A stretch of 64,000 nucleotides of DNA from Halopenitus persicus. Lineage in GTDB: Archaea > Halobacteriota > Halobacteria > Halobacteriales > Haloferacaceae. Below are positions 1 to 64,000 of the stretch, piece after piece (positions within the stretch are counted from its first letter, which is position 1; each line of letters opens with the position of its first letter). Location: contig NZ_AP017558.1 in NCBI RefSeq assembly GCF_002355635.1, positions 2,418,001-2,482,000 of the forward strand. Direction: 5' to 3'. The translations under genes and the position numbers were made by a program. The notes beneath the pieces were generated by a model. The model did no database searches. It was not told the DNA's origin and saw only the letters and a program-made list of their open reading frames with translations.

Positions 1-795
1 GTGATGCCCGCGTACGTCCACGGCGCGGAGACCTACGCCACGAAGCTCGCCGCGGTTCACGAGGCCAACCCCGGTCGCGGGCTCGAGACGGTCAACGCCA
101 CGATCGCGCTCACGGACGCGGCGACCGGGCTGCCGGTCGCCTACCTCTCCGGATCCCGGATCACGAACGCCAGAACCGGCTGTATCGGGGGCGTTGCCGC
201 CCGCGCGCTCGCGGCCGGCGGACCGGTCACACTCGGCGTGATCGGCGCCGGCCAGCAGGCACGCTGGCAGGTCAGGGCGATCGACGCCGCGACCGATCTC
301 GAGCGCGTCCGCGTCCACTCCCCGAGCGACTCCCGGCTCGAGTGTGCGGCGACGCTCCGGTCGGAGGGGATCGACGCGACGGCCGTCGACTCGCCGCGTG
401 CTGCGGTGGCGGGCGCGACCGTCGTGGTCACCGCGACCCCGGCGAGCGAGCCGGTCTTCGACGGCGCCGACCTCGATCCGGGAACGCTCGTGGTGGCGAT
501 CGGCGCCTACGACGAGTCGATGCGCGAGCTCGACGCCGAGACGATCCGGCGCGCGGACCGCCTCTTCGGGGACGTCCCGTCCGAGGCGGCCCACACGGGC
601 GATATCCCGGACGACGTCACCGCCGCCGACCTCACCCCGCTTTCGGCCGCGCTCGAGGGGACGGCTGGGCGCGGATCGGACGCCGAGATCATCGTCGTCG
701 AGTCGGTCGGCAGCGCGGTCCTCGACGCCGCCGCTGCCGAGCACTTACATACGGAAGCGCAACGACGCGACGTCGGACGTGACGTCGACGTGTGA
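1..795 (+). CDS. Ornithine cyclodeaminase / alanine dehydrogenase family protein, 5'-truncated by window edge
   Basis: The reading frame is open from the first base, so the true start lies upstream. About 264 residues are present against roughly 320-330 for the family, so some 60 N-terminal residues are missing. Visible family features are a substrate/NAD region with 'SRITNARTG' and a Rossmann motif 'LGVIGAGQQARWQ', followed by the usual 'VVVTATPASEPVF' strand. Members (mu-crystallin fold) act on ornithine, alanine, proline or related imino/amino acids with NAD(P). The exact substrate cannot be read from the sequence. The gene converges on the next gene with almost no gap. Confidence 0.85.
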   Translation: MMPAYVHGAETYATKLAAVHEANPGRGLETVNATIALTDAATGLPVAYLSGSRITNARTGCIGGVAARALAAGGPVTLGVIGAGQQARWQVRAIDAATDLERVRVHSPSDSRLECAATLRSEGIDATAVDSPRAAVAGATVVVTATPASEPVFDGADLDPGTLVVAIGAYDESMRELDAETIRRADRLFGDVPSEAAHTGDIPDDVTAADLTPLSAALEGTAGRGSDAEIIVVESVGSAVLDAAAAEHLHTEAQRRDVGRDVDV

Positions 796-797
796 GT

Positions 798-1310
798 TCA
801 GTCGACGATCTCGACCTCGACCGCGTCGCGCTCCACCGCGAGCCGGAACGTCGGGACCGTGCGGTAGACCACCTCGACGACGTTCTTGCGCCGGAGGCTC
901 TGCAGCGCCTTCCGAACGTCCTCCACGTCAGGATCGAGGTCGAACTCCTCCCGGAGCCCGTTGAGCACGCTGACGACCGACTCCGACCGCTCGTCCGGTC
1001 CGGCCACGACGGCGAAGACGCGCGCTTCGAGCTCCGGCACGCGGATGACGCTCGGGACGCCGTTCCCGTCAGGATCGTCGCCGCCCGCCTCGATGCCGGG
1101 TTCGACGTCGACGAGGTCGGCGGCTTCCGCGGTCGCTCGGATGAGGCTGTTGTCGTCCCGGAAGTAATAGTCCTTGAGATTGGACTCGAGGTAGCCGTGC
1201 ACCTCGCTGCCGGAGTCCATCCCCCACGCCGCCTGGAGCTCGGCGTTCTTCGTCGGCTGCAGCCGGACCACGTCCGCGAGCCGGTCCAGCTCCTCATCGG
1301 TGAGACTCAT
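798..1310 (-). CDS. Conserved haloarchaeal protein (DUF5797-like), probable winged-helix fold
   Basis: This 170-residue acidic protein starts at an ATG giving 'MSLTDEELDRLADVV'. It contains 'LQPTKNAELQAAWG' early on, which I recognise from a haloarchaea-specific family I believe is DUF5797. The C-terminal half ('VEDVRKALQSLRRKNVVEVVYRTVPTFRLA') reads like a helix-turn-helix plus wing, so a DNA-binding or regulatory role is possible but is only inferred. There is no signal peptide or membrane segment. It is a single gene, convergent with the upstream cyclodeaminase. Confidence 0.7.
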   Translation of the reverse strand: MSLTDEELDRLADVVRLQPTKNAELQAAWGMDSGSEVHGYLESNLKDYYFRDDNSLIRATAEAADLVDVEPGIEAGGDDPDGNGVPSVIRVPELEARVFAVVAGPDERSESVVSVLNGLREEFDLDPDVEDVRKALQSLRRKNVVEVVYRTVPTFRLAVERDAVEVEIVD

Positions 1311-1456
1311 ACCGCCGGCTACCTCGTCCGCCAGTAAGGACGTTCCGAATCCCGGTTGTCGGGTTGGGGTCGGCGGGGATCGGACCGAAAACGACGGATC
1401 CGGCGCGATCGGCCCGTGTCGACACCCTTATTCGATGTGGTACCACACGACGATGT

Positions 1457-1861
1457 ATGGACGACATTCTCGTGGGACGCGTCATGACGAGCGAGGCGAT
1501 CACGGTACATCCGGACACCTTCGTCGAGGAGGCCGCCTCGCTGTTGCTCGAAAAGGGGATCGGATCGCTGGTCGTCGTCGACGACGACGACCGGCTCGAG
1601 GGCATTCTGACGACGACTGACTTCGTTCACATCGTCGCGGCGAGCAAGCCGAAGGCGCAGACGACCGTCGAGCGATACATGAGCACCGACGTCACGACGG
1701 CGAGCGCCCAGGACCCGATCACGGACGTCGCCGACGTGATGATCGAGCAGGGGATTCACCACCTCCCGGTCGTCGACGAGGAGGGAGGCGTCATCGGAAT
1801 CGTCTCCACGACCGACCTGACGAAGTACATCTCCGGCTTGCAGCCGCGACGGACCGCCTGA
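1457..1861 (+). CDS. Two-CBS-domain protein
   Basis: This 134-residue protein consists of two CBS repeats (about residues 8-58 and 72-125), each ending in the typical 'LxGILTTTDF' or 'VIGIVSTTDL' strand-helix. Such paired CBS modules bind adenosine nucleotides or similar ligands and act as stand-alone sensors in archaea. The ligand and partner are unknown here. I chose the ATG giving 'MDDILVGRVMT' because CBS domain 1 begins at once; the in-frame sequence before it is not family-like. The gene converges with the MFS gene, and a 37-base tandem duplication fills the space between their stops. Confidence 0.85.
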   Translation: MDDILVGRVMTSEAITVHPDTFVEEAASLLLEKGIGSLVVVDDDDRLEGILTTTDFVHIVAASKPKAQTTVERYMSTDVTTASAQDPITDVADVMIEQGIHHLPVVDEEGGVIGIVSTTDLTKYISGLQPRRTA

Positions 1862-1933
1862 TCGGTCACCGCTGCCTGATCGGGCGTCCGGAGTCGGATC
1901 GGTCACCGCTGCCTGATCGGGCGTCCGGAGTCA
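1860..1933. repeat. Tandem duplication, 37-base unit x2, between convergent genes
   Basis: Positions 1860-1896 and 1897-1933 are identical apart from the last base. The first copy overlaps the last base of the CBS stop and the second runs over the MFS stop codon, so the duplication lies across the 3' junction of two convergent genes. See the finding on tandem repeats. Confidence 0.95.
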
Positions 1934-3256
1934 CGTGGACACGCCGAGCGTCTCGTCGACCTGGGTCACCACGGCGAGGACCGCCAGCACCGCCAGCGCC
2001 GACCCGGCCGCGAACGGGACGACGAAGCCGTACTCGACCAGGACGCCCGAGGTTAGGGGACCGATCGCGACACCCAGCCCGAACCCCATCGTGAGTACCG
2101 ACAGCGTCGATCCGGACTCGCCCTCCTTGGCGATGTCGCCGGCGATCGCCAGCGACGGGGGGAACGCGAGCGCCACGGAGATCCCCTGGACCAGGCGGAC
2201 GACGAGCATCGTGACCGGCGTCGTGACGACCCCCTGCAGCAGCGTCGACGGAACCAGCAGCGCGAATCCCGCGAGGAGGAACGGCCGTCGGCCGAACCGG
2301 TCGGCCGCACGCCCAACCGGGACCTGGAAGACGACGTTCGCGATCGTCACGGCGGCGAACTGGATTCCGAACCAGACTGGCGCCTGGCCGAGTCGGAGGT
2401 TGATCTGGTTTTGCAGCGTGGCGAACAGCGCGATGCAGATGCCCATCGCGACGGTCGCGAGCCCGAGCGCGAACACCGGATCGAAGAGCCGGTCGTCACC
2501 GAACACGCGGATCGAGACGTCCCTGCCGCTCGCCTTCGCGGACTCCTCGGTGTCGTGAACCAGCCGGTAGACGAGCGCGAACGAGAGGTACGCCCCGGCA
2601 CACGCCGCGAGGAACGCGGCGTCGTATCCGGAGATGACCGCGGGCCGCCCGAAGGCCGTTTCGATGCCCAGCGTCGAGAGGTCGTAGGGGCCCGCCTCGA
2701 CGACGACGCCCGCGAGGATCGGCCCGAACCCGAACCCGAACAGCCGGAACGTGTTGAACACGCCGAAGTTCTCCCCGCGCTCGTCGGGGCTCGCGGCGTA
2801 CTCGTTCACGAGCGCGACGACCGCCGGGATGGTCAGGGCCGCGCCGATGCCCTGTGCCGCCCGCAGCACGACGAGCGTCCAGTAGTCGGTCGCGAAGACG
2901 TAGAGGCCGCTCGCGGTCCCCAACAGCGCGATCCCCGCCAGGATGAACGGCCGGCGCTTCCCGACCCGGTCGGAGAGTCGTCCCGTCCACGGCTGGGAGA
3001 AACTGTTGAGGAATCCGAACAGCGAGAGGACGACCCCGATGAGCAGCGGCTCCGTGACCGGGATCGACGCCGGACCGACGCCGACGCGTCCGCCGAGCAG
3101 CGATCCGAGATCGACCACGCCGCTGGCGATGTACAGCGGGAGGACGACGATCAGGAACGAGTTGCCGATCGCGCCGACCATCCGGGCCGACCCCAACACG
3201 ATCACTCGCCTGTCGGCGCCGAAGATCGGCGAAGCCAGCCGTCCGAGCAGTCCCAT
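1931..3256 (-). CDS. Major facilitator superfamily transporter (drug/metabolite exporter type)
   Basis: This 441-residue membrane protein has about 12 hydrophobic helices. The MFS loop 2-3 signature appears as 'QPWTGRLSDRVGKRRPFI' and is repeated in the second half as 'VPVGRAADRFGRRPFLL', as expected for the duplicated six-helix fold. The best start is the ATG giving 'MGLLGRLASPIF', since the first helix follows soon after; upstream in-frame sequence is Arg/Pro-rich and not transporter-like. It probably effluxes small molecules by proton or cation antiport. The substrate is unknown. Confidence 0.85.
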   Translation of the reverse strand: MGLLGRLASPIFGADRRVIVLGSARMVGAIGNSFLIVVLPLYIASGVVDLGSLLGGRVGVGPASIPVTEPLLIGVVLSLFGFLNSFSQPWTGRLSDRVGKRRPFILAGIALLGTASGLYVFATDYWTLVVLRAAQGIGAALTIPAVVALVNEYAASPDERGENFGVFNTFRLFGFGFGPILAGVVVEAGPYDLSTLGIETAFGRPAVISGYDAAFLAACAGAYLSFALVYRLVHDTEESAKASGRDVSIRVFGDDRLFDPVFALGLATVAMGICIALFATLQNQINLRLGQAPVWFGIQFAAVTIANVVFQVPVGRAADRFGRRPFLLAGFALLVPSTLLQGVVTTPVTMLVVRLVQGISVALAFPPSLAIAGDIAKEGESGSTLSVLTMGFGLGVAIGPLTSGVLVEYGFVVPFAAGSALAVLAVLAVVTQVDETLGVST

Positions 3257-3431
3257 CCGTCGAAGCGTTCGGGGGTCCGGTTGAAGGGTCTTCTGTCTGC
3301 TCAGTGGCACGTTCCGGCAGCGTCCGCACGCCGGCGTGGAACCGGAGTCCGAAGGTCGCTCGGGGACTGCCTCCGAACGCCGTGCACCCCGAGCACCGAG
3401 CCGACCCGAAGGGCATTCCCCGATCCCGCCG

Positions 3432-3439
3432 TTTATATA
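3432..3439 (+). promoter_or_regulatory. TATA box of the TFS gene
   Basis: The sequence 'tttatata' is centred about 27 bases before the ATG at 3463. In haloarchaea this puts transcription initiation at or next to the start codon, so the mRNA is likely leaderless. Confidence 0.7.
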
Positions 3440-3462
3440 CCGTGGCGTGGCATTCACCGCGT

Positions 3463-3789
3463 ATGGAGTTTTGCGACGAGTGCGGCTCGATGATGAAGGC
3501 CGGCGAGGGGGAGGACCACTGGGTCTGTACCGCCTGCGGCTTCGAGAAGGGGCGCGACGAACGCAAGGAGGCCGCGATGGTCACCACCCAGGGCCAGGAA
3601 TCCTCCGAGATCGTCGACGTCAGCGACGCCGAGGACAAGGGGCTGCCCACCACGACGGTCCACTGTCCGGAGTGTGGCAACGACTCCGCCTACTGGTATA
3701 TGCAGCAGATCCGGTCGGCCGACGAGTCGGAAACTCGATTTTTCGTCTGTACCGAGTGCGAACACAAGTGGCGCGAGGACGACCACTAA
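3463..3789 (+). CDS. tfs: Transcription factor S (TFS), RNA polymerase cleavage factor
   Basis: This 108-residue protein has two zinc ribbons: Cys4/Cys7/Cys22/Cys25 (RPB9-like) and Cys68/Cys71/Cys96/Cys99 (TFIIS C-domain). Between the second set of cysteines is the acidic loop 'RSADE' (residues 84-88). In TFIIS-type factors its Asp-Glu pair enters the polymerase active site to stimulate cleavage of backtracked RNA. The length and both ribbons match archaeal TFS. A strong TATA box 27 bases upstream supports this ATG and a leaderless mRNA. Confidence 0.95.
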   Translation: MEFCDECGSMMKAGEGEDHWVCTACGFEKGRDERKEAAMVTTQGQESSEIVDVSDAEDKGLPTTTVHCPECGNDSAYWYMQQIRSADESETRFFVCTECEHKWREDDH

Positions 3790-3879
3790 CCGCGTCGTCG
3801 CCCGTTCGACGCCGCACTCCGTTTCCAGTCTCCGGGACCGACCGATATGGCAACGGCGTGGCGACCCGACGAGTCCGCC

Positions 3880-4725
3880 CTACGGACGCCGGGCGAACGT
3901 CAGGTAGCCGGTGTGGCCGACCCCCGCCGTCGAGGGCCGCGACCCGCGCTCGGAGAAGTCCATCTCCCGCTGGATCGTCTCCAGCGTCTCGACGTCCTCG
4001 AGGCCGGCCTCGCGGGCGGCCTCGACGACCGCGCGCGTCCCCTCGACGAACGGCGAGTAGGCTGCGAGGAACCCGCCGGGGACGAGCACGTCGGGCGCGT
4101 GCGTAACGATGTCGTCGGCGTCGCCGGTGTCGAGGGTGAGCACGTCGAACCGGTCGTCCGCGAGGCCGGTCGAGTCGATGTCGTCGTCGGCTTCGGTCCC
4201 CGGTTCGTCGTCGACCGGCTCGACGCAGTCAATCGATTCGTCGGCGTCGGTCGATTCGGTCGGCTCGCCGTCGCCCGCCAGGACCGCGGCGAGGTCGCCG
4301 GTCCGAACGTCGACGCGGTCGGCCACTCCCGCGATCCGCATGTTCTCGCGGGCCACGTCCGCAAACTCCGGGTCCCGTTCATAGGTCCGCACGGTCGCGC
4401 CGGCGCGCCCGAGCGCCGCGGCGAGGATGCCCGTGCCGGTGCCGGCGTCGAGGACGCGGTCGCCAGCCGCGACCCCGACGTGACCGATAACGAGTCCGAC
4501 GTCGCGGGGCATCATCGGCGCGCCGGTACGGTCGAGGTGGTCGAAGAGATCCGGCAGCCGGAGCTCGCGCACCTCGAAGGCCTCCCCGAGGTGCGTCTCG
4601 ACGACGTCGCCGTGTTCGGCGTCCTCCGGGAGCTCCAGGACGCCGAGGTCGGTGCCGAACTCCGCGCCGGGCTCGAGCAGGTACTCCCGACCGTCGCCGA
4701 TCAGGAGGTAGGCGGGGTCGGTCAC
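3880..4725 (-). CDS. trmI: tRNA (adenine-58-N1)-methyltransferase TrmI-like
   Basis: This 281-residue protein has an N-terminal beta domain starting '[12 protein letters not shown]' and the SAM-binding motif 'VLDAGTGTG' at about residues 91-99. It then has '[10 protein letters not shown]', '[10 protein letters not shown]' and a C-terminal 'FSERGSRPS' segment typical of TrmI/Trm61. Archaeal TrmI methylates A57/A58 in the T-loop of tRNA. An acidic low-complexity loop (about residues 145-175) is inserted between SAM motifs, a common haloarchaeal elaboration. The start is a GTG that overlaps the NAC stop as GTGA, so translation is probably coupled to nac. Confidence 0.88.
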
Positions 4726-5126
4726 TCCAGTCGGGCGATGGCGGCCGCGAGGTCGCCCTCCTCCGCCTCGAGCGCCTCGATGGCGTCCTCCTCGCTGACG
4801 CCGGCACGCTCGGCGACGATCATCACGTCGTCCTCCGGGATCGCGACGCCCGAACCGCCGGGTTCGTCGTCGCCGGCCGCCAGCTCGGCCGCCGATCCCG
4901 CGCCGCTTCCGCCGGTTCCCGACTCGACGGACTCGGGCTCGCCGACGACCTGATAGGTTTCCTGACCCTGGGCGTCCATCTTGGTGACCTGCGGGGCGTC
5001 GAAGACGAGGTCCTCCTCGTCGGTCCGGATGACGACCTCCTCGACGTCGAGTTCGGTGACGTCGATCCCCATCTGTTTCATCATCTGTTTCATCTTTCGC
5101 GGGTTCATACCGCCGCCTCCAAGCAT
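4722..5126 (-). CDS. nac: Nascent polypeptide-associated complex protein (archaeal alpha-NAC)
   Basis: This 134-residue protein begins '[20 protein letters not shown]', the usual archaeal NAC opening. It is followed by the NAC beta-barrel core ('[20 protein letters not shown]') and a C-terminal UBA domain ('[21 protein letters not shown]'). Between them is a Gly/Ser/Ala-rich acidic linker. Archaeal NAC homodimers bind ribosomes and nascent chains. An earlier in-frame ATG nine codons upstream is possible, but the Gly-rich start is the conserved one. It overlaps trmI by four bases. Confidence 0.92.
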
Positions 5127-5282
5127 ACCTCCGAGTCGCGCTCGTGGCAGCAAAAGGGTGACGAACGGGGAGCGGCATCCGAATCGGATCCGGTCCGTCG
5201 CGGCGCGAGCCTCGCGGATCTGCCTTCGGAGGGACCGAATCCGCCTCCACAGTTAAGTTCCACACGGCCGACGTTCCGGCTG

Positions 5283-6974
5283 ATGTTCGATCCCGAGGAC
5301 CTCGCGGCGATCCGGGAGGCGAAGGCGGACTGGGAGGCCGAGTCCCACGATCCGGCCGTCGAGAGCGCCGGCGAGCGCCGCGCGGAGTTCACCACCGACA
5401 CCGAGGGACAGTCGGTCGATCCGCTGTACACGCCCGCGGACGTCGCGGACCTCGAGTACGACGCGGACCTCGGCTTCCCGGGCGAGGAACCGTTCACGCG
5501 CGGCGTCTACGCCACGATGTACCGCGGCCGACTCTGGACGATGCGCCAGTACGCCGGGATGGGAACCGCACGCGAGACCAACGAGCGGTTTCGCTACCTG
5601 ATCGACGAGGGGTCATCGGGACTGTCGATGGCCTTCGACCTCCCGACCCAGATGGGCTACGACTCCGACGCGTCGATGGCCCGGGGGGAGGTCGGCCGGT
5701 CCGGGGTCGCGATCGACACGCTCGCCGACTTTGAGCGCGTCTTCGAGGGGATCCCGCTCGAGGAGGTCTCGACGTCGATGACGATCAACGCCCCGGCAGC
5801 GGTGCTGTTGGCGATGTACGTCGCGGTCGGCGACGAGCAGGGCGTCCCGCGGACGGAGCTCCGCGGAACGATCCAGAACGACGTGATGAAGGAGTACATC
5901 GCACGGAATCTCTACATCTACCCACCGGAGCCGTCGATGCGGCTCGTCACGGACGTCTTCGAGTTCTGTGCCGATGAGGTGCCCAACTTCAACACGATCT
6001 CGGTCTCGGGGTATCACGTCCGCGAGGCCGGCTCGACGGCCGCCCAGGAGGTCGCCTTCACGCTCGCGAACGGGATCGCGTACGTCGAGGCCGCGATCGA
6101 CGCGGGGCTGGACGTCGACGCGTTCGCGCCGCGGATCTCCTTTTTCTTCAACGCGCACAACGACGTCCTCGAGGAGACGGCGAAGTTTCGGGCGGCTCGC
6201 CGGCTGTGGGCGCGGATCATGGACGACCGTTTCGACGCCGACGATCCCGACGCCAAACGGCTCAAGTTCCACGCCCAAACCGGCGGGTCGACGCTCACCG
6301 CCCAGCAGGTCGAGAACAACGTGGTCAGGGTCGCCTACCAGGCGCTCGCGGCCGTTCTCGGCGGCGCCCAGAGCCTCCACACCAACGGGAAGGACGAGGC
6401 GCTGGCGCTTCCGACCGAGCAGTCGGTCCGGACGGCGCTGCGGACCCAGCAGATACTCGCCCACGAGTCGGGCGTGGCCGACACGGTCGACCCGCTCGCC
6501 GGGTCGTACTACGTGGAGAGCCTGACCGACGGCATCGAGGAGCGTGCCCGCGAGATCATCGACGAGGTCGACCGCCGCGGCGGGATGCTCCCGGCGGTCG
6601 AAAGCGGATGGGTCCAGCGGCGGATCCGCGAGGTCGCCTTCGAGCGCCAGCGCGAGATCGAGGCGGGCGACCGCGTCATCGTCGGCGTCAACGCCCACGA
6701 GGTCGACGAGGACCCCGCGATCGACCTCGAGGAGGTCGACCCGGATCTGGAGCGCGACCAGCGCGAGCGCCTCGCGGCCGTGAAGGCGGACCGCGACGCC
6801 GACGCCGTGGACGACGCGCTCGCGGACGTGCGGGCGGCGGCCCGCGACGACCGGAACCTGCTTCCGCCGATCGTGACCGCGGTCAAGCGATACGCGACCG
6901 TGCAGGAGGTCTGTGACGTCCTGCGCGAGGAGTTCGGTGAGTATCGGCCGGAGTCCGGTTCGTCGGCGACGTAG
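5283..6974 (+). CDS. mcmA: Methylmalonyl-CoA mutase, large (catalytic) subunit
   Basis: This 563-residue protein contains only the substrate-binding TIM-barrel half of the mutase. Family motifs are '[17 protein letters not shown]', '[15 protein letters not shown]', '[13 protein letters not shown]' and '[14 protein letters not shown]'. The C-terminal B12-binding domain is absent, as expected for archaea where it is a separate small subunit, not found here. The enzyme interconverts methylmalonyl-CoA and succinyl-CoA using adenosylcobalamin, in propionate and methylaspartate-cycle metabolism. The gene stands alone. A repeated segment containing 'ggcgacgtagccgggatc' spans its stop codon. Confidence 0.95.
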
Positions 6975-7044
6975 CCGGGATCAGGATCGCTGGCGACGTA
7001 GCCGGGATCGGCGACGTGGCTGGCGGCGCTACGGCGGCGACCGG

Positions 7045-7512
7045 TCACTCCTCGGTCTCGAACGTCCCGATCCCGGCCGCGGGCGGGGCGACGATCTCGA
7101 AACTCCGCTCGCTCCAGTCGTCCTCCAGGAACACGAAGACGCGGCCGCCGGCCAGCTCGGGGTCTGCCTCCACCTGCGTCCGCTCGCCGACGCGTCGGGC
7201 GGCGACGCCGGGGAACAGCTCCTCGCCCTCGCCGGGCTCGAAGAGCACTCTCCCCACGCCGCTGTCCTCCAGGATCTCGTCGTGGGTCTTGAGGTCGTTC
7301 ACGTAGGTCATCACGCCCTCGGTCTCGGTCGGGTCGGTCACGAGCACGTGCGTCTCCTTGCCGGGGCCGGCCGTGAGCGTCCCCTCGACGGCGGTCGGCA
7401 CGCCGCGATAGAGGGTCGTTCGGCCGTCGAGATACTCCACCACGACGCCCTCCTCCCGGAGCTCGATGCCGAGGGTGCTCGGCGGGACGTCGGACCGTGC
7501 TGACGAGGACAT
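7045..7512 (-). CDS. Conserved haloarchaeal protein (DUF5796-like)
   Basis: This 155-residue acidic soluble protein has a conserved opening 'RSDVPPSTLGIELREEG' and motifs 'VMTYVNDLKTHDEIL', 'VGRVLFEPGEGEELFPGV' and 'RVFVFLEDDW'. I recognise these as a haloarchaea-only family, which I believe is DUF5796. No catalytic motif is evident and I do not assign a function. The ATG giving 'MSSSARSD' was preferred because conserved sequence begins there. It is transcribed divergently from shikimate kinase. Confidence 0.75.
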   Translation of the reverse strand: MSSSARSDVPPSTLGIELREEGVVVEYLDGRTTLYRGVPTAVEGTLTAGPGKETHVLVTDPTETEGVMTYVNDLKTHDEILEDSGVGRVLFEPGEGEELFPGVAARRVGERTQVEADPELAGGRVFVFLEDDWSERSFEIVAPPAAGIGTFETEE

Positions 7513-7663
7513 AGCGATCCGTCCGGTCGCGGCGGCAAAAAGGGACGCGTTCCTCGCCGCGCGCCGACGGTCCGATCGGGAGGCTTCGACCCCCACCGAT
7601 TAGCCGGTCCGGCCGGCCGACCGAGACCGCCACATCTATGCCCTCGCTCGGAAGTCAATCGGT

Positions 7664-8596
7664 ATGGAGGGACGGGCAGCCGCGTTGGGCGCCGGAACGG
7701 TCCTCAACGCGCTGGCGACCGGCACCGGGTCCGCGTTCGGCATCGACGTCGAGACGCGTGCGACCGTCGAGCTCGATCCGGACGCCGCCGACGTCACCGG
7801 CGAGATCGCCGAGGCCCCGACCGCCGACACCGAACTGATCGAACGCTGCGTCGCGCTCGCCACCGAGCGCTGGGGCGACGGCGAGGGCGGCACGGTGCGG
7901 ACGGACAGCGACGTCCCGCTGGCGGCCGGGCTCAAGAGCTCGAGCGCGGCCGCGAACGCGACCGTGCTGGCGACCTGTGCCGCGCTCGGCGTGACCGTTG
8001 GCGACGGTGATCCCGACGCCCCCGACGTCCCAGACGCCCCCGACGTCCCAGACGCCCCCGACGTCACCCGGTTGGAGGCGTGTCGGCTCGGCGTCACGGC
8101 CGCCCGCGAGGCGGGGGTCACGGCGACCGGTGCATTCGACGACGCGTCGGCGTCGATGCTCGGCGGCGTCACGCTCACAGATAACACGGCGGACACGTTG
8201 GTTCGACGGGACGTCGTCGACTGGGACGTCCTCGTCTGGACGCCGCCCGAGCGCGCCTACAGCGCCGACGCCGACGTCGCCCGATGTGCGAACGTCGCTC
8301 CGATGGCTGACCTCGTCGCCGAGCTGGCTCGCGAGGGCCGGTACGCGCCGGCGATGTCCGTCAACGGGCTGGCCTTCTCGGCCGCCCTCGGCTTCTCCCC
8401 GGAGCCGGCCGTCGAGGCGATGCCCCACGTCACCGGCGTCTCGCTGTCCGGAACCGGCCCCAGCGTGGTGGCCGTTTCCGACCCCGCGGACCCCGAGACG
8501 GACCTCGACCGCGTCCGCGACCTGTGGGACGACCGCGAGGGAACCGTCCGCTCGACGACCACCCGTTCCGACGGCGCACGGATCCGGACCGACTGA
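7664..8596 (+). CDS. aroK: Archaeal shikimate kinase (GHMP kinase family)
   Basis: This 310-residue protein belongs to the GHMP superfamily rather than the bacterial AroK fold. The ATP-binding motif is 'PLAAGLKSSSAAANA', the N-terminus 'ALGAGTVLNALATGTG' is typical of archaeal shikimate kinase, and the C-terminal 'GVSLSGTGPSVVAV' is GHMP motif 3. It phosphorylates shikimate with ATP in chorismate synthesis. The next gene, 15 bases downstream, is chorismate mutase, so the pair forms an aromatic amino acid operon. A three-copy 'DAPDVP' insertion (8015-8068) sits in a surface loop after motif 2. Confidence 0.93.
   Translation: MEGRAAALGAGTVLNALATGTGSAFGIDVETRATVELDPDAADVTGEIAEAPTADTELIERCVALATERWGDGEGGTVRTDSDVPLAAGLKSSSAAANATVLATCAALGVTVGDGDPDAPDVPDAPDVPDAPDVTRLEACRLGVTAAREAGVTATGAFDDASASMLGGVTLTDNTADTLVRRDVVDWDVLVWTPPERAYSADADVARCANVAPMADLVAELAREGRYAPAMSVNGLAFSAALGFSPEPAVEAMPHVTGVSLSGTGPSVVAVSDPADPETDLDRVRDLWDDREGTVRSTTTRSDGARIRTD
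8015..8068 (+). repeat. In-frame tandem repeat, 18-base unit x3, inside aroK
   Basis: The unit 'gacgcccccgacgtccca' occurs at 8015-8032 and 8033-8050, and with two changes near its end at 8051-8068. It encodes DAPDVP-DAPDVP-DAPDVT. The unit is a multiple of three, so copy changes keep the frame. Confidence 0.95.
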
Positions 8597-8611
8597 CCAC
8601 GACCATCACCT

Positions 8612-8908
8612 ATGACACCGAACGACCCAACCCCGGAGGAGATGAGCCTCGACGAACTGCGTGCCGAGATCGAGGACATCGACCGCGAGATCGTCGAGTT
8701 GATCGCCCGCCGCACCTACGTCGCCGACACCGTCGCCGCCGTCAAGGAGGAGCGGGACCTGCCCACGACCGACGAGTCACAGGAGGCCCGCGTGATGGAA
8801 CGGGCGGGCACGAACGCCGAGCAGTTCGACGTCGACGCGAACCTCGTGAAGGCGATCTTCCGGCTGCTGATCGAGTTGAACAAGGTGGAGCAGCGAGAAA
8901 GTAGATAA
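8612..8908 (+). CDS. aroQ: Chorismate mutase (AroQ type)
   Basis: This 98-residue all-helical AroQ mutase has an N-terminal helix 'LDELRAEIEDIDREIVELI' carrying the catalytic arginine, then 'RRTYVADTVAAVKEE' and a C-terminal 'KAIFRLLIELNKVEQ'. It rearranges chorismate to prephenate. It follows aroK by 15 bases. The last codons (cag cga gaa agt aga taa) are unlike the GC-rich codons before them, and a recoded version of the same end appears at 10016-10048. This suggests that a mobile element replaced the gene's tail. Confidence 0.92.
   Translation: MTPNDPTPEEMSLDELRAEIEDIDREIVELIARRTYVADTVAAVKEERDLPTTDESQEARVMERAGTNAEQFDVDANLVKAIFRLLIELNKVEQRESR
8877..8895. other. Candidate attachment site, left copy, in 3' end of chorismate mutase gene
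   Basis: These 19 bases match 10016-10034 at 17 positions, including ten uninterrupted identical bases 'aaggtggagc'. The two copies flank 1.1 kb of AT-richer DNA holding toxin-antitoxin remnants. No integrase gene remains between them, so the link to integration is inferred. Confidence 0.45.
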
Positions 8909-9131
8909 GGCGCAAAATACACGCCTTAGGCATCCTATCCTCTACATATCGGTCGTATATTCGCTTCTGAGAGGATCTTGACGTGCAGTCGGAGTCGGTG
9001 AGCAGTCGGAAGACTGGATCCTCGTCCGCAGTGAATGCGTTCCGACGACTCCGCTACAGTCCCTCACCCAGACTTGACGAGAGAGACACCGCGACGATAC
9101 TGGTCAGTCCTCGCTGTATCCCAACCCAATG

Positions 9132-9147
9132 ACACAATATTCTGTGT
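9132..9147. promoter_or_regulatory. Palindromic promoter/operator of the vapB gene
   Basis: ACACA (9132-9136) and TGTGT (9143-9147) flank 'atattc', which can serve as the TATA box about 27 bases before the GTG start at 9164. Antitoxins often autorepress by binding palindromes over their own promoter, so this is a plausible VapB operator. Confidence 0.45.
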
Positions 9148-9163
9148 ACACATCGCTTCCAGT

Positions 9164-9394
9164 GTGCCTAGTATCACCGTCAACGTCGACGACGACCTCA
9201 AAGACCGAATGGAGGAACATCCGGAAAGAAACTGGAGCGAGGTTACCCGACAGGCTATTCAGGAGAAGATCGAGACGCTCGAAGTGATGGACGAGCTTAC
9301 ATCCAATAGCGAACTCACCGAGAGTGACGTCTCCGAAATCGCTGACAAAATCAACGAAAGCGCACGCAAACGCGTCGAAGAAGAATCGGCGTAA
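9164..9394 (+). CDS. VapB-type antitoxin (ribbon-helix-helix)
   Basis: This 76-residue protein starts with GTG in 'VPSITVNVDDDLKDRM', an RHH strand-helix-helix opening. It continues with 'NWSEVTRQAIQEKIETLEVMDEL' and a charged C-terminal toxin-binding tail. It is the standard haloarchaeal VapB layout and is followed nine bases later by the start of a PIN toxin gene that is cut short. The GTG is chosen over longer starts because the RHH strand begins there and a TATA-containing palindrome sits 27 bases upstream. It may persist as an orphan antitoxin. Confidence 0.75.
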   Translation: MPSITVNVDDDLKDRMEEHPERNWSEVTRQAIQEKIETLEVMDELTSNSELTESDVSEIADKINESARKRVEEESA

Positions 9395-9403
9395 TCTCGA
9401 CGG

Positions 9404-9511
9404 ATGAAGCTGGTCGTCGATGCCAACGTCGTCATCTCCGCACTCATTGCAGACTCGAAAACCCGCGAACTCGTCGTTACGGCTGAGTGGCACGGTAAGC
9501 AGAGCTTGTGA
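9404..9511 (+). pseudogene. Truncated VapC (PIN-domain) toxin
   Basis: The frame begins 'MKLVVDANVVISALIADS', the PIN-domain opening with the first catalytic aspartate, and continues to 'KTRELVVTAEWH'. It stops after 35 residues, whereas VapC proteins are about 130. The remaining acidic residues of the RNase site are missing, so it cannot be an active toxin. The remainder appears to have been deleted just before 9512. Position directly after vapB confirms the original pair. Confidence 0.8.
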
Positions 9512-9633
9512 TCGATACCGTTTCCAGAGTCTCCGCTCGTCATAGACGCGTGTACAGTCTCTCGAGTAATTACGTCGTTCCAAAAAATGTCCCTCAATAA
9601 CTAACCGTGCTTCTATCCTATCTGCTGTGTACT

Positions 9634-9882
9634 ATGCCACTGTATATGGACGTTCACAGGGACGTTGATGCGAGCATTGAGGACGTTGTAGAAGCTCACA
9701 AGAAGGATGTCGAAGCCCAGGAAAAACACGGCGTGAAATATCTGAACTACTGGGTGGATGATGACGAAGGTGCCGTCTTTTGCCTCTTTGAGGGACCTAG
9801 CAAAAAAGCGGGTGAGAGGGTCCACGAAGAAGCTCATGGTCTCACCGCGGACGAGATCTTCGAAGTTGAACAGGGCGAGTGA
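9634..9882 (+). CDS. DUF4242 / SCO4226-like nickel-binding small protein
   Basis: This 82-residue soluble protein begins 'MPLYMDVHRDVDASIEDV'. It has 'HKKDVEAQEKHGVKYLNYWV', 'GAVFCLFEGPSKKAGERVHEEAHG' and 'ADEIFEVEQG', the pattern of the DUF4242 ferredoxin-like family, some members of which bind nickel. The His-rich helix and the single Cys are the likely metal residues. Codon use is more AT-rich than the flanking core genes, consistent with transfer. The ATG at 9634 is preferred over a longer start because the family begins MPLY/MPxF. Confidence 0.7.
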   Translation: MPLYMDVHRDVDASIEDVVEAHKKDVEAQEKHGVKYLNYWVDDDEGAVFCLFEGPSKKAGERVHEEAHGLTADEIFEVEQGE

Positions 9883-10015
9883 ATCAGGTCCTCCGGGACA
9901 CCTACTCTTCGCGACTTGCAAGATACGCAGTCTCCAGCGACCAGCTGTTTCAGGCGAAGATATATCTGAAAAAATAGAATTTCAACGGAGCCTTCTTCTT
10001 TTATTTTCAGCTACC

Positions 10016-10034
10016 TGAAGAAGGTGGAGCGGCG
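10016..10034. other. Candidate attachment site, right copy, with displaced chorismate-mutase-like tail
   Basis: This is the partner of 8877-8895. In the frame of the repeat it reads 'LKKVERRESRYAYGR' up to a stop at about 10077, closely matching the chorismate mutase C-terminus 'LNKVEQRESR' but with GC-rich host-like codons. It is probably the displaced original 3' end of the gene. Confidence 0.4.
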
Positions 10035-10079
10035 CGAGAGCCGGTACGCGTACGGACGGCTGCCACGGAGCGTCTAACT

Positions 10080-10216
10080 ATGTCGTACTGGGTTGAAGTC
10101 GATTCCCGACGCCACCATACGGCATTTCGGACTTGATGAGCGGCCCGAAGATTCGACGCAAGTCCGTTGCATACGTGGCCACGACAACCACTACGAGTAC
10201 CGCGCTGCGTTCAGCT
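10080..10216 (+). other. Short coding remnant, unassigned
   Basis: Two short frames look protein-like but are broken. An ATG at 10080 gives 'MSYWVEVDSRRHHTAF' and then stops. Another frame gives '...IRHFGLDERPEDSTQVRC' followed by 'IRGHDNHYEYRAAFS' up to a stop at 10216. Together they may be one small gene with a frameshift. I do not recognise it, and the evidence is weak. Confidence 0.2.
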
Positions 10217-10217
10217 A

Positions 10218-10319
10218 GGACGATATCCTCCGTCCGGAGTCACTCCTCGTCGCTCGGTTCGAGTGAGACTCGTTCGACCTCGATAGCTTCGTAGTCCTGC
10301 ACGGAGGAGAGTACGTCCA
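10218..10319. repeat. 102-base direct repeat, copy A (3' end of intact vapC)
   Basis: This copy matches 13052-13153 with a single mismatch (10315 versus 13149). It covers the last 80 bases of the intact vapC at 10240-10626 plus 22 bases beyond its stop. The copies are 2834 bases apart in the same orientation, bracketing the AbrB/PIN pair, the HTH pair, the ATPase fragment and the palindromic element. Confidence 0.97.
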
Positions 10320-10626
10320 TTCCTCGCGTTTCCGCAGTCGCTGCGTGGAACGCGTCGAACGGCATCATCCCCTCGTCGTAGTAGTTGACGGCCTTCAGAA
10401 CCACCTGCTTCTCCTCCTCGTCTCGCACGGGGACGAGTTCGAGCAGGTTCGCCACCAACGGCACGTAGTCGAACTCGTAGCGTTCTCCGGCGAGGACGAG
10501 TTCGAGATACGAGAACGCCGACGTTTCGACCTCGTACTCGTCGAGTGCTTCCTCCGCAGACCCCTGCAACCAGTCGGAATCCTTGGCGAGTGCGAGTAGG
10601 AAGTCCGTCTCGACGTATACCGTCAT
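10240..10626 (-). CDS. vapC: VapC-type PIN-domain toxin
   Basis: This 128-residue PIN protein has the opening 'MTVYVETDFLLALAKDSDW' with catalytic Asp and later 'EGMMPFDAFHAATAE' with 'MDVLSSVQDY', supplying the acidic metal-binding residues. PIN toxins are ribonucleases that act on tRNA or rRNA when unrestrained. The start overlaps the stop of the upstream AbrB antitoxin gene by four bases (ATGA), the usual coupled layout. Its 3' 80 bases are duplicated at 13052-13153. It is full length and probably functional. Confidence 0.88.
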   Translation of the reverse strand: MTVYVETDFLLALAKDSDWLQGSAEEALDEYEVETSAFSYLELVLAGERYEFDYVPLVANLLELVPVRDEEEKQVVLKAVNYYDEGMMPFDAFHAATAETRGMDVLSSVQDYEAIEVERVSLEPSDEE

Positions 10627-10910
10627 CTATCGACGTCCTGATCTCGGGCCTTGGCTTTGACTTCCGCTTCGATGCCCTCACGGATCTCCTCGATGGATGC
10701 ATCACGGAGACCGCCTGTCGCCTCACGGATGGCGGCGAGTGGGTCGTCTGCGACCGGAATGAGCTGGATCCTGTCCTCGTAGGTGACGATGTGATACTTG
10801 CCACCGTACTGTTCCCGTATCTCCTTGGGGATGTAGAGCCGACCTTGCCGGTCCGTCTCTGTTGACCTAGAAGAGACTATCGTGGTACAAAACAAGATTC
10901 TTACCACCAA
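10623..10910 (-). CDS. AbrB/SpoVT-family antitoxin with altered start region
   Basis: The protein contains the swapped-hairpin AbrB motif 'TETDRQGRLYIPKEIREQYG' followed by 'YHIVTYEDRIQLIPVADDPLAAI' and a charged tail, the normal partner of haloarchaeal PIN toxins. Such antitoxins usually begin 'MSTETDRQGR', but the codon in the Met position (10868-10866) is AGG. The only in-frame initiators upstream are TTG at 10910, GTG at 10907 and TTG at 10895. The interval given uses the longest frame, and the true start is uncertain. It overlaps vapC by four bases. Confidence 0.75.
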   Translation of the reverse strand: MVVRILFCTTIVSSRSTETDRQGRLYIPKEIREQYGGKYHIVTYEDRIQLIPVADDPLAAIREATGGLRDASIEEIREGIEAEVKAKARDQDVDR

Positions 10911-11012
10911 TCACGTTCTATGGTACGACATAGCTGATTCCGGGCACGGCACTCGACGACTACGAGTCCCTCCTTCGTGACGTCGGATATGAGAAACAGT
11001 TCGAGGAGGGTG

Positions 11013-11501
11013 TCACGGCGGATTCTCCGCGTTGTTGATTCCCTCAAAGGTTTCGTGGGTGTAGGCATATCGCCACCGTTGAAGTATCGCTCGTGTGACG
11101 AGGGAAGCCTCACGGACAGTAATACAGGATGGCTCAACGGGACGGCTTGGCGCGTTGGGTGGTGGATGGAAGTGCCGTTTCGGTGCGTCGGGTTTCGGGT
11201 GACAGTCGAACCGAAAATCCCGGCCCTGATCGTCCGTGTAGTGCGCGGCGTAATTCCCCGTTAGACTCCACCGTACGTCGATTCGCGCCGTTGATGCCGC
11301 TCCGACGCCGTCGGACAGTTCGATCGAAAGCGTCTGTGGATTCAATGGATCGTCCAGTGACGCTGTCTCAACCAGCGGCTCGTGATCGACGAACAGGTCT
11401 CGGATCTCGCGTAATGCCCCGGCATCGATCGGGCCGAACACCTCGGACTGGTCGGCCGGCTGGCTATCCCGAGAGCGGTCATCGTCTCCGGCGTCGGTCA
11501 T
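11013..11501 (-). CDS. Haloarchaeal protein of unknown function, coupled to an HTH regulator
   Basis: I do not assign a function to this 162-residue soluble protein. The middle and end are distinctive: 'YTDDQGRDFRFDCHPKPDAP', then 'KRHFHPPPNAPSRP', 'PSCITVREASLVTRAILQRW'. The His/Cys/Pro-rich stretch could bind metal or be a nuclease-like site, but no known catalytic pattern is complete. The ATG overlaps the stop of the upstream HTH gene by four bases (ATGA), so the two are co-translated. Proteins with this HFHPPP core, next to a similar HTH gene, are familiar to me from haloarchaeal accessory regions. Confidence 0.65.
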   Translation of the reverse strand: MTDAGDDDRSRDSQPADQSEVFGPIDAGALREIRDLFVDHEPLVETASLDDPLNPQTLSIELSDGVGAASTARIDVRWSLTGNYAAHYTDDQGRDFRFDCHPKPDAPKRHFHPPPNAPSRPVEPSCITVREASLVTRAILQRWRYAYTHETFEGINNAENPP

Positions 11502-12109
11502 ACGACGATCGAACTATCGCTGTTGCCATCGTCGTCCATATCCGTTCCAGTGAGATGGCCGGTACGACGTGCCTCACCAATAGCGAGTGCTGCCTGTGCG
11601 AGTGCGAGGTTGCGGCGAGTCGTTTGCCATTCTCTGAGAAGCGCACCAGCGTCGCTGTCGGCGTCTTCAATGTCCAGTTCCCGGGCGAGTTCTTCGGGAG
11701 ACTCAACGTCGTACTCGTCACGCCAGTCCTGTATCTTCGTCTTCATCTCGGTGATTCCTGCTGCGATCTCCTCGGGCGTCAGCTCCGCAAGCAGCGACTG
11801 TGTATGCTCGGTGATGATGGCCGTTTCCGACCGGCAGTACAGCGTTGTCTGTCCATCCTGTGATGTCGTTACTTCGCCGGCGTTCACGAGCGCTCGAAGA
11901 TGCTTTCGTGCCGTCGTCGGCGAGACACGGGCGCGGTCGGCAATCCGTGCTGCAGACATCGGATCGTAGGTCCGGCCGATGATTTCGTAGACGCGTTCGA
12001 AGGGGGTCGTCTCCTCGATCCATTCATCGACGACAACGTCGTTGACGTCACGGTGTTCGGTACCGCCATCTGGACTCGCTCGGGTGGATGGAGGTGCCTC
12101 CTCAGACAT
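11498..12109 (-). CDS. Winged-helix transcriptional regulator, haloarchaeal DUF7342-like
   Basis: This 203-residue protein has an ArsR/TrmB-like winged helix at about residues 35-105 ('AARIADRARVSPTTARKHL' as recognition region, then 'TTSQDGQTTLYCRS' as wing). A helical C-terminal half follows, with 'LTPEEIAAGITEMKTKIQDW' and 'EWQTTRRNLALAQAAL'. I believe the family is DUF7342. It overlaps the downstream HFHPPP-type gene by four bases. Three AGTATAT boxes precede the start and may be both promoter and autoregulatory sites. The layout resembles a two-gene toxin-antitoxin or stress module, which is an inference. Confidence 0.75.
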   Translation of the reverse strand: MSEEAPPSTRASPDGGTEHRDVNDVVVDEWIEETTPFERVYEIIGRTYDPMSAARIADRARVSPTTARKHLRALVNAGEVTTSQDGQTTLYCRSETAIITEHTQSLLAELTPEEIAAGITEMKTKIQDWRDEYDVESPEELARELDIEDADSDAGALLREWQTTRRNLALAQAALAIGEARRTGHLTGTDMDDDGNSDSSIVV

Positions 12110-12110
12110 G

Positions 12111-12160
12111 ATATACTAAACAACGCGAGGAGAGTATATTAATCTGTGGGGTAGTATATT
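12111..12160 (-). promoter_or_regulatory. Promoter/operator cluster with three AGTATAT boxes
   Basis: On the plus strand the boxes are 'atatact' at 12111-12117 (inverted) and 'agtatatt' at 12133-12140 and 12153-12160. The last two are spaced by exactly 20 bases. The 12133 box lies about 27 bases before the HTH start and can be its TATA element. The repeated boxes suggest binding by the HTH protein itself. Confidence 0.4.
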
Positions 12161-12248
12161 GTTCCATAATTCCACCAAACGCAGATCCGGTCATCAGTCG
12201 CGGCATCCGAAACCACTAGTCATTATCGAAATAATCATTACTTAGAGT

Positions 12249-12374
12249 ATGGCCGTTAACGATCGGAACGACGAACCCGAGGCACTCAGGTCCGCGTTTG
12301 ACTCACCTGGGTACGCATTCTTCGTCATTTACTCCCTTCTCATTTGGGCAGGCACGAGAAGTCATTTCCTATGA
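12249..12374 (+). other. Short ORF, possible truncated membrane protein N-terminus
   Basis: This 41-residue frame starts 'MAVNDRNDEPEALRSAFDSP' and runs into one hydrophobic helix ('YAFFVIYSLLIWAG') before stopping at 12374. An AT-rich promoter-like stretch with 'ATTATCGAAATAAT' precedes it. The frame is cut where ATPase-like sequence begins in another frame, so it is probably the surviving start of a gene broken by deletion. It has no recognised family. Confidence 0.3.
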
Positions 12375-12652
12375 CATAGCAGATACAATTCGTTCGTACG
12401 CGATCACCGGCGGCACGCCGATGTATCTCACTCTCTTCGACTATGAGCAATCTCTTCGCGAGAACGTCCAATCGCGTGTCTTGTCAGCAGCTGCAGTGTC
12501 GTTCAATGAACCAGAATTTCTACTTCGGGCTGAGCTACGCAATCCTGCTCGATATATGAGCATCCTCGAAACGATCGCGCTGGGGCACACAACACCGAAC
12601 GAGATCGCTGGTGCGGCGGGTATTGATCCGGGACCACTGTCGAAATATAGTA
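12322..12652 (+). pseudogene. Fragment of an archaeal AAA-type ATPase (DUF234-linked family)
   Basis: The frame reads 'FTPFSFGQAREVISYD', 'RSYAITGGTPMYLTLFDY', 'EPEFLLRAELRNPARYMSIL' and 'PNEIAGAAGIDPGPLSKY'. This is the segment just before the DUF234 domain of archaeal ATPases of about 460 residues. The P-loop half is missing upstream, and the DUF234 end is replaced by the palindromic element at 12647. Only about 105 residues of the family remain and no ATPase activity is possible. Confidence 0.8.
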
Positions 12653-13050
12653 GACATTAGAAATAATTGCTCACTTTTGGAAGCGACAGTTGGTCAAGAG
12701 CGGTATCGATCGCCGTCGTGAGTTCATCGAGCGAGTCAAAGAATCGGTTGCTCAGAGCATCCTGGAGTTGTCGCCAGCACTCTTCGACAGGATTGAGTTC
12801 CGGCGAATACGCAGGCAACGTGACGAAGGCAAGGTCGTCACGGATCTGGCGGCCCGTGACGACCTCGCTTTCGTGATACTTCCGTCATATTCGCCAGGAT
12901 TAAACCCAATCGAAGAATGCTGGAGACAACTCCAAGCAGTCCTCAGCAACCGATTCCGCGACTCACTCGACGAACTGACAACAGCGATCGACACCGCTCT
13001 TGATCAACTCTCGGCCCCAAATATGAGTAACTATTTCTAACGACTACTAT
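12647..13050. mobile_element. 404-base palindromic MITE-like element from two IS630-type transposase 3' ends
   Basis: Two 197-base arms (12647-12843 and 12854-13050) are inverted complements about a 10-base centre with no indels. I count about 45 mismatches by eye (roughly 77% identity). Each arm read outward encodes the C-terminal end of an IS630-family DDE transposase, with 'LPSYSPGLNPIEECWRQLQ' on the right and 'LPAYSPELNPVEECWRQLQ' on the left. Both end 'SNYF' plus stop (13038-13040 on plus, 12659-12657 on minus). The outer ends share 'ATAGTAG' as terminal inverted repeat. Neither arm has the N-terminal or first catalytic regions, so it is non-autonomous. It interrupts the ATPase fragment. 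Confidence 0.8.
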
Positions 13051-13051
13051 C

Positions 13052-13153
13052 GGACGATATCCTCCGTCCGGAGTCACTCCTCGTCGCTCGGTTCGAGTGA
13101 GACTCGTTCGACCTCGATAGCTTCGTAGTCCTGCACGGAGGAGAGTACATCCA
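13052..13153. repeat. 102-base direct repeat, copy B (vapC tail)
   Basis: This is the second copy of 10218-10319, beginning one base after the right end of the palindromic element. It carries only the last 26 codons of vapC plus downstream sequence and is not a gene. The abrupt join to the element suggests that recombination or transposition created this boundary. Confidence 0.95.
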
Positions 13154-13337
13154 GTGGATTCTGTTGAGTTGAACGACGTGAGCCTCGGTATCTCATAGTA
13201 CACGGGGGCCGATCCGGAGCGGAGAAATGTAGGGCGTATATTCACCGTTCGGATGTGATTTCGGCGATTTTGCCCCATTCGCTCTCATAGCCCATTCCTA
13301 ACTATTAGTGATGCTGACCATCGCTGAGGGGCACGTT

Positions 13338-14207
13338 ATGTCACCACTTCAACAAGGCGTCTCCGTCGATCCACAGCAGTACGTCCCAGCGATTCTCAGC
13401 GCGATCACGACGGTCGTGCTGTTCCTCGTCGTGTTCGTGATCCTCTATCTCCTCGGGAAGTACTTCCTGACCCGAGCAGTGGAAGGCAGCCTCAGACAGC
13501 GCGAATTCGACGAGACGCTCATTGGTCTCGCCGTCAGCGTGACCGTCGTGATTACCGCCGTCGTGGCGGTCGCGCTAGCCGCGACAGTGGCCGGATTTGG
13601 CGTCGTTCTCTCGGCATTTGCCATCTTGGCCGGGGCGCTCGCGCTCTCCGTTGGATTCGCTGCACAGGGCCTGATTGCCAACTTCGTTGCCGGTGTGTTC
13701 ATCATTCAGGATGAACCGTTCACCATCGGTGACTGGATCGAGTGGGACGGAAACAGCGGCGTCGTTCGTGAGATCCACCTGCGCGTGACGAAGTTAGATA
13801 CGTTCGATAACGAGTTACTCACCGTGCCGAACAGCGATCTTGCCAACGCTGCAGTGATCAATAACGTGGCAAACACGCAGCGGCGAGTGTCGGTTGGTTT
13901 CGGTATCGGGTATGATGATGACATTGAACGGGCGCGGAATGCCGTTCTCACAGAGGGAGCCAACATCGAGGGAGTATTGGACGAGCCCGAACCGACGGCT
14001 CCCGTCGCGGAACTGGGCGACTCAGCGGTGGTACTTTCGGGCCGGATCTGGATCGATCCGAACGAACACAGCTATGGGGCGATACGTGCCCAGTTCGTCG
14101 AAGCAGTCAAGGAGCGTTTCGATGCCGAGGGGATCGATATGCCATATCCCAATACGGAACTCTCTGGAGGGGTCGAGGTCACGAACATCGGTGAAACTGA
14201 AGGATAG
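13338..14207 (+). CDS. mscS: Small-conductance mechanosensitive channel (MscS family)
   Basis: This 289-residue membrane protein has N-terminal helices followed by the pore helix region 'LALSVGFAAQGLIANFVAGVF', the beta domain 'FTIGDWIEWDGNSGVVREI' and 'LLTVPNSDLANAAVINN'. A C-terminal alpha/beta domain completes the protein. MscS channels open on membrane tension to release solutes on hypo-osmotic shock. I start at ATG 13338 because a 'gagggg' ribosome-binding sequence lies seven bases before it; a GTG/ATG pair 9-10 codons upstream is the alternative. It lies inside the accessory island and is one of three MscS-type genes in the window. Confidence 0.88.
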   Translation: MSPLQQGVSVDPQQYVPAILSAITTVVLFLVVFVILYLLGKYFLTRAVEGSLRQREFDETLIGLAVSVTVVITAVVAVALAATVAGFGVVLSAFAILAGALALSVGFAAQGLIANFVAGVFIIQDEPFTIGDWIEWDGNSGVVREIHLRVTKLDTFDNELLTVPNSDLANAAVINNVANTQRRVSVGFGIGYDDDIERARNAVLTEGANIEGVLDEPEPTAPVAELGDSAVVLSGRIWIDPNEHSYGAIRAQFVEAVKERFDAEGIDMPYPNTELSGGVEVTNIGETEG

Positions 14208-14228
14208 CTGGAAGTTGCGTCGTTGGCT

Positions 14229-14400
14229 GGTCAACTACCCCACCCTACTTCGCTCACTCTGAGAGGTTCGCTCGTGGAGGGTGGGGCTTGTCCGTGAACT
14301 CGGCCTCGAACCCATTGGGGTAGGCGGTAAATCCGCCTTTCGGCTTCACCGTTCCGGACTTGAGGGCGAGCTGACTGTCGCCCGTCCGCCGAGACGACTG
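14229..14400 (-). ncRNA. Predicted omega-RNA (reRNA) overlapping the tnpB 3' end
   Basis: TnpB nucleases use a guide RNA made from the tnpB 3' region and the element's right end. Here CCCCACCCT (14238-14246) pairs with AGGGTGGGG (14278-14286), with an internal CTCT-G-AGAG hairpin. The stop codon of tnpB lies inside the loop. The guide would then read into the flank below about 14229, towards the mscS 3' end. The 5' limit is a guess. Confidence 0.4.
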
Positions 14401-15510
14401 TTGGCCTCGACGGACATACCGTATCCCGATGTTCTTCGCCGCGTTGTAGTCCGCGTTCGCTTCCGACCCGCACTTCACGCATCGAAAGTCGTTCCGTGAC
14501 GGACGGTTCTCGTCTGCCGTGAATCCACACTCACAACACCGCTTCGATGTGTACGCCGACCCGACTTGCTTCACCGAGATACCGACCGCTTCGGCTTTGT
14601 ACTCGACCTGTTCGTAGAGCGTTCGGAACGCCCACTTGTGACCCCACGACGCACCGGTTCGATCGCGGATGTGGGTTAGGTTCTCGAACGCGATGACGTC
14701 GCAGTCGTATCGGAGGGCTTCGTCTATCAGTGCGTTCGATGCTCGGTGAAGCACGTCGCGGACGTAGCGAAGTTCCCGACCGCTCGACTGTACGAGCGTT
14801 CGATGAGCGCTTCGTGTTCCGGCCTGTTGCAACCCGGCGCGTACCTTCTCGAACTCACGGAGTCGATGGGTTAGCTCCCGCCCGCTGAAGAAGTAGGCGG
14901 TGCTAGTGACGGCGAGGTTTTCGATACCGAGGTCAACCCCGAGAACCGTTCCGTCCTCGGCGGTGTTCCGTTCGGTATCGTTCTTGTACCGGCGGAAACC
15001 GATATGCAAGAAGAACTCGCCGTCTCGGGCGGTGAGCGTGCTTTCGGTAACACTCCATTCGTCCGAGTCAAGGTACTGTCGCTGGTAGCCATCGTCGGCA
15101 TCGGGAAGGTCGAGCGGACACCGCACCCGGCGCTCCGTCGTAGAGAGGGACACGGTATCGTCATCGAACACCGTCATCGTCCGCGTATCGTACTTCACGG
15201 TTGGCGCGGTGAACGTCGGCTTGCTGACCTTCTTGTCTTTCGCCCGGCGTTCGATACAGCCAGTGATGGCTTGTGCGGCTTGGTGAGTGGCCAGAATTGC
15301 GTGCTGACTCCCGAGGTCGGTCTCGTCGCGCACAGGATCGTAGGCAAGGGGTTGCACATCGCTCTTGGTGTTGCAGTGCCCCCACGCGAGGTCGGTGGCG
15401 ATTTGACAGCCCCGTTTCCACTCGGAGATGGTCTCTTCGAGCAGATCGCGTTGCTCGTCGTCTACCGAGAGGCGGGTGATTGCCGTCCGACGCACGTAGT
15501 CGTCTGCCAC
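14254..15510 (-). CDS. tnpB: RNA-guided endonuclease TnpB
   Basis: This 418-residue TnpB is full length. RuvC-type catalytic residues are all present: Asp193 in 'GVDLGIENLA', Glu276 in 'DVIAFENL' and Asp354 in 'NADYNAAKNIG'. A zinc ribbon uses Cys325/Cys328 and Cys344/Cys347. An arginine-rich N-terminal RNA-binding half precedes. The start is GTG at 15510, with TATAAATAG (15540-15532 on the minus strand) about 27 bases upstream, so a leaderless transcript is expected. TnpB cuts DNA at sites matched by its guide RNA and helps retain its element. No tnpA is adjacent. Confidence 0.92.
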   Translation of the reverse strand: MADDYVRRTAITRLSVDDEQRDLLEETISEWKRGCQIATDLAWGHCNTKSDVQPLAYDPVRDETDLGSQHAILATHQAAQAITGCIERRAKDKKVSKPTFTAPTVKYDTRTMTVFDDDTVSLSTTERRVRCPLDLPDADDGYQRQYLDSDEWSVTESTLTARDGEFFLHIGFRRYKNDTERNTAEDGTVLGVDLGIENLAVTSTAYFFSGRELTHRLREFEKVRAGLQQAGTRSAHRTLVQSSGRELRYVRDVLHRASNALIDEALRYDCDVIAFENLTHIRDRTGASWGHKWAFRTLYEQVEYKAEAVGISVKQVGSAYTSKRCCECGFTADENRPSRNDFRCVKCGSEANADYNAAKNIGIRYVRRGQQSSRRTGDSQLALKSGTVKPKGGFTAYPNGFEAEFTDKPHPPRANLSE

Positions 15511-15571
15511 AGTTTCAATGTAGTATCGCGGCTATTTATAGAAAACGGACATACCCAGCGATACGAACGCG

Positions 15572-15606
15572 CTCCCCTCCCCTCCCCTCCCCTCCCCTCC
15601 CCTCCC
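15572..15606. repeat. Pentanucleotide repeat (CTCCC)7 upstream of tnpB
   Basis: There are exactly seven copies of CTCCC. The minus strand, which is sense for tnpB, reads GGGAG repeats with multiple G-runs that could fold as a G-quadruplex. The tract lies about 35-70 bases upstream of the tnpB TATA box. Five-base units slip readily, so the copy number may vary between cells. Confidence 0.95.
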
Positions 15607-15742
15607 TACCGCTCGCTTTGCTCGCGCTTGAGGAAGGGGACTCCGCGCTGCCGGTTAGTTGAACCCGAATCCGTATTTGCCACGTATTGACTTCAGCGGG
15701 TGGATACAGTAGGTGTAGAGATGGGTGAGAGAAAGACTATTC

Positions 15743-15776
15743 AATATTTACTGTAATATTTATTGGGGATTACAGT
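15743..15776 (+). promoter_or_regulatory. Promoter with operator-like inverted repeat for the SDR gene
   Basis: AATATTTA occurs at 15743-15750 and 15755-15762. ACTGTAAT (15750-15757) and ATTACAGT (15769-15776) form a perfect 8-base inverted repeat with an 11-base spacer, ending seven bases before the ATG. The overlap of TATA-like boxes with the palindrome suggests repression by a dimeric regulator. Confidence 0.5.
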
Positions 15777-15783
15777 GTCTTCA

Positions 15784-16548
15784 ATGGAACGGGCGGACAA
15801 AACTGCTCTCATCACCGGCGGCTCACGCGGTATCGGGTATGAATTAGCCAAACTCTGCGCACAGGACGGATACGACGTGGTGCTCGTTGCGAGGCATCAA
15901 GAACCGTTAGAGCGGGCTGCAGACGCGCTCGAATCGACCTGGGGTATAACCACGATGACGATACCGAAGGATCTGTCTCGGCCCGAATCAGCCAGGGAAA
16001 TTCACGACGAGCTCCGACATGAGAACATACATGTCGATATTCTTGTGAACAATGCCGCAGCACGACCCACGCCTGCTCGCTTCGACGAGACGGACCTCGA
16101 AATCACCGAGGATCTGATCCGGACAAATGTCGTCACGCTTACGAACCTCACTAGACGGTTCGTTGCGCCGATGGTCGAGCGTGGTGCTGGTCGCATACTC
16201 AACGTGTCCTCGGTGGCTGGAGAGCTCCCGAGCCCACCATTCGGTGTTTACGCCGCGACCAAAGGGTACGTAAGTACGTTGTCAACCGTGCTCGCCCGCC
16301 AACTCGAACCCGCTGGGATCACGGTCACGGTGCTGGTTCCGGGATGGACGGACACGGAGATGGCCTGGGATGCCTTCGAGGCGTTAGATATCGACCCGGA
16401 GACGAGGGAGATCCTCTCACCGGAGGACGTGGCCAAAGCGGGATACGATGGGCTGCTCAGCGGACACACACACGTCATTCCGGGTCAGCAGTACCGAGAG
16501 GCGATACGGAGTGAACTCACGACGCGAGCATCGGACATCGGCCCGTGA
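15784..16548 (+). CDS. Short-chain dehydrogenase/reductase (SDR)
   Basis: This 254-residue classical SDR has the NAD(P)-binding 'TGGSRGIGYELAKL' and 'DILVNNAAARP'. The catalytic Ser is in 'ILNVSSVAGE' and the Tyr-x-x-x-Lys in 'YAATKGY'. The arginine-containing TGGSRGIG motif and the 'VARH' end of strand 2 are compatible with NADPH preference. The substrate cannot be told. The ATG follows a promoter with an operator-like inverted repeat. It lies alone in the accessory island, between the TnpB element and an IS-type hairpin. Confidence 0.88.
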   Translation: MERADKTALITGGSRGIGYELAKLCAQDGYDVVLVARHQEPLERAADALESTWGITTMTIPKDLSRPESAREIHDELRHENIHVDILVNNAAARPTPARFDETDLEITEDLIRTNVVTLTNLTRRFVAPMVERGAGRILNVSSVAGELPSPPFGVYAATKGYVSTLSTVLARQLEPAGITVTVLVPGWTDTEMAWDAFEALDIDPETREILSPEDVAKAGYDGLLSGHTHVIPGQQYREAIRSELTTRASDIGP

Positions 16549-16876
16549 CGCCATTTGGTAGTTCACCACCATATGAAACCGTCTCGTGATAGTCTTGGCC
16601 CCGCAGTCGGCTTACGGGATCGCCTCATTTCACAGGCGGTACGAGGCGGATGCCCCGACCCTTGAGGTCGGGGTGGAAGCCGACAACCGATGACACAAAC
16701 CACGTTACAATGGCAGGCCGACGCCTGAACATATAAGTAAGGACCTGCACACATCGGCACGCTCGAACCCGGCCTCCTGCCACCCACATTCGTCTCCGAC
16801 GGGATCGGGAACAATACGGAGCTGATCGTCGAGCAGTTCGGGCAACGGGAAAGCGGACGTCAAAATGGGTGAGATA
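16549..16876. other. Intergenic stretch with an IS200/IS605-like hairpin and gene debris
   Basis: There is no intact gene. It contains a strong stem-loop (listed separately) followed by sequence of the style seen at right ends of IS200/IS605 elements, up to about 16740. A short open stretch reading 'GTLEPGLLPPTFVSDGIGNN' then stops near 16873. The latter may be debris of a lost gene, and I do not recognise it. Confidence 0.4.
16653..16673. repeat. Stem-loop, 8-base stem and 5-base loop
   Basis: CCCCGACC, loop CTTGA, then GGTCGGGG. GC-rich hairpins of this kind mark the right ends of haloarchaeal IS200/IS605 elements and the scaffold of their guide RNAs. No tnpB remains beside it, so it is probably a remnant. 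A rho-independent-like terminator for the SDR gene is a weaker alternative because no U-tract follows. Confidence 0.5.
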
Positions 16877-17656
16877 TCAGGGTGGACGTGGGGCCGTTAT
16901 CGTTACCTCGAGATCGATACCCAAGTCGTGCGCGGATATCGGCCCGTTGTCGATGATGTTCTGCGGTTCCAGGTCCGGATGGCCGATGTCTCCACCGAAT
17001 CCCGTCCCGAGGAGTGTGGCGGTCATCGGAAGCGGTGGACGGCCAGGGGCCCGCACGACGTCGCCCGGATCGTCCCCGACGACGATTCGCATTCCCATCC
17101 CACCCCATTCGTGCGGGGCACAGAATAGGTCGTATACGCCCTCCTTCTCGAAGCGGTAGAGCCAGAACCCGTGGTGCTCGTTGACCGTCGAAGAGAACGC
17201 TGGAACGCCGTCGGGGACGCGTTGCTGACGTTCTTGACCCGGATGGTACGCCGTCGCCGTGTGTTCCGGCGTGTGGAAGTCGAATTCGACGATCGCTCCC
17301 GGCTCCACGTGAAGCCCCACGGGGGCAAAGTGAAACGCACCGAATTCAACCGTCAGGACCGGGAGATTCGAATCGTCGATTTTGTCCTCGTCGACGTGGA
17401 GTTCGACGGTCTCGTCCGGCTCCAACCGGTTCGGAATCTCGTCATCGCTCGTTCCTGAATAGCCGAAGTGGGGATCGATGTGTGGCGGGTGCGGAGCGTC
17501 GTGCTTTGCGGCTGCGGTACCGACACCAAGCGACAGCGCAGTTCCAATGCCGAGTGCTTTCATCACGGATCGACGGTCAGTACCGTGGTTTTTGACCAAT
17601 TCGAGAAGCTCCGTATCGCTGAGTTCCAGTTCGTCGAGGGGTGGTCGATCGGTCAT
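16877..17656 (-). CDS. Tat-exported cupredoxin (plastocyanin-like) domain protein
   Basis: In this 259-residue protein, residues near 28-50 hold a twin-arginine signal ('RRSVMKALGIGTALSLG'), so it is exported folded. A cupredoxin core follows. The likely type 1 copper ligands are His in 'EFDFHTPEHTATAYHPG' and the Cys/His/Met cluster in 'YDLFCAPHEWGGMGMRIVV'. Halocyanin-like proteins carry electrons or bind copper outside the membrane. The C-terminal approximately 60 residues extend beyond the copper domain and are Pro/Gly-rich. It is a single gene at the right end of the accessory island. Confidence 0.8.
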   Translation of the reverse strand: MTDRPPLDELELSDTELLELVKNHGTDRRSVMKALGIGTALSLGVGTAAAKHDAPHPPHIDPHFGYSGTSDDEIPNRLEPDETVELHVDEDKIDDSNLPVLTVEFGAFHFAPVGLHVEPGAIVEFDFHTPEHTATAYHPGQERQQRVPDGVPAFSSTVNEHHGFWLYRFEKEGVYDLFCAPHEWGGMGMRIVVGDDPGDVVRAPGRPPLPMTATLLGTGFGGDIGHPDLEPQNIIDNGPISAHDLGIDLEVTITAPRPP

Positions 17657-18029
17657 ATCATTTCTCCGTTCGTTTTTGGCTATCTCCCGTTTCGTCGAGA
17701 CGGACCGTTTCTCATCCGATTCGGACTGTCAACTTCCGAACCAGACCGTGTTACTTGTGAACGTGCAACGAAATAAGTAGTCAGACGTTACCGAGATAGA
17801 GGCTATGCATACGCTCACCGTCGGGTGCCGCATTGACCGCCGCCAGACGAGCATTCGGAATCGAATCCGACTCCGGAGTGCGATCGAATCCTTCCGAAGT
17901 GCATTCTCCGCGGCCGGGACGAGTCCCTCGAACGGATGCGGTTCGTCACCTCGCGACGTCGCGAATGACGGCCGGCCGCATCTTCTTCAGTTCACGACCC
18001 TGGCGTGGTCGAACCGAACGATATCCGGT
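17657..18029. other. Intergenic stretch, right boundary of the accessory island
   Basis: About 370 bases contain no supportable gene, tRNA or repeat. Short Ser/Arg-rich frames exist on the plus strand but lack any family feature. AT content falls from left to right here, and bax1 beyond it has typical core GC content. Confidence 0.5.
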
Positions 18030-19535
18030 CTACGGTTCCCGCCGTCGGATCGTCCCGCCGGATAACCCGTCCCACTCGGTTCGGTACCCAAGCCGGGACA
18101 GAACCGGGCTCGTCTCGGTGATGCCGACCGATCGGAAGGCGTCCTCGGCGGCCTCGAGGCTCGTTCCGGGCTCGAGACGGTCCTCGAGGTCGGCCAGGAC
18201 GGCCGGTCGAACGAGGGTTCCGCCGAGCCGTTCGTGGTCGGGGAAGGTCACCTCCGCGAGGGCGTCGACGCCGACGCCGTGGCGATCGGCGATCGCCTCG
18301 AGCTCGATGACGTCCTCGTTGGGGCGGATCACCTCGGGGAGATCCGCCGCGGCGTCGGCCAACAGATCCGTCTCGTACTCCCGGAGCACGTCGACGACGT
18401 CCTTCACGCGAACCGACCCCGAATAGGTCACCACCCGGTGGTCGGCCGCCGCGATCTCCTCGCCGACGCTGAGGGACTCGTCGACTGCCACAAGCAGGTC
18501 GACCGACTCGACCGCCTCGAGTTGGGAGAGCTTCTTGGCGACGTACTCCGGGGTCCAAAAGCCCATCACCTCGAAGAACACCCGGAAGTCGGCGTGGTCG
18601 TAGTCGAAGGCGAAATCGGGGATCATCACGCTCGTGCCGGTCTCGAGCGGTTCGGGTTCACGGACCAGCGTCCAGTCCAGGCCGAGCGACCGGAACCGGC
18701 CGGCGAAGTCCGCCTCCACGCCGCTGTCGAACGCCGGCTCGGCCAGCGGGTCGACGCCCGGGACGGAGACGTCCGCGTCGGTGAGCGTCATCGTCCGTTC
18801 GGTGCCGCGGTCGTCGATCGTGGCCGTCAGCCGCCACTCGGGAGCCGCCGCGACCGACCGCAGCAGCCGGGCGAAGGCGGCTCCGTATCGACGGGTGCGA
18901 CGAAACAGGGCGTCGGGGCCGGTGACCACGAGCTCGCGTCCCGCATCGGTGCGCTCGAGCTCGTACAACAGTCCGAGCCGCTTCGTCGCGGTGACGAGTC
19001 GCTTCGGGTCGGCCGACCGGACGCGAACCTCGGTCGCGTCGAAGAGCGCGGTCTGGGCCAGCGAGAGGTTATACTGCTCGAGGAGCGTCCCCGCGTCCCA
19101 CCGCGGCTCGAACTCGACGAGAACCTGCTCGTCCTCACGGTCGGCATACAGCGATTCCGACACCGCGGTCGACTCGACGCCGAGCGCGTCCGCGGCGGCC
19201 TCGAGGGCCCGTTCACGTTCCGAGTCGGTCGCGACGCCGACCGACTCTGCGGCCTCGAAGGCTTTCCGGCGGGCCCGCTGGGGGGGCAGCGGCGAGCGCG
19301 TCTCGAACGTCGCCTCGCGCTCGAGCAGCGACGCGAGTCCGCGGACGAGTTTGAAGTCATCGGCGTCCGCCTCGAGGTCGTCGAGTCGGGTCCGAAGGTC
19401 TCCGTGTCGATCGCCGACGTGGCTTCGAAACGTTTCGAGGAGCCGTTCCGCGAGCGCTCGGTCGTCGGCGTCGACGAACTGCGGTGCGTAGCCCCCGCCC
19501 GCCCGCGAGACGCGGAGGTGGTCCTTTCGAAGCAC
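18030..19535 (-). CDS. bax1: Bax1 nuclease (DUF790 family), partner of XPB
   Basis: This 501-residue protein matches archaeal Bax1, the structure-specific nuclease that associates with XPB helicase in nucleotide-excision-type repair. The nuclease core reads 'VMIPDFAFDYDHADFRVF' followed by 'FEVMGFWTPEYVAKKL' and 'VDLLVAVDESL', a PD-(D/E)XK-like pattern with metal-binding acidic residues. An N-terminal helical domain precedes. The start is a GTG at 19535, with TATA-like 'gttttac' about 25 bases upstream. XPB lies at 20100-21440 on the same strand, but a lipoprotein gene on the opposite strand separates them. Confidence 0.88.
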   Translation of the reverse strand: MLRKDHLRVSRAGGGYAPQFVDADDRALAERLLETFRSHVGDRHGDLRTRLDDLEADADDFKLVRGLASLLEREATFETRSPLPPQRARRKAFEAAESVGVATDSERERALEAAADALGVESTAVSESLYADREDEQVLVEFEPRWDAGTLLEQYNLSLAQTALFDATEVRVRSADPKRLVTATKRLGLLYELERTDAGRELVVTGPDALFRRTRRYGAAFARLLRSVAAAPEWRLTATIDDRGTERTMTLTDADVSVPGVDPLAEPAFDSGVEADFAGRFRSLGLDWTLVREPEPLETGTSVMIPDFAFDYDHADFRVFFEVMGFWTPEYVAKKLSQLEAVESVDLLVAVDESLSVGEEIAAADHRVVTYSGSVRVKDVVDVLREYETDLLADAAADLPEVIRPNEDVIELEAIADRHGVGVDALAEVTFPDHERLGGTLVRPAVLADLEDRLEPGTSLEAAEDAFRSVGITETSPVLSRLGYRTEWDGLSGGTIRRREP

Positions 19536-19664
19536 GGCCGTATCTCGGCACGGCTCCCGTAAAACCCACCGGATGCGATGGCCGGACCGTCACACTCGAG
19601 CGGTGTGTTGCCGTGTCTACGGAGCGTGGGACAAGCATTTGTAGTCCCGACGCAACCCTCGGAT

Positions 19665-20066
19665 ATGCGACGACGGGGACTGTTGATCGCCGCGTTCGGA
19701 ACGCTGGGCGCCGGCTGCCTCGAGGGGCGCTCCCCCTCCGGTCCCCGGAATCCGCCGACCGCCGGGGCGCCGCCCGACTCCGATTCGGCGGCCGACACCG
19801 CCACGCCCGGGTTGCGGATCGTGGATCGGGATTTCTCCGAACGCGATGACGGAACCCTTCGGATCGACGCGACGATCGAGAACACGGCCGCCGAGCGACG
19901 GACCGGTACCCTGGTCGTGACGGCGACGACGCCCGACGAAGAGGCGACCGAAACGCGCGATCTCGACGTCGACTCTGGATCCGAGATCGAGGTCACGATC
20001 CGGTTCGAGCTTTCCTACGAGTCGTTCATCAACGGCGGCAGCCTCTCGATCGACGTCGAATCGTGA
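19665..20066 (+). CDS. Secreted lipoprotein, haloarchaeal, unknown function
   Basis: This 133-residue protein has a short signal ending in a lipobox: 'MRRRGLLIAAFGTLGAGC' with a twin-arginine start and Cys18 for lipid attachment. A Pro/Ser/Asp spacer follows, then a beta-rich domain ('ATIENTAAERRTGTLVVTA') resembling the FxLYD/CARDB-like Ig-fold domains of haloarchaeal cell-surface lipoproteins. It is transcribed opposite to both xpb and bax1, between which it sits. Confidence 0.75.
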   Translation: MRRRGLLIAAFGTLGAGCLEGRSPSGPRNPPTAGAPPDSDSAADTATPGLRIVDRDFSERDDGTLRIDATIENTAAERRTGTLVVTATTPDEEATETRDLDVDSGSEIEVTIRFELSYESFINGGSLSIDVES

Positions 20067-20099
20067 CCGCCGTTTCGGAGCGTACCCCGCCGCAGGTGG

Positions 20100-21440
20100 C
20101 TAGCGGCGACGGGCCGCAACGCGTTCCTCCGCAGTGTCCGCCGTCACGAGCTCGTAGACGGTCGCCCGTCCGCCGTCCTCCTTGGGACGAAGCACCCGCC
20201 CGACCCGTTGCGTGAACTCGCGTTCGCTGCCGGACCCGGAGAGAACCACCGCGACGTTCGCGTCCGGCACGTCGATCCCCTCGTCGAGCACGTTGGCGGC
20301 GATCACCCGTGAGTAGGTCCCGTCGCGGAACCGTTCGAGTATCTCCCGCCGCTCCGCAGCTCCGGTCTCGCTGGTGATCGCGGGGAGGAGAAACCGCTCG
20401 GAGAGAGCGTAAACCAGGTCCGTGTGGGCGGTGAAGACGATCACGCGGTCCTCGCGGTGCCGCTCGAGGAGCCGCTCGAGGACGTCCCGCTTTCGCTCCG
20501 CGTTCATCATGATCTCCCGGGCGCGCTGTTTGGCCAACAGCGCCTCCCGTGCTCGCGGGTCCCGTCCGGACCGTTTGACGAGCTTCCGATAGTCGCTGCC
20601 GCTGGTCAGCGTGAGCCCCGACTCCCGGAGGTACTCGACGAACACGCCCTGCTGGCGCTCGTACCGTTCCCGCTCGTCGTCGGTCAGCTCGACCTCGAGA
20701 CGACGGACGTCGTAGGGCGCGAGGTGTTCACCGGCGAGGGAGTCGGCGTCGACGGCGTACACGAGCGGACCGACGAGCTCCTCGATGGCCCGGTGTGCGC
20801 CGTCGGGGCGCTCGAAGGTCGCCGTCAGCCCGAGCCGCTCTGGCGCAGGAAGGAGGCGCGCGATGTCGCGATACCCCTCGCCGCCGAGGTGGTGGACCTC
20901 ATCGAAGACGACGAACCCGAACGAGTCGCCGACGTCGTCGGCCTTCAGGTACGCAGAGTCGTACGTCGAGACCGTGATGGGCTCGTGACGCTGCTCGCCG
21001 CCGCCGAACTGGCCGATCGGGACGTCGAACTCGCGCTCGAGCTCCGACCGCCACTGTTCGAGGAGGTCGATCGTCGGCACGACCACCAGCGTCGGTCGAC
21101 CGCGATCGGCCATCGCGGCGATCGCGACGACCGTCTTGCCGGCGCCGGTGGGCAGCTCCACGACGCCACGCCGATCGGCGTCCACCCACGCGTCGAGCGC
21201 CTCGCGCTGATACGGCCGCAGGTCGTAGGCGGTCGACAGCGACAGCGGCTCGGTCGCCAGGACGGCGTCGTCGACCGACCGACCGGCCACCTCGAGCGCC
21301 CGCCGGATCGCCGCGTATCGAAACGCCGGTGCACGAACGTCCCCGGTGCGCTCGTCGGCGGACACGCCCGGCAACGGCGGCAGCGGCTCGTCGGCATCGA
21401 TCCGGATCGTCCCGTCGTCGTAGCGGAGCCGTACGGTCAT
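20100..21440 (-). CDS. xpb: XPB-type DNA helicase (SF2)
   Basis: This 446-residue SF2 helicase has an N-terminal damage-recognition-like domain, then Q-motif 'LRPYQREALDAWVDADRRG' and Walker A 'ELPTGAGKTVVA'. The DEAH-like box is 'VFDEVHHLGGEGYRDIA'. Motif III is 'GLTATFERPDG', a RED-like motif region lies near 'EYLRESGLTL', and motif VI is 'QRVGRVLRPKEDGG'. Archaeal XPB unwinds DNA with Bax1, whose gene is downstream. A 'atttaac' box about 40 bases before the ATG may be its TATA. Confidence 0.92.
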   Translation of the reverse strand: MTVRLRYDDGTIRIDADEPLPPLPGVSADERTGDVRAPAFRYAAIRRALEVAGRSVDDAVLATEPLSLSTAYDLRPYQREALDAWVDADRRGVVELPTGAGKTVVAIAAMADRGRPTLVVVPTIDLLEQWRSELEREFDVPIGQFGGGEQRHEPITVSTYDSAYLKADDVGDSFGFVVFDEVHHLGGEGYRDIARLLPAPERLGLTATFERPDGAHRAIEELVGPLVYAVDADSLAGEHLAPYDVRRLEVELTDDERERYERQQGVFVEYLRESGLTLTSGSDYRKLVKRSGRDPRAREALLAKQRAREIMMNAERKRDVLERLLERHREDRVIVFTAHTDLVYALSERFLLPAITSETGAAERREILERFRDGTYSRVIAANVLDEGIDVPDANVAVVLSGSGSEREFTQRVGRVLRPKEDGGRATVYELVTADTAEERVAARRR

Positions 21441-21666
21441 CCTCGATCCCCTCGTTCACCGATACTGTGCGACTCCGCGTTAAATGGTCTCCGACCGACT
21501 GGGGATCGAGTTGAAAAGCGATCGGGCCACACCGCACCCGTGCGACGTGACACAGCCTCGGCGTGGCACGCGGGTGTGCGGGACGGACACGTCGAGGGCG
21601 GGGGGCGTCCGTTCCGCCTGTTCGCCATTCCATCCGCTCGTGTCGGGTCGGGGCTGCCCGACGGGA

Positions 21667-22659
21667 TCAGAACAGCGACTCGCTCGAATCGAGGACGCGT
21701 GCGGGGCCGCCGACCGACCAGACGTCCGTCTCGATCCCGATCTCGGCGATTCGGGATTCGACCTCGTCGACGTATTCCTCGCGCGTGTTGACGTACACTG
21801 AGGCGCCGGTATCGGTCGAGAAGTAGACCGGAACGTCCTCCTCCCGGAGCTCTCGAACCGCGTTGAACACCGCGATCGTCTCGGGCTGCCAGTAGACCCA
21901 CCCGGCCGGACCGGTCATCGTCGTCGCCGTCAGCGAGAGCGAATCGTGCTCGGCGAGCTCGAACATCCGGTCGAACGAGCCTGCCCGGAGTGCGTCGGTC
22001 ATCTCCGCCAGCTGCTCGTGGACGTGCGCCATCCGCGCGTCGAACATGTGGCTCGCCGCAGCCTCGCGGTGTGCCTCCTCGGTCTCCTTGTACGCCGGGA
22101 CGTGAGCGGCGACGATCCGGAGGTCCGCCTCGGGATCGAACCCGTCCTCGCCCTCCCCGACCGGGAGCCGCCGTGCGCGACAGTCCCCGTCGTTCAGTCC
22201 CGTCTCGAGTATCGAGTACGCGCCGGTCACCGCGCGCGCGGCCGAGGAGGACCCACGGCGGGCGACCGTGGAGATCTCCGGCCGGGACAGATCGAGGCCC
22301 GCGGCTTCCACGAGCGCCGTCGCGGCGGCGGCGAAGCCCGAGGAGGAGGACCCGAACCCGATGTTCGACGGGAAGGAGTTCCGGCTCTCGAAGCGAACCG
22401 CGTGGTCGAACCCGGCAAGCTCCCGGACGTGGTCGGTCACCAGCCCGATCCGCTCGGCGGCCCTCCCCTCGACGACGTCGCCGTCGATGCGGAAGGTGTC
22501 GACGGCGGCGTCGGGCTCCCACTCGACCGTCGTCGTCGTCGCGGTGGGCGCCGTACAGACGCTGATGCTGTCGTGATACGGGAGCCGAAGCTGCTCGTCG
22601 CGCATCCCGTGGTACTTCACGAGTCCCTGTATCGGGTGGGCTCGCGCGGTGGCTTTCAT
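21667..22659 (-). CDS. mvaD: Phosphomevalonate decarboxylase (mevalonate pathway, haloarchaeal type)
   Basis: This 330-residue GHMP protein begins 'MKATARAHPIQGLVKYHGMRD'-like (first 20 residues) and has 'SNIGFGSSSSGFAAAATALV' as ATP motif. It also has 'ARRGSSSAARAVTGAYSILE' and a C-terminal 'STDTGASVYVNT'. These resemble diphosphomevalonate decarboxylase. In haloarchaea this protein is reported to decarboxylate mevalonate 5-phosphate instead, yielding isopentenyl phosphate, the modified pathway. Lipid and carotenoid synthesis depend on it. A 'gctaat' box lies about 27 bases upstream. Confidence 0.85.
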   Translation of the reverse strand: MKATARAHPIQGLVKYHGMRDEQLRLPYHDSISVCTAPTATTTTVEWEPDAAVDTFRIDGDVVEGRAAERIGLVTDHVRELAGFDHAVRFESRNSFPSNIGFGSSSSGFAAAATALVEAAGLDLSRPEISTVARRGSSSAARAVTGAYSILETGLNDGDCRARRLPVGEGEDGFDPEADLRIVAAHVPAYKETEEAHREAAASHMFDARMAHVHEQLAEMTDALRAGSFDRMFELAEHDSLSLTATTMTGPAGWVYWQPETIAVFNAVRELREEDVPVYFSTDTGASVYVNTREEYVDEVESRIAEIGIETDVWSVGGPARVLDSSESLF

Positions 22660-22818
22660 ACTCCATCACAACGGGCAACGCGGGATTAGCGTTGCGAATG
22701 TCCGAACCCATCGCGACCACCCGGATTTCCTCACCGCCCGGGTCGCCGTTCGGGTCAGCGTCGAACGGATCCGGTTCGATGGCAAGAGTTTTGCCGACCC
22801 TGGGCGAATCCGGTCAGT

Positions 22819-23163
22819 ATGTCCGAGTACACCGTCGAGTTCGCCGGCACCGGCGAGTCGATCGAGGTGTCCGACACGCAGACGATCCTCAACGCCTGTC
22901 TCGAGGAGGGGATCGCCCAGGAGTACTCCTGCCGCGTCGGTATGTGTCTGGCCTGCTCGGCCCGCATCCTCGAGGGCGAGGTCACACAGCCGGCAGCACG
23001 GGGACTGACGGACGAGGAAGCCGAGGAGTATGCGCTCACCTGTATGGCTCGTCCGCAGTCGGACCTCACGCTCGACCGCGGCGCGTACCCGCCGAGCATC
23101 GAGGACGCCGTCGGTGCCGATGCTGATCCGGGAACCGACGACGCGGCCACCGCGGACGACTGA
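22819..23163 (+). CDS. [2Fe-2S] ferredoxin, plant type
   Basis: This 114-residue protein has cluster ligands Cys38, Cys43, Cys46 and Cys75 in the plant-type pattern C-x4-C-x2-C-x28-C ('YSCRVGMCLACSARI' and 'YALTCMARPQ'). The N-terminal beta-grasp reads 'YTVEFAGTGESIEV'. It is an electron carrier in the cytoplasm. The C-terminal 25 residues are acidic and disordered, a halophilic addition. It is monocistronic. Confidence 0.9.
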   Translation: MSEYTVEFAGTGESIEVSDTQTILNACLEEGIAQEYSCRVGMCLACSARILEGEVTQPAARGLTDEEAEEYALTCMARPQSDLTLDRGAYPPSIEDAVGADADPGTDDAATADD

Positions 23164-23272
23164 CGCTGGTACTCGGATCGGGTGGCCCGGATCGGGTGAA
23201 ACGAACCGTCCCGGGCGCGCCGTGCTTCCGGACCCGACGGATTCAAGGTGGTCCCCGACCGCCGGATAGACG

Positions 23273-24190
23273 ATGCGTCAGGACCACCTCATCACCGCGA
23301 CACAGCTCTCGCGGCCCGACATCGAGGCGGTGCTCGATCGGGCACGGGAGATCGACGAGTCACGGGAGGCGTTCGAGCAACGATATTCGGGGTCCGTCCT
23401 CGCGCTCTGTTTCTTCGAGCCGAGCACGCGTACGAAGATGAGCTTCGAGACCGCCGCCAAGCGACTCGGTGCGGAGACGATCGACATGGGGTCGGTCGAG
23501 TCCTCGTCGGTCAAGAAGGGCGAGTCGCTCGCCGACACCGTTCGCGTGATCGAGGGATACGCGGACGCGCTGGTGTTGCGGCACCCGAGCGAGGGGTCCG
23601 CGAAGATGGCCTCGGAGTTCGTCGACGTCCCGGTGATAAACGCCGGCGACGGGGCCGGCCAACACCCTTCACAGACGCTGTTGGACCTGCACACGATCCG
23701 CGAACGACACGGACTCGACGACCTCACGATCGGTATCATGGGCGATCTGAAGTACGGTCGGACGGTCCACTCGTTGGCGTCCGCGCTGACGAACTTCGAC
23801 GCCAATCAGCACTTCATCAGCCCCGAATCGCTGCAGCTCCCCCGGTCGGTTCGGTTCGACCTCCACGAGGCGGGCGCGCAGGTCCGCGAACACACCGAAA
23901 TCGAGACGATCCTGCCGGAACTGGACGTGCTGTACGTGACCCGAATTCAGCGCGAGCGGTTCCCCGACGAGAACGAGTATCACGAGATCGCGGGCGAGTA
24001 TCGGATCGACGCCGACACGCTTTCGGCGGCCCGCGAGGATCTGACCGTTATGCACCCGCTCCCCCGCGTCGACGAGATCGCGGCGGACGTCGACGAGACC
24101 GACCACGCACGGTATTTCGAACAGGCGCACAACGGCGTCCCGGTGCGGATGGCGCTGCTCGATATGCTTCTCGGCGGTGGGTCGGAATGA
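23273..24190 (+). CDS. pyrB: Aspartate carbamoyltransferase, catalytic subunit
   Basis: This 305-residue enzyme joins carbamoyl phosphate and aspartate in pyrimidine synthesis. The carbamoyl-phosphate motif is '[20 protein letters not shown]'. '[12 protein letters not shown]', '[15 protein letters not shown]' and the aspartate-site '[11 protein letters not shown]' are all present. It overlaps pyrI by four bases (ATGA), so catalytic and regulatory chains are co-translated, matching their assembly into one holoenzyme. Confidence 0.96.
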
Positions 24191-24648
24191 GTCCCGACCG
24201 CGAGCTCCGCGTCTCGAAGATCCGGAACGGGACCGTCATCGACCACATCACCGGCGGACAGTCGCTCAACGTGCTCGCGATCCTGGGGATCGACGGCTCC
24301 GAGGAGTTCAGCGTCTCCATCGGAATGAACGTCCCCTCCGATCGGCTCGGCCACAAGGACATCCTCAAGGTCGAGGGCCGGGAGCTGAGCCAGTCCGAGG
24401 TCGACGTCCTCTCGCTGATCGCGCCGGAGGCGACGATCAACATCGTTCGCGACTACGAGGTGGTCGAGAAGAACCGGGTCGAGCGCCCGACCGAAGTGGT
24501 CGGCGTTCTCTCGTGTCCGAACCGGAACTGCATCTCGAACGACGACGAGCCCGTCGAAACGCGCTTCGCGGTGATGGCGGACGGCGTGCGGTGTGACTAC
24601 TGTTCGGAGATCCTGCGCGACCGCCTCGCCGAACACATCGACGTGTGA
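24187..24648 (+). CDS. pyrI: Aspartate carbamoyltransferase, regulatory subunit
   Basis: This 153-residue protein has an N-terminal allosteric nucleotide domain ('[15 protein letters not shown]'). A C-terminal zinc domain has Cys110/Cys115 ('SCPNRNCI') and Cys136/Cys139 ('CDYC') holding the structural zinc that contacts PyrB. It binds CTP/ATP for feedback control. The start overlaps the pyrB stop as ATGA. A pyrimidine-rich run 'tctttcttccc' soon after the stop may serve as terminator. Confidence 0.95.
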
Positions 24649-24742
24649 TGAGGTAGATCTTTCTTCCCGACGACGAGGCCGAGCCCTCGACGGGTCCGGA
24701 CCGTCCCGGTAGTTTTTAGCCGTCCGATACGTACGTTCACGT

Positions 24743-24838
24743 ATGGGCACGAAAGCGAAACTCCTGGTCGCATTGGCCCTCGTAGCCACCGTCTACTTCA
24801 TCGTCTCCGGCGATAAGGAGCCGGTGGAAGTCGAGTAA
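24743..24838 (+). CDS. Small single-helix membrane protein, 31 residues
   Basis: The ATG gives 'MGTKAKLLVALALVATVYFI' followed by an acidic tail 'SGDKEPVEVE' and TAA. The layout is a basic N-terminus, one transmembrane helix and an acidic tail, typical of conserved haloarchaeal microproteins. A 'gtttttagcc' TATA-like element is centred about 30 bases upstream. I know of no function. Confidence 0.6.
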   Translation: MGTKAKLLVALALVATVYFIVSGDKEPVEVE

Positions 24839-24956
24839 CGACCTGATCGAATCGCGACGGCACCGCGAGCCGGCGATCGCCCTCCCGTTCCCCCCATCCG
24901 CGCTCGACCGGCTCTCGAACATCCCTTTTAACCACGGCCGCCGAGTACGACCGCGT

Positions 24957-25817
24957 ATGTACGGGGTCGTCACGCGCAACGCCGACGACGTAACGATCGG
25001 GGAGTTCGATCGCGGGTTCTACGAGGTGAAGGACGTCACCGGACGGGCCGCCGAGCCGGTCGCGAACGCGGTCAATATGGTGTCGTGTTTCGGCGACACC
25101 GCGGCGGCCGACGGCGATTCGGGCCTCGTTCCGGTCGACGACCGCGGGGTACCGGCGAGCCGTGACCAGCCCGAGTTCGAGTGGACGCACATCTGTCCGA
25201 CGCATCCAGAGTATCGGCGAGGGCTCCTCGAGATGGTCGAGGACTGTGCCGCGGTCGCCCCCGACGTCAGGCTCGACGACGTCGGCTTTCCTCGGGAGGG
25301 TTACTGCCGGTGTGACCGCTGTGAGCGGCTGTTCGCCGAGAGCGACCACGACGATCGGGCCGACTGGCGTGCCGCAACCATCACCGACTTCGTCGCCGCC
25401 GCGGCCGACCGGATCCCTGGCCGGACCCATCTCTCCGTCCATCCGGATCCGTATCCGGGTCATCTCCACACGAGAGCGGGGATCGACGTCGATGCGGTGG
25501 CCGATCACGTCGACGAGTTCGTCGTGCCGATCTACGATACCGAGTACGCGACGACCTACTGGCTCGAGACGATCGCTCGGGGGTTCCGCTCGCGACTCGG
25601 CGGCGATTACGACGTCCACGGCGCGCCGCCGGAAACGCCGTTCTCGGTCGAGCTCTACGCCGCCGACGTCGACGTCGACGCGCTGATCGAGGCGACCGAG
25701 GCGGTCGAGCCGTACGCGAAGGACGTGCTGTTCGGCTACGAGGCGGCCAACGCCGCCGCCGCGCTCCGACGGCGGGATGCTGACGCCCGCCGCGGCGAGG
25801 TTCATCGGCCGGAGTGA
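24957..25817 (+). CDS. Conserved haloarchaeal protein, glycoside-hydrolase-like barrel suspected
   Basis: This 286-residue soluble protein begins 'MYGVVTRNADDVTIGEFDRG'. It has 'WTHICPTHPEYRRGLLEMVE', 'VRLDDVGFPREGYCRCDRC', 'THLSVHPDPYPGHLH' and 'DEFVVPIYDTEYATTYWLE'. The combination of 'D.vgFPR..yC.C..C' with later histidine strands resembles uncharacterised TIM-barrel glycoside-hydrolase-like families in which a CxCxxC cluster follows the acidic strand. The match is from pattern memory only. 'tttttaaccacg'-type sequence near 24928 may be the promoter. Confidence 0.55.
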   Translation: MYGVVTRNADDVTIGEFDRGFYEVKDVTGRAAEPVANAVNMVSCFGDTAAADGDSGLVPVDDRGVPASRDQPEFEWTHICPTHPEYRRGLLEMVEDCAAVAPDVRLDDVGFPREGYCRCDRCERLFAESDHDDRADWRAATITDFVAAAADRIPGRTHLSVHPDPYPGHLHTRAGIDVDAVADHVDEFVVPIYDTEYATTYWLETIARGFRSRLGGDYDVHGAPPETPFSVELYAADVDVDALIEATEAVEPYAKDVLFGYEAANAAAALRRRDADARRGEVHRPE

Positions 25818-25831
25818 CTCGCGTCAGGGCG

Positions 25832-28069
25832 TTACAGCCAGTCGAGCGCGGCCTCGACGTCCGTTTTCGGGGGCGAGCACGCGAACCCACGACACGCGTA
25901 GACGGTCGGCTCCCCGTCGATCGCCTCCCGGCCGTCCCAGACGGGCGGGACTCCCTCCAGGCCGATCGCCCGACACCACTCGGCGGTCGCGTCCGCGGTC
26001 GCGGGACGCGGGGCGAACACCGCCCCGGGAAGGAACCGGTTCGAGAGCGCCTCCCACCACGAGTCGGGGCGTTCGTCGCCGGCGAACACGATCTCGATCC
26101 CGCCGTTCGCCACGCGGTCGGCCGCCAGAACGAGCGATGCGTGTTCGAGCGGCCGCCCGCGGATCCGGTCGGCGTGCGTCTCGAGGACGGTTTCCGCGAC
26201 CTCCCGATACGGGCGGTCGCCGACGAACCCGTCGAGCTCGACGAGGAGTTCGACCGCGATGCCGACGCTCGAGGGAAGCGACCGGTCGGTCAGCGACTGC
26301 GGGCGGACGGAGAGGTCGCTCGGGCCGGCCGCGCCGTCGCCCCGGTCGCTCGGGACCGAGTAGACCGTTCCCGCGGTCTCGTCGTAGAATTCCGCGACGA
26401 CCCGGTCGGCGAGCTCGATCGCGAAGCCCAGGTGATCGGGGCGGCCGGTCACCTGATACGTGTCGAACGCACCGCGGGCGAGGAACGCGTAGTCGTCGAG
26501 ATACCCCGGCCCCTTGCGGTCGCCGTCGATCCACCGGCGGTCGAGCCGGCGGGCGTCCGGGTCCCACAGCCGGTCCCGAACGAACTCGAGCGCCGTCGTC
26601 GCCCGGTCCGCGAGACGCGGATCCAACGCCCGCGCACCCGCCGCGAACGCGGAGATCGCCCGCCCGTTCCACCCGGCGAGCACCTTCTCGTCCCGCGCGG
26701 GACGCGGCCGCCGCTCGCGGGCCTCGTACAGGTCGACGCGAGCCTCACGCAGCCGCTCGCGGACCGTCCCGCGTTCGAGTCCGTGTTCGCTCGCGAGCTC
26801 CCCGATCGACGCCGACTCGGTGAGCACCGTCGTTCCGCGTTCGAAGTTCCCGGCTGGCGTCACCCCGTATCGGTCGCACACGAGCGAGGCGGCCGGCGCC
26901 TCGAGCACCGCCTCGATCTCCTTGGGCGTCCAGGTGTAGAAGGCGCCTTCGACAGGTTCCGGGACCGATTCCCCTATGTCCGACGCGTCCGTCGTGGCGT
27001 TTCGACGCGACTCGGGCGGAACGCTCCTGGCGTCGAGAGTGCTGAAGAAGCCGCCGTCCGGGTGGGAGAGCTCGCGGTCCAGGAAGGCGAACGTCTCCTG
27101 GGCGACCAGCCCGTATCGTGGGGTCCCCGTCAGTTGGAACGCATCCAGGAGCACGCGCGGCAGCTCCGCGTTGTCGTACAGCATCTTCTCGAAGTGGGGC
27201 ACCGTCCAGGTTCGGTCCGTCGCGTAGCGGTGGAACCCGCCGCCGACGTGGTCGTAGAGCCCGCCGGCGACCATCGCGTCGAGGGTCCCCGTTGCGGCCC
27301 GTATGGCTGCAGTTCGCTCGGCGTCCACCGAATCCTGCTCGGCCTCCCCGGCATCACGCTCCGCGTGGTCGCGTTCCGAGGCGGCGCCGGCTCGCAGGAG
27401 GAGGTCGATCCGACGCGGCTGCGGAAACTTCGGACCGCTCGTTCCGAAGCCGCCGTGTTCCTCGTCGTACCCGCGAACGGCGGTCGAGGCCGCCTCCTCG
27501 AGGATCCCCGTTCCCGGCGGCTCGCCGGGCTGATCCGGGACGGACTCGACCTCATCGCGGGCCGCGGCCATCCACTGGTCGGCTCGGGACTCCATTTCGG
27601 CACGCTGTTCGGTGTCGCTCCAGGAATCGGCGATCCGCTCACACAGCTCCTGGAATCCCGGCCGCCCCCGAGTCGGCTCCCGCGGGAAGTACGTCCCGAC
27701 GTAGAACGGCTTTCCGTCGGGGGTACACCACGCCGAGAGCGGCCAGCCGCCACCGCCGGAGACGAGCTGGCAGACCGTCATCAACACGTCGTCGACGTCC
27801 GGCCGCTCCTCGCGGTCGACCTTCACCGGAACGAACGACTCGTTGAGCGTCTCGGCGACGTCGGGGTCCGAGAAGCTCTCCTCCTCCATCACGTGACACC
27901 AGTGGCAGGCGGCGTAGCCGACCGAGACGAACACGGGCACGTCGTGCTCGGCGGCGGTCTCGAAGGCACGATCGTCCCAGGGCTGCCAGTTGACCGGATT
28001 GTCGGCGTGCTGGCGGAGGTACGGGCTCGCCTCCGCGGACAGCCGGTTCCGGTCGGTCGGTGTGGACAT
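25832..28069 (-). CDS. Thioredoxin-domain protein, DUF255/YyaL family
   Basis: This 745-residue protein has an N-terminal thioredoxin-like domain: '[18 protein letters not shown]', the Cys55-His-Trp-Cys58 motif in '[16 protein letters not shown]', and '[12 protein letters not shown]'. A long (alpha/alpha)6-barrel domain related to N-acylglucosamine epimerases/cellobiose epimerases follows. The family is widespread (human SPATA20 and bacterial YyaL) but its substrate is unsettled. I start at the ATG giving '[17 protein letters not shown]'; upstream in-frame sequence is not conserved. It converges with the preceding plus-strand gene. Confidence 0.9.
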
Positions 28070-28193
28070 AGTCGTCGGTACGGCGGCCAGGGGGAAAAGC
28101 CGTCGCCACTCGGACTGGAGTGTGGTTCGGACTCGGCCATCGGAGTCACTGTGATGCACGATCGTGGCTATATCAAGCGAGTGTAACGACAAG

Positions 28194-28215
28194 GTTTACA
28201 CTACCGTGCGTAAAC
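28194..28215. promoter_or_regulatory. Inverted repeat in the purD promoter
   Basis: GTTTAC (28194-28199) and GTAAAC (28210-28215) form a perfect 6-base inverted repeat. It is centred about 20 bases before the purD ATG and covers the TATA region of a leaderless promoter. It is a candidate site for a dimeric repressor of purine synthesis. Confidence 0.4.
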
Positions 28216-28224
28216 TCCTCGCGT

Positions 28225-29508
28225 ATGACGGAGACCGTGCTGTTGGTCGGCGGCGGCGGACGTGAACACGCGATCGCCCGTGCGCTCGCGCCGGACTGTA
28301 CGCTCTATGCGTGCGCGAGCAACCGGAACCCGGGAATCGACCGGCTCGCTGACGGGTTCGAGACCCTCTCGGAGACGGATGCGGCGGCGATCGCCGAGTA
28401 CGCCGAGTCGATCGACGCGGACGCGGCCGTGATCGGCCCCGAGTCGGCGCTGGCCGCCGGGGCGGCGGACGCCCTCGTGGAGGCGGGGGTGTACACGTTC
28501 GGACCGGACCGTGAGGCGGCGCGGATCGAGACGGACAAGGCCTACCAGCGGCGGTTTATGCGGGACAACGACGTTCCGGGTTGTCCGGATTTCGAGACGT
28601 TCACCGATATGGAGGCCGCCTGCGAGTACATCGACGAGTACGACGGCGACCTCGCGGTCAAGCCCGCCGGGTTGACCGGCGGCAAGGGCGTGAAGGTGAT
28701 CGGCGACCAGGTCACCGCCGCCGAGGCGAAGGCGTACCTTCGGGAGTCCGAATACGACCGCGTCGTGTTGGAGGAACGGCTGGTCGGCGAGGAGTTCACG
28801 ATCCAGGCGTTCGTCGCCAACGGCGAGGTCAGGACGACCCCGGCCGTCCAGGACCACAAGCGCGCCTACGAGGGCGACGAGGGACCGAACACGGGTGGGA
28901 TGGGGTCGTACTCCGACGCTGGCTTCTCGCTGCCGTTCATGGCCGAGGGAGACTACGCCGCCGCCGTCGAGGTCATCGAGGCGGTCGTCGAGGCACTGCC
29001 GGGGTACACGGGCGTCCTCTACGGGCAGTTTATGCTGACCGCCGAGGGGCCGAAGGTGGTCGAGTTCAACGCCCGCTTCGGCGACCCCGAGGCGATGAAC
29101 ACGCTGCCGGTGCTCGAGACGCCGTTCATCGACGTGATCACGGCGGCCCGCGACGGCGAGGAACTCCCGGAGCTTTCGTTCGCCGGCCGAGCGACCGTCT
29201 GTAAGTACGCCGTTCCGGACGGCTATCCGATCGACCCCGATTCTGGCGCCCGCATCGAGGTCGACGAGGGAAGCGTCGGGGACGCGCTGTTGTTCTACGC
29301 CAGCGTCGACGACCGGGAGGACGGCCTCTACACGACGACCTCACGCGCCTTCGCCGTGGTCGGCCTGGGCGAGTCGATCGAGGAGGCTGAGTCAGTCGCG
29401 TCCGAGGCGCTGTCGGCCGCCGGCGACCGCGTCCGGATCCGTCACGACGTCGGCACGGCGTCGCTCATCGATCGGCGGATCGAGCACATGGACGCGCTGC
29501 GGGAGTAA
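28225..29508 (+). CDS. purD: Phosphoribosylamine-glycine ligase
   Basis: This 427-residue ATP-grasp enzyme makes glycinamide ribonucleotide, the second step of purine synthesis. Motifs are 'VLLVGGGGREHAIARAL', 'AVKPAGLTGGKGVKV', 'FTIQAFVANGE', 'GPNTGGMGSYSD' and 'EFNARFGDPEAMN'. The ATG at 28225 directly precedes the conserved N-terminal Rossmann motif. An inverted repeat lies over the promoter. purL is elsewhere in the window (58669), so the purine genes are scattered. Confidence 0.95.
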   Translation: MTETVLLVGGGGREHAIARALAPDCTLYACASNRNPGIDRLADGFETLSETDAAAIAEYAESIDADAAVIGPESALAAGAADALVEAGVYTFGPDREAARIETDKAYQRRFMRDNDVPGCPDFETFTDMEAACEYIDEYDGDLAVKPAGLTGGKGVKVIGDQVTAAEAKAYLRESEYDRVVLEERLVGEEFTIQAFVANGEVRTTPAVQDHKRAYEGDEGPNTGGMGSYSDAGFSLPFMAEGDYAAAVEVIEAVVEALPGYTGVLYGQFMLTAEGPKVVEFNARFGDPEAMNTLPVLETPFIDVITAARDGEELPELSFAGRATVCKYAVPDGYPIDPDSGARIEVDEGSVGDALLFYASVDDREDGLYTTTSRAFAVVGLGESIEEAESVASEALSAAGDRVRIRHDVGTASLIDRRIEHMDALRE

Positions 29509-29816
29509 CGTTCTCCGGGGGAGACGACGACGCTGGCTACCGCTCACGGAACGTTGCGAACAGGCGACGCGTCCGTCGCGACCGCCGTTCGATCCGGTTG
29601 CGCCACGGAGCGATTTCACGACGGAACGACGGAGCGATCCCACGACAGCGCGTCACACACCCGCCTGAACCGTCGTGGACGACCGGTCAGATCACGCGGA
29701 CGGCTGCGTCGGCATCAATTTTAAACGTCGGGGGTGGGGACCGCCGAACGAACCGCCGTGCGGCCGTGATGCCCGCGAACGCGAGGTCTTTAACGACGGG
29801 GGGCGGATCGGCTCAC
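29509..29816. other. Intergenic region with promoter of the acyltransferase gene
   Basis: I see no gene here. A short imperfect duplication around 'acggagcgat' occurs twice near 29596-29645. TATA-like 'tttaacg' at about 29790 lies 27 bases before the GTG start at 29817, and 'ttttaaacg' near 29718 is another possible promoter. Confidence 0.5.
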
Positions 29817-30443
29817 GTGAGCGACGACGACCATCGCCGGGCTGAAACGCACCCTTCCGGGACGGACCGCGCCGCCGAGGCGGCCCCGACACGCCGCCGT
29901 GACCGGTTGGATCGGGTCGCGACGCCGGGACCGCGCAACTCGCTGTGGGCCTGGCCGGACGCGAAGTCCCCGCTGGTCGTCGTCAGGAACTACCTCGTGA
30001 TCCTGCTGTGCCGGATCTCGCCGAGCCTCCGGCTCAAGAACTGGCTGCTCCGACGGATCGGGGTCTCGGTCGGTGCCGGCGTTTCCTGGGGGCTGGAATC
30101 GACGCCGGACGTCTTCTGGCCGGAGCGGATCACGGTCGAGTCGGACGCGATCGTCGGCTACGACGCGACGCTGTTGTGCCACGAGTTTCTCCAGGACGAA
30201 TACCGGCTCGGCGACGTGGTGATACGGCAGCGCGCGATGGTCGGCGCGGGCGCGATCGTGTTGCCCGGCGTGACGGTCGGGGAGGGGGCCCAGGTCGCGG
30301 CCAACTCGCTGGTGACCGAGGACGTTCCGGCCGGGACGACCGTCGCGGGCGTCCCGGCGGAGGTGGTCTCCGACCCGAGGGGCGACTCCGATTCGGAGGG
30401 AGGGCCCGACCGGATGGCGGAACCCGAACCGACCGCGGAGTAG
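29817..30443 (+). CDS. Left-handed beta-helix acyltransferase (hexapeptide family)
   Basis: In this 208-residue protein the C-terminal half shows hexapeptide turns ('VVIRQRAMVGAGAIVLPGV', 'GEGAQVAANSLVTEDVPAGT', 'VAGVPAEVV') as in maltose/galactoside O-acetyltransferases. The middle 'SPLVVVRNYLVILLCRISPS' is hydrophobic and suggests membrane association. Trimeric enzymes of this type transfer acyl groups from acyl-CoA. The acceptor is unknown. The GTG start fits a TATA box 27 bases upstream; the N-terminal 40 residues are acidic and poorly conserved. Confidence 0.8.
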   Translation: MSDDDHRRAETHPSGTDRAAEAAPTRRRDRLDRVATPGPRNSLWAWPDAKSPLVVVRNYLVILLCRISPSLRLKNWLLRRIGVSVGAGVSWGLESTPDVFWPERITVESDAIVGYDATLLCHEFLQDEYRLGDVVIRQRAMVGAGAIVLPGVTVGEGAQVAANSLVTEDVPAGTTVAGVPAEVVSDPRGDSDSEGGPDRMAEPEPTAE

Positions 30444-30511
30444 CACTCGATCGGGAGTGGCGGTCGTCCGGTTCGTTTCGGATGCCTCGGGTTGGTTTCG
30501 GATGTCGCCGG

Positions 30512-31318
30512 TTAGCTTCGGATCCGGACGATCCCCTCGCGGAGCACGAGATGGTTCGGTAGGACGTGTTCCTCGCCGTCGGTCTCGATATGCGTGACGA
30601 ACAGGTCGACCTCCTGAACGATCCCGCGGCGGTCCGCGACCTTCACCTCGTCGCCGATCCCGTATGGTTGGCGGAGCAGGAGGAACACGCCGGCCGCGGC
30701 GGCGGCAAGCAGATCCTTCGTTGCGAGCGCGGTGAGCACCACGAGCGCGAACGCGTACGCCGCGAGTAGGACTATCAACGCGAGCGTCGCGACGCCGATC
30801 TGGTCGAGCGCGATCAGGATGGCGACGTAGACGACGCTGTATTTCGCGGCGGTGGATATCATCCCCGTCTCGGGGAGCTTGATCCCGCGGAGGCGCTCGG
30901 CGACGTACAGCTCGATCTTGTCGCCGACCACGATCCCGACGATCAGCACGACGATGGCGATGAACAGTCGCGGGACGAACGTGGCGACGTCGCCCCAGAA
31001 GAGCTGTGCATACTCGACGTCGGCGACCGAGAGCGCGGTGAGAACGGCGATGCCGACGATGAAGTAGTTCGAGAGCTTCGCGATGATGGTTACCGTCGAG
31101 AGCCCGAACTCCCGGGCGGTCCGCTCGAAGGCGGTTCCCTCGGTGGAGCCGGGAACGCCGGCGCGCTCGAGCAGCCGTCGGTTGACCACCTCGACCGCGT
31201 AGCCGGCCACGATCCCCAGAAGGACGATGAACAGCGCGAGCCAGATCCGGGGCGGGACGAGACCGAGCACCTCGACCGCCGTTTCCCGGGCGTTGAGCGG
31301 GAGCACGGTTCGGGCCAT
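30512..31318 (-). CDS. MscS-like membrane protein co-transcribed with dacZ
   Basis: This 268-residue protein has about five transmembrane helices followed by a short MscS beta domain ('LRQPYGIGDEVKVADRRGIV', 'THIETDGEEHVLPNHLVL'). The C-terminal alpha/beta domain of classic MscS is missing. Its ATG shares one base with the dacZ stop (TGATG), so it is translated with the c-di-AMP cyclase. Since c-di-AMP governs osmolyte and ion transport in many microbes, this protein is a good candidate effector; that is inference from context. Confidence 0.85.
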   Translation of the reverse strand: MARTVLPLNARETAVEVLGLVPPRIWLALFIVLLGIVAGYAVEVVNRRLLERAGVPGSTEGTAFERTAREFGLSTVTIIAKLSNYFIVGIAVLTALSVADVEYAQLFWGDVATFVPRLFIAIVVLIVGIVVGDKIELYVAERLRGIKLPETGMISTAAKYSVVYVAILIALDQIGVATLALIVLLAAYAFALVVLTALATKDLLAAAAAGVFLLLRQPYGIGDEVKVADRRGIVQEVDLFVTHIETDGEEHVLPNHLVLREGIVRIRS

Positions 31319-32130
31319 CAGTACGCCTCCGGATCGACCTCGAGGATGAGCCGTCCGCCCTTGAACGCTCGGACGAGACCGTCGGACTCCGAAAGCACGA
31401 TCGCGGTCGCGTTCGTGTCGCGGGTGATCGCGCCGGCGGCCATGTGTCGCGCACCCAGTCCCTTCGGGATGTCGACGCCCTCGGCGGCCGGCTCGAGGTA
31501 GCGATACGCGGAGACGATCTTCCCCGAATCGGAGATGACGAACGCGCCGTCGAGCCGGGAGAACTCCTTCAGCATCACGTTCACGATCGGGTCGCCGACG
31601 TGGACGTGGCTCTTCTCGAAGGGATTGTAGCTGAGCGGACGCGATTTGTTCATCACCTTGCCGGCGTCCCCGACGACGAACAGCGCGCCCACCGGCTTCC
31701 CCTTCTGCCCCTTCTTACCCAGCTCGATCGCCACCTCGAAGACGTCACGGATCACGCCGGGCTCCGCCCGCGAGTCGACGAACAGGTCGTAGATCCCCGC
31801 TCCCATGTCCTCGGTCGCGCGAACGCGGATCACCGAATCCGCGTCGTCGTCGTCGAAGACCGACACCGAACAGGCGATCGCGTCGCCCGTCTCGACGATC
31901 CCGCTCTCGATGGCGCCCTCGACGCCGAACCGGATCCGGTCGCGGACGTTGTCGAACGCAAGCGGGAGCTCGACGAACGTGTCCGCGTCGACCACGTTCT
32001 CCGTGTCGACGACGACGACGTCGACATCCGCCTCGCGGAACCGCTCGTGAAACGATCCGCTGGGGGAAAACAGGAAGACGCCGTCGACGTCGGCGACGAC
32101 GTCGTTGAGAAGGTCGGTGAGGATGGACAT
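31318..32130 (-). CDS. dacZ: Diadenylate cyclase DacZ (c-di-AMP synthase)
   Basis: This 270-residue protein has a C-terminal DisA_N/DAC domain with the catalytic signatures Asp194-Gly-Ala in 'LDGAFVISDSG' and Arg228-His-Met in 'GLGARHMAAGAITRDT'. The N-terminal half ('FLFSPSGSFHERFREADVD') is the archaeal DacZ-specific domain. It makes c-di-AMP from two ATP. In Haloferax the homologue is needed for normal growth and osmotic behaviour. A TATA box at 32154-32162 gives a leaderless transcript. The MscS-like gene follows with a one-base overlap. Confidence 0.93.
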   Translation of the reverse strand: MSILTDLLNDVVADVDGVFLFSPSGSFHERFREADVDVVVVDTENVVDADTFVELPLAFDNVRDRIRFGVEGAIESGIVETGDAIACSVSVFDDDDADSVIRVRATEDMGAGIYDLFVDSRAEPGVIRDVFEVAIELGKKGQKGKPVGALFVVGDAGKVMNKSRPLSYNPFEKSHVHVGDPIVNVMLKEFSRLDGAFVISDSGKIVSAYRYLEPAAEGVDIPKGLGARHMAAGAITRDTNATAIVLSESDGLVRAFKGGRLILEVDPEAY

Positions 32131-32153
32131 CGTTATTTAAATCGTCCGACGCC

Positions 32154-32162
32154 GTATATAAA
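32154..32162 (-). promoter_or_regulatory. TATA box of dacZ
   Basis: On the minus strand 'tttatatac' is centred about 27 bases before the dacZ ATG. A second AT-rich box 'atttaaat' (32134-32141) is too close to the start to be the TATA element. Confidence 0.65.
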
Positions 32163-32238
32163 GCAGTTGTGCCGTCGTCACGCGCCCGTCAGACGCGAAT
32201 CCGGCCGATCGCGCGCGACCGGCTGCGGCGGGGGCAAC

Positions 32239-32952
32239 TCACAGCCCGAGCGCGTCGGTGACCCGTTCACGAGTCTCGATCAGCTGCCCGTCGGTCCGGT
32301 CCCGGGGTCGATCCAGGGGGACGTCCACGTTCGCGACGACGGTGCCGGGCTGGCCGCCGAGCACGACGACCCGGTCCGCGAGGTAGACCGCCTCCTCGAC
32401 GTCGTGGGTGACGAGCACGACGGTCGCGTCGACGTCGTCCCGGACGTCGAGCAGGAACTCCTGTTGCTCGACCTTCGTCAGCGCGTCGAGCGCGCTGAAC
32501 GGTTCGTCGAGGAGGAGGGCCTGCGGCTCGTAGGCCAGCCCCCGTGCGAGCGCGACGCGTTGGGCCATTCCGCCCGAGAGCTCCTCGGGAAGCGCCGTCT
32601 CGAAGCCGTCCAGCCCGACGCGGGCGATCAGTTCGTCGACGCGGTCGTCGGCGACCGACTCCTCGAAGCCGAGCCTGACGTTCTCCCGGACGGTCGCCCA
32701 CGGGAGCAGACGGGGATCCTGAAAGACCACGCCCACGTCGTCGCTGCCGCCGGCGTTCACGGGCGTTCCGTCGACCGACGCCGTGCCGTCGAACCCGGAC
32801 TCGAGGCCGGCGAGCACGCGCAGCAGCGTGCTCTTGCCACAGCCGGAGGGACCGACGACCGAGACGAACTCGCCGTCCTCGGCCGCGAAATCGACGTCGC
32901 GGAGCGCGACCGTCTCGTCGTACGCCTTGGTGAGCGAGCGCGTTTCGAGCAT
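32239..32952 (-). CDS. ABC transporter ATPase, SsuB/TauB-like
   Basis: This 237-residue protein has Walker A 'GPSGCGKSTLL', Q-loop region 'VVFQDPRLLPWATVRENV', signature 'LSGGMAQRVALARGLA' and Walker B 'ALLLDEPFSALD'. The Q-loop wording is typical of the nitrate/sulfonate/taurine subfamily. It follows the permease gene by one base in an SBP-permease-ATPase operon. Confidence 0.9.
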   Translation of the reverse strand: MLETRSLTKAYDETVALRDVDFAAEDGEFVSVVGPSGCGKSTLLRVLAGLESGFDGTASVDGTPVNAGGSDDVGVVFQDPRLLPWATVRENVRLGFEESVADDRVDELIARVGLDGFETALPEELSGGMAQRVALARGLAYEPQALLLDEPFSALDALTKVEQQEFLLDVRDDVDATVVLVTHDVEEAVYLADRVVVLGGQPGTVVANVDVPLDRPRDRTDGQLIETRERVTDALGL

Positions 32953-32953
32953 C

Positions 32954-33784
32954 TTACCCCCAGTAGACGAGCCGCTTCTGGAGCGCCTTCACGCCGATGT
33001 CGGAGAGGTTCCCGAGGAACGCGAACAGCAGGATCGACCCGACGATGATGTCGGGGCGTGCGAGCACCCGACCGTCGCTCAACAAAAAGCCCAGCCCCTG
33101 GCTCGCGGCGATCAGTTCGGCCGCGACCACGAACATCCACGCCAGTCCGACCCCGCCTCGAACGCCGACCAGCAGGCTCGGGAGGGCCGCAGGGAAGACG
33201 ACGCGGCGAAGCGTCTCGAACCGGCCGACGTCGTAGACCGCCACGACCTCGAGTAGGTCCTCGTCGATCCCCTGAATCCCCGTCGAGAGGTTGAGGTACA
33301 CCGGGAAGAACGCGCCCAGCGCGATGAGCGTCACCTTCGCGCTCTCGCCGATGCCGAACCACAGGAGAAACAGCGGAACCCACGCCAGCGAGGGGATGTT
33401 CTTCAGGCTCTGGAGGAGCGGATCCAGGAGATCGTTCGCGAGCCCGAACAGTCCGGTGAGCGTCCCGAAGGCGATCCCGGCGCTCACGCCGAAGAGCACG
33501 CCGAACGCGACGCGCTGGATCGTGACGCTGAGGTGACCCCACAGCTCGCCGGAGGCGCCCATCGCCACGAAGGTCGTCAGGACGGTCGTCGGGGCGGGCA
33601 GCTGGTGCGGTTGGAAGACTCCCCCGGCCACGAGGAAGTGCCAGCAGACCACCAGCAGCCCGGGCACGACGAATCCGAGCACGCTGCGCGGGGAGCCCGG
33701 TGTGGCCGGCGTGTGGTCGCGGAGCCACGTCGCCAGGCGTTCCCCGGCCGCGGTCGCGCCGTCGTGGTCCTCGACCGTCGCCAT
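32954..33784 (-). CDS. ABC transporter permease, SsuC/TauC-like
   Basis: This 276-residue membrane protein has about six helices and the EAA-type loop 'VVFPAALPSLLVGVRGGVGL' that docks on the ATPase. Its opening acidic, Ala-rich 35 residues precede the first helix. Its ATG overlaps the stop of the binding-protein gene by one base (TGATG), and the ATPase gene follows after one base. Together they import an organic anion such as a sulfonate, nitrate or a thiamine precursor. Confidence 0.9.
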   Translation of the reverse strand: MATVEDHDGATAAGERLATWLRDHTPATPGSPRSVLGFVVPGLLVVCWHFLVAGGVFQPHQLPAPTTVLTTFVAMGASGELWGHLSVTIQRVAFGVLFGVSAGIAFGTLTGLFGLANDLLDPLLQSLKNIPSLAWVPLFLLWFGIGESAKVTLIALGAFFPVYLNLSTGIQGIDEDLLEVVAVYDVGRFETLRRVVFPAALPSLLVGVRGGVGLAWMFVVAAELIAASQGLGFLLSDGRVLARPDIIVGSILLFAFLGNLSDIGVKALQKRLVYWG

Positions 33785-34803
33785 CAGTTCACCACCTCGC
33801 TCGCGGTCTCGGAGTCGATCAGCTCGTCGATGCGCGCCTGGAGGTCGGCGTCGGGCTGGACCATTCCCTCCTCCTTGAGGATGGGCGCGAGCGTCGAGAG
33901 GAGCTCACGGTGCTGCTCGCCGGGGAGCGCGGTCGAGAGGTCGTTCCGCTCGACGAACACGCGCTCGGCGACCGCCTGGGACATGTCCGACTCGGCGGCC
34001 AGGATCGACGCCGTCTCCTGCGGGTTCTCGAGCGCCCACTGGCGCCCGCGTTCGTAGGTCTCCAGGACGCGGCGCGCGTCCTCGGGACGGTCCTCGAGGA
34101 AGCCCTCGAGCACGTTGAGGAAGCCGTAGGTGTTGAAGTCCGGTTCCCGGAAGAACAGGTCGACGTCGTGTTCGAGCTCCAACTCGGCCATGTGCGGGTC
34201 CAGCCCGGCCCACGCGTCGACGTCGTCCTGAACGAGCGCGGACTGTCCGTCGGGATGTTGGAGGTGGACGACCTCGACGTCGGCCGCGGAGAGCCCCGCC
34301 GTCTCCAGCGCCTGCAGGAGGAAGAAGTAGGGATCGGTCCCCCGCGTCGCCGCGACGCGTTTGCCCTCCAGGTCCGCGACCGAGGAGATGCCGGAGTCGG
34401 ACTTGGCAACGAGCGCGGTCCACTCCGGCTTCGAGTAGATGTACGGCGTCCGGATCGGCACGCCGTTCGTGCGCGCGAGCAGCGCCGCGATGCCCGCCGT
34501 CGAGGCGAACTCGGCGGATCCGCTCTGGGAGTACTCGTTGGCCTGGTTGCTCCCGAGGCTGAGCACCCACTCGATCGAGACGTCGTCGTCGGCGAACTCC
34601 TCCTCGAGCCAGCCGTGGTCCCGGAGCACGAGGCTGATCGGGTTGTAGTAGGCCCAATCGACCGTGATCGTTCGGCCGTCGGTATCGCTCGACCCGTTGC
34701 CGTTTCCATCACCGGTGCTGCTTCCGCCGGTCGCAATGCAGCCAGCCGCAAGCGGCGTGGCGATCGTCGTCCCGGCCGTGGCGAGGAAGCGTCGTCGTTC
34801 CAT
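33784..34803 (-). CDS. ABC transporter substrate-binding lipoprotein, SsuA/TauA-like
   Basis: This 339-residue protein has a Tat-lipoprotein signal 'MERRRFLATAGTTIATPLAA' followed by Cys, then a Gly/Ser/Asp linker. An NMT1/SsuA-like bilobed domain follows ('TVDWAYYNPISLVLRDHGWL', 'DLEGKRVAATRGTDPYFFLL', 'DVEVVHLQHPDGQSALVQDD'). Such proteins capture sulfonates, nitrate/bicarbonate or pyrimidine precursors outside the cell. The exact ligand is unknown. It is the first gene of the three-gene importer operon. Confidence 0.9.
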   Translation of the reverse strand: MERRRFLATAGTTIATPLAAGCIATGGSSTGDGNGNGSSDTDGRTITVDWAYYNPISLVLRDHGWLEEEFADDDVSIEWVLSLGSNQANEYSQSGSAEFASTAGIAALLARTNGVPIRTPYIYSKPEWTALVAKSDSGISSVADLEGKRVAATRGTDPYFFLLQALETAGLSAADVEVVHLQHPDGQSALVQDDVDAWAGLDPHMAELELEHDVDLFFREPDFNTYGFLNVLEGFLEDRPEDARRVLETYERGRQWALENPQETASILAAESDMSQAVAERVFVERNDLSTALPGEQHRELLSTLAPILKEEGMVQPDADLQARIDELIDSETASEVVN

Positions 34804-35128
34804 CGTGTCCCCACGTACCGACCGGATTCCCTATAAGGTATGCATAAGTGGAATATTTCGTCGCAGCTATGATGCTTTATAGTAATACACGGATCGAAGA
34901 AATTCGAGCAGGAACGTACGAACGCGATGGTGAAGGGTCGAGTCGCCCGTTTTCGTAATTGTGTGTTAGTCTCAGACACTCGGCCGTGACCGAAAGCCTG
35001 CGTTCCGAAAACAGGATATCGTGTCCGTTATCCGGGATGGACCGATCGCCGACTCGGGTCGATTGACCGACTCGGCCACCCGTCCGGAACGGTTCGATCA
35101 CTCGAGCGTTCGTCCCGTCGCGGTCGCC
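34804..35128. other. Intergenic region with promoter of the ABC importer operon
   Basis: No gene is supportable here. The palindrome TATGCATA (about 34839-34846) and flanking 'cttatag' lie 30-45 bases before the binding-protein ATG on the minus strand and probably contain its promoter. The rest, including an AT-rich patch near 34870-34890, shows nothing recognisable. Confidence 0.45.
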
Positions 35129-36322
35129 TCACGGTCCGGCCGTCGAGACGATCTTGATCACGTCGCCCTCCGACAGTTCGTGGTCCTCGCCGATCCGGCG
35201 GCTCGAGCGCGCGTCGATCGCGTGGAGGTAGCCCTCGCCGATGTCGGAGTGAACGGCGTACGCGAGGTCCTTCGGGGTCGCGCCCGCCCGGAGCAGGAAC
35301 GCGTCGGGCAGGACGTTTCCGCGGGCGTCGGTCCACTTGGCGGCGTCCTGGACGGGGTAGGCGGTGAACCGGTCGAGCCGGTCGTACACCGCCGCGTTCA
35401 GGGCCGTCTGGACGCCGGTCCCCCCGAACGCGTCCATCACGTCACGGATCCCCTCGAGCCCCTCGCGCTGGTCCGTGGAGACGTCGGCGTCGTCGACGAT
35501 CTCGAAATCCGGATCGCCCGGGTCGTACGCGACGACGCCGGCCTCGGCGGCCCGGCGAAGGCCCAGTTCGCCGTCGGCGGCCGCGAACACCACCGGCTGA
35601 TCGGTCTCCTTCCGAAGCCGGTCGACGTTCTCCTGGGGTGCCACGTCGGCCTTGTTGGCGACCACGACGATGGGCTTGGTCCGCCGCCGGAGGACCTCGG
35701 CCAGCCGCTCGCGGTCCTCGTCGGCCCATTTAAATGGGTCGTCCGGATACTCGATCGACCGGAGGACCGCCGTCACGTCCGCCGCGGTCGCGCCGAACCC
35801 CGTGAGCAGGTCCGTCAGCGCCTCCTCGAGGTCGAAGTCGGGCGACCGGGACTTCCGCTCGACGCTCTCCCAGTTGCGGTCGATGATTCCCGCGAGCCAG
35901 AGGTCCATCTCGCGTTCGATGAAGTCGACGTCCTCGAGGGGGTCGTGACTCCCGACCGGGACCGGCTCGCCCTCCGCGTCGGTGCCGCCGGAGGCGTCGA
36001 CGACGTTGAGGATGACGTCCGCGTTCGTCAGCTCGTCGAGGAACTGGTTGCCAAGCCCCTTCCCCTCGTGGGCGCCGGGGACGAGCCCGGCCACGTCGAG
36101 GAGTTCGACCGGAACGTACCGCTTCCCGTCGCGGCAGTTCTCCGCCCCGCACCGCTCGTCCCGGTCCAGACACGGACACTCCGTGCGGACGTGTGTGACT
36201 CCCCGGTTGGCGTCGATGGTCGTGAACGGGTAGTTCGCGACGTCGACGTCGGCCATCGTCGCGGCCGTATACAGGGTCGACTTCCCCGCGTTCGGTTTCC
36301 CCGCGAGCGCGACCGTGATCAT
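35129..36322 (-). CDS. ychF: YchF/Obg-like GTP/ATP-binding protein
   Basis: This 397-residue protein has the G1 motif 'ALAGKPNAGKSTLYTAA', G3 region 'LLDVAGLVPGAHEGKGLGNQ', 'VVVANKADVAP' and a C-terminal TGS domain ('YLHAIDARSSRRIGEDHELS'). It has a cysteine-rich insert 'ECPCLDRDERCGAENC', probably metal-binding, as in archaeal YchF. YchF/OLA1 proteins bind ribosomes and act in translation or stress; archaeal members hydrolyse ATP or GTP. The stop of the DUF5800-type gene lies downstream on the same strand's 5' side, one base apart, suggesting a shared transcript. Confidence 0.92.
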   Translation of the reverse strand: MITVALAGKPNAGKSTLYTAATMADVDVANYPFTTIDANRGVTHVRTECPCLDRDERCGAENCRDGKRYVPVELLDVAGLVPGAHEGKGLGNQFLDELTNADVILNVVDASGGTDAEGEPVPVGSHDPLEDVDFIEREMDLWLAGIIDRNWESVERKSRSPDFDLEEALTDLLTGFGATAADVTAVLRSIEYPDDPFKWADEDRERLAEVLRRRTKPIVVVANKADVAPQENVDRLRKETDQPVVFAAADGELGLRRAAEAGVVAYDPGDPDFEIVDDADVSTDQREGLEGIRDVMDAFGGTGVQTALNAAVYDRLDRFTAYPVQDAAKWTDARGNVLPDAFLLRAGATPKDLAYAVHSDIGEGYLHAIDARSSRRIGEDHELSEGDVIKIVSTAGP

Positions 36323-36323
36323 C

Positions 36324-36530
36324 TCAGGCTCCCGCGAGCACGTCCCCGACCCGTCGCGGCTCCCCCGAGAGGTCGGGGTCGGACTCGACGATCTGGAGGA
36401 TCTCGTGGTCGGTGACGTCCGGGTAGTCCTTCTCGGTCGCCTCCTCGATCAGCTCGCGGTCCAAACGAAACTCGGTCCCCTGATACACGACGTCGACGCC
36501 GTCGTCCTCGATGGAGAGGATGGTGCTCAT
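36324..36530 (-). CDS. Small haloarchaeal protein (DUF5800-like) upstream of ychF
   Basis: This 68-residue acidic protein begins 'MSTILSIEDDGVDVVYQGTE' and contains 'DYPDVTDHEILQIVESDPDL' and 'SGEPRRVGDVL'. I recognise it as a haloarchaeal family I believe is DUF5800. Its stop is one base before the ychF start, so the two genes form an operon. The conserved pairing suggests a role near YchF or the ribosome, which is inference. Confidence 0.75.
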   Translation of the reverse strand: MSTILSIEDDGVDVVYQGTEFRLDRELIEEATEKDYPDVTDHEILQIVESDPDLSGEPRRVGDVLAGA

Positions 36531-36609
36531 GGCCGATCGGAGGCGTGTCCCCCCTATAAGGGTGCGGCTCTCGGCCGGCGACGGAGGAAGGGTCGTCACC
36601 TCCGACGGG

Positions 36610-38586
36610 CTAGAGATGCAGGGAGACGATCGTCGTCGCCTCCGCCGGCACCGAGGGGACGGTTTCGACGCCGCCGTTTGCGGGCGTGCCGGCGGCCCCG
36701 CCCGGGTCAGCGTCGGCCGGTTCGGGGCCGACGCTCGCGGTGGCCTCGAGGCCACCGTCGCCAGTCGGTGAGGCCGATTCGGTCGTCGTGTCGATCGACA
36801 GCCGCGCGCCGACGGAGTCGGCGGCCCACGTGACGAGCCAAAGCCCGACGCCGCTGCCGTGGGACAGCGGCGTCTCCTCGTTCGTATCGAGGACGGTGAT
36901 CTCGTGGTCCGGGATCCCGGGGCCGTCGTCGGCCACCGAGATCACCGTCTCCGTCCCCGCGTCTTGGACCGACACCCAGACGGTCGGGTTCGGCGCGTCG
37001 TTGTGGACCGCGGCGTTCTCGACGAGACACCGGAGCGCGGTCTCCAGTCCCGGACCGCCCGCCACCGTCTCGGGGCCCTCGTGATCGACGTGGACCGTGA
37101 CGTCGGGGTGGTCCCGGCGGATCGTCTCGACCACGCGCTCGATCACGTCCGCCAGGTCGTAGCTGACCGTCCGACCGCGCTGGTCGATGATGCGTTCGAT
37201 CTCGCGCGCGTTTTCGCTGTTGCCGAGCAGTTCCTCGCTGGCTTCACGGATCGCGTCGATACGCGTGAGCACCGCCGCATCGGTGCTCAGATCGGCGTCC
37301 AGGCTCCCGCTCGCGTCCGTGAGATCGTCGGCGAGGAGGTCGGCGTTCCCGCGGATCGTGGTGAGCTTGTTCCGGATGTTGTGTCGGAGCACGCGCGAGA
37401 GGATCTGCCGGAGTAGCTCGAGCTCCTCCTCGCGCTCCTCAAGTTCGTGTTCCCGCCGCTTGATCGGCGTGATGTCGCGCAGCACGACCACCCACGCCGT
37501 GGAGTCGATCGACCGCTGGACCGCCGAGGCCGACACCGAGAAGTGGCGGACCTCATCGTCCATCGGGACGGCGATCTCCATATCGTCGGTTCCGCCGTCG
37601 GTCGGAGCGGCTGTGTCGGTTCCGCCGTCGGTCGGAGCGGCTGTGTCGGTTCCGCCGTCGGTCGGAGCAGTTCCGTCGTCCGCCGTGCTCGAATCCATCC
37701 GCGTCGTCGCCTGCAGGATGCGGTCGTGCACCGCCGGGGGGATCGACGTGAAGAACTTCGAGGCGGGCATTCCGACGTGGACGTCGTCGCCGGCGAACAG
37801 GCGGTCGGCCGTCGCGTTGTAATCGAGCACGCGGCGTTCGTCGTCGACCGTCACGACGGCGTCGTCCATCTCCGCCATCGCCACCTCCCGTGCGACGGGA
37901 ACGACCGTGAGCAGGTCCATCCGGTAGAGCGCCTGCAACAGGAACAGTCCGCTGCCCGCGAGGCCGACGGGCGTGAGGTCGTAGACGGTGGGCACCGCGC
38001 CGAACAGGGTCAGAAGGTTGGCGATGATCGGCGGGACGACCGCCAGCGTCAGGATCGCTGCCTGTCGCTGCCGCAGCCCGCGCGACCGGAGCCACTCGCC
38101 GGCCAGCAGAACCGTGCCGGTCAGGACGAGCAGGTAGTTCAATCCGGACAGTATCCAAAACCCCGTGCCGTAGGACGCGACGAGCACCGTCCCCTGAACG
38201 GTCGTTTGAGGGGTCAAAACGAGGTGGTGATAGGAGTTCGACCACGCGACCGCCTGGCCGAGTCCGACGTACGCCACGAAGGGGCCGAGCGCACGTCTGG
38301 ACGGCCACCAGCCCGTCGTCGATTCGACGGCCAACAGCAGCCAGCCGACCGCGATCAGCGACGCGGCGAGCAGCCGGACGTTCCAGGCGGCCACCGAGAG
38401 GTCGGGGTTGGCGACGAGGTACTCGTTGCCGAGGCCGATCGGCCACAGCGCGATCCCGAGGACCGCGAGCGCGAACCCTCGGCTGCCCGGCGTGTCGGGG
38501 TGGCGGAGGGGCTCCCGCAGCAGGAACAGCAGCGCCGTCCCCATCGCGAGGTAGCCGAGCCCCACGGTCCCCGACGAGAGCTCCAT
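36610..38586 (-). CDS. 7TM-type sensor histidine kinase with PAS domain
   Basis: This 658-residue protein has seven N-terminal helices (residues about 1-220) forming a 7TM sensor, then a PAS domain ('VVTVDDERRVLDYNATADRL'). A His-phosphoacceptor helix 'ILSRVLRHNIRNKLTTIRGN' has His near residue 400. The ATPase domain has 'CLVENAAVHND', 'SVADDGPGIPDHE' and 'GSGVGLWLVTWA'. No response regulator is adjacent. An upstream ATG at 38604 exists, but the TATA box 'ttataaag' at about 38611 is 27 bases from the ATG at 38586, favouring that start. A 30-base tandem repeat lies in the PAS loop. Confidence 0.88.
   Translation of the reverse strand: MELSSGTVGLGYLAMGTALLFLLREPLRHPDTPGSRGFALAVLGIALWPIGLGNEYLVANPDLSVAAWNVRLLAASLIAVGWLLLAVESTTGWWPSRRALGPFVAYVGLGQAVAWSNSYHHLVLTPQTTVQGTVLVASYGTGFWILSGLNYLLVLTGTVLLAGEWLRSRGLRQRQAAILTLAVVPPIIANLLTLFGAVPTVYDLTPVGLAGSGLFLLQALYRMDLLTVVPVAREVAMAEMDDAVVTVDDERRVLDYNATADRLFAGDDVHVGMPASKFFTSIPPAVHDRILQATTRMDSSTADDGTAPTDGGTDTAAPTDGGTDTAAPTDGGTDDMEIAVPMDDEVRHFSVSASAVQRSIDSTAWVVVLRDITPIKRREHELEEREEELELLRQILSRVLRHNIRNKLTTIRGNADLLADDLTDASGSLDADLSTDAAVLTRIDAIREASEELLGNSENAREIERIIDQRGRTVSYDLADVIERVVETIRRDHPDVTVHVDHEGPETVAGGPGLETALRCLVENAAVHNDAPNPTVWVSVQDAGTETVISVADDGPGIPDHEITVLDTNEETPLSHGSGVGLWLVTWAADSVGARLSIDTTTESASPTGDGGLEATASVGPEPADADPGGAAGTPANGGVETVPSVPAEATTIVSLHL
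37591..37677 (-). repeat. In-frame tandem repeat, 30-base unit, inside the histidine kinase gene
   Basis: Positions 37591-37620 and 37621-37650 are identical, and a partial third copy runs to about 37677. It encodes the decapeptide TDTAAPTDGG in tandem within the PAS domain region. The unit is a multiple of three. Confidence 0.95.
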
Positions 38587-38645
38587 CGTCGAAACGACGT
38601 TCATCGACCGTTATAAAGCCCCCTGCCGACCGCGGGACGGTGGAC

Positions 38646-38693
38646 GGTTCGGGCGCCTTTGGCGGGGTAGGTTCGGGCGCCTTTGGCGGGGTA
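38646..38693. repeat. Tandem duplication, 24-base unit x2, upstream of the amidohydrolase
   Basis: Copies at 38646-38669 and 38670-38693 are identical. They end 32 bases before the amidohydrolase ATG, adjoining 'cgcttaacc', which is the likely TATA region. Confidence 0.95.
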
Positions 38694-38724
38694 CGCTTAA
38701 CCGCCTGCACGCTATCAGTGGGGT

Positions 38725-40011
38725 ATGAACGAGACCGACTTCGAGGCGTACCGGACCTTCCGCCGCGACCTCCATCGCCATCCCGAACCGGCGTGGTGCG
38801 AGTACTACACGACCGACCGGATCGTCGCCGCGCTCCGGGACCGTGAACCGGACGAATTGTACGTCGGTCGCGAGGCGCTCGCGGGCGACGCGCGCACCGG
38901 CGTTCCCGATGCGGAGACCCTGGATATGTGGACCGACCGCGCCCGTCAGGCCGGCGTCGACCCCGACGTCCTCGAACGGACGGCCGACGGCCACACCGGC
39001 TGTATCGCCGTCTTCGAGCGCGGCGACGGGCCCACGGTTGGCCTCCGCGTGGACATCGACGCGCTGCCGGTGACCGAGGCCGACGACCCCGACCACGATC
39101 CGGCCGCGGGCGGCTACCGCTCGGCACACGAGGGGTACATGCACGCCTGCGGTCACGACGCCCACGCGACGATCGGGATCGGCGTGATCGACGCCGTCCT
39201 CGCCGGCGGGTTCGCGGGGACGCTCGTCGTCGTCTTCCAGCCCAGCGAGGAGCGGATCGGCGGCGGCCGGCCGATCGCTGAGTCCGGTCACCTCGACGAC
39301 GTCGACTACCTGCTGGCGGTCCACGTCGGCCTCGACCATCCATCCGGCGAGGTCGTCAGCGGGATCGACGGATTCCTGGCGGTGCGGCACTTCCGGGCCG
39401 ACTTCGAGGGTCGACCGGCCCACGCGGGAGCGAACCCCGAACAGGGGCGGAACGCGGTGCAGGCTATGGCCACCGCCGTCGAGAACCTCTACGCGATCCC
39501 CAGACACGCCGACGGCAAGACGCGGGTCAACGCCGGGGTCGTCGGGGGCGGAACCGCCACGAACGTCATCCCCGAGGAGGCGTTCATCGAGGGGGAGGTC
39601 CGCGGCGGCACCACCGAGCTCGCCGACTACATGTTCCACAAGGCCGAGCGCGTCCTGCGCGCGGCCGCGGAGACCCACGGCTGCTCGGTCGCCATCGAGT
39701 CCACCGGGGGTGCCCCCAGCGCGACCAGCGACGCCGCGCTGGCGGCCGTCGTCGGCGAGGCGGCCAGCGGCGTCGACGGCGTCGAGACGGTCAGCGACCG
39801 GGACGACCTCGGGGGCAGCGAGGATGCGACCTACCTGATGGAGCGCGTCCAGGACCGCGGCGGGCTCGCCTGTTACGTCTGCGTCGGCACCGACCATCCC
39901 GGCGGACACCACACGTCCACGTTCGACGTCGACGACGACGACGTTCGGATCGCCATCGACGTCCTCGCGGACACGATCGAACGCATCGGCGAGGCGCCGC
40001 CGAGTCGGTGA
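38725..40011 (+). CDS. M20-family amidohydrolase (IAA-amino acid hydrolase / carboxypeptidase type)
   Basis: This 428-residue metallopeptidase has 'GLRVDIDALPVTEA', the metal motif 'YMHACGHDAHATIGIGV', 'VVFQPSEERIGGGRPI', 'VHVGLDHPSGEV' and the dimerisation-domain 'HAGANPEQGRNAVQAMA'. 'GGSEDATYLMERV' and 'TDHPGGHHTSTFDVDD' complete the metal site. The family hydrolyses N-acyl amino acids or related amides. The long N-terminal segment before the DIDALP motif is larger than in bacterial hippurate hydrolases, and substrate is uncertain. Confidence 0.88.
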   Translation: MNETDFEAYRTFRRDLHRHPEPAWCEYYTTDRIVAALRDREPDELYVGREALAGDARTGVPDAETLDMWTDRARQAGVDPDVLERTADGHTGCIAVFERGDGPTVGLRVDIDALPVTEADDPDHDPAAGGYRSAHEGYMHACGHDAHATIGIGVIDAVLAGGFAGTLVVVFQPSEERIGGGRPIAESGHLDDVDYLLAVHVGLDHPSGEVVSGIDGFLAVRHFRADFEGRPAHAGANPEQGRNAVQAMATAVENLYAIPRHADGKTRVNAGVVGGGTATNVIPEEAFIEGEVRGGTTELADYMFHKAERVLRAAAETHGCSVAIESTGGAPSATSDAALAAVVGEAASGVDGVETVSDRDDLGGSEDATYLMERVQDRGGLACYVCVGTDHPGGHHTSTFDVDDDDVRIAIDVLADTIERIGEAPPSR

Positions 40012-40048
40012 ATCGGGGGTCGGTGCATCGTCTCCTCGAACGCGACCA

Positions 40049-41239
40049 TCAGACCGACCGGTCGATCACGGCACGAACGAGCGACGCGAGCGGACCGGCC
40101 GTCCGGGGCGGTCCACCCGAACCGGGAGCCGCGTCGGCCGCCGTTTCATCCATCGTCGGCGGCGACGTCGCCTCCGACCGGACGTTCACCTCCGACCCGT
40201 TCGGGAGCGAATCGTCCGCCGCCTCCGCCGCCGCCTCGACGGCCGTCCGTTCGTGATGACGAACCCGGCGCCGGACCGCCGCCGGATCGGCGTCGGCGAT
40301 CAGGGGCGCGATGGCGTCGATCGGCGCCGTGGCGTCCGGCCCGAGCCGTGCCATTCCGACCGCGGTTCCGAGATGTCGGCCGCACTCCCGGAGTGCGTCG
40401 GTTCGCTCGTCGCGTCCGCCGACGGACCCGCCGAGCGCCATCGCAACTTCGTAGAGACTGCCGAGTGTCCGGTGGGCCATCTCCTCGGCCGTTTCGAGCG
40501 CTGCGTGGTCGCTCCCGGCGGCGATCGTCAACCCTTCGCTCACCGCGGTCATCGTTTCCGCGATCAGGGCGTATCGACCGACCGCCTCGCCCGGCGAGGA
40601 CGGCACGAACGAACCGACCGAGTCGGCTGGTTCGCTCGGGTTGGCTGGTTCGCTCGGGTTGGCTGGTTCGCTCGGGTTGGCTGGTTCGGTCACTCCGGTC
40701 GAGTCGGTCGGCTCGGCGTCGCTCGCGGCGTCGGCGAGTTGGGTGAACGCCGCGGCGTAACAGACGTCGCCGGCAAGCAGGGTTTCCATTCCCGGATCGA
40801 CCGTCGCCTCGCGGTCCCGATCGGCAGCGGCGCCCTCTTGGGCAGGCTCGCAGCCCCCGTCCCGCGGCACGAACGGCGTCGGTGCCTCGAGCAACCGAGC
40901 GTGGATCCGTGCTCCGGTTTCCACGAGCGTGATCGCCACCGCGGCGTCGAGGGCGCGGTCGGGCCCCGGGATCGACTCGACCATCGTCGCGTCGGGCATC
41001 GTCGTCTCGCGGGACGTCGCGTCGGCACCGTCGGCGAGCGTCGCTTCGCTCGACTCGTCCGGTACCGTCGCCGCCGTCGCGAGCAAGAGCGTCCCCGATC
41101 CGGTGATGACCGACTCCCGAAGTCGTTCACGAACGGCGTCATACAGGACTGCCGGCTCGCGTCCCTCGAGCCGGGCCGTGAGCGCGCGGTCGAGCCGGCG
41201 GTCGCAGGCGTGGAGGAGGTCAGTCGACGGGACCGTCAT
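40049..41239 (-). CDS. Haloarchaeal protein resembling a degenerate polyprenyl synthetase
   Basis: This 396-residue acidic helical protein has an opening 'LLHACDRRLDRALTARLEGR' and 'EPAVLYDAVRERLRESVITG' reading like the N-terminal helices of trans-prenyl synthases. Later helices ('GDVCYAAAFTQLADAA', 'EEMAHRTLGSLYEVAMALGG') also fit. The DDxxD metal motifs are absent, so it is unlikely to be catalytic. A proline-rich linker (EPANPS repeats) sits in the middle. The neighbouring gene on the same strand is a geranylgeranyl reductase family enzyme, which fits a lipid-related accessory role; this is inference. Confidence 0.45.
   Translation of the reverse strand: MTVPSTDLLHACDRRLDRALTARLEGREPAVLYDAVRERLRESVITGSGTLLLATAATVPDESSEATLADGADATSRETTMPDATMVESIPGPDRALDAAVAITLVETGARIHARLLEAPTPFVPRDGGCEPAQEGAAADRDREATVDPGMETLLAGDVCYAAAFTQLADAASDAEPTDSTGVTEPANPSEPANPSEPANPSEPADSVGSFVPSSPGEAVGRYALIAETMTAVSEGLTIAAGSDHAALETAEEMAHRTLGSLYEVAMALGGSVGGRDERTDALRECGRHLGTAVGMARLGPDATAPIDAIAPLIADADPAAVRRRVRHHERTAVEAAAEAADDSLPNGSEVNVRSEATSPPTMDETAADAAPGSGGPPRTAGPLASLVRAVIDRSV
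40625..40695 (-). repeat. In-frame tandem repeat, 18-base unit, about 3.6 copies
   Basis: The unit 'ggctggttcgctcgggtt' repeats perfectly at 40625-40642, 40643-40660 and 40661-40678, then partially. It encodes EPANPS repeats in the linker of the prenyl-synthetase-like protein. Confidence 0.95.
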
Positions 41240-41350
41240 CGTTCCTCGAGTTCGTGACGGTGCGTGTAAAAGCCACGTGAGCGTGAAGGTTTCGCCGGAT
41301 GGTCGCGCGCATCCGGATCTCGCCGCCAGGCTGCGCCAGTACGTCACTCC

Positions 41351-41425
41351 CGACGCCGCATCAGCGTCCCCCGACGCTGCATCAGCGTCCCCCGACGCCG
41401 CATCAGCGTTCCCCGACGCCGCGTT
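41351..41425. repeat. Tandem repeat, 21-base unit, about 3.6 copies, at the 3' end of the reductase gene
   Basis: Copies at 41351-41371, 41372-41392 and 41393-41413 differ by single bases, and a partial copy runs into the reductase stop codon (41424-41426). It lies between two same-strand genes and is not translated in the reductase frame. Confidence 0.9.
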
Positions 41426-42794
41426 AGTACTTCGCCTCGGCGCCGGTGGTCTCGTAGATGCGGTCGAGGATCCGGTCGCGGTCCGTGGTCCACGACCCCA
41501 TCGCCGCGGGCGAGCCGGGATACTCGCCGTAGTGGTCGAGCAGCTCGTCCGCGAGCTGCTTGGTCTCGTAGAAGTTCCAGATCGTGCCCCAGTAGCCGAA
41601 GCTCTTTATCGCACATTTCAGCTTGAGCCCGAAGGACATCGACGTCGACCCCTCGTACAGCGCCTCCGCGAGGTTCTCGCCGGGGAGTGCGGCCAGCAGC
41701 CCCATCAGGTCGTCGATGTCCACCGCGGTCGAGAGGATGTTGTAGACGTCGAGGCCGGCGTACCGGCCGCCGAAGTGGTCCATCACGCGCTCGTTGTACC
41801 GCCAGAGTGCGTCCTCGCTCACGTCGCCGTCGCCGATCGCTTCGACGGCCTGCTCGCCCGCGTACTTGCCGGCGTAGGCCGCGCCGGCGATCCCGCCGCC
41901 GGTCGTGGGGTTGACGTGGCCGGCGGCGTCGCCGACCGCCATGTATCCCGGCGCGACCGCGGAGTCGTACGGGCGGCGGGTCGGAAGCGCGGCGCCGAGC
42001 TTGTCGGTGACGGTCGCGCCCGCGAACTCGGGGCGGTTCCGGAGGTCGCGTTTCAGCGACTCGACGAGCTTCATCGGCTCCTCGTTCATCTGGAAGCCGA
42101 GGCCGGCGTTGATCTCGGTGTCGGTCCGCGGGAAGTACCAGAGGTAGCCGGCCGCGCGCTCGGTCGGCTTGAACACCAACGCGTCGTCCCACTCGACCGG
42201 CTCGGGGACCTCCACGATCTCGCGGTAGGCCGAGCAGAACTGCGAGTACCGGACGTTCGTGTCGAAGGTCGTCCCCGAGAAGTCGGCCTTGTCCTGCAAC
42301 AGCGAGAGCGACCCCGCCCCGTCGATCACGACGTCCGCCGCGAAGTCGATCGCGTCCCCGCGGCGCTTTCCGCGGAGGCCGGTCACGCGACCGTCCTCGT
42401 CCTGGAGCACGTCCCCGATCACGGTGTCGTAGTGGAACTCGACGCCGGCGTCATCGGCGGCCTCGATGAGTCGACGGCCGTATTCCCAGCGGTCGATGAC
42501 CGCGAGCTCGCCCGGGACGGGGATCTCGAGGACCGTGTTCTCCTGGGGGATCTCGAAGCGGCCGTGGTCGACGCCCGTGTTCGTGAACGCGGGCTCGATC
42601 CGGGATTTGGGGATCGCCTCGGGGAACGCGTCGGCCCCCTTCAGCGCGTCGCCGCAGGCGATGTGGCCGGCCTCGGTCTCGTCCTTCCGCTCGACGATGG
42701 CGACGTCGAGGCCCGCCTCGGCGATCGTCGTCGCGGCATAACAGCCGGCCGTCCCGGCCCCCGCGACGACGACGTCGTACTCGTGGGTGGTCAT
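41424..42794 (-). CDS. Geranylgeranyl reductase family FAD enzyme
   Basis: This 456-residue flavoprotein has the FAD motif 'VVVAGAGTAGCYAATTIAEA' and 'CGDALKGADAFPE'. 'YLWYFPRTDTEINAGLGFQM' and the second FAD motif 'GDAAGHVNPTTGGGIAGAAY' follow. The family includes digeranylgeranylglycerophospholipid reductase, which saturates archaeal isoprenoid chains, and related chlorophyll/menaquinone reductases. The CxxG-like 'CGDAL' motif supports the archaeal reductase group. Haloarchaea have several paralogues, so the exact substrate is not certain. A 21-base tandem repeat follows the stop. Confidence 0.85.
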   Translation of the reverse strand: MTTHEYDVVVAGAGTAGCYAATTIAEAGLDVAIVERKDETEAGHIACGDALKGADAFPEAIPKSRIEPAFTNTGVDHGRFEIPQENTVLEIPVPGELAVIDRWEYGRRLIEAADDAGVEFHYDTVIGDVLQDEDGRVTGLRGKRRGDAIDFAADVVIDGAGSLSLLQDKADFSGTTFDTNVRYSQFCSAYREIVEVPEPVEWDDALVFKPTERAAGYLWYFPRTDTEINAGLGFQMNEEPMKLVESLKRDLRNRPEFAGATVTDKLGAALPTRRPYDSAVAPGYMAVGDAAGHVNPTTGGGIAGAAYAGKYAGEQAVEAIGDGDVSEDALWRYNERVMDHFGGRYAGLDVYNILSTAVDIDDLMGLLAALPGENLAEALYEGSTSMSFGLKLKCAIKSFGYWGTIWNFYETKQLADELLDHYGEYPGSPAAMGSWTTDRDRILDRIYETTGAEAKY

Positions 42795-42905
42795 ATCTCA
42801 TTCGTGGCCGCCGGGCGGGCAAAACTCTTTATGCCGATTTTCGTCCTCCGAACGACGTCACAACGCCGGGTCGGCCGGCAGGGTGCCCCTGATCCCGTCG
42901 CGCGG

Positions 42906-43220
42906 TTACCCCGATTCGGCCGCGTACCGGTTTCCGTCGGCGATCGTTTTAAAAAGGGCGCCGATCAGGCCGCCGACGAGCAGGGCGCCGGCGCTCACGA
43001 TGATGACCAGGCCGATGATCATTCCGACGGCCTCCCGGACGATGCCGCTGTAGCCGACGACCAGTTCCGGGGTGAAAAAGACCAACAGCCCGACCGGCAA
43101 CAGCAGCCAGCCCGCAAGGAAAACGATGATCAGCCGAAGCATCGACGGACTGAGCGCGTACGCGAAGGCTGAGTCGAAATCGACGCCACGGCCGGCCAGA
43201 ACGTCCTCCACGTCGGTCAT
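42906..43220 (-). CDS. Small two-helix membrane protein, haloarchaeal
   Basis: This 104-residue protein begins 'MTDVEDVLAGRGVDFDSAFA'. It has two clear hydrophobic helices ('LRLIIVFLAGWLLLPVGLLV' and 'VGMIIGLVIIVSAGALLVGG') and a short polar tail. There is no known domain. The ATG was chosen because a soluble acidic N-terminus precedes helix 1; longer in-frame sequence upstream is Ser/Arg-rich and not conserved-looking. It is divergent from the PHP-domain gene. Confidence 0.65.
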   Translation of the reverse strand: MTDVEDVLAGRGVDFDSAFAYALSPSMLRLIIVFLAGWLLLPVGLLVFFTPELVVGYSGIVREAVGMIIGLVIIVSAGALLVGGLIGALFKTIADGNRYAAESG

Positions 43221-43341
43221 CGGATCACCGGGTGAACGACCGACGGCCGAACGCATAACGGTATCGGCCGGATCATCGAATCGGAGCCGCATCGGCCGGC
43301 ACACCGCGTCGCTTTTCAGGGACTCCCGCGTACGGCCGGTC

Positions 43342-44025
43342 GTGCTTTCGGTCGAGCTGCATACCCACTCGGAACGCTCCCACGACGGCCGCGACCCGGT
43401 CGACCTGCTGTTGGAGCAGGCGGCCGCGGTCGGGCTCGACGCCATCGCGGTCACCGACCACGACGCGATCGACGCGTCGATCGAGGCCGCCGAGCGCGCG
43501 GCCGACCACGGCCTCGTCGGGATCGTCGGGATGGAGGTGACGTGTGCGGCCGGCCACGTGCTCGCGTTCGGCGTCGAGGACCTGGTACCCTCGGGGCTTC
43601 CCTACGACGAGACCCTCGATCGGATCCACGACCAGGGCGGGATCGCGGTCGTCCCCCATCCGTTCCAGAAGAGCCGCCACGGCGTCGCGGCCCACATCGA
43701 CGACGAGCAGCTCGCGAGCGCGGACGCGATCGAGGTGTACAACTCCCGGCTGCTGACCGGACGGGCGAACCGCAAGGCCGAGCGCTTCGCGCTCCACCGC
43801 GACCTCCCGATGACCGCCGGCAGCGACGCCCACGTCTCCGAAATGGTCGGACAGGCGGTCACCGAGGTCGACGCCGACGAGCCGTCAGCCGCGGGGATCC
43901 TCGAGGCGATCGCCGCCGGACGAACGAGCGTCATCGGCCGCCGGACTCCCTGGCACGTCTCCTTCCGACAGGCGGCCGGCGGCGCGAAGCGTCGGGTCCT
44001 CCGGCGGCTGGACGATCTGCGATGA
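43342..44025 (+). CDS. PHP-domain phosphoesterase
   Basis: In this 227-residue protein all four PHP motifs are present: 'VELHTHSERSHDG', 'AIAVTDHDAID', 'GIAVVPHPFQKSRHG' and 'LPMTAGSDAHV', supplying His/Asp metal ligands. Such proteins hydrolyse phosphoesters such as histidinol phosphate, 3',5'-nucleotides or 5'-RNA ends; the substrate here is unknown. The start is GTG, where the first motif begins. The stop overlaps the next ATG by four bases (ATGA), so it is coupled to the asparagine-synthase-like gene. Confidence 0.88.
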   Translation: MLSVELHTHSERSHDGRDPVDLLLEQAAAVGLDAIAVTDHDAIDASIEAAERAADHGLVGIVGMEVTCAAGHVLAFGVEDLVPSGLPYDETLDRIHDQGGIAVVPHPFQKSRHGVAAHIDDEQLASADAIEVYNSRLLTGRANRKAERFALHRDLPMTAGSDAHVSEMVGQAVTEVDADEPSAAGILEAIAAGRTSVIGRRTPWHVSFRQAAGGAKRRVLRRLDDLR

Positions 44026-45368
44026 CGGCCGACGGCGACTCGACCGGCGAGGACGACCCGGTTCCCGAGGATGACTGGATCGTCGATGCTGATCCGGTGG
44101 TCGACGAGGGCGCGTTCGCGCGTGACCGCCGACACGGTGCGACTCCCGAGCGAGTTCGGCTGGCGATTCGCGAATCCGACCCCCTCCCCGGCGGCACTGG
44201 CTTCGGCGGGTACGTCGACCTGGCGGACGGGACGCCGGCGCTCGTCCGGGACGTCCTCGGCCGGGTTCCGGTCTTCGTCGAGGCGACTGCGGCCGACCCG
44301 ACGGCGGACGAGGCGTGGGCGTTCGACCGCCGGCGGCTCGAGGAGCCGCGGTCCGTGCCGGCCGGGACCGTTCTGACGGCCGCGGACGAGCGCCGCGTCT
44401 GGACGCTCCCGGACTCGCGGGCCGACGCAGCCGCGGCTGCGCAGGCAGGCGTCGACGAGGCGATCCGCGAGTCGATCGCCGCCGTCGATGACGCCGTTGC
44501 TGCCGACGGCAATAACGCCACCGTTGCTGCCGACGGCAATAACGCCACCGTTGCTGCGGACGGTCACGACACCGACGCCGAATCCGATTCCGGCGGCGAC
44601 GTCGCGGTCGCCTTTTCCGGCGGCGTCGACTCGGGGATCGTCGCCGCGGGCGCGCCCGAGGCGCCCTGTTACGTCGCCGGATTCGAGGGGTGTCACGACG
44701 TCGCGGCCGCCCGCACCGCCGCGGCGGCGATGGACCGCGAGCTGCGCGAGGTTCGGATCGACCACGACGACCTCCGGGCGGCGATCCCTACGGTCGCCGC
44801 GGCCACCGGGCGGACGAACCCGATGGATCTCGCGATCGCGGTTCCGCTGTACTGCACCGCGCGCGCGGCCGCGGCGGACGGCCACGATCGACTCCTGCTC
44901 GGACAGGGTGCCGACGAGCTGTTCGGCGGGTACAGCAAGGTCGTCGAACCGGCCGACGACCACCGGGTCGACGCGGGGACGGTGCGGGGCGCGCGCGACG
45001 AGACGATGCGGACGCTGCCGGCGCAGATCGAACGCGACGTCGGGGCGGTCCGAACCGCCGGGATCGAGCCCGTGACGCCGCTGCTCGCGGACCGCGTGGT
45101 GGCGGCCGCGCTGCGGCTTCCGGGATCGTTGCTTGCCACGCCCGATGAGCGGAAGATCGCGCTGCGGCGCGCCGCCGAGGGGCTGGTCCCCGAATCGGTC
45201 CGGACCGCGGAGAAGAAGGCGGTGCAGTACGGCACCTACGTCTCTCGGGAGCTCGACCGGCTCGCCCGGCAGGCGGGATTCAAACGACGGATGGACGACC
45301 ACGTCGAGCGATACGTCGAGTCGGTGCTCCTGGATTCGCCCCCTCCGGAACCGGTCGCCGACGAGTGA
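44022..45368 (+). CDS. Asparagine-synthase-like protein with reduced glutaminase domain
   Basis: This 448-residue protein has a complete synthetase half: PP-loop 'VAFSGGVDSGIVAAG', 'GRTNPMDLAIAVPLY', 'LLLGQGADELFGGYSKV' and 'TPDERKIALRRAAEGLVP'. The N-terminal part keeps late strands of a class II glutaminase ('ALVRDVLGRVPVFVE', 'SVPAGTVLTA'), but there is no N-terminal Cys2 nucleophile. It therefore cannot use glutamine by the normal route and may use ammonia or another amine. A VAADGNNAT repeat separates the halves. It is co-translated with the PHP gene. Confidence 0.85.
   Translation: MTADGDSTGEDDPVPEDDWIVDADPVVDEGAFARDRRHGATPERVRLAIRESDPLPGGTGFGGYVDLADGTPALVRDVLGRVPVFVEATAADPTADEAWAFDRRRLEEPRSVPAGTVLTAADERRVWTLPDSRADAAAAAQAGVDEAIRESIAAVDDAVAADGNNATVAADGNNATVAADGHDTDAESDSGGDVAVAFSGGVDSGIVAAGAPEAPCYVAGFEGCHDVAAARTAAAAMDRELREVRIDHDDLRAAIPTVAAATGRTNPMDLAIAVPLYCTARAAAADGHDRLLLGQGADELFGGYSKVVEPADDHRVDAGTVRGARDETMRTLPAQIERDVGAVRTAGIEPVTPLLADRVVAAALRLPGSLLATPDERKIALRRAAEGLVPESVRTAEKKAVQYGTYVSRELDRLARQAGFKRRMDDHVERYVESVLLDSPPPEPVADE
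44496..44563 (+). repeat. In-frame tandem repeat, 27-base unit, about 2.5 copies
   Basis: Positions 44496-44522 and 44523-44549 are identical, and a third partial copy follows. It encodes VAADGNNAT in the linker of the asparagine-synthase-like protein. Confidence 0.95.
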
Positions 45369-45609
45369 GAGGCGTTCCTCGCCATATTGGTATATAAATG
45401 AACGATCGTTACGGTCCGTTCGGGCGTTTCGGGGCGTCTACCGGCGGTTGTGATCGGATCACACAATACATTTATGTAGTGCCAGTTCCTAACTCGGAGT
45501 GAAGAACGCGAGCGAGGTCGACTTTATATTCCTTTCGTCCTCCTCAGCCGCGCACCACGCGACCGCGGCCCGCCGTCATCACGAGCACACTCCAATCGAA
45601 CACACACCA
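45369..45609 (+). promoter_or_regulatory. Complex upstream region of the TFB gene
   Basis: Three TATA-like boxes are present: 'tatataaatg' near 45401, 'atttatgta' near 45470 and 'ctttatatt' at 45522-45530. A perfect palindrome TGTGATC-G-GATCACA lies at 45449-45463, next to the middle box, and AACGATCGTT lies near 45409. The nearest box would give a leader of roughly 50-60 bases, unlike the leaderless genes around it. Confidence 0.5.
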
Positions 45610-46671
45610 ATGAGTCAGACACGCTTCAGCGCCCACCGGCGCACGACCGACACGAACCGGGAGACGACCGACGACCGACGGTCCGGAACGCGATCCGGCG
45701 CCGCCGAATCGACGACGGAGGACGAGCAGGCACACGAACACGAGTCGACGACGACCTGTCCGGAGTGCGGGAGCACGCTCCGCAACGAGGGCGCCGAAAC
45801 GGTCTGTTCGAGCTGCGGGCTCGTCGTCGACGCCGACGAGATCGACCGCGGGCCGGAGTGGCGCGCGTTCGACGCCAGCGAGAAGGACTCGAAGTCCCGC
45901 GTGGGCGCCCCCACGACGAAGATGATGCACGACGACGGCCTCTCGACGAACATCGGGTGGCAGGACAAGGACGCCTACGGCAACTCGCTCTCCTCGAGCC
46001 AGCGCCAGAAGATGCAGCGGCTCCGGACGTGGAACGAGCGCTTCCGCACCCGCGACTCCAAGGAGCGGAACCTCAAGCAGGCGCTCGGCGAGATCGACCG
46101 GATGGCCTCCGCGCTCGGCCTCCCCGAGAACGTCCGCGAGACCGCCTCCGTCATCTACCGACAGGCGCTCGACAACGACATGCTTCCGGGCCGCTCGATC
46201 GAGGGGATCGCGACCGCGAGCCTCCAGGCGGCCGCCCGGATGGAGCAGGTGCCCCGGTCGATCGACGAGATCGCGGCCGTCAGCCGGGTCGACGCCGAGG
46301 AGTTCAAGCGCGCCTACCGGTACATCAACCGCGAGCTGAAGCTGGAGATCCAGCCGGCCGATCCGGTCGAGTACCTCCCGCGGTTCGCCAGCGACCTCGA
46401 GGTCCCCGACGAGACCGAGCAGTTCGCCCGCCAGCTGCTCGAGCAGGGGAAACGGCAGAACGTCCACAGCGGCAAGTCGCCGGTCGGCCTCGCGGCCGCC
46501 GCGATCTACGCCGCCGGCAAGCTCACCAACGTCGATCTCACCCAGAGCGAGGTCAGCGACGTGACCGGAATGAGCGAGGTCACGATCCGGAACCGCTACC
46601 AGGAGCTGCTCGAGGCCGAGGAGGCCCGGTTCCCCGGTTTCTCCGAGGGCGACGCCGACGCGGTCGCCTGA
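45610..46671 (+). CDS. tfb: Transcription initiation factor TFB (TFIIB)
   Basis: This 353-residue protein has a zinc ribbon with Cys50/Cys53/Cys66/Cys69 ('CPECGST', 'CSSCGLVVD'), the B-finger/linker 'EWRAFDASEKDSKSRVGAP' and 'DDGLSTNIGWQDKDAYGN'. Two cyclin folds follow, ending in an HTH that contacts the BRE ('TGMSEVTIRNRYQELL'). It recruits RNA polymerase to TBP-bound promoters. The N-terminal 48 residues are a Thr/Arg/Glu-rich extension not seen in the shortest TFBs. Haloarchaea encode several TFBs; which paralogue this is cannot be told. It has an unusually elaborate upstream region. Confidence 0.95.
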   Translation: MSQTRFSAHRRTTDTNRETTDDRRSGTRSGAAESTTEDEQAHEHESTTTCPECGSTLRNEGAETVCSSCGLVVDADEIDRGPEWRAFDASEKDSKSRVGAPTTKMMHDDGLSTNIGWQDKDAYGNSLSSSQRQKMQRLRTWNERFRTRDSKERNLKQALGEIDRMASALGLPENVRETASVIYRQALDNDMLPGRSIEGIATASLQAAARMEQVPRSIDEIAAVSRVDAEEFKRAYRYINRELKLEIQPADPVEYLPRFASDLEVPDETEQFARQLLEQGKRQNVHSGKSPVGLAAAAIYAAGKLTNVDLTQSEVSDVTGMSEVTIRNRYQELLEAEEARFPGFSEGDADAVA

Positions 46672-47251
46672 TCGCCGACGGACTGTAACGCGCCGGAATC
46701 CATTACCGTCAGTTTTGCGTACCCCGAAGAGCGGCGTTCGTATGGCTCGAAGGCAACCAGCTCGGAGACCGGAGAATCGAGACGGCGATCAGCCCCGCCG
46801 ACTCCGGCGGGGCGATCGGGACGAACCGGTGACTGACCACGTCACTGGGAGCACTCGTCCACGTCGGCGTCCGGGATGCCGCGTCGCGGCCACGGACGCC
46901 GTCAGTCGATCGGACCGGGAATACCTAAACCGCGTCCGATCCGTCAAAACTGGCCACACTGATCGAGATATCCCGGCGATCGTTTCGTTTTGCACACGAC
47001 GTCGGATTCATTTCCGTTCGGAACGCCACGCAGTCCGGACGTAGTGATCGAACGTCAGCCCCAACGCCCAGGCCGAGCGTCAGCCCGAACGACCCACGAT
47101 CCCGCGTTCCACGTCCGACGAACGGGCCGGCCTGCGCTCCGACCGTCGAGGTGATCGGTCCGCCGATCCGACGGAATATGCTTCAGGGGAATGAATGGGA
47201 CCGAAACACTTTCCGCAAGTTATACCGTACCTGGTCCGGTACCCGTATCCA
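46672..47251. other. Long intergenic region upstream of methionine adenosyltransferase
   Basis: No convincing gene is seen here. An arginine-rich frame from 46742 lacks any family feature and has poor codon bias. TATA-like 'gttatacc' at about 47218 lies roughly 30 bases before the ATG of the next gene. 'cgtacctggtccggtacccg' beside it is nearly self-complementary and may be an operator. I see no riboswitch that I can name. Confidence 0.45.
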
Positions 47252-48454
47252 ATGAGTCGGAACATCCAGGTCAGTCGCCTCGATCGAACGGCGGTCGAGG
47301 ACCAGGACGTCGAGATCGTCGAGCGGAAGGGGATCGGGCATCCGGACTCGATAAGCGACGGCATCGCGGAGTCGGTCTCTCGGGCGCTCTCACAGCTCTA
47401 TCTCGACCGGGTCGGCAAGGTCCTCCACTACAACACCGACGAGACGCAGCTGGTCGCCGGCAACGCGGCCCCCGCCTTCGGCGGCGGCGAGGTCGTGGAG
47501 CCGATCTACATTCTCATCGTGGGACGAGCGACCAAGGAGTACGACGGCCAGCAGCTGCCGGTCGACTCGACGGCGCTGGCGGCGGCCCGCGAGTACCTCG
47601 CCGAGGCCATCCCGGAACTCGAGTACGGAACCGACGTCATCGTCGACGTCAAGCTCGGCGAGGGGTCCGGCGACCTCCAGGACGTCTTCGGCGAGGAGGA
47701 GGCGCAGGTCCCGATGGCCAACGACACCTCCTTCGGCGTCGGTCACGCCCCCCTCACCGAGACCGAGCGGATCGTTCGCGACGCCGAGCACGAGCTCAAC
47801 ACGACCTACTACGAGGACCACCCCGAGCTCGGCCCGGACGTGAAGATCATGGGCAAACGCGAGGGTGATCGGATCGACATCACCGTCGCCGCCGCGATGG
47901 TCGACCGGTACGTCGACGGCTTCGAGGCCTACGACGAGGCGGTCGAGTCGGTTCGGGAGTTCGTGACCGATCTCGCCCGCGACCGGACCGATCGGGAGGT
48001 CAACGTCGACGTCAACACCGCCGACGACTACGACGAGGGCTCCATCTACCTCACCGTGACGGGAACCTCAGCCGAACAGGGCGACGACGGTTCGGTCGGC
48101 CGGGGTAACCGGGCGAACGGTCTGATCACGCCGAATCGACCGATGTCGATGGAGGCGACCTCCGGGAAGAACCCGGTCAACCACATCGGCAAGATCTACA
48201 ACCTGCTCTCGACGGAGATTGCCGAATCCGTCGCCGCGGAGGTCGACGGGATCCGTGACCTACAGGTCCGGCTCCTCTCACAGATCGGTCGCCCGATCGA
48301 CGAGCCGCACGTGGCCGACGCGCAGGTCGTCACCGAGGACGGAGTCGACCTGGCGGACGTCGAGGACGACATCGTCGCGATCGTCGACGCGGAGCTCGCG
48401 GACGTCACGGGCGTGACCCGGCGGGTCATCGAGGGCGACGTCTCGACGTTCTGA
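47252..48454 (+). CDS. mat: Methionine adenosyltransferase, archaeal type
   Basis: This 400-residue protein is the archaeal MAT family, only distantly related to bacterial MetK. Motifs are '[20 protein letters not shown]', '[16 protein letters not shown]', 'GYxx'-free core '[20 protein letters not shown]', and '[20 protein letters not shown]' followed by '[16 protein letters not shown]'. It makes S-adenosylmethionine from ATP and methionine. A TATA box lies about 27-30 bases upstream with a GTACC-type palindrome, suggesting regulated leaderless expression. Confidence 0.95.
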
Positions 48455-48521
48455 GCGCGAGTCGCTTGACCGTGGATCCCCCGACCGCAACCGATTTGCG
48501 GACGGGGCCTCCAGTCGGAGT

Positions 48522-48974
48522 ATGACGCAGGTGTGTCTCGTGGGCGACCCGGAGGTGAGCCTCGCCTACGAGCTCCTCTCCCGCGAGACCGCGCGGGAGG
48601 CGCTGTCGACCTACGAGATCACGGAGCCGTTCGCCAACAGCCTCGCGGTCGACACCGTGAGCCTCGGCGCCGCCGTCTCGCTGTGCAACGACCTGAACTG
48701 GTATCTCGTCCGCTTCGTGCGCGAGACGCTGATCCGCGACCCGTCGATCGACGCCGACGAATGGCTCTCCCGGGACCTCGCGCGGCAGGTCCGCGACGGC
48801 GAGGTCCGACCCGAGGAGACCGACCGGCGGCTCAAGCTGTTCGGCGTGCTCGACGGGGAGCTCGTCGATCCGAGATACGTGACCAGGGAACAGGGAACGA
48901 CGCCCGACCACGATCGGGACGACCTCGACGGGACGGTCGTGGTTCGGGTAAGCGACGCGGAGTTTTCCGCCTGA
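48522..48974 (+). CDS. Conserved haloarchaeal protein (DUF5804-like)
   Basis: This 150-residue soluble acidic protein begins 'MTQVCLVGDPEVSLAYELLS' and has 'SLGAAVSLCNDLNWYLVRFV' and 'DEWLSRDLARQVRDGEV'. I recognise these as a family present throughout haloarchaea, which I believe is DUF5804. It has no catalytic or DNA-binding motif that I can identify. It lies 67 bases after mat on the same strand and could share its transcript. Confidence 0.7.
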   Translation: MTQVCLVGDPEVSLAYELLSRETAREALSTYEITEPFANSLAVDTVSLGAAVSLCNDLNWYLVRFVRETLIRDPSIDADEWLSRDLARQVRDGEVRPEETDRRLKLFGVLDGELVDPRYVTREQGTTPDHDRDDLDGTVVVRVSDAEFSA

Positions 48975-49016
48975 GCGAGCCGCGATCGGGTCGCCTCGTC
49001 CACATTCACGGCGTCG

Positions 49017-49949
49017 TTAAACCGAGCCGTCCGCGTTCGCATCGAACAGTCCGGTCGAGAGGTAGCGCTCGCCGCTGTCCCAAAAGACCGTGACGACGAG
49101 CGGCTCGTCACCGGCGTACGTGCCCGCGTCCCGGAGTTCCTCGGCGACGGTCTTCGCGGCGAGGTTCGAGGCGCCCGAGGACTGGCCGACGAGGATGCCC
49201 TCCTCCCGGGCGAGGCGGCGACACTCCGCCTCGGCCTCGTCGAGTTCGACCGTGTGGACCGCGTCGAGGAGGTCGGTATCGAGGTTCGGAGCGATGAACC
49301 CAGGTCCCATTCCCTGGAAGGAGTCGCCGGTGGGCTCCTCCCCGGACAACACCGCGCTGTCGGACGGCTCGACGGCGTCGATCCGGACGTCCGGGAACGC
49401 CTCCCGGAGCCGCCGACCGGTCCCCGTGATCGTGCCGCCGGTACCCACGCCCGCGACCAACGCGTCGACCGTCCGGCCGTCGATCTGGTCGAGGATCTCG
49501 GCGCCGGTCGTCTCGTAGTGTGCGCGCGGGTTTGCCGGGTTCTCGAACTGTCCCAGCTGGACCATCCCCTCGGCCTCGAGCTCGTCCGCCCGGTCCTTGG
49601 CGTCCGAGATGTCGCCCTCGACGAGCTCGACGGTGGCCCCGTACGCCCGCATGATGCGGCGCCGCTCCGGCGACTTCGAGGCCGGCATCACGATCGTCAC
49701 GTCGTAGCCCTTCGCTGCGCCGCACATCGCGATCCCGACGCCGGTGTTCCCCGAGGTCGGCTCGACGATGCCGTCGCCCGGCGAGAGATCGCCGGACGCC
49801 TCGGCGGCCTCGATCATCGCGATCGCGGGGCGGTCCTTGGCAGACCCGCCGGGGTTCTTCGATTCGATCTTCGCGGCCACCGTGGTCCCCGCCGGCGAGG
49901 AGACGCGAACCAGCGGCGACCCGACGGTGTCGAGGATGCCGTCGTCCAT
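49017..49949 (-). CDS. cysK: Cysteine synthase (O-acetylserine or O-phosphoserine sulfhydrylase)
   Basis: This 310-residue PLP enzyme has Lys38 in 'KNPGGSAKDRPA' as Schiff-base residue. 'VEPTSGNTGVGIAM' holds the substrate loop, 'AGVGTGGTITGTGRRL' the phosphate loop and 'VGQSSGASNLAAKTV' the pyridine-binding Ser. It forms cysteine from an activated serine and sulfide. Whether acetylserine or phosphoserine is used cannot be decided here. It converges with the gene before it. Confidence 0.92.
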   Translation of the reverse strand: MDDGILDTVGSPLVRVSSPAGTTVAAKIESKNPGGSAKDRPAIAMIEAAEASGDLSPGDGIVEPTSGNTGVGIAMCGAAKGYDVTIVMPASKSPERRRIMRAYGATVELVEGDISDAKDRADELEAEGMVQLGQFENPANPRAHYETTGAEILDQIDGRTVDALVAGVGTGGTITGTGRRLREAFPDVRIDAVEPSDSAVLSGEEPTGDSFQGMGPGFIAPNLDTDLLDAVHTVELDEAEAECRRLAREEGILVGQSSGASNLAAKTVAEELRDAGTYAGDEPLVVTVFWDSGERYLSTGLFDANADGSV

Positions 49950-50095
49950 TGGGTGAGTCTACTGCGAGCGTGCCTAAACCACCTACGGACTGCGGCAAGA
50001 CGCGAATCGATCCGGATCCCGCGATGTGTCGGATTCGACGCCGCGCCGGATCCGGCGACGCGACCCTTTTAAGTTCGCCGTTCCTATTCGATCGT

Positions 50096-50482
50096 ATGTC
50101 ACTGCGGACGCTACAGCCGAACGCGGCGTGGAGCGCGGCGGGCTACGAGGACGCGCTCGAGACGCTCGGCGCGGACGAGGGATACGTCTTCAAGGTCTGG
50201 GGCGGCGACTGGTGCGGCGACTGCCGCCAGCAGCTGCCGGACTTCGCCGCGGCCCTCGAGGCCGCCGGCGTTCCCGACGAGCGGATCGAACACCATCCCG
50301 TCGAGAAGGCGGCGGACGGCTCGAAGACCGGACCCGGCGTCGAGGAGTACGGCATCGAGCTGATCCCCACCGTCGTCGTCGAGCGCGAGGGCGAGGAACT
50401 CGCGCGGTTCGTCGAGGAGGAGCCGGAGCCGATCGCCGTCCATCTCGCCGAGCAGCTCGACGGGATCGACGCGACGGCCTGA
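50096..50482 (+). CDS. Thioredoxin-fold protein with WCGDC motif
   Basis: This 128-residue protein has the redox motif Trp-Cys40-Gly-Asp-Cys43 in 'GGDWCGDCRQQLPDF' and the cis-Pro strand 'GIELIPTVVVEREGEEL'. The WCGDC rather than WCGPC active site is typical of a small archaeal/bacterial thioredoxin-like group with a different redox potential. The TATA box 'ttttaag' 27 bases before the ATG indicates leaderless transcription. It is monocistronic, with a T-rich run after the stop. Confidence 0.88.
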   Translation: MSLRTLQPNAAWSAAGYEDALETLGADEGYVFKVWGGDWCGDCRQQLPDFAAALEAAGVPDERIEHHPVEKAADGSKTGPGVEEYGIELIPTVVVEREGEELARFVEEEPEPIAVHLAEQLDGIDATA

Positions 50483-50500
50483 CGACTTCTTTTAAATCGC
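50483..50500 (+). terminator. Possible T-rich terminator of the thioredoxin-like gene
   Basis: The sequence 'cttcttttaaat' starts within three bases of the stop codon. Archaeal termination often uses short T-runs on the sense strand. The gene converges on gdh, so a terminator is expected here. Confidence 0.35.
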
Positions 50501-50538
50501 ACCGATCGCGGGGCCGCAACCGGGCGGGTTCGACCCGT

Positions 50539-51792
50539 TCAGGGCCAGGTGCCGGCCTGATCGGAGGCGTCGATCACCCGCTGGACCGCGACGACGTAGG
50601 CCGCGGTGCGGAGGTTCCGCAGGTCGTGGGTTTCGTAGGCGTCGACGAGTCCGTCGAAGGCCTCGGTGATGACGCGCTCGAGCTCCTCGTTGACGCGCTC
50701 CTCGGTCCAGCTGAACCGCTGGCGGTTCTGGACCCATTCGAAGTAGGAGACGGTGACGCCGCCGGCGTTCGCCAGGATGTCCGGGACGACCCAGACGTCG
50801 CGCTCGGCGAGCACGTCGTCGGCGCCCGGCGTCAGGGGGCCGTTGGCGGCCTCGACGACCACGTCGGCCCGCACGTCCTCGGCGAGATCGGCGTCGATCG
50901 CGTTCTCGAGAGCCGCCGGCACGAGGAGGTCGACGTCGAGCGTGAGCAGCTCCTCGTTGGTCAGCTCCTCGGCGTCACCGTAGCCGACGACGCTGCCGGT
51001 CTCGTTCTTGTGCTCCTTTACGGCGACCGGGTCGAGCCCGCTCGGGTCGTGGACCCCGCCGCCGGAGTCCGAGACCGCCACGACCGTGGCGCCGACGTCG
51101 TCGAGGAGATCCGCCGCGATCCAGCCGGCGTTGCCGTATCCCTGCACGGCCACCGAGGCGCCCTCGACCTGCTCGCCGATCCAGTCGAAGACCTCGCGCG
51201 CAGCCAGCATCGTCGAGCGGCCGGTCGCCTCGACGCGACCCGCTGACCCGCCGGAGTCGATCGCCTTTCCGGTGATGACGCCGGGGGCGGTCGTGTTCTC
51301 GAGGGTCTCGTAGGTGTCCTTGATCCAGTTCATCTCCCGCTGGCCCGTGTTGACGTCGGGCGCGGGGATGTCCCGGTCCTCGCCGATGAGCGGCCGGAGC
51401 TCGGTCGCGAACGCGCGAGTGATCCGCTCCAGCTCCGCCTCGGAGTACTGGGTCGGGTCGATGCTGATGCCGCCCTTCCCGCCGCCGTAGGGGATGTCGA
51501 CGGTCGCGCATTTATAAACCATCCAACCAGAGAGCGCCTTCACCTCGTCGCGGGTGACGCCCGGGTGGTAGCGGATGCCACCCTTGTACGGGCCGCGGTC
51601 GCCGTTGAACTGCGAGCGGTACGCCCGAACCGTCTCGAGGGAGCCGTCGTCGAGCTCGACGGTGAGGTTGGTCTCGAGCACGCGCTCGGGATTCTTCAGC
51701 CGCTCGATGGCGCCGTCGTCGACGTCGAGGTGGGCTGCGGCGTCGTCGATCTGCTCCTGGAGACTCTCGAACGGATTGGTCTCGTCCGACAT
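50539..51792 (-). CDS. gdhA: Glutamate dehydrogenase
   Basis: This 417-residue enzyme has the glutamate-binding lysine in '[18 protein letters not shown]' and the catalytic Lys in '[13 protein letters not shown]'. '[15 protein letters not shown]' and the Rossmann motif '[17 protein letters not shown]' follow. It interconverts glutamate and 2-oxoglutarate plus ammonium. Haloarchaea carry several paralogues with NAD or NADP preference, which I cannot assign here. TATA-like 'gttaacc' about 27 bases upstream supports this ATG. Confidence 0.94.
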
Positions 51793-51960
51793 ACCTACAG
51801 GAGTCGTATCCGTGTGGTTAACTGTACCGTCTCACGGTTTCGGTCGCGAATGTTGCCGTGTTCCGGCGACGGTCGAGATCCGTCCGATCGCGGGCCGAAA
51901 CGAGTCGTCACCTCCCGGATCGTCGAATACGCTTATAAACTCACGCCGACGTGAGCCGGT

Positions 51961-52476
51961 ATGTCTGGACGCTACTACGAGGAGTTCACCGTCGGCGAGA
52001 CGATCGACCACGCGGCCCGACGGACGATAAGCGAGGCCGACAACCAACGGTTCTGTGATATGACGATGAATCAACAGCCGCTCCATCTCGACGCCGCGTT
52101 CGCCGCCGGGACCGACTTCGGCGAGCGAATCGTCAACGGGCTGTATACGATGTCGCTTGCGGTCGGGCTCACGATTCCCGAGACCACCGACGGAACGATC
52201 GTCGCGAACCTCTCGTACGATTCCGTCGAGCACCCCGCTCCCGTCTTTCACGGCGACACGCTGCGTGCACGGTCGACGGTGACGGACAAGCGGGAGACGA
52301 GCGACGGCGACCGCGGCGTCGTGACGATGCACGTCGAGGCGTTCGTCGTCGACCGGGACGGGGGCGGAACCGGGAGTGATGCCGCCGGCGATGAGGGCGA
52401 AGACGCTGCCGACGATCCGCTCGTCTGTGCGTTCGATCGAACCGTGCTTTCGGAAAAACGGCCGGCGTGCGAGTAG
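51961..52476 (+). CDS. MaoC-type hot-dog dehydratase
   Basis: This 171-residue protein has 'FTVGETIDHAARRTISEADN', 'FCDMTMNQQPLHLDAAFAAG' and 'FGERIVNGLYTMSLAVGL'. It carries the R-hydratase hot-dog fold with a Asn-x-x-x-x-His-type active helix ('NQQPLH'). MaoC proteins hydrate enoyl-CoA esters, for example mesaconyl-CoA in the methylaspartate cycle of haloarchaea. The acidic linker near the C-terminus is halophile-specific. A TATA box 'cttataaac' sits 27 bases before the ATG. Confidence 0.88.
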   Translation: MSGRYYEEFTVGETIDHAARRTISEADNQRFCDMTMNQQPLHLDAAFAAGTDFGERIVNGLYTMSLAVGLTIPETTDGTIVANLSYDSVEHPAPVFHGDTLRARSTVTDKRETSDGDRGVVTMHVEAFVVDRDGGGTGSDAAGDEGEDAADDPLVCAFDRTVLSEKRPACE

Positions 52477-52565
52477 CGGTTCGTGAGACGGTTTGCGACT
52501 CCCGTCCGACCGAGGCGGCCGAAGTAGAGCGACCGAACTGACGTTTTCCCGATCGCTCGAATCGG

Positions 52566-53669
52566 TTACTGTCCGGACGTTCCGGTCGATTCGGGCTCCG
52601 GCGATCCCGCGGTCTCGGTCGGTTCGGTGGTCTCGGTCGGTTCGGTGGTCTCGGTCGGTTCGGTGGTCTCGGTCGGTTCGGTGGTCTCGGTCGGTTCGGC
52701 GGTCGCGGTCGGAGTCGCGTCCGTCTCGTCGTTCGTCGCGTCCTCGTAGCGCACGGTCGTCCCGCTGGCGACCGGTCGAATGATGTATCGGCGCCCCTGC
52801 CCGGTTCGGTTCGGCGCGAAGTCGGCGATGAAGGTCGTCCGCGTCGACTCGCGGACCTCGAACGACTGGTTGAATTTCAGCGGCGCGTTCCCGGGCGTCC
52901 GGACGTCCGCCTCCTCGCCGGTCGTCAGGGTTCCGCGCGTACTCGCGACGTCGAGCTGCAGGAACCGATACTCGCCGACCTCGACCTCGGTCTCGTCGAT
53001 GAGTTTCGTGCTCCCGTCCTGCAGCTGGACGAGGTCCGCCTCCTGCGGCTCCGCGAACTCGATGTAGCGTCGGCCGCTTCCGTCGGCGTCCCCCCCATCG
53101 TCCTCCTCGTCCGCCTCGTCCTCCTCGTCCGCCTCGCCCTCGTCGTCAGCCCCGTCCTCCTCGTCCGCCTCGTCCTCCTCGTCAGCCCCGTCCTCGTCGT
53201 CAGCCCCGTCCTCGTCATCGGGAGCCGCGGTCTCGGTTCCCTCCGGCGTCGCCGTGTCGGTCGTGGTCGGCGTCGCCGTGTCGGTCGCGGTTTCCGTTTC
53301 GGCCGGATCGTTCTCATCCGTCTCTGTTTCGTCCGCGTCGTCAGCCTCGTCCTCCTCGTCCTCTCCGTCCGACTCGTCCGTCGAGTCGGCGGGCTTGATC
53401 CAGATCCCGTCGAGCGTCACGACGAGGGACTCGAAGTCGTCGATGTCGTTGGGCTGATCGGTGACGCTCGTCGAGAGCGTTCCGTAGCGCGTGGCGTCGC
53501 CGGAGTCGGAATCAGCATCGCCGTCCCCGGATCCGCCGTCGTCCCCGGAGCCATCCCCGTTCCCGGAGCCGTTTCCGTTCCCGGACCCGCCGTTGCCGCC
53601 GGTACAGCCGGCGAACGCGCCTGCGGTTGCTGCAGCTGTAACCCCCCGAATGTATGTGCGCCTCTGCAT
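52566..53669 (-). CDS. Lipoprotein with DUF4382 domain and long acidic linker
   Basis: This 367-residue protein has a signal and lipobox in 'MQRRTYIRGVTAAATAGAFA' followed by 'GC'. A Gly/Ser/Asn/Asp stalk comes next, then a DUF4382-like beta domain ('YGTLSTSVTDQPNDIDDF', 'FESLVVTLDGIWIKPADST') that is split by about 110 residues of Glu/Asp-rich low-complexity sequence. The domain resumes at 'RRYIEFAEPQEADLVQLQ'. The tail ends in TETTEP repeats. It is a cell-surface protein; DUF4382 function is not known. Confidence 0.8.
   Translation of the reverse strand: MQRRTYIRGVTAAATAGAFAGCTGGNGGSGNGNGSGNGDGSGDDGGSGDGDADSDSGDATRYGTLSTSVTDQPNDIDDFESLVVTLDGIWIKPADSTDESDGEDEEDEADDADETETDENDPAETETATDTATPTTTDTATPEGTETAAPDDEDGADDEDGADEEDEADEEDGADDEGEADEEDEADEEDDGGDADGSGRRYIEFAEPQEADLVQLQDGSTKLIDETEVEVGEYRFLQLDVASTRGTLTTGEEADVRTPGNAPLKFNQSFEVRESTRTTFIADFAPNRTGQGRRYIIRPVASGTTVRYEDATNDETDATPTATAEPTETTEPTETTEPTETTEPTETTEPTETAGSPEPESTGTSGQ
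52621..52710 (-). repeat. In-frame tandem repeat, 18-base unit x4 plus one variant
   Basis: The unit 'ggttcggtggtctcggtc' occurs perfectly at 52621-52638, 52639-52656, 52657-52674 and 52675-52692, followed by a diverged fifth copy to 52710. It encodes TETTEP repeats at the C-terminus of the lipoprotein. Confidence 0.96.
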
Positions 53670-53873
53670 AGCGCCCGATACTCGTCCCGTGAGAGGGATA
53701 TGGCTGTTGGACCGGGAAGGACGGGATGGGATCGAGAATGACGGAATAGGACCGAGAAGGACGAAATGGCTCCGAGAAAACGGTCGGGAAACCGGTCGGG
53801 AAACCGGTCGAGCAAACCGGCCGATGACGCGCTCGGGCGGCGGATTTATCGGCACGGTGGGCGTTTCGTCGGT

Positions 53874-54284
53874 ATGCACGAGGATCCACTCATCGAGGCG
53901 GCCCGAAGCGCGCTCGAGAATGCCCACGTTCCGTACTCCGAGTACGCCGTCGGCGCGGCGCTCGAAACGGCGGACGGGACGGTTTATAGGGGCTGCAACA
54001 TCGAAAACGCGAACTACTCGAACAGCCTCCACGCCGAGGAGGTCGCGATCGCCGAGGCCGTCAAGAACGGCCACGAGGCGTTCGACCGGCTCGCGGTCGC
54101 CTCCGGCGCCAGGGACGGCGTGACGCCCTGCGGGATGTGTCGACAGACGCTGACGGAGTTCTGTGCGGACGACCTCGAGATCGTCTGTGACGAGGGGGCG
54201 GACGGAACGGCGACCTACACGCTCGGGGAGCTGCTTCCGAACACGATCTCCGCGGACACGCTTTCCGCCGCGGAGCGTCGCTAG
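53874..54284 (+). CDS. cdd: Cytidine deaminase
   Basis: This 136-residue enzyme has zinc ligands Cys86 and Cys89 in 'TPCGMCRQTLTEFC' and Cys/His-Ala-Glu motif Cys41 with His53-Ala-Glu55 in 'NSLHAEEVAIAEAV'. The nucleoside-binding 'RGCNIENANYSN' is conserved. It deaminates cytidine and deoxycytidine to uridines. The ATG at 53874 follows TATA 'atttatc' by 27 bases, so the upstream in-frame Arg/Ser-rich sequence is not part of the protein. The stop codon lies inside a 16-base triplicated repeat. Confidence 0.94.
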   Translation: MHEDPLIEAARSALENAHVPYSEYAVGAALETADGTVYRGCNIENANYSNSLHAEEVAIAEAVKNGHEAFDRLAVASGARDGVTPCGMCRQTLTEFCADDLEIVCDEGADGTATYTLGELLPNTISADTLSAAERR

Positions 54285-54317
54285 CGCGGAGCGTCGCTAG
54301 CGCGGAACGTCGTTAGC
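54270..54317. repeat. Tandem repeat, 16-base unit x3, over the cdd stop codon
   Basis: The unit 'gcggagcgtcgctagc' is at 54270-54285 and 54286-54301, with a two-base variant at 54302-54317. The cdd TAG is within the first copy, so added copies lie outside the coding sequence and need not be multiples of three. Confidence 0.95.
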
Positions 54318-54345
54318 CGTCGCCAACCACCGGAAACCGGACGTG

Positions 54346-55317
54346 CTACCGGTTCCGGCTCACGGGGAAGGCGATCCGGTCGGGATGCTCGTTGAACCGG
54401 GCCAGTATCCGTTCGTACAGGTCGTTTTTTACCCGCTGGCCGCGGCGGGGGTGCGCCAGGTATCGGAGCCGCAGCTCGACCCAGCTCTCGCGTTGGGCGA
54501 CGTTCACCGACGGGCCGTCGGCGACCTCCAGCTCGACCGGCGTCTCCGCGAGCGCCTCGCGGTAGGCGTCGACGTGGCGGGCCATCTCCGCGCCGAGGTA
54601 GTCGGCGGCCTCCTCGCGCATCAGCTCGCGGGCGAACGTGAGGTCGGTCTCGAAGGCCACCTGGAACGCGATCTCGTTCCAGACCGATGGGGATCCGCCC
54701 CCGCCGAAGTTGACGACCTCCGAGGAGAGCACGAGGCCGTTCGGGACGGTGATCACGCGTCCGGACGGCTGGTTCGTCGAGACGAGCTCGCCGTTGATCT
54801 CCCAGATCGTCGTGACCAGGAAATCGACGGCGATCACGTCCCCCTTGGCCTCGCCGATCCGAACCCGGTCGCCGACGCCGTAGGGACGCTTCAGGAGGAT
54901 GTAGCCCCACGCGATCAGCGACAACAGCGGCTGCTGGAGCGCGAACGTGATCGCGAAGCCGACGACGCCGAGCGAGAGTAGCAGGCCCAGCCACTGCTGT
55001 GTCAGGGCCGCGAGGGCGGTCACGGTGGCGGCGAGGCCGAACGCGAGCCGCAGGACGTTTCGCGCGTCGTGGGCGCGCCGCTTGCTCGCGTGGCGCGTCA
55101 GCGCGGCGAGCGTGAGCGCGTAGAGCCCGTACGCGACGAACAGGATCGCCGCGAGGAGCAGTCCCTTGACGACGACCGGAACGAGGGGGATCCCGAGGAG
55201 CGTCGGAAGCGCCGCAAACGGGCTCGCCGGGGCCGGATCCGCGGCGGAAAGCAGGCCGGCGCCGGCGGCACACACGATCCCGACGAGCACGGATCCGATG
55301 GCGACGCGTCGGTTCAC
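54346..55317 (-). CDS. Mechanosensitive channel, MscS family
   Basis: This 323-residue protein has about five helices, with the pore region 'GVVGFAITFALQQPLLSLIA', the beta domain 'RPYGVGDRVRIGEAKGDVIA' and 'VITVPNGLVLSSEVVNF'. A full C-terminal alpha/beta domain follows ('TPVELEVADGPSVNVAQRES'). Unlike the dacZ-linked protein, the cytoplasmic vestibule is complete, so it is likely a real osmotic release valve. It is monocistronic on the minus strand, between cdd and the aminotransferase. Confidence 0.88.
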   Translation of the reverse strand: MNRRVAIGSVLVGIVCAAGAGLLSAADPAPASPFAALPTLLGIPLVPVVVKGLLLAAILFVAYGLYALTLAALTRHASKRRAHDARNVLRLAFGLAATVTALAALTQQWLGLLLSLGVVGFAITFALQQPLLSLIAWGYILLKRPYGVGDRVRIGEAKGDVIAVDFLVTTIWEINGELVSTNQPSGRVITVPNGLVLSSEVVNFGGGGSPSVWNEIAFQVAFETDLTFARELMREEAADYLGAEMARHVDAYREALAETPVELEVADGPSVNVAQRESWVELRLRYLAHPRRGQRVKNDLYERILARFNEHPDRIAFPVSRNR

Positions 55318-55390
55318 TTGTCAGTGGATCCGTCGCAGCAAGTAAACGGTTGTGCCGGCCGGGGTTTCTCCGTCGTCCGGAACGATGGCG

Positions 55391-56521
55391 TCACTCGGTG
55401 ACGGCGTCGTAGGCGTCGGCCATCACGTCGAGCGCGTCGCGGATGGTCGCCTCGTCGGTCGCGTACGAGAGCCGGGCGTGGCCGGCGCCGCCCTCGCCGA
55501 AGGCGTCGCCGGGAACGATGATGAGCCCGCGGTCGACGCATTCGTCGACGAAGCCCTCGGGCACCTTGGGCATCGCGTAGAAGGCCCCGCGCGGCGTCGG
55601 ACACTCGATGCCGATGTCCGCGAGCCCCTCGAGCAGGACGTCGCGCCGGCGCTTGAACGTGGCCGTCATCTCGTCGACGACCGACTGGTCGCCCGTCAAG
55701 GCGGCCTCCGCGGCGAACTGCGAGGGCGCCGACGCACACGCCTGGACGTACTGGTGGACGCGCAGCATTCGGTCGATCCGATCGCTCGTCGCCGTGACCC
55801 AGCCGAGCCGCCAGCCCGTCATCGAGTAGAGCTTCGAGACCGAGTGCACGACCACCAGGTTGCCGCCCGCGTCGAACTCCATCGGCGAGTGGTGGTCGCC
55901 GTCGAAGACCGTGTATTCGTAGACCTCATCGGAGATGCAGAGGACGTCGTGTTCGCGTGCGATGCGGGCGAACGCCTCGACGTCCTCGCGGGGCGCGACG
56001 GCCCCGGTCGGGTTCGCCGGCGAGTTGATGATGAAGGCGGCGGTGTCCTCGGTGATCGCCGCCTCGACCGCGGCCGGATCGAGCGTGAGGTCGTCCCGCA
56101 GTTCCACGGGGACCGGCTCCGCGCCCGCGAGCTTCGCGAGTGCCGCGTAGGAGACGAAGCCGGGATCGGGGACGATCACCTCGTCGCCGGCCCCGACGTG
56201 GGCCTCCAACGCGAGGTGCAGTCCCTCGCTGCCGCCGGCGGTCGCGATCACGTCGTCGACGTCGATCGACGCGCCCTGGTCGCGTTCGTGCTTGGCGACG
56301 ATCGCCTCCCGCAGGGACTCCAGGCCGCGGTTTGGGGTATAGCCGTCCGCACGACCGGCGCGGATCGCCTCGACGGCGGCCTCGCGCGCGTGATCCGGGG
56401 TCGGAAAGTCGGGCTGGCCGATCCCCATGTCGATCGCGTCGTCGCCGGCCGCCTCGAAGACGTCGCGGATGCCGCTCGGCGGGATCCGTTCGATCCGGTC
56501 GGAAAACGTCGGTGATGCCAT
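55391..56521 (-). CDS. Class I/II pyridoxal-phosphate aminotransferase
   Basis: This 376-residue enzyme starts 'MASPTFSDRIERIPPSGIRD' and has 'IDMGIGQPDFPTPDHARE', 'TAGGSEGLHLALEAHV' (PLP-phosphate binding) and 'IINSPANPTGAVAPRED' (Asn). 'CISDEVYEYTVFDG' holds Asp/Tyr, 'VHSVSKLYSMTGWRLGW' the catalytic Lys, and 'HARLSYATDE' the carboxylate-binding Arg. It fits the archaeal aspartate/aromatic aminotransferase group; substrate uncertain. 'gaattatt' 27 bases upstream is the probable TATA. Confidence 0.9.
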   Translation of the reverse strand: MASPTFSDRIERIPPSGIRDVFEAAGDDAIDMGIGQPDFPTPDHAREAAVEAIRAGRADGYTPNRGLESLREAIVAKHERDQGASIDVDDVIATAGGSEGLHLALEAHVGAGDEVIVPDPGFVSYAALAKLAGAEPVPVELRDDLTLDPAAVEAAITEDTAAFIINSPANPTGAVAPREDVEAFARIAREHDVLCISDEVYEYTVFDGDHHSPMEFDAGGNLVVVHSVSKLYSMTGWRLGWVTATSDRIDRMLRVHQYVQACASAPSQFAAEAALTGDQSVVDEMTATFKRRRDVLLEGLADIGIECPTPRGAFYAMPKVPEGFVDECVDRGLIIVPGDAFGEGGAGHARLSYATDEATIRDALDVMADAYDAVTE

Positions 56522-56635
56522 ATCTAACGCAGCGATCCGGCCGCGAATAATTCTTGTTACATCCCGCGAGTCACCTGCGTCGAACGACGACGCGTGTCGC
56601 TCGTCGGGCACGCCGGCAGCCACGTGCGGTGCCGC

Positions 56636-58534
56636 TCACACGCCCCAGATGGCGACGATCCCCAGCGTCGTCACGACGGTGAGGATCGCCTGCAGGGGCG
56701 CGCCCACGCGGACGAAGTCCGTGAACCGGTAGCCGCCGGGGCCGTAGACCATCAGGTTCGTCTGGTAGCCGATCGGCGTCATCAGCGCGGTCGAGGCCGC
56801 GAAGGTGACCGCGAGCACGAACGAGAAGGGGTCGGCGCCGATCGCCGCGGCCGTGTCGACCGCGACGGGGATCATCAGGACGACGCTCGCGTTGTTGCTG
56901 ATGACGTTGGTGACGAGGGCGGTGAACAGATAGAACGCGCCGAGGAGGACGACCGGCGCCAGGTCGCTTGCCCCCACGACGACGAGGCTCGCCAGCCACT
57001 CGGCGCCGCCGGTACGCTCCATCGCGACGCCGAGCGGGATGAGTCCGGCCAGCAGGACGATGACGCTCCAGTCGACCGCCTCGTAGATCTCGCCGGGCTT
57101 CACGCAGCCGGTCGCCACCATCGCGACCACGCCCCCGAGCGCACTGACGAGGATCGGCAGGACCTCCAGGGCCGCGAGGGCGACCACGCCGAGGATGATC
57201 CCCACCGCGACCGGGATCCGCTCCGTTCGGAAGTCGGGGCGGATCAGCTCTCGCGCGAGCACGAAGTTCCGGTCGGAGCCGAACCGCCGTATCGTGTCCT
57301 CGGTCGCCTGGATGAGCAGGGTGTCGCCGCCGCGAAGCCGCCGTTCGTCCATCCGGGCGTGGATCACCTCCCCGCCCCGGCGGATGGCGAGCACGGTCGC
57401 GTCGTATCGGTTCCGGAAGTTCAGCGTTTCGAGCGTCTCGCCCACGATCGACGCTCCCGGCGCGACGACGATCTCGATGAGACTCTGCTCGGTATCCGGC
57501 TCGATCTCGGCCTCGTCGCCGGTCAGAACCGCCTCGGTCACTTCCGCGTCGGGTGCCGGATCGAGTCCCTCGGCATCCAGCAGCTCGAGCAGGCTCTCGC
57601 GGTCGGTCCGGAGCACGAAGACGTCGTCGGGCCGAACCTCCTTTCGGGCGAGGGGTTCGGTGAAGACCTGATCGCCGCGGACGAGCTGCACGACGTCGAC
57701 GTCCAGATCCGTCTCCTGGAGGACCTGGTCGATCGTCTTCCCGACCAGCGGCGATTCCGCCCGAACGACGACCTCGGTCAGATACTCGGCCATGTCGAAC
57801 TCCGCGATCAGTTCCTCGTCGACCGCCACGCGCTCGGGCAGCAGGTACCGGCCGATCGTCGCCAGATAGACGGCCCCGGTGAGCAACACGAGAACGCCCA
57901 GGGAGGTGAACTCGAACATCGAGAACGGATGGTCGATCAGGCGCGCGGAGACGTCGGAGGCGAGGATGTTCGTCGAGGTCCCGATCAGCGTCAGGGTACC
58001 TCCGAGCATCGCGATGAAGGAGACGGGCATCAACAGCTTGGAGGGCGAGATCCCGGTCCGTTTCGCGATCGTGTTCACCATCGGGATCATGATCGCCACG
58101 ACCGGGGTGTTGTTGATGAGCCCCGCGGTCCCGCCGGAGATGCCGAGGACGGCGAGCAGCTGCTTGAGGTGGCTATCGCCGAACCGGTCGGCGACCGCCG
58201 CGCCGACCAGGTTGATGAGCCCGGACTGGCGGATCCCCTCGCTGAGGACGAACATCGCGAGCACGGTGAGCGTCGCGGCGCTCGAGAACCCGCTCACCCC
58301 GGTGGCCGGGTCGACGCGCGTCCACGGCTCGAGAACGATCAGCGCGACGAGGATCCCGAGCGCCGAGACGTCGATCGGGAGCGGCTCCGTCACGAACAGC
58401 ACCAGCGCGATGGCCACGATCGCAAAGACCACGAGCATACCCGGCGTGACCTCCGGAATCGACTGCAGCGGTGCGAGCTGGACGGGCGACCCGACCCAAC
58501 CCATTCCGGCCGATCCCGCGGCAGTCGGCGACAT
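56636..58534 (-). CDS. SLC13/DASS-type anion transporter with TrkA-C domains
   Basis: This 632-residue membrane protein has two sets of membrane helices flanking two central TrkA-C (RCK_C) domains ('VVVRAESPLVGKTIDQVL', 'EIVVAPGASIVGETLETLNF'). The transporter signature 'GLINNTPVVAIMIPMVN' and its partner 'VTNVISNNASVVLMIPVA' are inverted-repeat SN-type motifs binding anion and sodium. Likely substrates are sulfate, phosphate or dicarboxylates. TATA-like 'tttttaac' lies 27 bases before the ATG, giving leaderless expression. Confidence 0.9.
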   Translation of the reverse strand: MSPTAAGSAGMGWVGSPVQLAPLQSIPEVTPGMLVVFAIVAIALVLFVTEPLPIDVSALGILVALIVLEPWTRVDPATGVSGFSSAATLTVLAMFVLSEGIRQSGLINLVGAAVADRFGDSHLKQLLAVLGISGGTAGLINNTPVVAIMIPMVNTIAKRTGISPSKLLMPVSFIAMLGGTLTLIGTSTNILASDVSARLIDHPFSMFEFTSLGVLVLLTGAVYLATIGRYLLPERVAVDEELIAEFDMAEYLTEVVVRAESPLVGKTIDQVLQETDLDVDVVQLVRGDQVFTEPLARKEVRPDDVFVLRTDRESLLELLDAEGLDPAPDAEVTEAVLTGDEAEIEPDTEQSLIEIVVAPGASIVGETLETLNFRNRYDATVLAIRRGGEVIHARMDERRLRGGDTLLIQATEDTIRRFGSDRNFVLARELIRPDFRTERIPVAVGIILGVVALAALEVLPILVSALGGVVAMVATGCVKPGEIYEAVDWSVIVLLAGLIPLGVAMERTGGAEWLASLVVVGASDLAPVVLLGAFYLFTALVTNVISNNASVVLMIPVAVDTAAAIGADPFSFVLAVTFAASTALMTPIGYQTNLMVYGPGGYRFTDFVRVGAPLQAILTVVTTLGIVAIWGV

Positions 58535-58668
58535 CGTTATGTGGAGGAGACGTCCAGCGAGTTAAAAACCCCAGTGCGCCGGATCGGTCCGCGCCGGCGC
58601 TCCGGATCGTGATCCACGAATGTGGGTATAGAAAGACATTAGAACGGCCGATATCACCATATAATTGA

Positions 58669-60900
58669 ATGAGCCTGTCCGACGCGGACGCCGAGCTCGT
58701 GCGCGAGGAGCTCGGACGCGATCCCACTCCGGCCGAGGCCGCGCTGTTCGAGAACCTCTGGAGCGAGCACTGTGCGTACCGCTCCTCGCGACCGCTTCTG
58801 GGCGCCTTCGAGAGCGAGGGCGACGCGGTCGTGATCGGCCCGGGCGACGACGCGGCGGTGCTCGCGCTGCCGACGCCCGCGGCCGCCGAAACGCCTGCCG
58901 GAGAGCGTGACGGCGACGACTACGGCGACGTCTACGTCACCTTCGGCGTCGAGAGCCACAACCACCCCTCCTACGTCGACCCCTTCGACGGGGCGGCCAC
59001 CGGCGTCGGCGGGATCGTCCGCGACACGATGAGCATGGGCGCGTATCCGATCGCCCTGCTCGACTCGCTGTACTTCGGGTCCTTCGACCGGGACCACGCG
59101 AAGTACCTCTTCGAGGGCGTCGTCGAGGGGATCTCCCACTACGGAAACTGCATCGGCGTTCCGACCGTGGGCGGCAGCGTCGCCTTTCACGAGGGCTATG
59201 AGGGCAACCCGCTCGTCAACGTCGCCTGCGTCGGTCTGACGACCGAGGAGCGGCTCGTGACCGCCACGGCCCAGGAGCCCGGCAACGCGCTCGTCCTCGT
59301 CGGGAACGCCACCGGACGCGACGGCCTCGGCGGCGCCTCCTTCGCGTCGGAGGACCTCGCGGAGGACGCCGAGACCGAGGACCGGCCGGCCGTGCAGGTC
59401 GGCGACCCCTACGCGGAGAAGCTGCTGATCGAGTGCAACGAGGCGCTGATCGACGAGGACCTCGTCGCCTCCGCCCGCGACCTCGGCGCGGCCGGCCTCG
59501 GCGGGGCCTCGTCGGAACTGGTCGCGAAGGGCGGGCTCGGCGCCCGGATCGAACTCGATCGGGTCCACCAGCGCGAACCGAACATGTCGCCGCTGGAGAT
59601 CCTCCTCGCGGAGTCCCAGGAGCGGATGTGCTACGAGGTCGACCCCGAGGACGTCGACCGCGTGCAGGAGCTGGCGGACCGCTTCGACCTCGGCTGCTCG
59701 GTCATCGGCGAGGTGACCGAGGGGACCTACACCTGTACCTTCGAGGGCGAGACGGTCGTCGACGTCGACGCCGAATACCTCGCCGACGGCGCGCCGATGA
59801 ACGACCTGGACGCCACCGCACCCGAGACCCAGTCCCGAGAGCTCCCCGAGATCGATCTCGAGACGGCCTTCGAGGCGGTCGTGAGCGCGCCCTCCACCGC
59901 GAGCAAGCGGTGGGTCTACCGCCAGTACGACCACGAGGTCGGCACGCGCACGGCGCTCACCCCCGGCGACGACGCCGCGATCATGGCGATCGATGAGGCG
60001 GCCGGCCTCGACGATCACGACGACGCGACCGTTGCATCCGCCGGTGCGGACGACGCGACCGGCGTCGGACTCGCGCTCTCGGCCGGCGCGAACCCGAACT
60101 GGACCGAGGCCGCCCCATACGACGGTGCCCGGGCGGTCGCGCTCGAGAACGCGACGAACCTGGCGGCGAAAGGGGCGGTCCCGCTCGCCGCGGTCGACTG
60201 TCTCAACGGCGGCAATCCAGAGAAACCTGACGTCTACGGCGGCTTCACCGCGATCGTCGACGGACTGGCCGAGATGTGCGCCGACCTCGAAACGCCGGTC
60301 GTCGGCGGCAACGTGTCGCTGTACAACGACAGCGTCGAGGGACCGATCCCGCCGACGCCGACGCTCGCGCTCCTCGGAACGAAGCGCGGATACGACGCGC
60401 CGCCGGCCGCGCTCGACGGGGACGTCGCCGACGACTCCGAGATCCTCCTCGTTGGGGCCGGCGGCGACGCGCTCGGCGGCTCCGAGTATCTCGCACAGGT
60501 CGGCGGCACGGACCGGTTCCCGACGCTTCCGGATGCGGATCCCGCGAATTTGATCGATACGCTTGCGCGGGTTGCCCGTCACGAGTCGACGGTCGCCGCT
60601 CACGACGTGAGCGACGGCGGGCTGGCGGTCGCGCTCGCCGAACTCGTCACGGACGCGGCCGGCGCCGACGTCGAGCTTCCGGACCACGTCGCCGCCTTCG
60701 AGGAGACGCCCGGCCGGCTGGTCGTCCAGACGACCGATCCCGAAGCGGTCGCCGCGCTGGCGGACGACGTTCCGACCTATTCGCTCGGGACGGTGACCAC
60801 GGACGGTCGGCTCCGACTGGCCGTCGGCGACGAGCGCGTCGCGGCCACGGCGGCCGAGATCCGCGAGCGACGCGACGTGATCGAGCGCGAACTCGCCTGA
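58669..60900 (+). CDS. purL: Phosphoribosylformylglycinamidine synthase subunit II
   Basis: This 743-residue PurL of the small type works with separate PurQ and PurS, not present here. Motifs are '[15 protein letters not shown]' (first ATP site), '[20 protein letters not shown]', '[18 protein letters not shown]' and '[17 protein letters not shown]'-like region. 'NYNDS'-type '[19 protein letters not shown]' and '[17 protein letters not shown]' complete the second half. It converts FGAR to FGAM with ATP and ammonia from glutamine. The ATG at 58669 begins the conserved '[20 protein letters not shown]'. Confidence 0.95.
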
Positions 60901-60990
60901 GTCGACGGTTCCGAACGGCTCGACCCCGGCGGCGAGCTCCTCGAGCACGCCACCGATGGCGGTGTGTCAACACGACACCAGCGAAACGGT

Positions 60991-61006
60991 TTTAGGGTTT
61001 CCTAAA
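60991..61006. promoter_or_regulatory. DtxR/Idr-like palindrome before the ABC ATPase gene
   Basis: TTTAGG (60991-60996), spacer GTTT, then CCTAAA (61001-61006) form a perfect inverted repeat that resembles the TTAGG...CCTAA core bound by DtxR-family iron regulators. It also provides the only TATA-like sequence before the gene, so binding would block transcription. Confidence 0.5.
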
Positions 61007-61056
61007 GTATGTGTCGGCAACGGACACCGTTCGCGGCGTTTCCCCACTCTCCGACC

Positions 61057-62262
61057 ATGTCACACCAACGCACTTCCGCTCGCGGGACGATCGACTCGAG
61101 CGATGCCGGCGGTGATGCGCCCTCGGCATCGACCACGGTGGCGGCGTCGGAGTCGGGGACCGGCCCGACCGGCGACGCCGGATCCGACGCGGTCGTCACG
61201 GCGAGCGAGACCGTCCTCGCGCTGGACGACGTCCACAAGCGGTTCGGCTCCGAGTCGGCGGTTTCGGGCGTCGACCTCGCGGTGCGGGACGGGGAGCTGT
61301 TGACCCTGCTCGGCCCGTCCGGCTGCGGGAAGACGACGACGCTCCGGATGATCGCCGGCCTGGAGACGCCGAGCGAGGGTCGGATCGCGATCGCCGGCGA
61401 GTGCGTGGCGAAGCCGGACGGCTGTACGGCACCCGAGGAGCGTGACGTCGGGATCGTCTTCCAGAACTTCGCGCTGTTTCCGCATCTGACCGTCCGGGAG
61501 AACATCGCGTTCGGCCTCTCGGACCGGTCGGCCGCCGAGGCCGAGGCGCGCGTCGACGACCTGCTGGACCTGGTTGACATGCCCGACCACGGCGGGAAGA
61601 CCCCGGACCAGCTCTCCGGCGGGCAGAAACAGCGGGTCGCGCTGGCCCGGTCGCTGGCCCCCGAGCCGGACGTCCTCCTGTTGGACGAGCCGTTCTCGAA
61701 CCTCGACGTCCGGCTTCGCGTGGAGATGCGCGAGGAAGTGCGCCGGATCTTGAAGGAGGCGGGCGTCACCGCCGTCTCGGTGACCCACGACCAGGAGGAG
61801 GCGCTGTCCATCTCCGACCGCATCGCCGTGATGAACGACGGGCGTCTCGAGCAGATCGGCGACCCCGAGTCGGTGTTCGAGCAGCCCGAATCGAAGTTCG
61901 TCGCCTCGTTCCTCGGCCGCGCGTCGTTCCTCAAGGGTCACCTTCGTGAGGGGTACGTCGAGACCGGGATCGGGCGGTTCAACGCCGCGACCCTCGAGGG
62001 ATACGACACGGTCTACGACAGCGCGCCGGTCGACGTCCTCGTCCGGCCGGACGATCTCCGTGCGTCCCCGGTCGAGGACGACGTCGCCGACGGCACCGTC
62101 GTTTCCCGGCAGTACGTCGGGCCATCATTCATCTACCGGGTCGAGCTGGATTCCGGGGAGTCGGTCCACTGCCTCCACAACCACTCCGAGGAGTTCGGGC
62201 TCGACGAACGGGTGTCGGTCGACCTCGTCGCCGACCATCCGCTGGCCTGGTATCCGCGGTAG
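61057..62262 (+). CDS. ABC transporter ATPase, FbpC/PotA-like (iron(III) type suspected)
   Basis: This 401-residue protein has Walker A 'GPSGCGKTTTLRMIAG', Q-loop 'GIVFQNFALFPHLTVREN', signature 'LSGGQKQRVALARSLA' and Walker B 'DVLLLDEPFSNLDVRLR'. A C-terminal TOBE domain follows ('SFIYRVELDSGESVHCLH'). The first 50 residues are a Ser/Ala/Asp-rich extension. An ATG at 61009 would precede the expected transcription start of the promoter at 60991-61006, so ATG 61057 is favoured. No permease or binding protein is nearby. The DtxR-like palindrome supports iron uptake. Confidence 0.88.
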   Translation: MSHQRTSARGTIDSSDAGGDAPSASTTVAASESGTGPTGDAGSDAVVTASETVLALDDVHKRFGSESAVSGVDLAVRDGELLTLLGPSGCGKTTTLRMIAGLETPSEGRIAIAGECVAKPDGCTAPEERDVGIVFQNFALFPHLTVRENIAFGLSDRSAAEAEARVDDLLDLVDMPDHGGKTPDQLSGGQKQRVALARSLAPEPDVLLLDEPFSNLDVRLRVEMREEVRRILKEAGVTAVSVTHDQEEALSISDRIAVMNDGRLEQIGDPESVFEQPESKFVASFLGRASFLKGHLREGYVETGIGRFNAATLEGYDTVYDSAPVDVLVRPDDLRASPVEDDVADGTVVSRQYVGPSFIYRVELDSGESVHCLHNHSEEFGLDERVSVDLVADHPLAWYPR

Positions 62263-62339
62263 GGTGCCCGTCGAGCGGCCCCACAGAGCGGATCTCGTCG
62301 TGGCTGCCGAGAAGACGAACGACACCGGTAGCGCCGGAT

Positions 62340-62486
62340 CTATAGCAGTAGCGTCGGGACGAGGTACGCGATCGCGATGCCGATCAGGAGGACGACGCCG
62401 CCGGTGAGCGCCTGGCTGCCGGTGAACTCCTGCATCGGTGACGTTACGCGTGCGTCCGGGTCGGGCTCCGCGGAGTGGTCTGCCAT
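62340..62486 (-). CDS. Small single-helix membrane protein (DUF7550-like)
   Basis: This 48-residue protein reads 'MADHSAEPDPDARVTSPMQE' then one helix 'ALTGGVVLLIGIAIAYLVPT' ending 'LLL'. The 'RVTSPMQEF' motif before the helix is conserved in a family of haloarchaeal microproteins that I believe is DUF7550. It is divergent from the glycosylase-like gene that follows. Function unknown. Confidence 0.7.
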   Translation of the reverse strand: MADHSAEPDPDARVTSPMQEFTGSQALTGGVVLLIGIAIAYLVPTLLL

Positions 62487-62563
62487 ACTCGACGATCGGA
62501 GCGGACCCACAAAAACGGATCCGATCCGAACGTCATTTGGGCCGCTCCGCCGTATCCGACCGC

Positions 62564-63277
62564 GTGCGAAACGTCACGGACCGGCGCCGGAACCCCTTCG
62601 GAATGCGTCCCGACTGCGCCGAGTACGTGCCCGGATACGGCGACGCGAACGCGGACTTTCACGTGATCGGCGACCACCCGGGCGTTCACGGCGGACGTGA
62701 GTCCGGCGTTCCGTTCGCGGACGAGCCGTGGTCCGAACGGTTCTTCGGCGCGCTCAGGGACGGCGGGATAATCGGGGCCGAGAGCGCCATCCGGAACGAT
62801 GGGGCCAGCGGTGACGCTGCGATACGGACGGACGGACGATCCGGTGCCGTTCCATGGGCCGCGATCGACGGCACGTTCCTGTCGTACCTCCATGCGTGCG
62901 TTCCGAACGCGGGAAGCAGGGATCCGTCCGACGCCGCCTACGCCGAGCTGGAGCCGATCTTCGACGCCGAACTGCGGGCGATCGCCGCACACGTCCTGCT
63001 GCCGGTCGGCGAGCGGGCGACGCGGCACGTCATCGAGTCCTACACGGCGAAGACCTGGGCCGAGATCGAGGGGAACGGCGGCCTCGAGGTGGTCCACGGC
63101 ACCGAACTGCTCGGATCCGGCTGGTTGGTGGTTCCGATCCGTGACCCACGGGAGTGGGGAGCCGACCACGCCGATCGTCTCGCGGCCGGACTCCGGGAGC
63201 TCCGCCGGACCGACTACCGGCGCGAGAGCGACCTCGGGCGGTTCATTGCGGGCGAGGAGCCCTATTTCGTGCGGTGA
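62564..63277 (+). CDS. Uracil-DNA glycosylase superfamily protein, haloarchaeal
   Basis: This 237-residue protein reads 'CAEYVPGYGDANADFHVIGD' followed by 'HPGVHGGRESGVPFA'. This is the water-activating motif of UDG families in altered form (GDHPGVHGG in place of GExPG). 'FLSYLHACVPNAGSRDPSD' and 'AHVLLPVGERATRHVIESY' match later strands. Such proteins excise uracil or other damaged bases; activity is not assured because the key motif is divergent. The start is GTG at 62564. It is divergent from the small membrane protein. Confidence 0.7.
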   Translation: MRNVTDRRRNPFGMRPDCAEYVPGYGDANADFHVIGDHPGVHGGRESGVPFADEPWSERFFGALRDGGIIGAESAIRNDGASGDAAIRTDGRSGAVPWAAIDGTFLSYLHACVPNAGSRDPSDAAYAELEPIFDAELRAIAAHVLLPVGERATRHVIESYTAKTWAEIEGNGGLEVVHGTELLGSGWLVVPIRDPREWGADHADRLAAGLRELRRTDYRRESDLGRFIAGEEPYFVR

Positions 63278-63333
63278 TCGAGACACGAGGCGCGCCGTCG
63301 GATCGGCGACGGCGTCGGAACGAGAACGGCGCC

Positions 63334-63954
63334 TTAGACGTCCGCCGCGAGCAACAGCCCGAGGTAGGAGGTCCTGATCTGGTCGTCCGGATCCAACCCG
63401 AGTTCCCGAAGCAGCTTGCGGGCGCGGTCGCGGGCGGCCTCGATCCCGTCGACGGTCTCGACGTCGCGTTCGATCTCGACGAACTCGCCGACGTCGTCGA
63501 CCCGGTCCAGCGTGAGGGTGTATCCGTCGATCCGATAGAACTCGCGGCGTTTCTCGACGGTCGCGGCCGGCGTATACCCGAGCCCGTCGAGGATCGCCGC
63601 CATCTCCTCGCCGTCGGCGACGACCGTCTCGCGTTCCTCGCGCGTCTTCGACGCCTCGTCGACGAGCGGTCCCTTATACGTCACCTTCGTCCGCGCCGCC
63701 GGGACGTCGTCGTCCGTCTCGTGCTCGCCGCCCTCGCCCCCTTGCTCGTCGTCGTCTCCGTCCTCGCCAGTCGCCTCGATCGGACGCTCGACCCGGACGC
63801 GAAGCGCCTCGTCGGTGGCGGCGAAATCGCGGTCGGGCGCGTCGTAGTAGGTGTCGACCTGCCGGATCGTCTCCAGCCGATCGGCGTCGGTCGACGCGAG
63901 CCGGTCACGAACGGCGGCGACGTCGGCGGCGACCTTCAGCTCGACCTCGTACAT
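63334..63954 (-). CDS. CYTH-domain protein (class IV adenylate cyclase / thiamine-triphosphatase family)
   Basis: This 206-residue protein begins with the ExExK signature as 'MYEVELKVAADVAAV' and contains 'QVDTYYDAPDRDFAATDEAL', 'ALRVRV', 'TKVTYKGPLVDEASKTREE', 'KRREFYRI' and 'TLTLDRVDDVGEFVEIERD'. The charged residues line a triphosphate tunnel. CYTH enzymes act on ATP, thiamine triphosphate or inorganic triphosphate; archaeal members' substrates are mostly unknown. An acidic loop (residues about 63-85) is a haloarchaeal insert. Confidence 0.9.
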   Translation of the reverse strand: MYEVELKVAADVAAVRDRLASTDADRLETIRQVDTYYDAPDRDFAATDEALRVRVERPIEATGEDGDDDEQGGEGGEHETDDDVPAARTKVTYKGPLVDEASKTREERETVVADGEEMAAILDGLGYTPAATVEKRREFYRIDGYTLTLDRVDDVGEFVEIERDVETVDGIEAARDRARKLLRELGLDPDDQIRTSYLGLLLAADV

Positions 63955-64000
63955 ACGCTTCCCGACGGTCGGGCCGATGAAAAGGTCGCCGTTCGCGGCC

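Follow-up and report, generated by a model that had tools for sequence, protein, structure and literature searches.

Structure of the palindrome

The window (the whole stretch of Halopenitus persicus DNA that was analysed, 64,000 nucleotides) contains, between a fragment of an ATPase-like gene and a copy of the tail of a PIN-domain gene, a gap-free palindrome of 404 bp (12647-13050) with the layout 197 + 10 + 197, the arms of which are 3' ends of IS630-type insertion sequences, here assigned to lineages A and B (Table 1). The arms are 77% complementary, with 45 mismatches by script and no indel, which matches exactly the first-pass annotation of this DNA, where two 197-base arms about a 10-base centre without indels and about 45 differing sites had been described. 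Reading both arms also bore out the shared outer end ATAGTAG and the shared frame to SNYF and a stop codon. The differences were distributed 8/6/29 over the three codon positions (29 of the 43 differences in the coding part being at the third position), and among 62 codons 23 were changed synonymously and 10 non-synonymously, in keeping with their earlier description as largely synonymous. A chance origin is excluded, since the two arms are homologous coding sequences and shuffling the window 100 times gave an expectation of 0.00 for the degenerate centre pattern.

The Pfam family DDE_3 was recovered both from a 116-aa frame over the right arm (E 4.2e-10) and from a full A copy (E 2.9e-39), and the outer 20 bases of the two arms had 0 and 1 mismatch to the IS end pattern. 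By its DDE_3 transposase sequence the palindrome belongs to IS630 as a remnant; a complete element would have both ends and a transposase frame, and here 3' ends only were found, the 5' halves being missing. Elsewhere in the window, a putative TnpB-like (IS605 OrfB) frame of 418 aa on the minus strand (14254-15510), named from its translation, adjoins the mscS gene, and clusters of short direct repeats are present at 52583-52742 and 53099-53213.

Table 1. Features of the palindromic locus and its flanks, in window coordinates
Feature	Position	Strand	Description
PIN-gene tail, source copy	10218-10319	-	End of PIN-domain gene (10240-10626) plus 22 bp downstream
ATPase-like gene fragment	12218-12645	+	Internally deleted, cut at the palindrome
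Left TA target dinucleotide of IS630 A	12646-12647		TATAGTAG, like the ends of other A copies
Left arm	12647-12843	-	3' end of A-lineage IS630: terminal inverted repeat and last 61 transposase codons
Junction	12833-12864		GGTCGTCACGG-ATCTGGCGGC-CCGTGACGACC, the short inverted repeat of the transposase gene
Right arm	12854-13050	+	3' end of B-lineage IS630, decayed; catalytic-domain tail of DDE_3
TC in place of the expected right-hand TA	13050-13051		Sole mismatch to the consensus end
PIN-gene tail copy	13052-13153	-	102 bp, 101/102 identical to the source 10218-10319

Parentage and age of the arms

The host genome (3,105,937 bases, 2 contigs) contained 13 sites with this 3' end, one of them the palindrome and the other 12 full-length elements (1059 bp); the transposase of the full copies lies in two frames. 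Nine full-length copies made up group A and were 97.5-98.5% identical to the left arm, and three made up group B, with identities to the right arm of 86.3% (L011), 86.3% (L012) and 84.8% (L013). The nearest relative of the right arm was likewise at 86.3% among all 122 gathered loci, a total that includes one double count (L004 and L014 are one place) and into which the same record may have entered via two collections. In a tree of 43 rows, from which L004 was excluded and in which the ill-fitting rows L039, L040 and L043 were retained, the left arm grouped with the host A copies, at a branch length of zero, and the right arm was placed within the B group with a branch length of 0.14; the A/B split was moderately supported (89/89). 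At 13 sites splitting all host A copies from the 16 rows of the B clade, the left arm carried the A state throughout (13/13) and the right arm the B state at 12 and the A state at none; at 31 sites splitting host A from host B copies, the right arm read as B at 21, as A at 7 and as neither at 3. Because the AU test rejected the arms as sisters (p-AU 9.7e-05) as well as a right arm within the host A group (p 0.0024), the arms derive from two different IS630 lineages and not from one duplicated arm that has drifted apart. This agrees with the first-pass annotation, which had seen in the arms the tails of two diverged IS630 relatives and had argued against a simple inverted duplication.

Identical A copies at different sites suggest that the A lineage may be active. 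Relative to the B consensus, the right arm had 12 synonymous and 10 non-synonymous changes, against 171 and 39, respectively, for the 16 B rows pooled (Fisher p 0.010, a rough value given that the B rows are related and that the consensus was built from the same rows). This excess of amino-acid changes is as would be expected of a dead element; one B row, L030, had a similarly raised non-synonymous count (9). Private bases, counted with the ill-fitting rows L039, L040 and L043 omitted, numbered 0 of 197 in the left arm and 7 in the right arm. These observations are consistent with B having been already decaying, and A still fresh, when the two were joined.

The junction

Ordinary transposase genes read GGCCGTCACGG-N10-CCGTGACGACC at the place corresponding to the junction, and of 117 element 3' ends, 111 had the 7-bp repeat GTCACGG-N10-CCGTGAC without a mismatch. 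The earlier proposal that the arms were joined at a shared short palindrome holds in so far as a short inverted repeat is present there; however, CCGTGACGAC is no palindrome by itself but one half of a hairpin, the true centre of which is ATCTGGCGGC. Since this centre has the same sense as the right arm, the switch between the arms falls within GGTCGTCACGG. The centre is identical to that of host A copies L005, L006 and L014, and host B copies read AGCTGGCGGC; being a single-base difference, the match to the A type could be due to chance.

The microhomology at the join is CGTCACGG (8 bp). Inverted L005 and L011 share 34 words of at least 8 bp, CGTCACGG included, and 10 of these are at least 9 bp long; with longer shared words available, the length of the microhomology does not by itself explain the site of the join, and it was rejected as the sole cause. 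CGTCACGG forms one half of an inverted repeat whose loop is 10 nt long; a join there automatically gives a gap-free palindrome of 197 + 10 + 197, and neither the symmetry nor the absence of a gap needs any further cause.

Flanking sequences and target site

On the left, the gene fragment was named ATPase-like from its translation, a Pfam search with the fragment having returned no family. A full-length paralogue of 463 aa is encoded at L049:4649-6040 (G000:C1 about 2804648-2806039), with which the fragment shares 70-73% DNA identity up to 12648, the end of A. About 420 bp of the paralogue are missing between window positions 12326 and 12334, and the right flank does not contain the final ~576 bp of this gene. 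The B copy L013 (L049:3421-4483, G000:C1 about 2803420-2804482) has its 3' end about 170 bp upstream of this full-length paralogue.

On the right, the palindrome is followed by the PIN-gene tail copy. The source gene carries a PIN domain (Pfam PIN, E 2.2e-07), its tail is preceded by an intact TA at 10216-10217 without an insertion, and a search for the tail found just the two copies listed in Table 1. These lie 2.8 kb apart in the same orientation, and the left edge of the second coincides with the IS630 end.

TA was present on both sides in 11 of the 12 full-length copies (L013 having GA on the left); at the palindrome, TA on the left is faced by TC on the right. Because the remainder of the ATPase-like gene is missing on the right and the flank after the TC is a PIN-gene tail, the two sides are not halves of one target site. 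Among the matches listed for 40 related genomes (query window 11480-14300, best 7 candidates per genome), each of which covered single genes only, none had the order ATPase-palindrome-mscS, and none came from a sister genome with both intact elements at the palindrome locus.

Search for further copies

No second 404-bp copy was found in the host genome, where the palindrome is 1 of the 13 sites with a matching 3' end, nor in 170 genomes of the family, for which the best four candidates per genome of a DNA search, not exhaustive for weak matches, were scored. The joined structure was also not found in 392 genomes of the order (centre pattern with at most three mismatches) or, beyond the window, in the genome_contigs and viral_contigs collections (exact degenerate centre pattern); such pattern searches detect joins at this one point of the gene only, and the collections searched may omit records very close to the genome of the window. 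Out of 72,556 PLSDB records, 59 matched a piece of the query by blastn and 0 covered 80% of it. As a positive control, half of the centre pattern was matched by 44 of 69 loci; it occurred twice only in the five palindrome-bearing loci (L001, L044, L047, L050 and L069) and once in the other 39. Literature on IS630 together with miniature inverted-repeat elements (MITEs) in haloarchaea, or on insertion sequences in Halopenitus, was looked for and none was found.

A partial second 3' end in tandem (~85-96 bp) in 7 of the 122 loci was considered and rejected, the N between the copies marking scaffolding overlaps; at the loci concerned (L017, L025, L082, L084, L086, L126 and L133, all in draft assemblies) this artefact can be mistaken for a tandem end. 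A separate 144-bp fragment (L113:2723-2866) on a complete Natrinema plasmid repeats part of an IS630 3' end in direct orientation, starting ~27 bp beyond a full copy of that end; no N was present in the sequence inspected, and the arrangement is not palindromic.

The first-pass annotation had regarded the palindrome as a MITE that could be mobilised in trans and had suggested searching haloarchaeal genomes for the same 404-base structure with other flanks, of which none was found in the collections searched. As evidence against its own proposal it had named a lack of other copies together with a neighbouring full-length match for each arm still present at the locus. Other copies were indeed not found in these collections, but at this locus there are no full-length relatives, those that exist being at other places in the genome.

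Origin of the palindrome

The palindrome is probably what remains of two IS630 insertions in head-to-head orientation after an illegitimate deletion, a dead remnant of chimeric make-up. An A element on the minus strand would have inserted in the ATPase-like gene and a B element on the plus strand beside the PIN-gene tail, with the heads of A and B facing each other. The deletion would then have joined the A transposase gene to the B transposase gene at CGTCACGG, with both 5' halves and the intervening DNA being lost, so that two outward-facing right ends and no transposase would remain. We infer both that the deletion took place between two nearby copies and the order of its steps. In favour of such a relic, the ATPase-like gene is cut exactly at the end of A without its remainder on the other side, and the junction sits on the transposase gene's own inverted repeat. 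Against it stands the PIN-tail copy, for which a second event is needed: its identity to the source is 99%, whereas the adjoining right arm looks old.

The main rival, which we consider rather unlikely, is break repair with a template switch, in which a broken end within A (in the ATPase-like gene) would have annealed at CGTCACGG to a B element on another chromosome copy. This B would have stood in the TA before the PIN tail, its 3' arm and the 102 bp of PIN tail would have been copied, and the end would finally have been ligated at 13154 to DNA of unrelated origin. A single event would thereby account for the palindrome, for the duplicated PIN tail and for the missing remainder of the ATPase-like gene. 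The right flank is 10218-10319 at 101/102 identity and starts exactly one target dinucleotide past the end of B, and the source reads TA|GGACG where the palindrome reads TC|GGACG, as a B inserted at 10216-10217 would leave it; the source site in the host genome is empty. The repair, however, requires an allele with B at 10216-10217, which is absent from the host genome, as well as a change from TA to TC. In another scenario, a template switch at the short inverted repeat within one A element would have folded it back into a perfect palindrome, and homologous recombination with a B element would later have replaced one arm and its flank. This would agree with the nearly symmetric join and with the centre base, which is of A type (ATCTGG, as in L005, L006 and L014), but it requires two events and appears quite improbable. 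A simple fold-back followed by divergence is excluded by the arms lying in different lineages.

A MITE carrying a right end on either side and mobilised in trans by the transposase of A would be in line with the IS end (TAGTAG...) kept at both outer ends, with terminal inverted repeats that match a presumably active element, and with nine A copies with transposase frames in the genome. A MITE would, however, be expected as several copies at different sites, and the palindrome occurs once, has no matched pair of TA and is flanked by two different broken genes, the remainder of one of which is missing. This reading is already largely refuted, and we regard it as very improbable. The combined proposal of a newly formed miniature element, hybrid in that its two right ends stem from different IS630 lineages, still movable by the A transposase and born of repair between chromosome copies at the transposase-gene hairpin in a polyploid archaeon, would be just as improbable. 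An assembly error joining two IS copies is hardly credible: IS copies are classic points of misassembly, and the seven draft loci mentioned above show gap-plus-overlap artefacts at IS ends, but the genome is in 2 contigs and no copy in it is identical to either arm (the right arm being 14% from the nearest), which means that the palindrome could not have been produced by misjoining existing copies.

Relation to known systems

The palindrome resembles the IS630 elements of haloarchaea (PLSDB neighbours are annotated as ISNamo16 and ISNpe3) in its ends, its TA target and its DDE_3 tail, and differs from them in lacking a 5' end and a complete transposase and in consisting solely of two 3' ends placed back to back. 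Prokaryotic MITEs are recognised by repetition. ISMma9, an 89-bp IS630-type MITE of Methanosarcina mazei, is tabulated in PMC3852290. With IS-derived MITEs of archaea the palindrome has in common that it is short, has terminal inverted repeats and lacks a transposase; unlike them, it is single-copy, has no pair of target duplications and has ends from two lineages. Deletion scars between inverted IS copies consist of two IS remnants joined at a microhomology, with the flanking genes broken. The palindrome departs from the usual scar of this kind in that its join falls on an inverted repeat internal to the transposase gene, which makes the palindrome gap-free.

If it were mobile, the palindrome would show how hybrid MITEs begin. 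Read as an ordinary genome scar, it is mostly a worked example of how a long, diverged, gap-free palindrome that resembles a designed or mobile unit can be the scar of one illegitimate join, the source of its symmetry being a short inverted repeat within the transposase gene.
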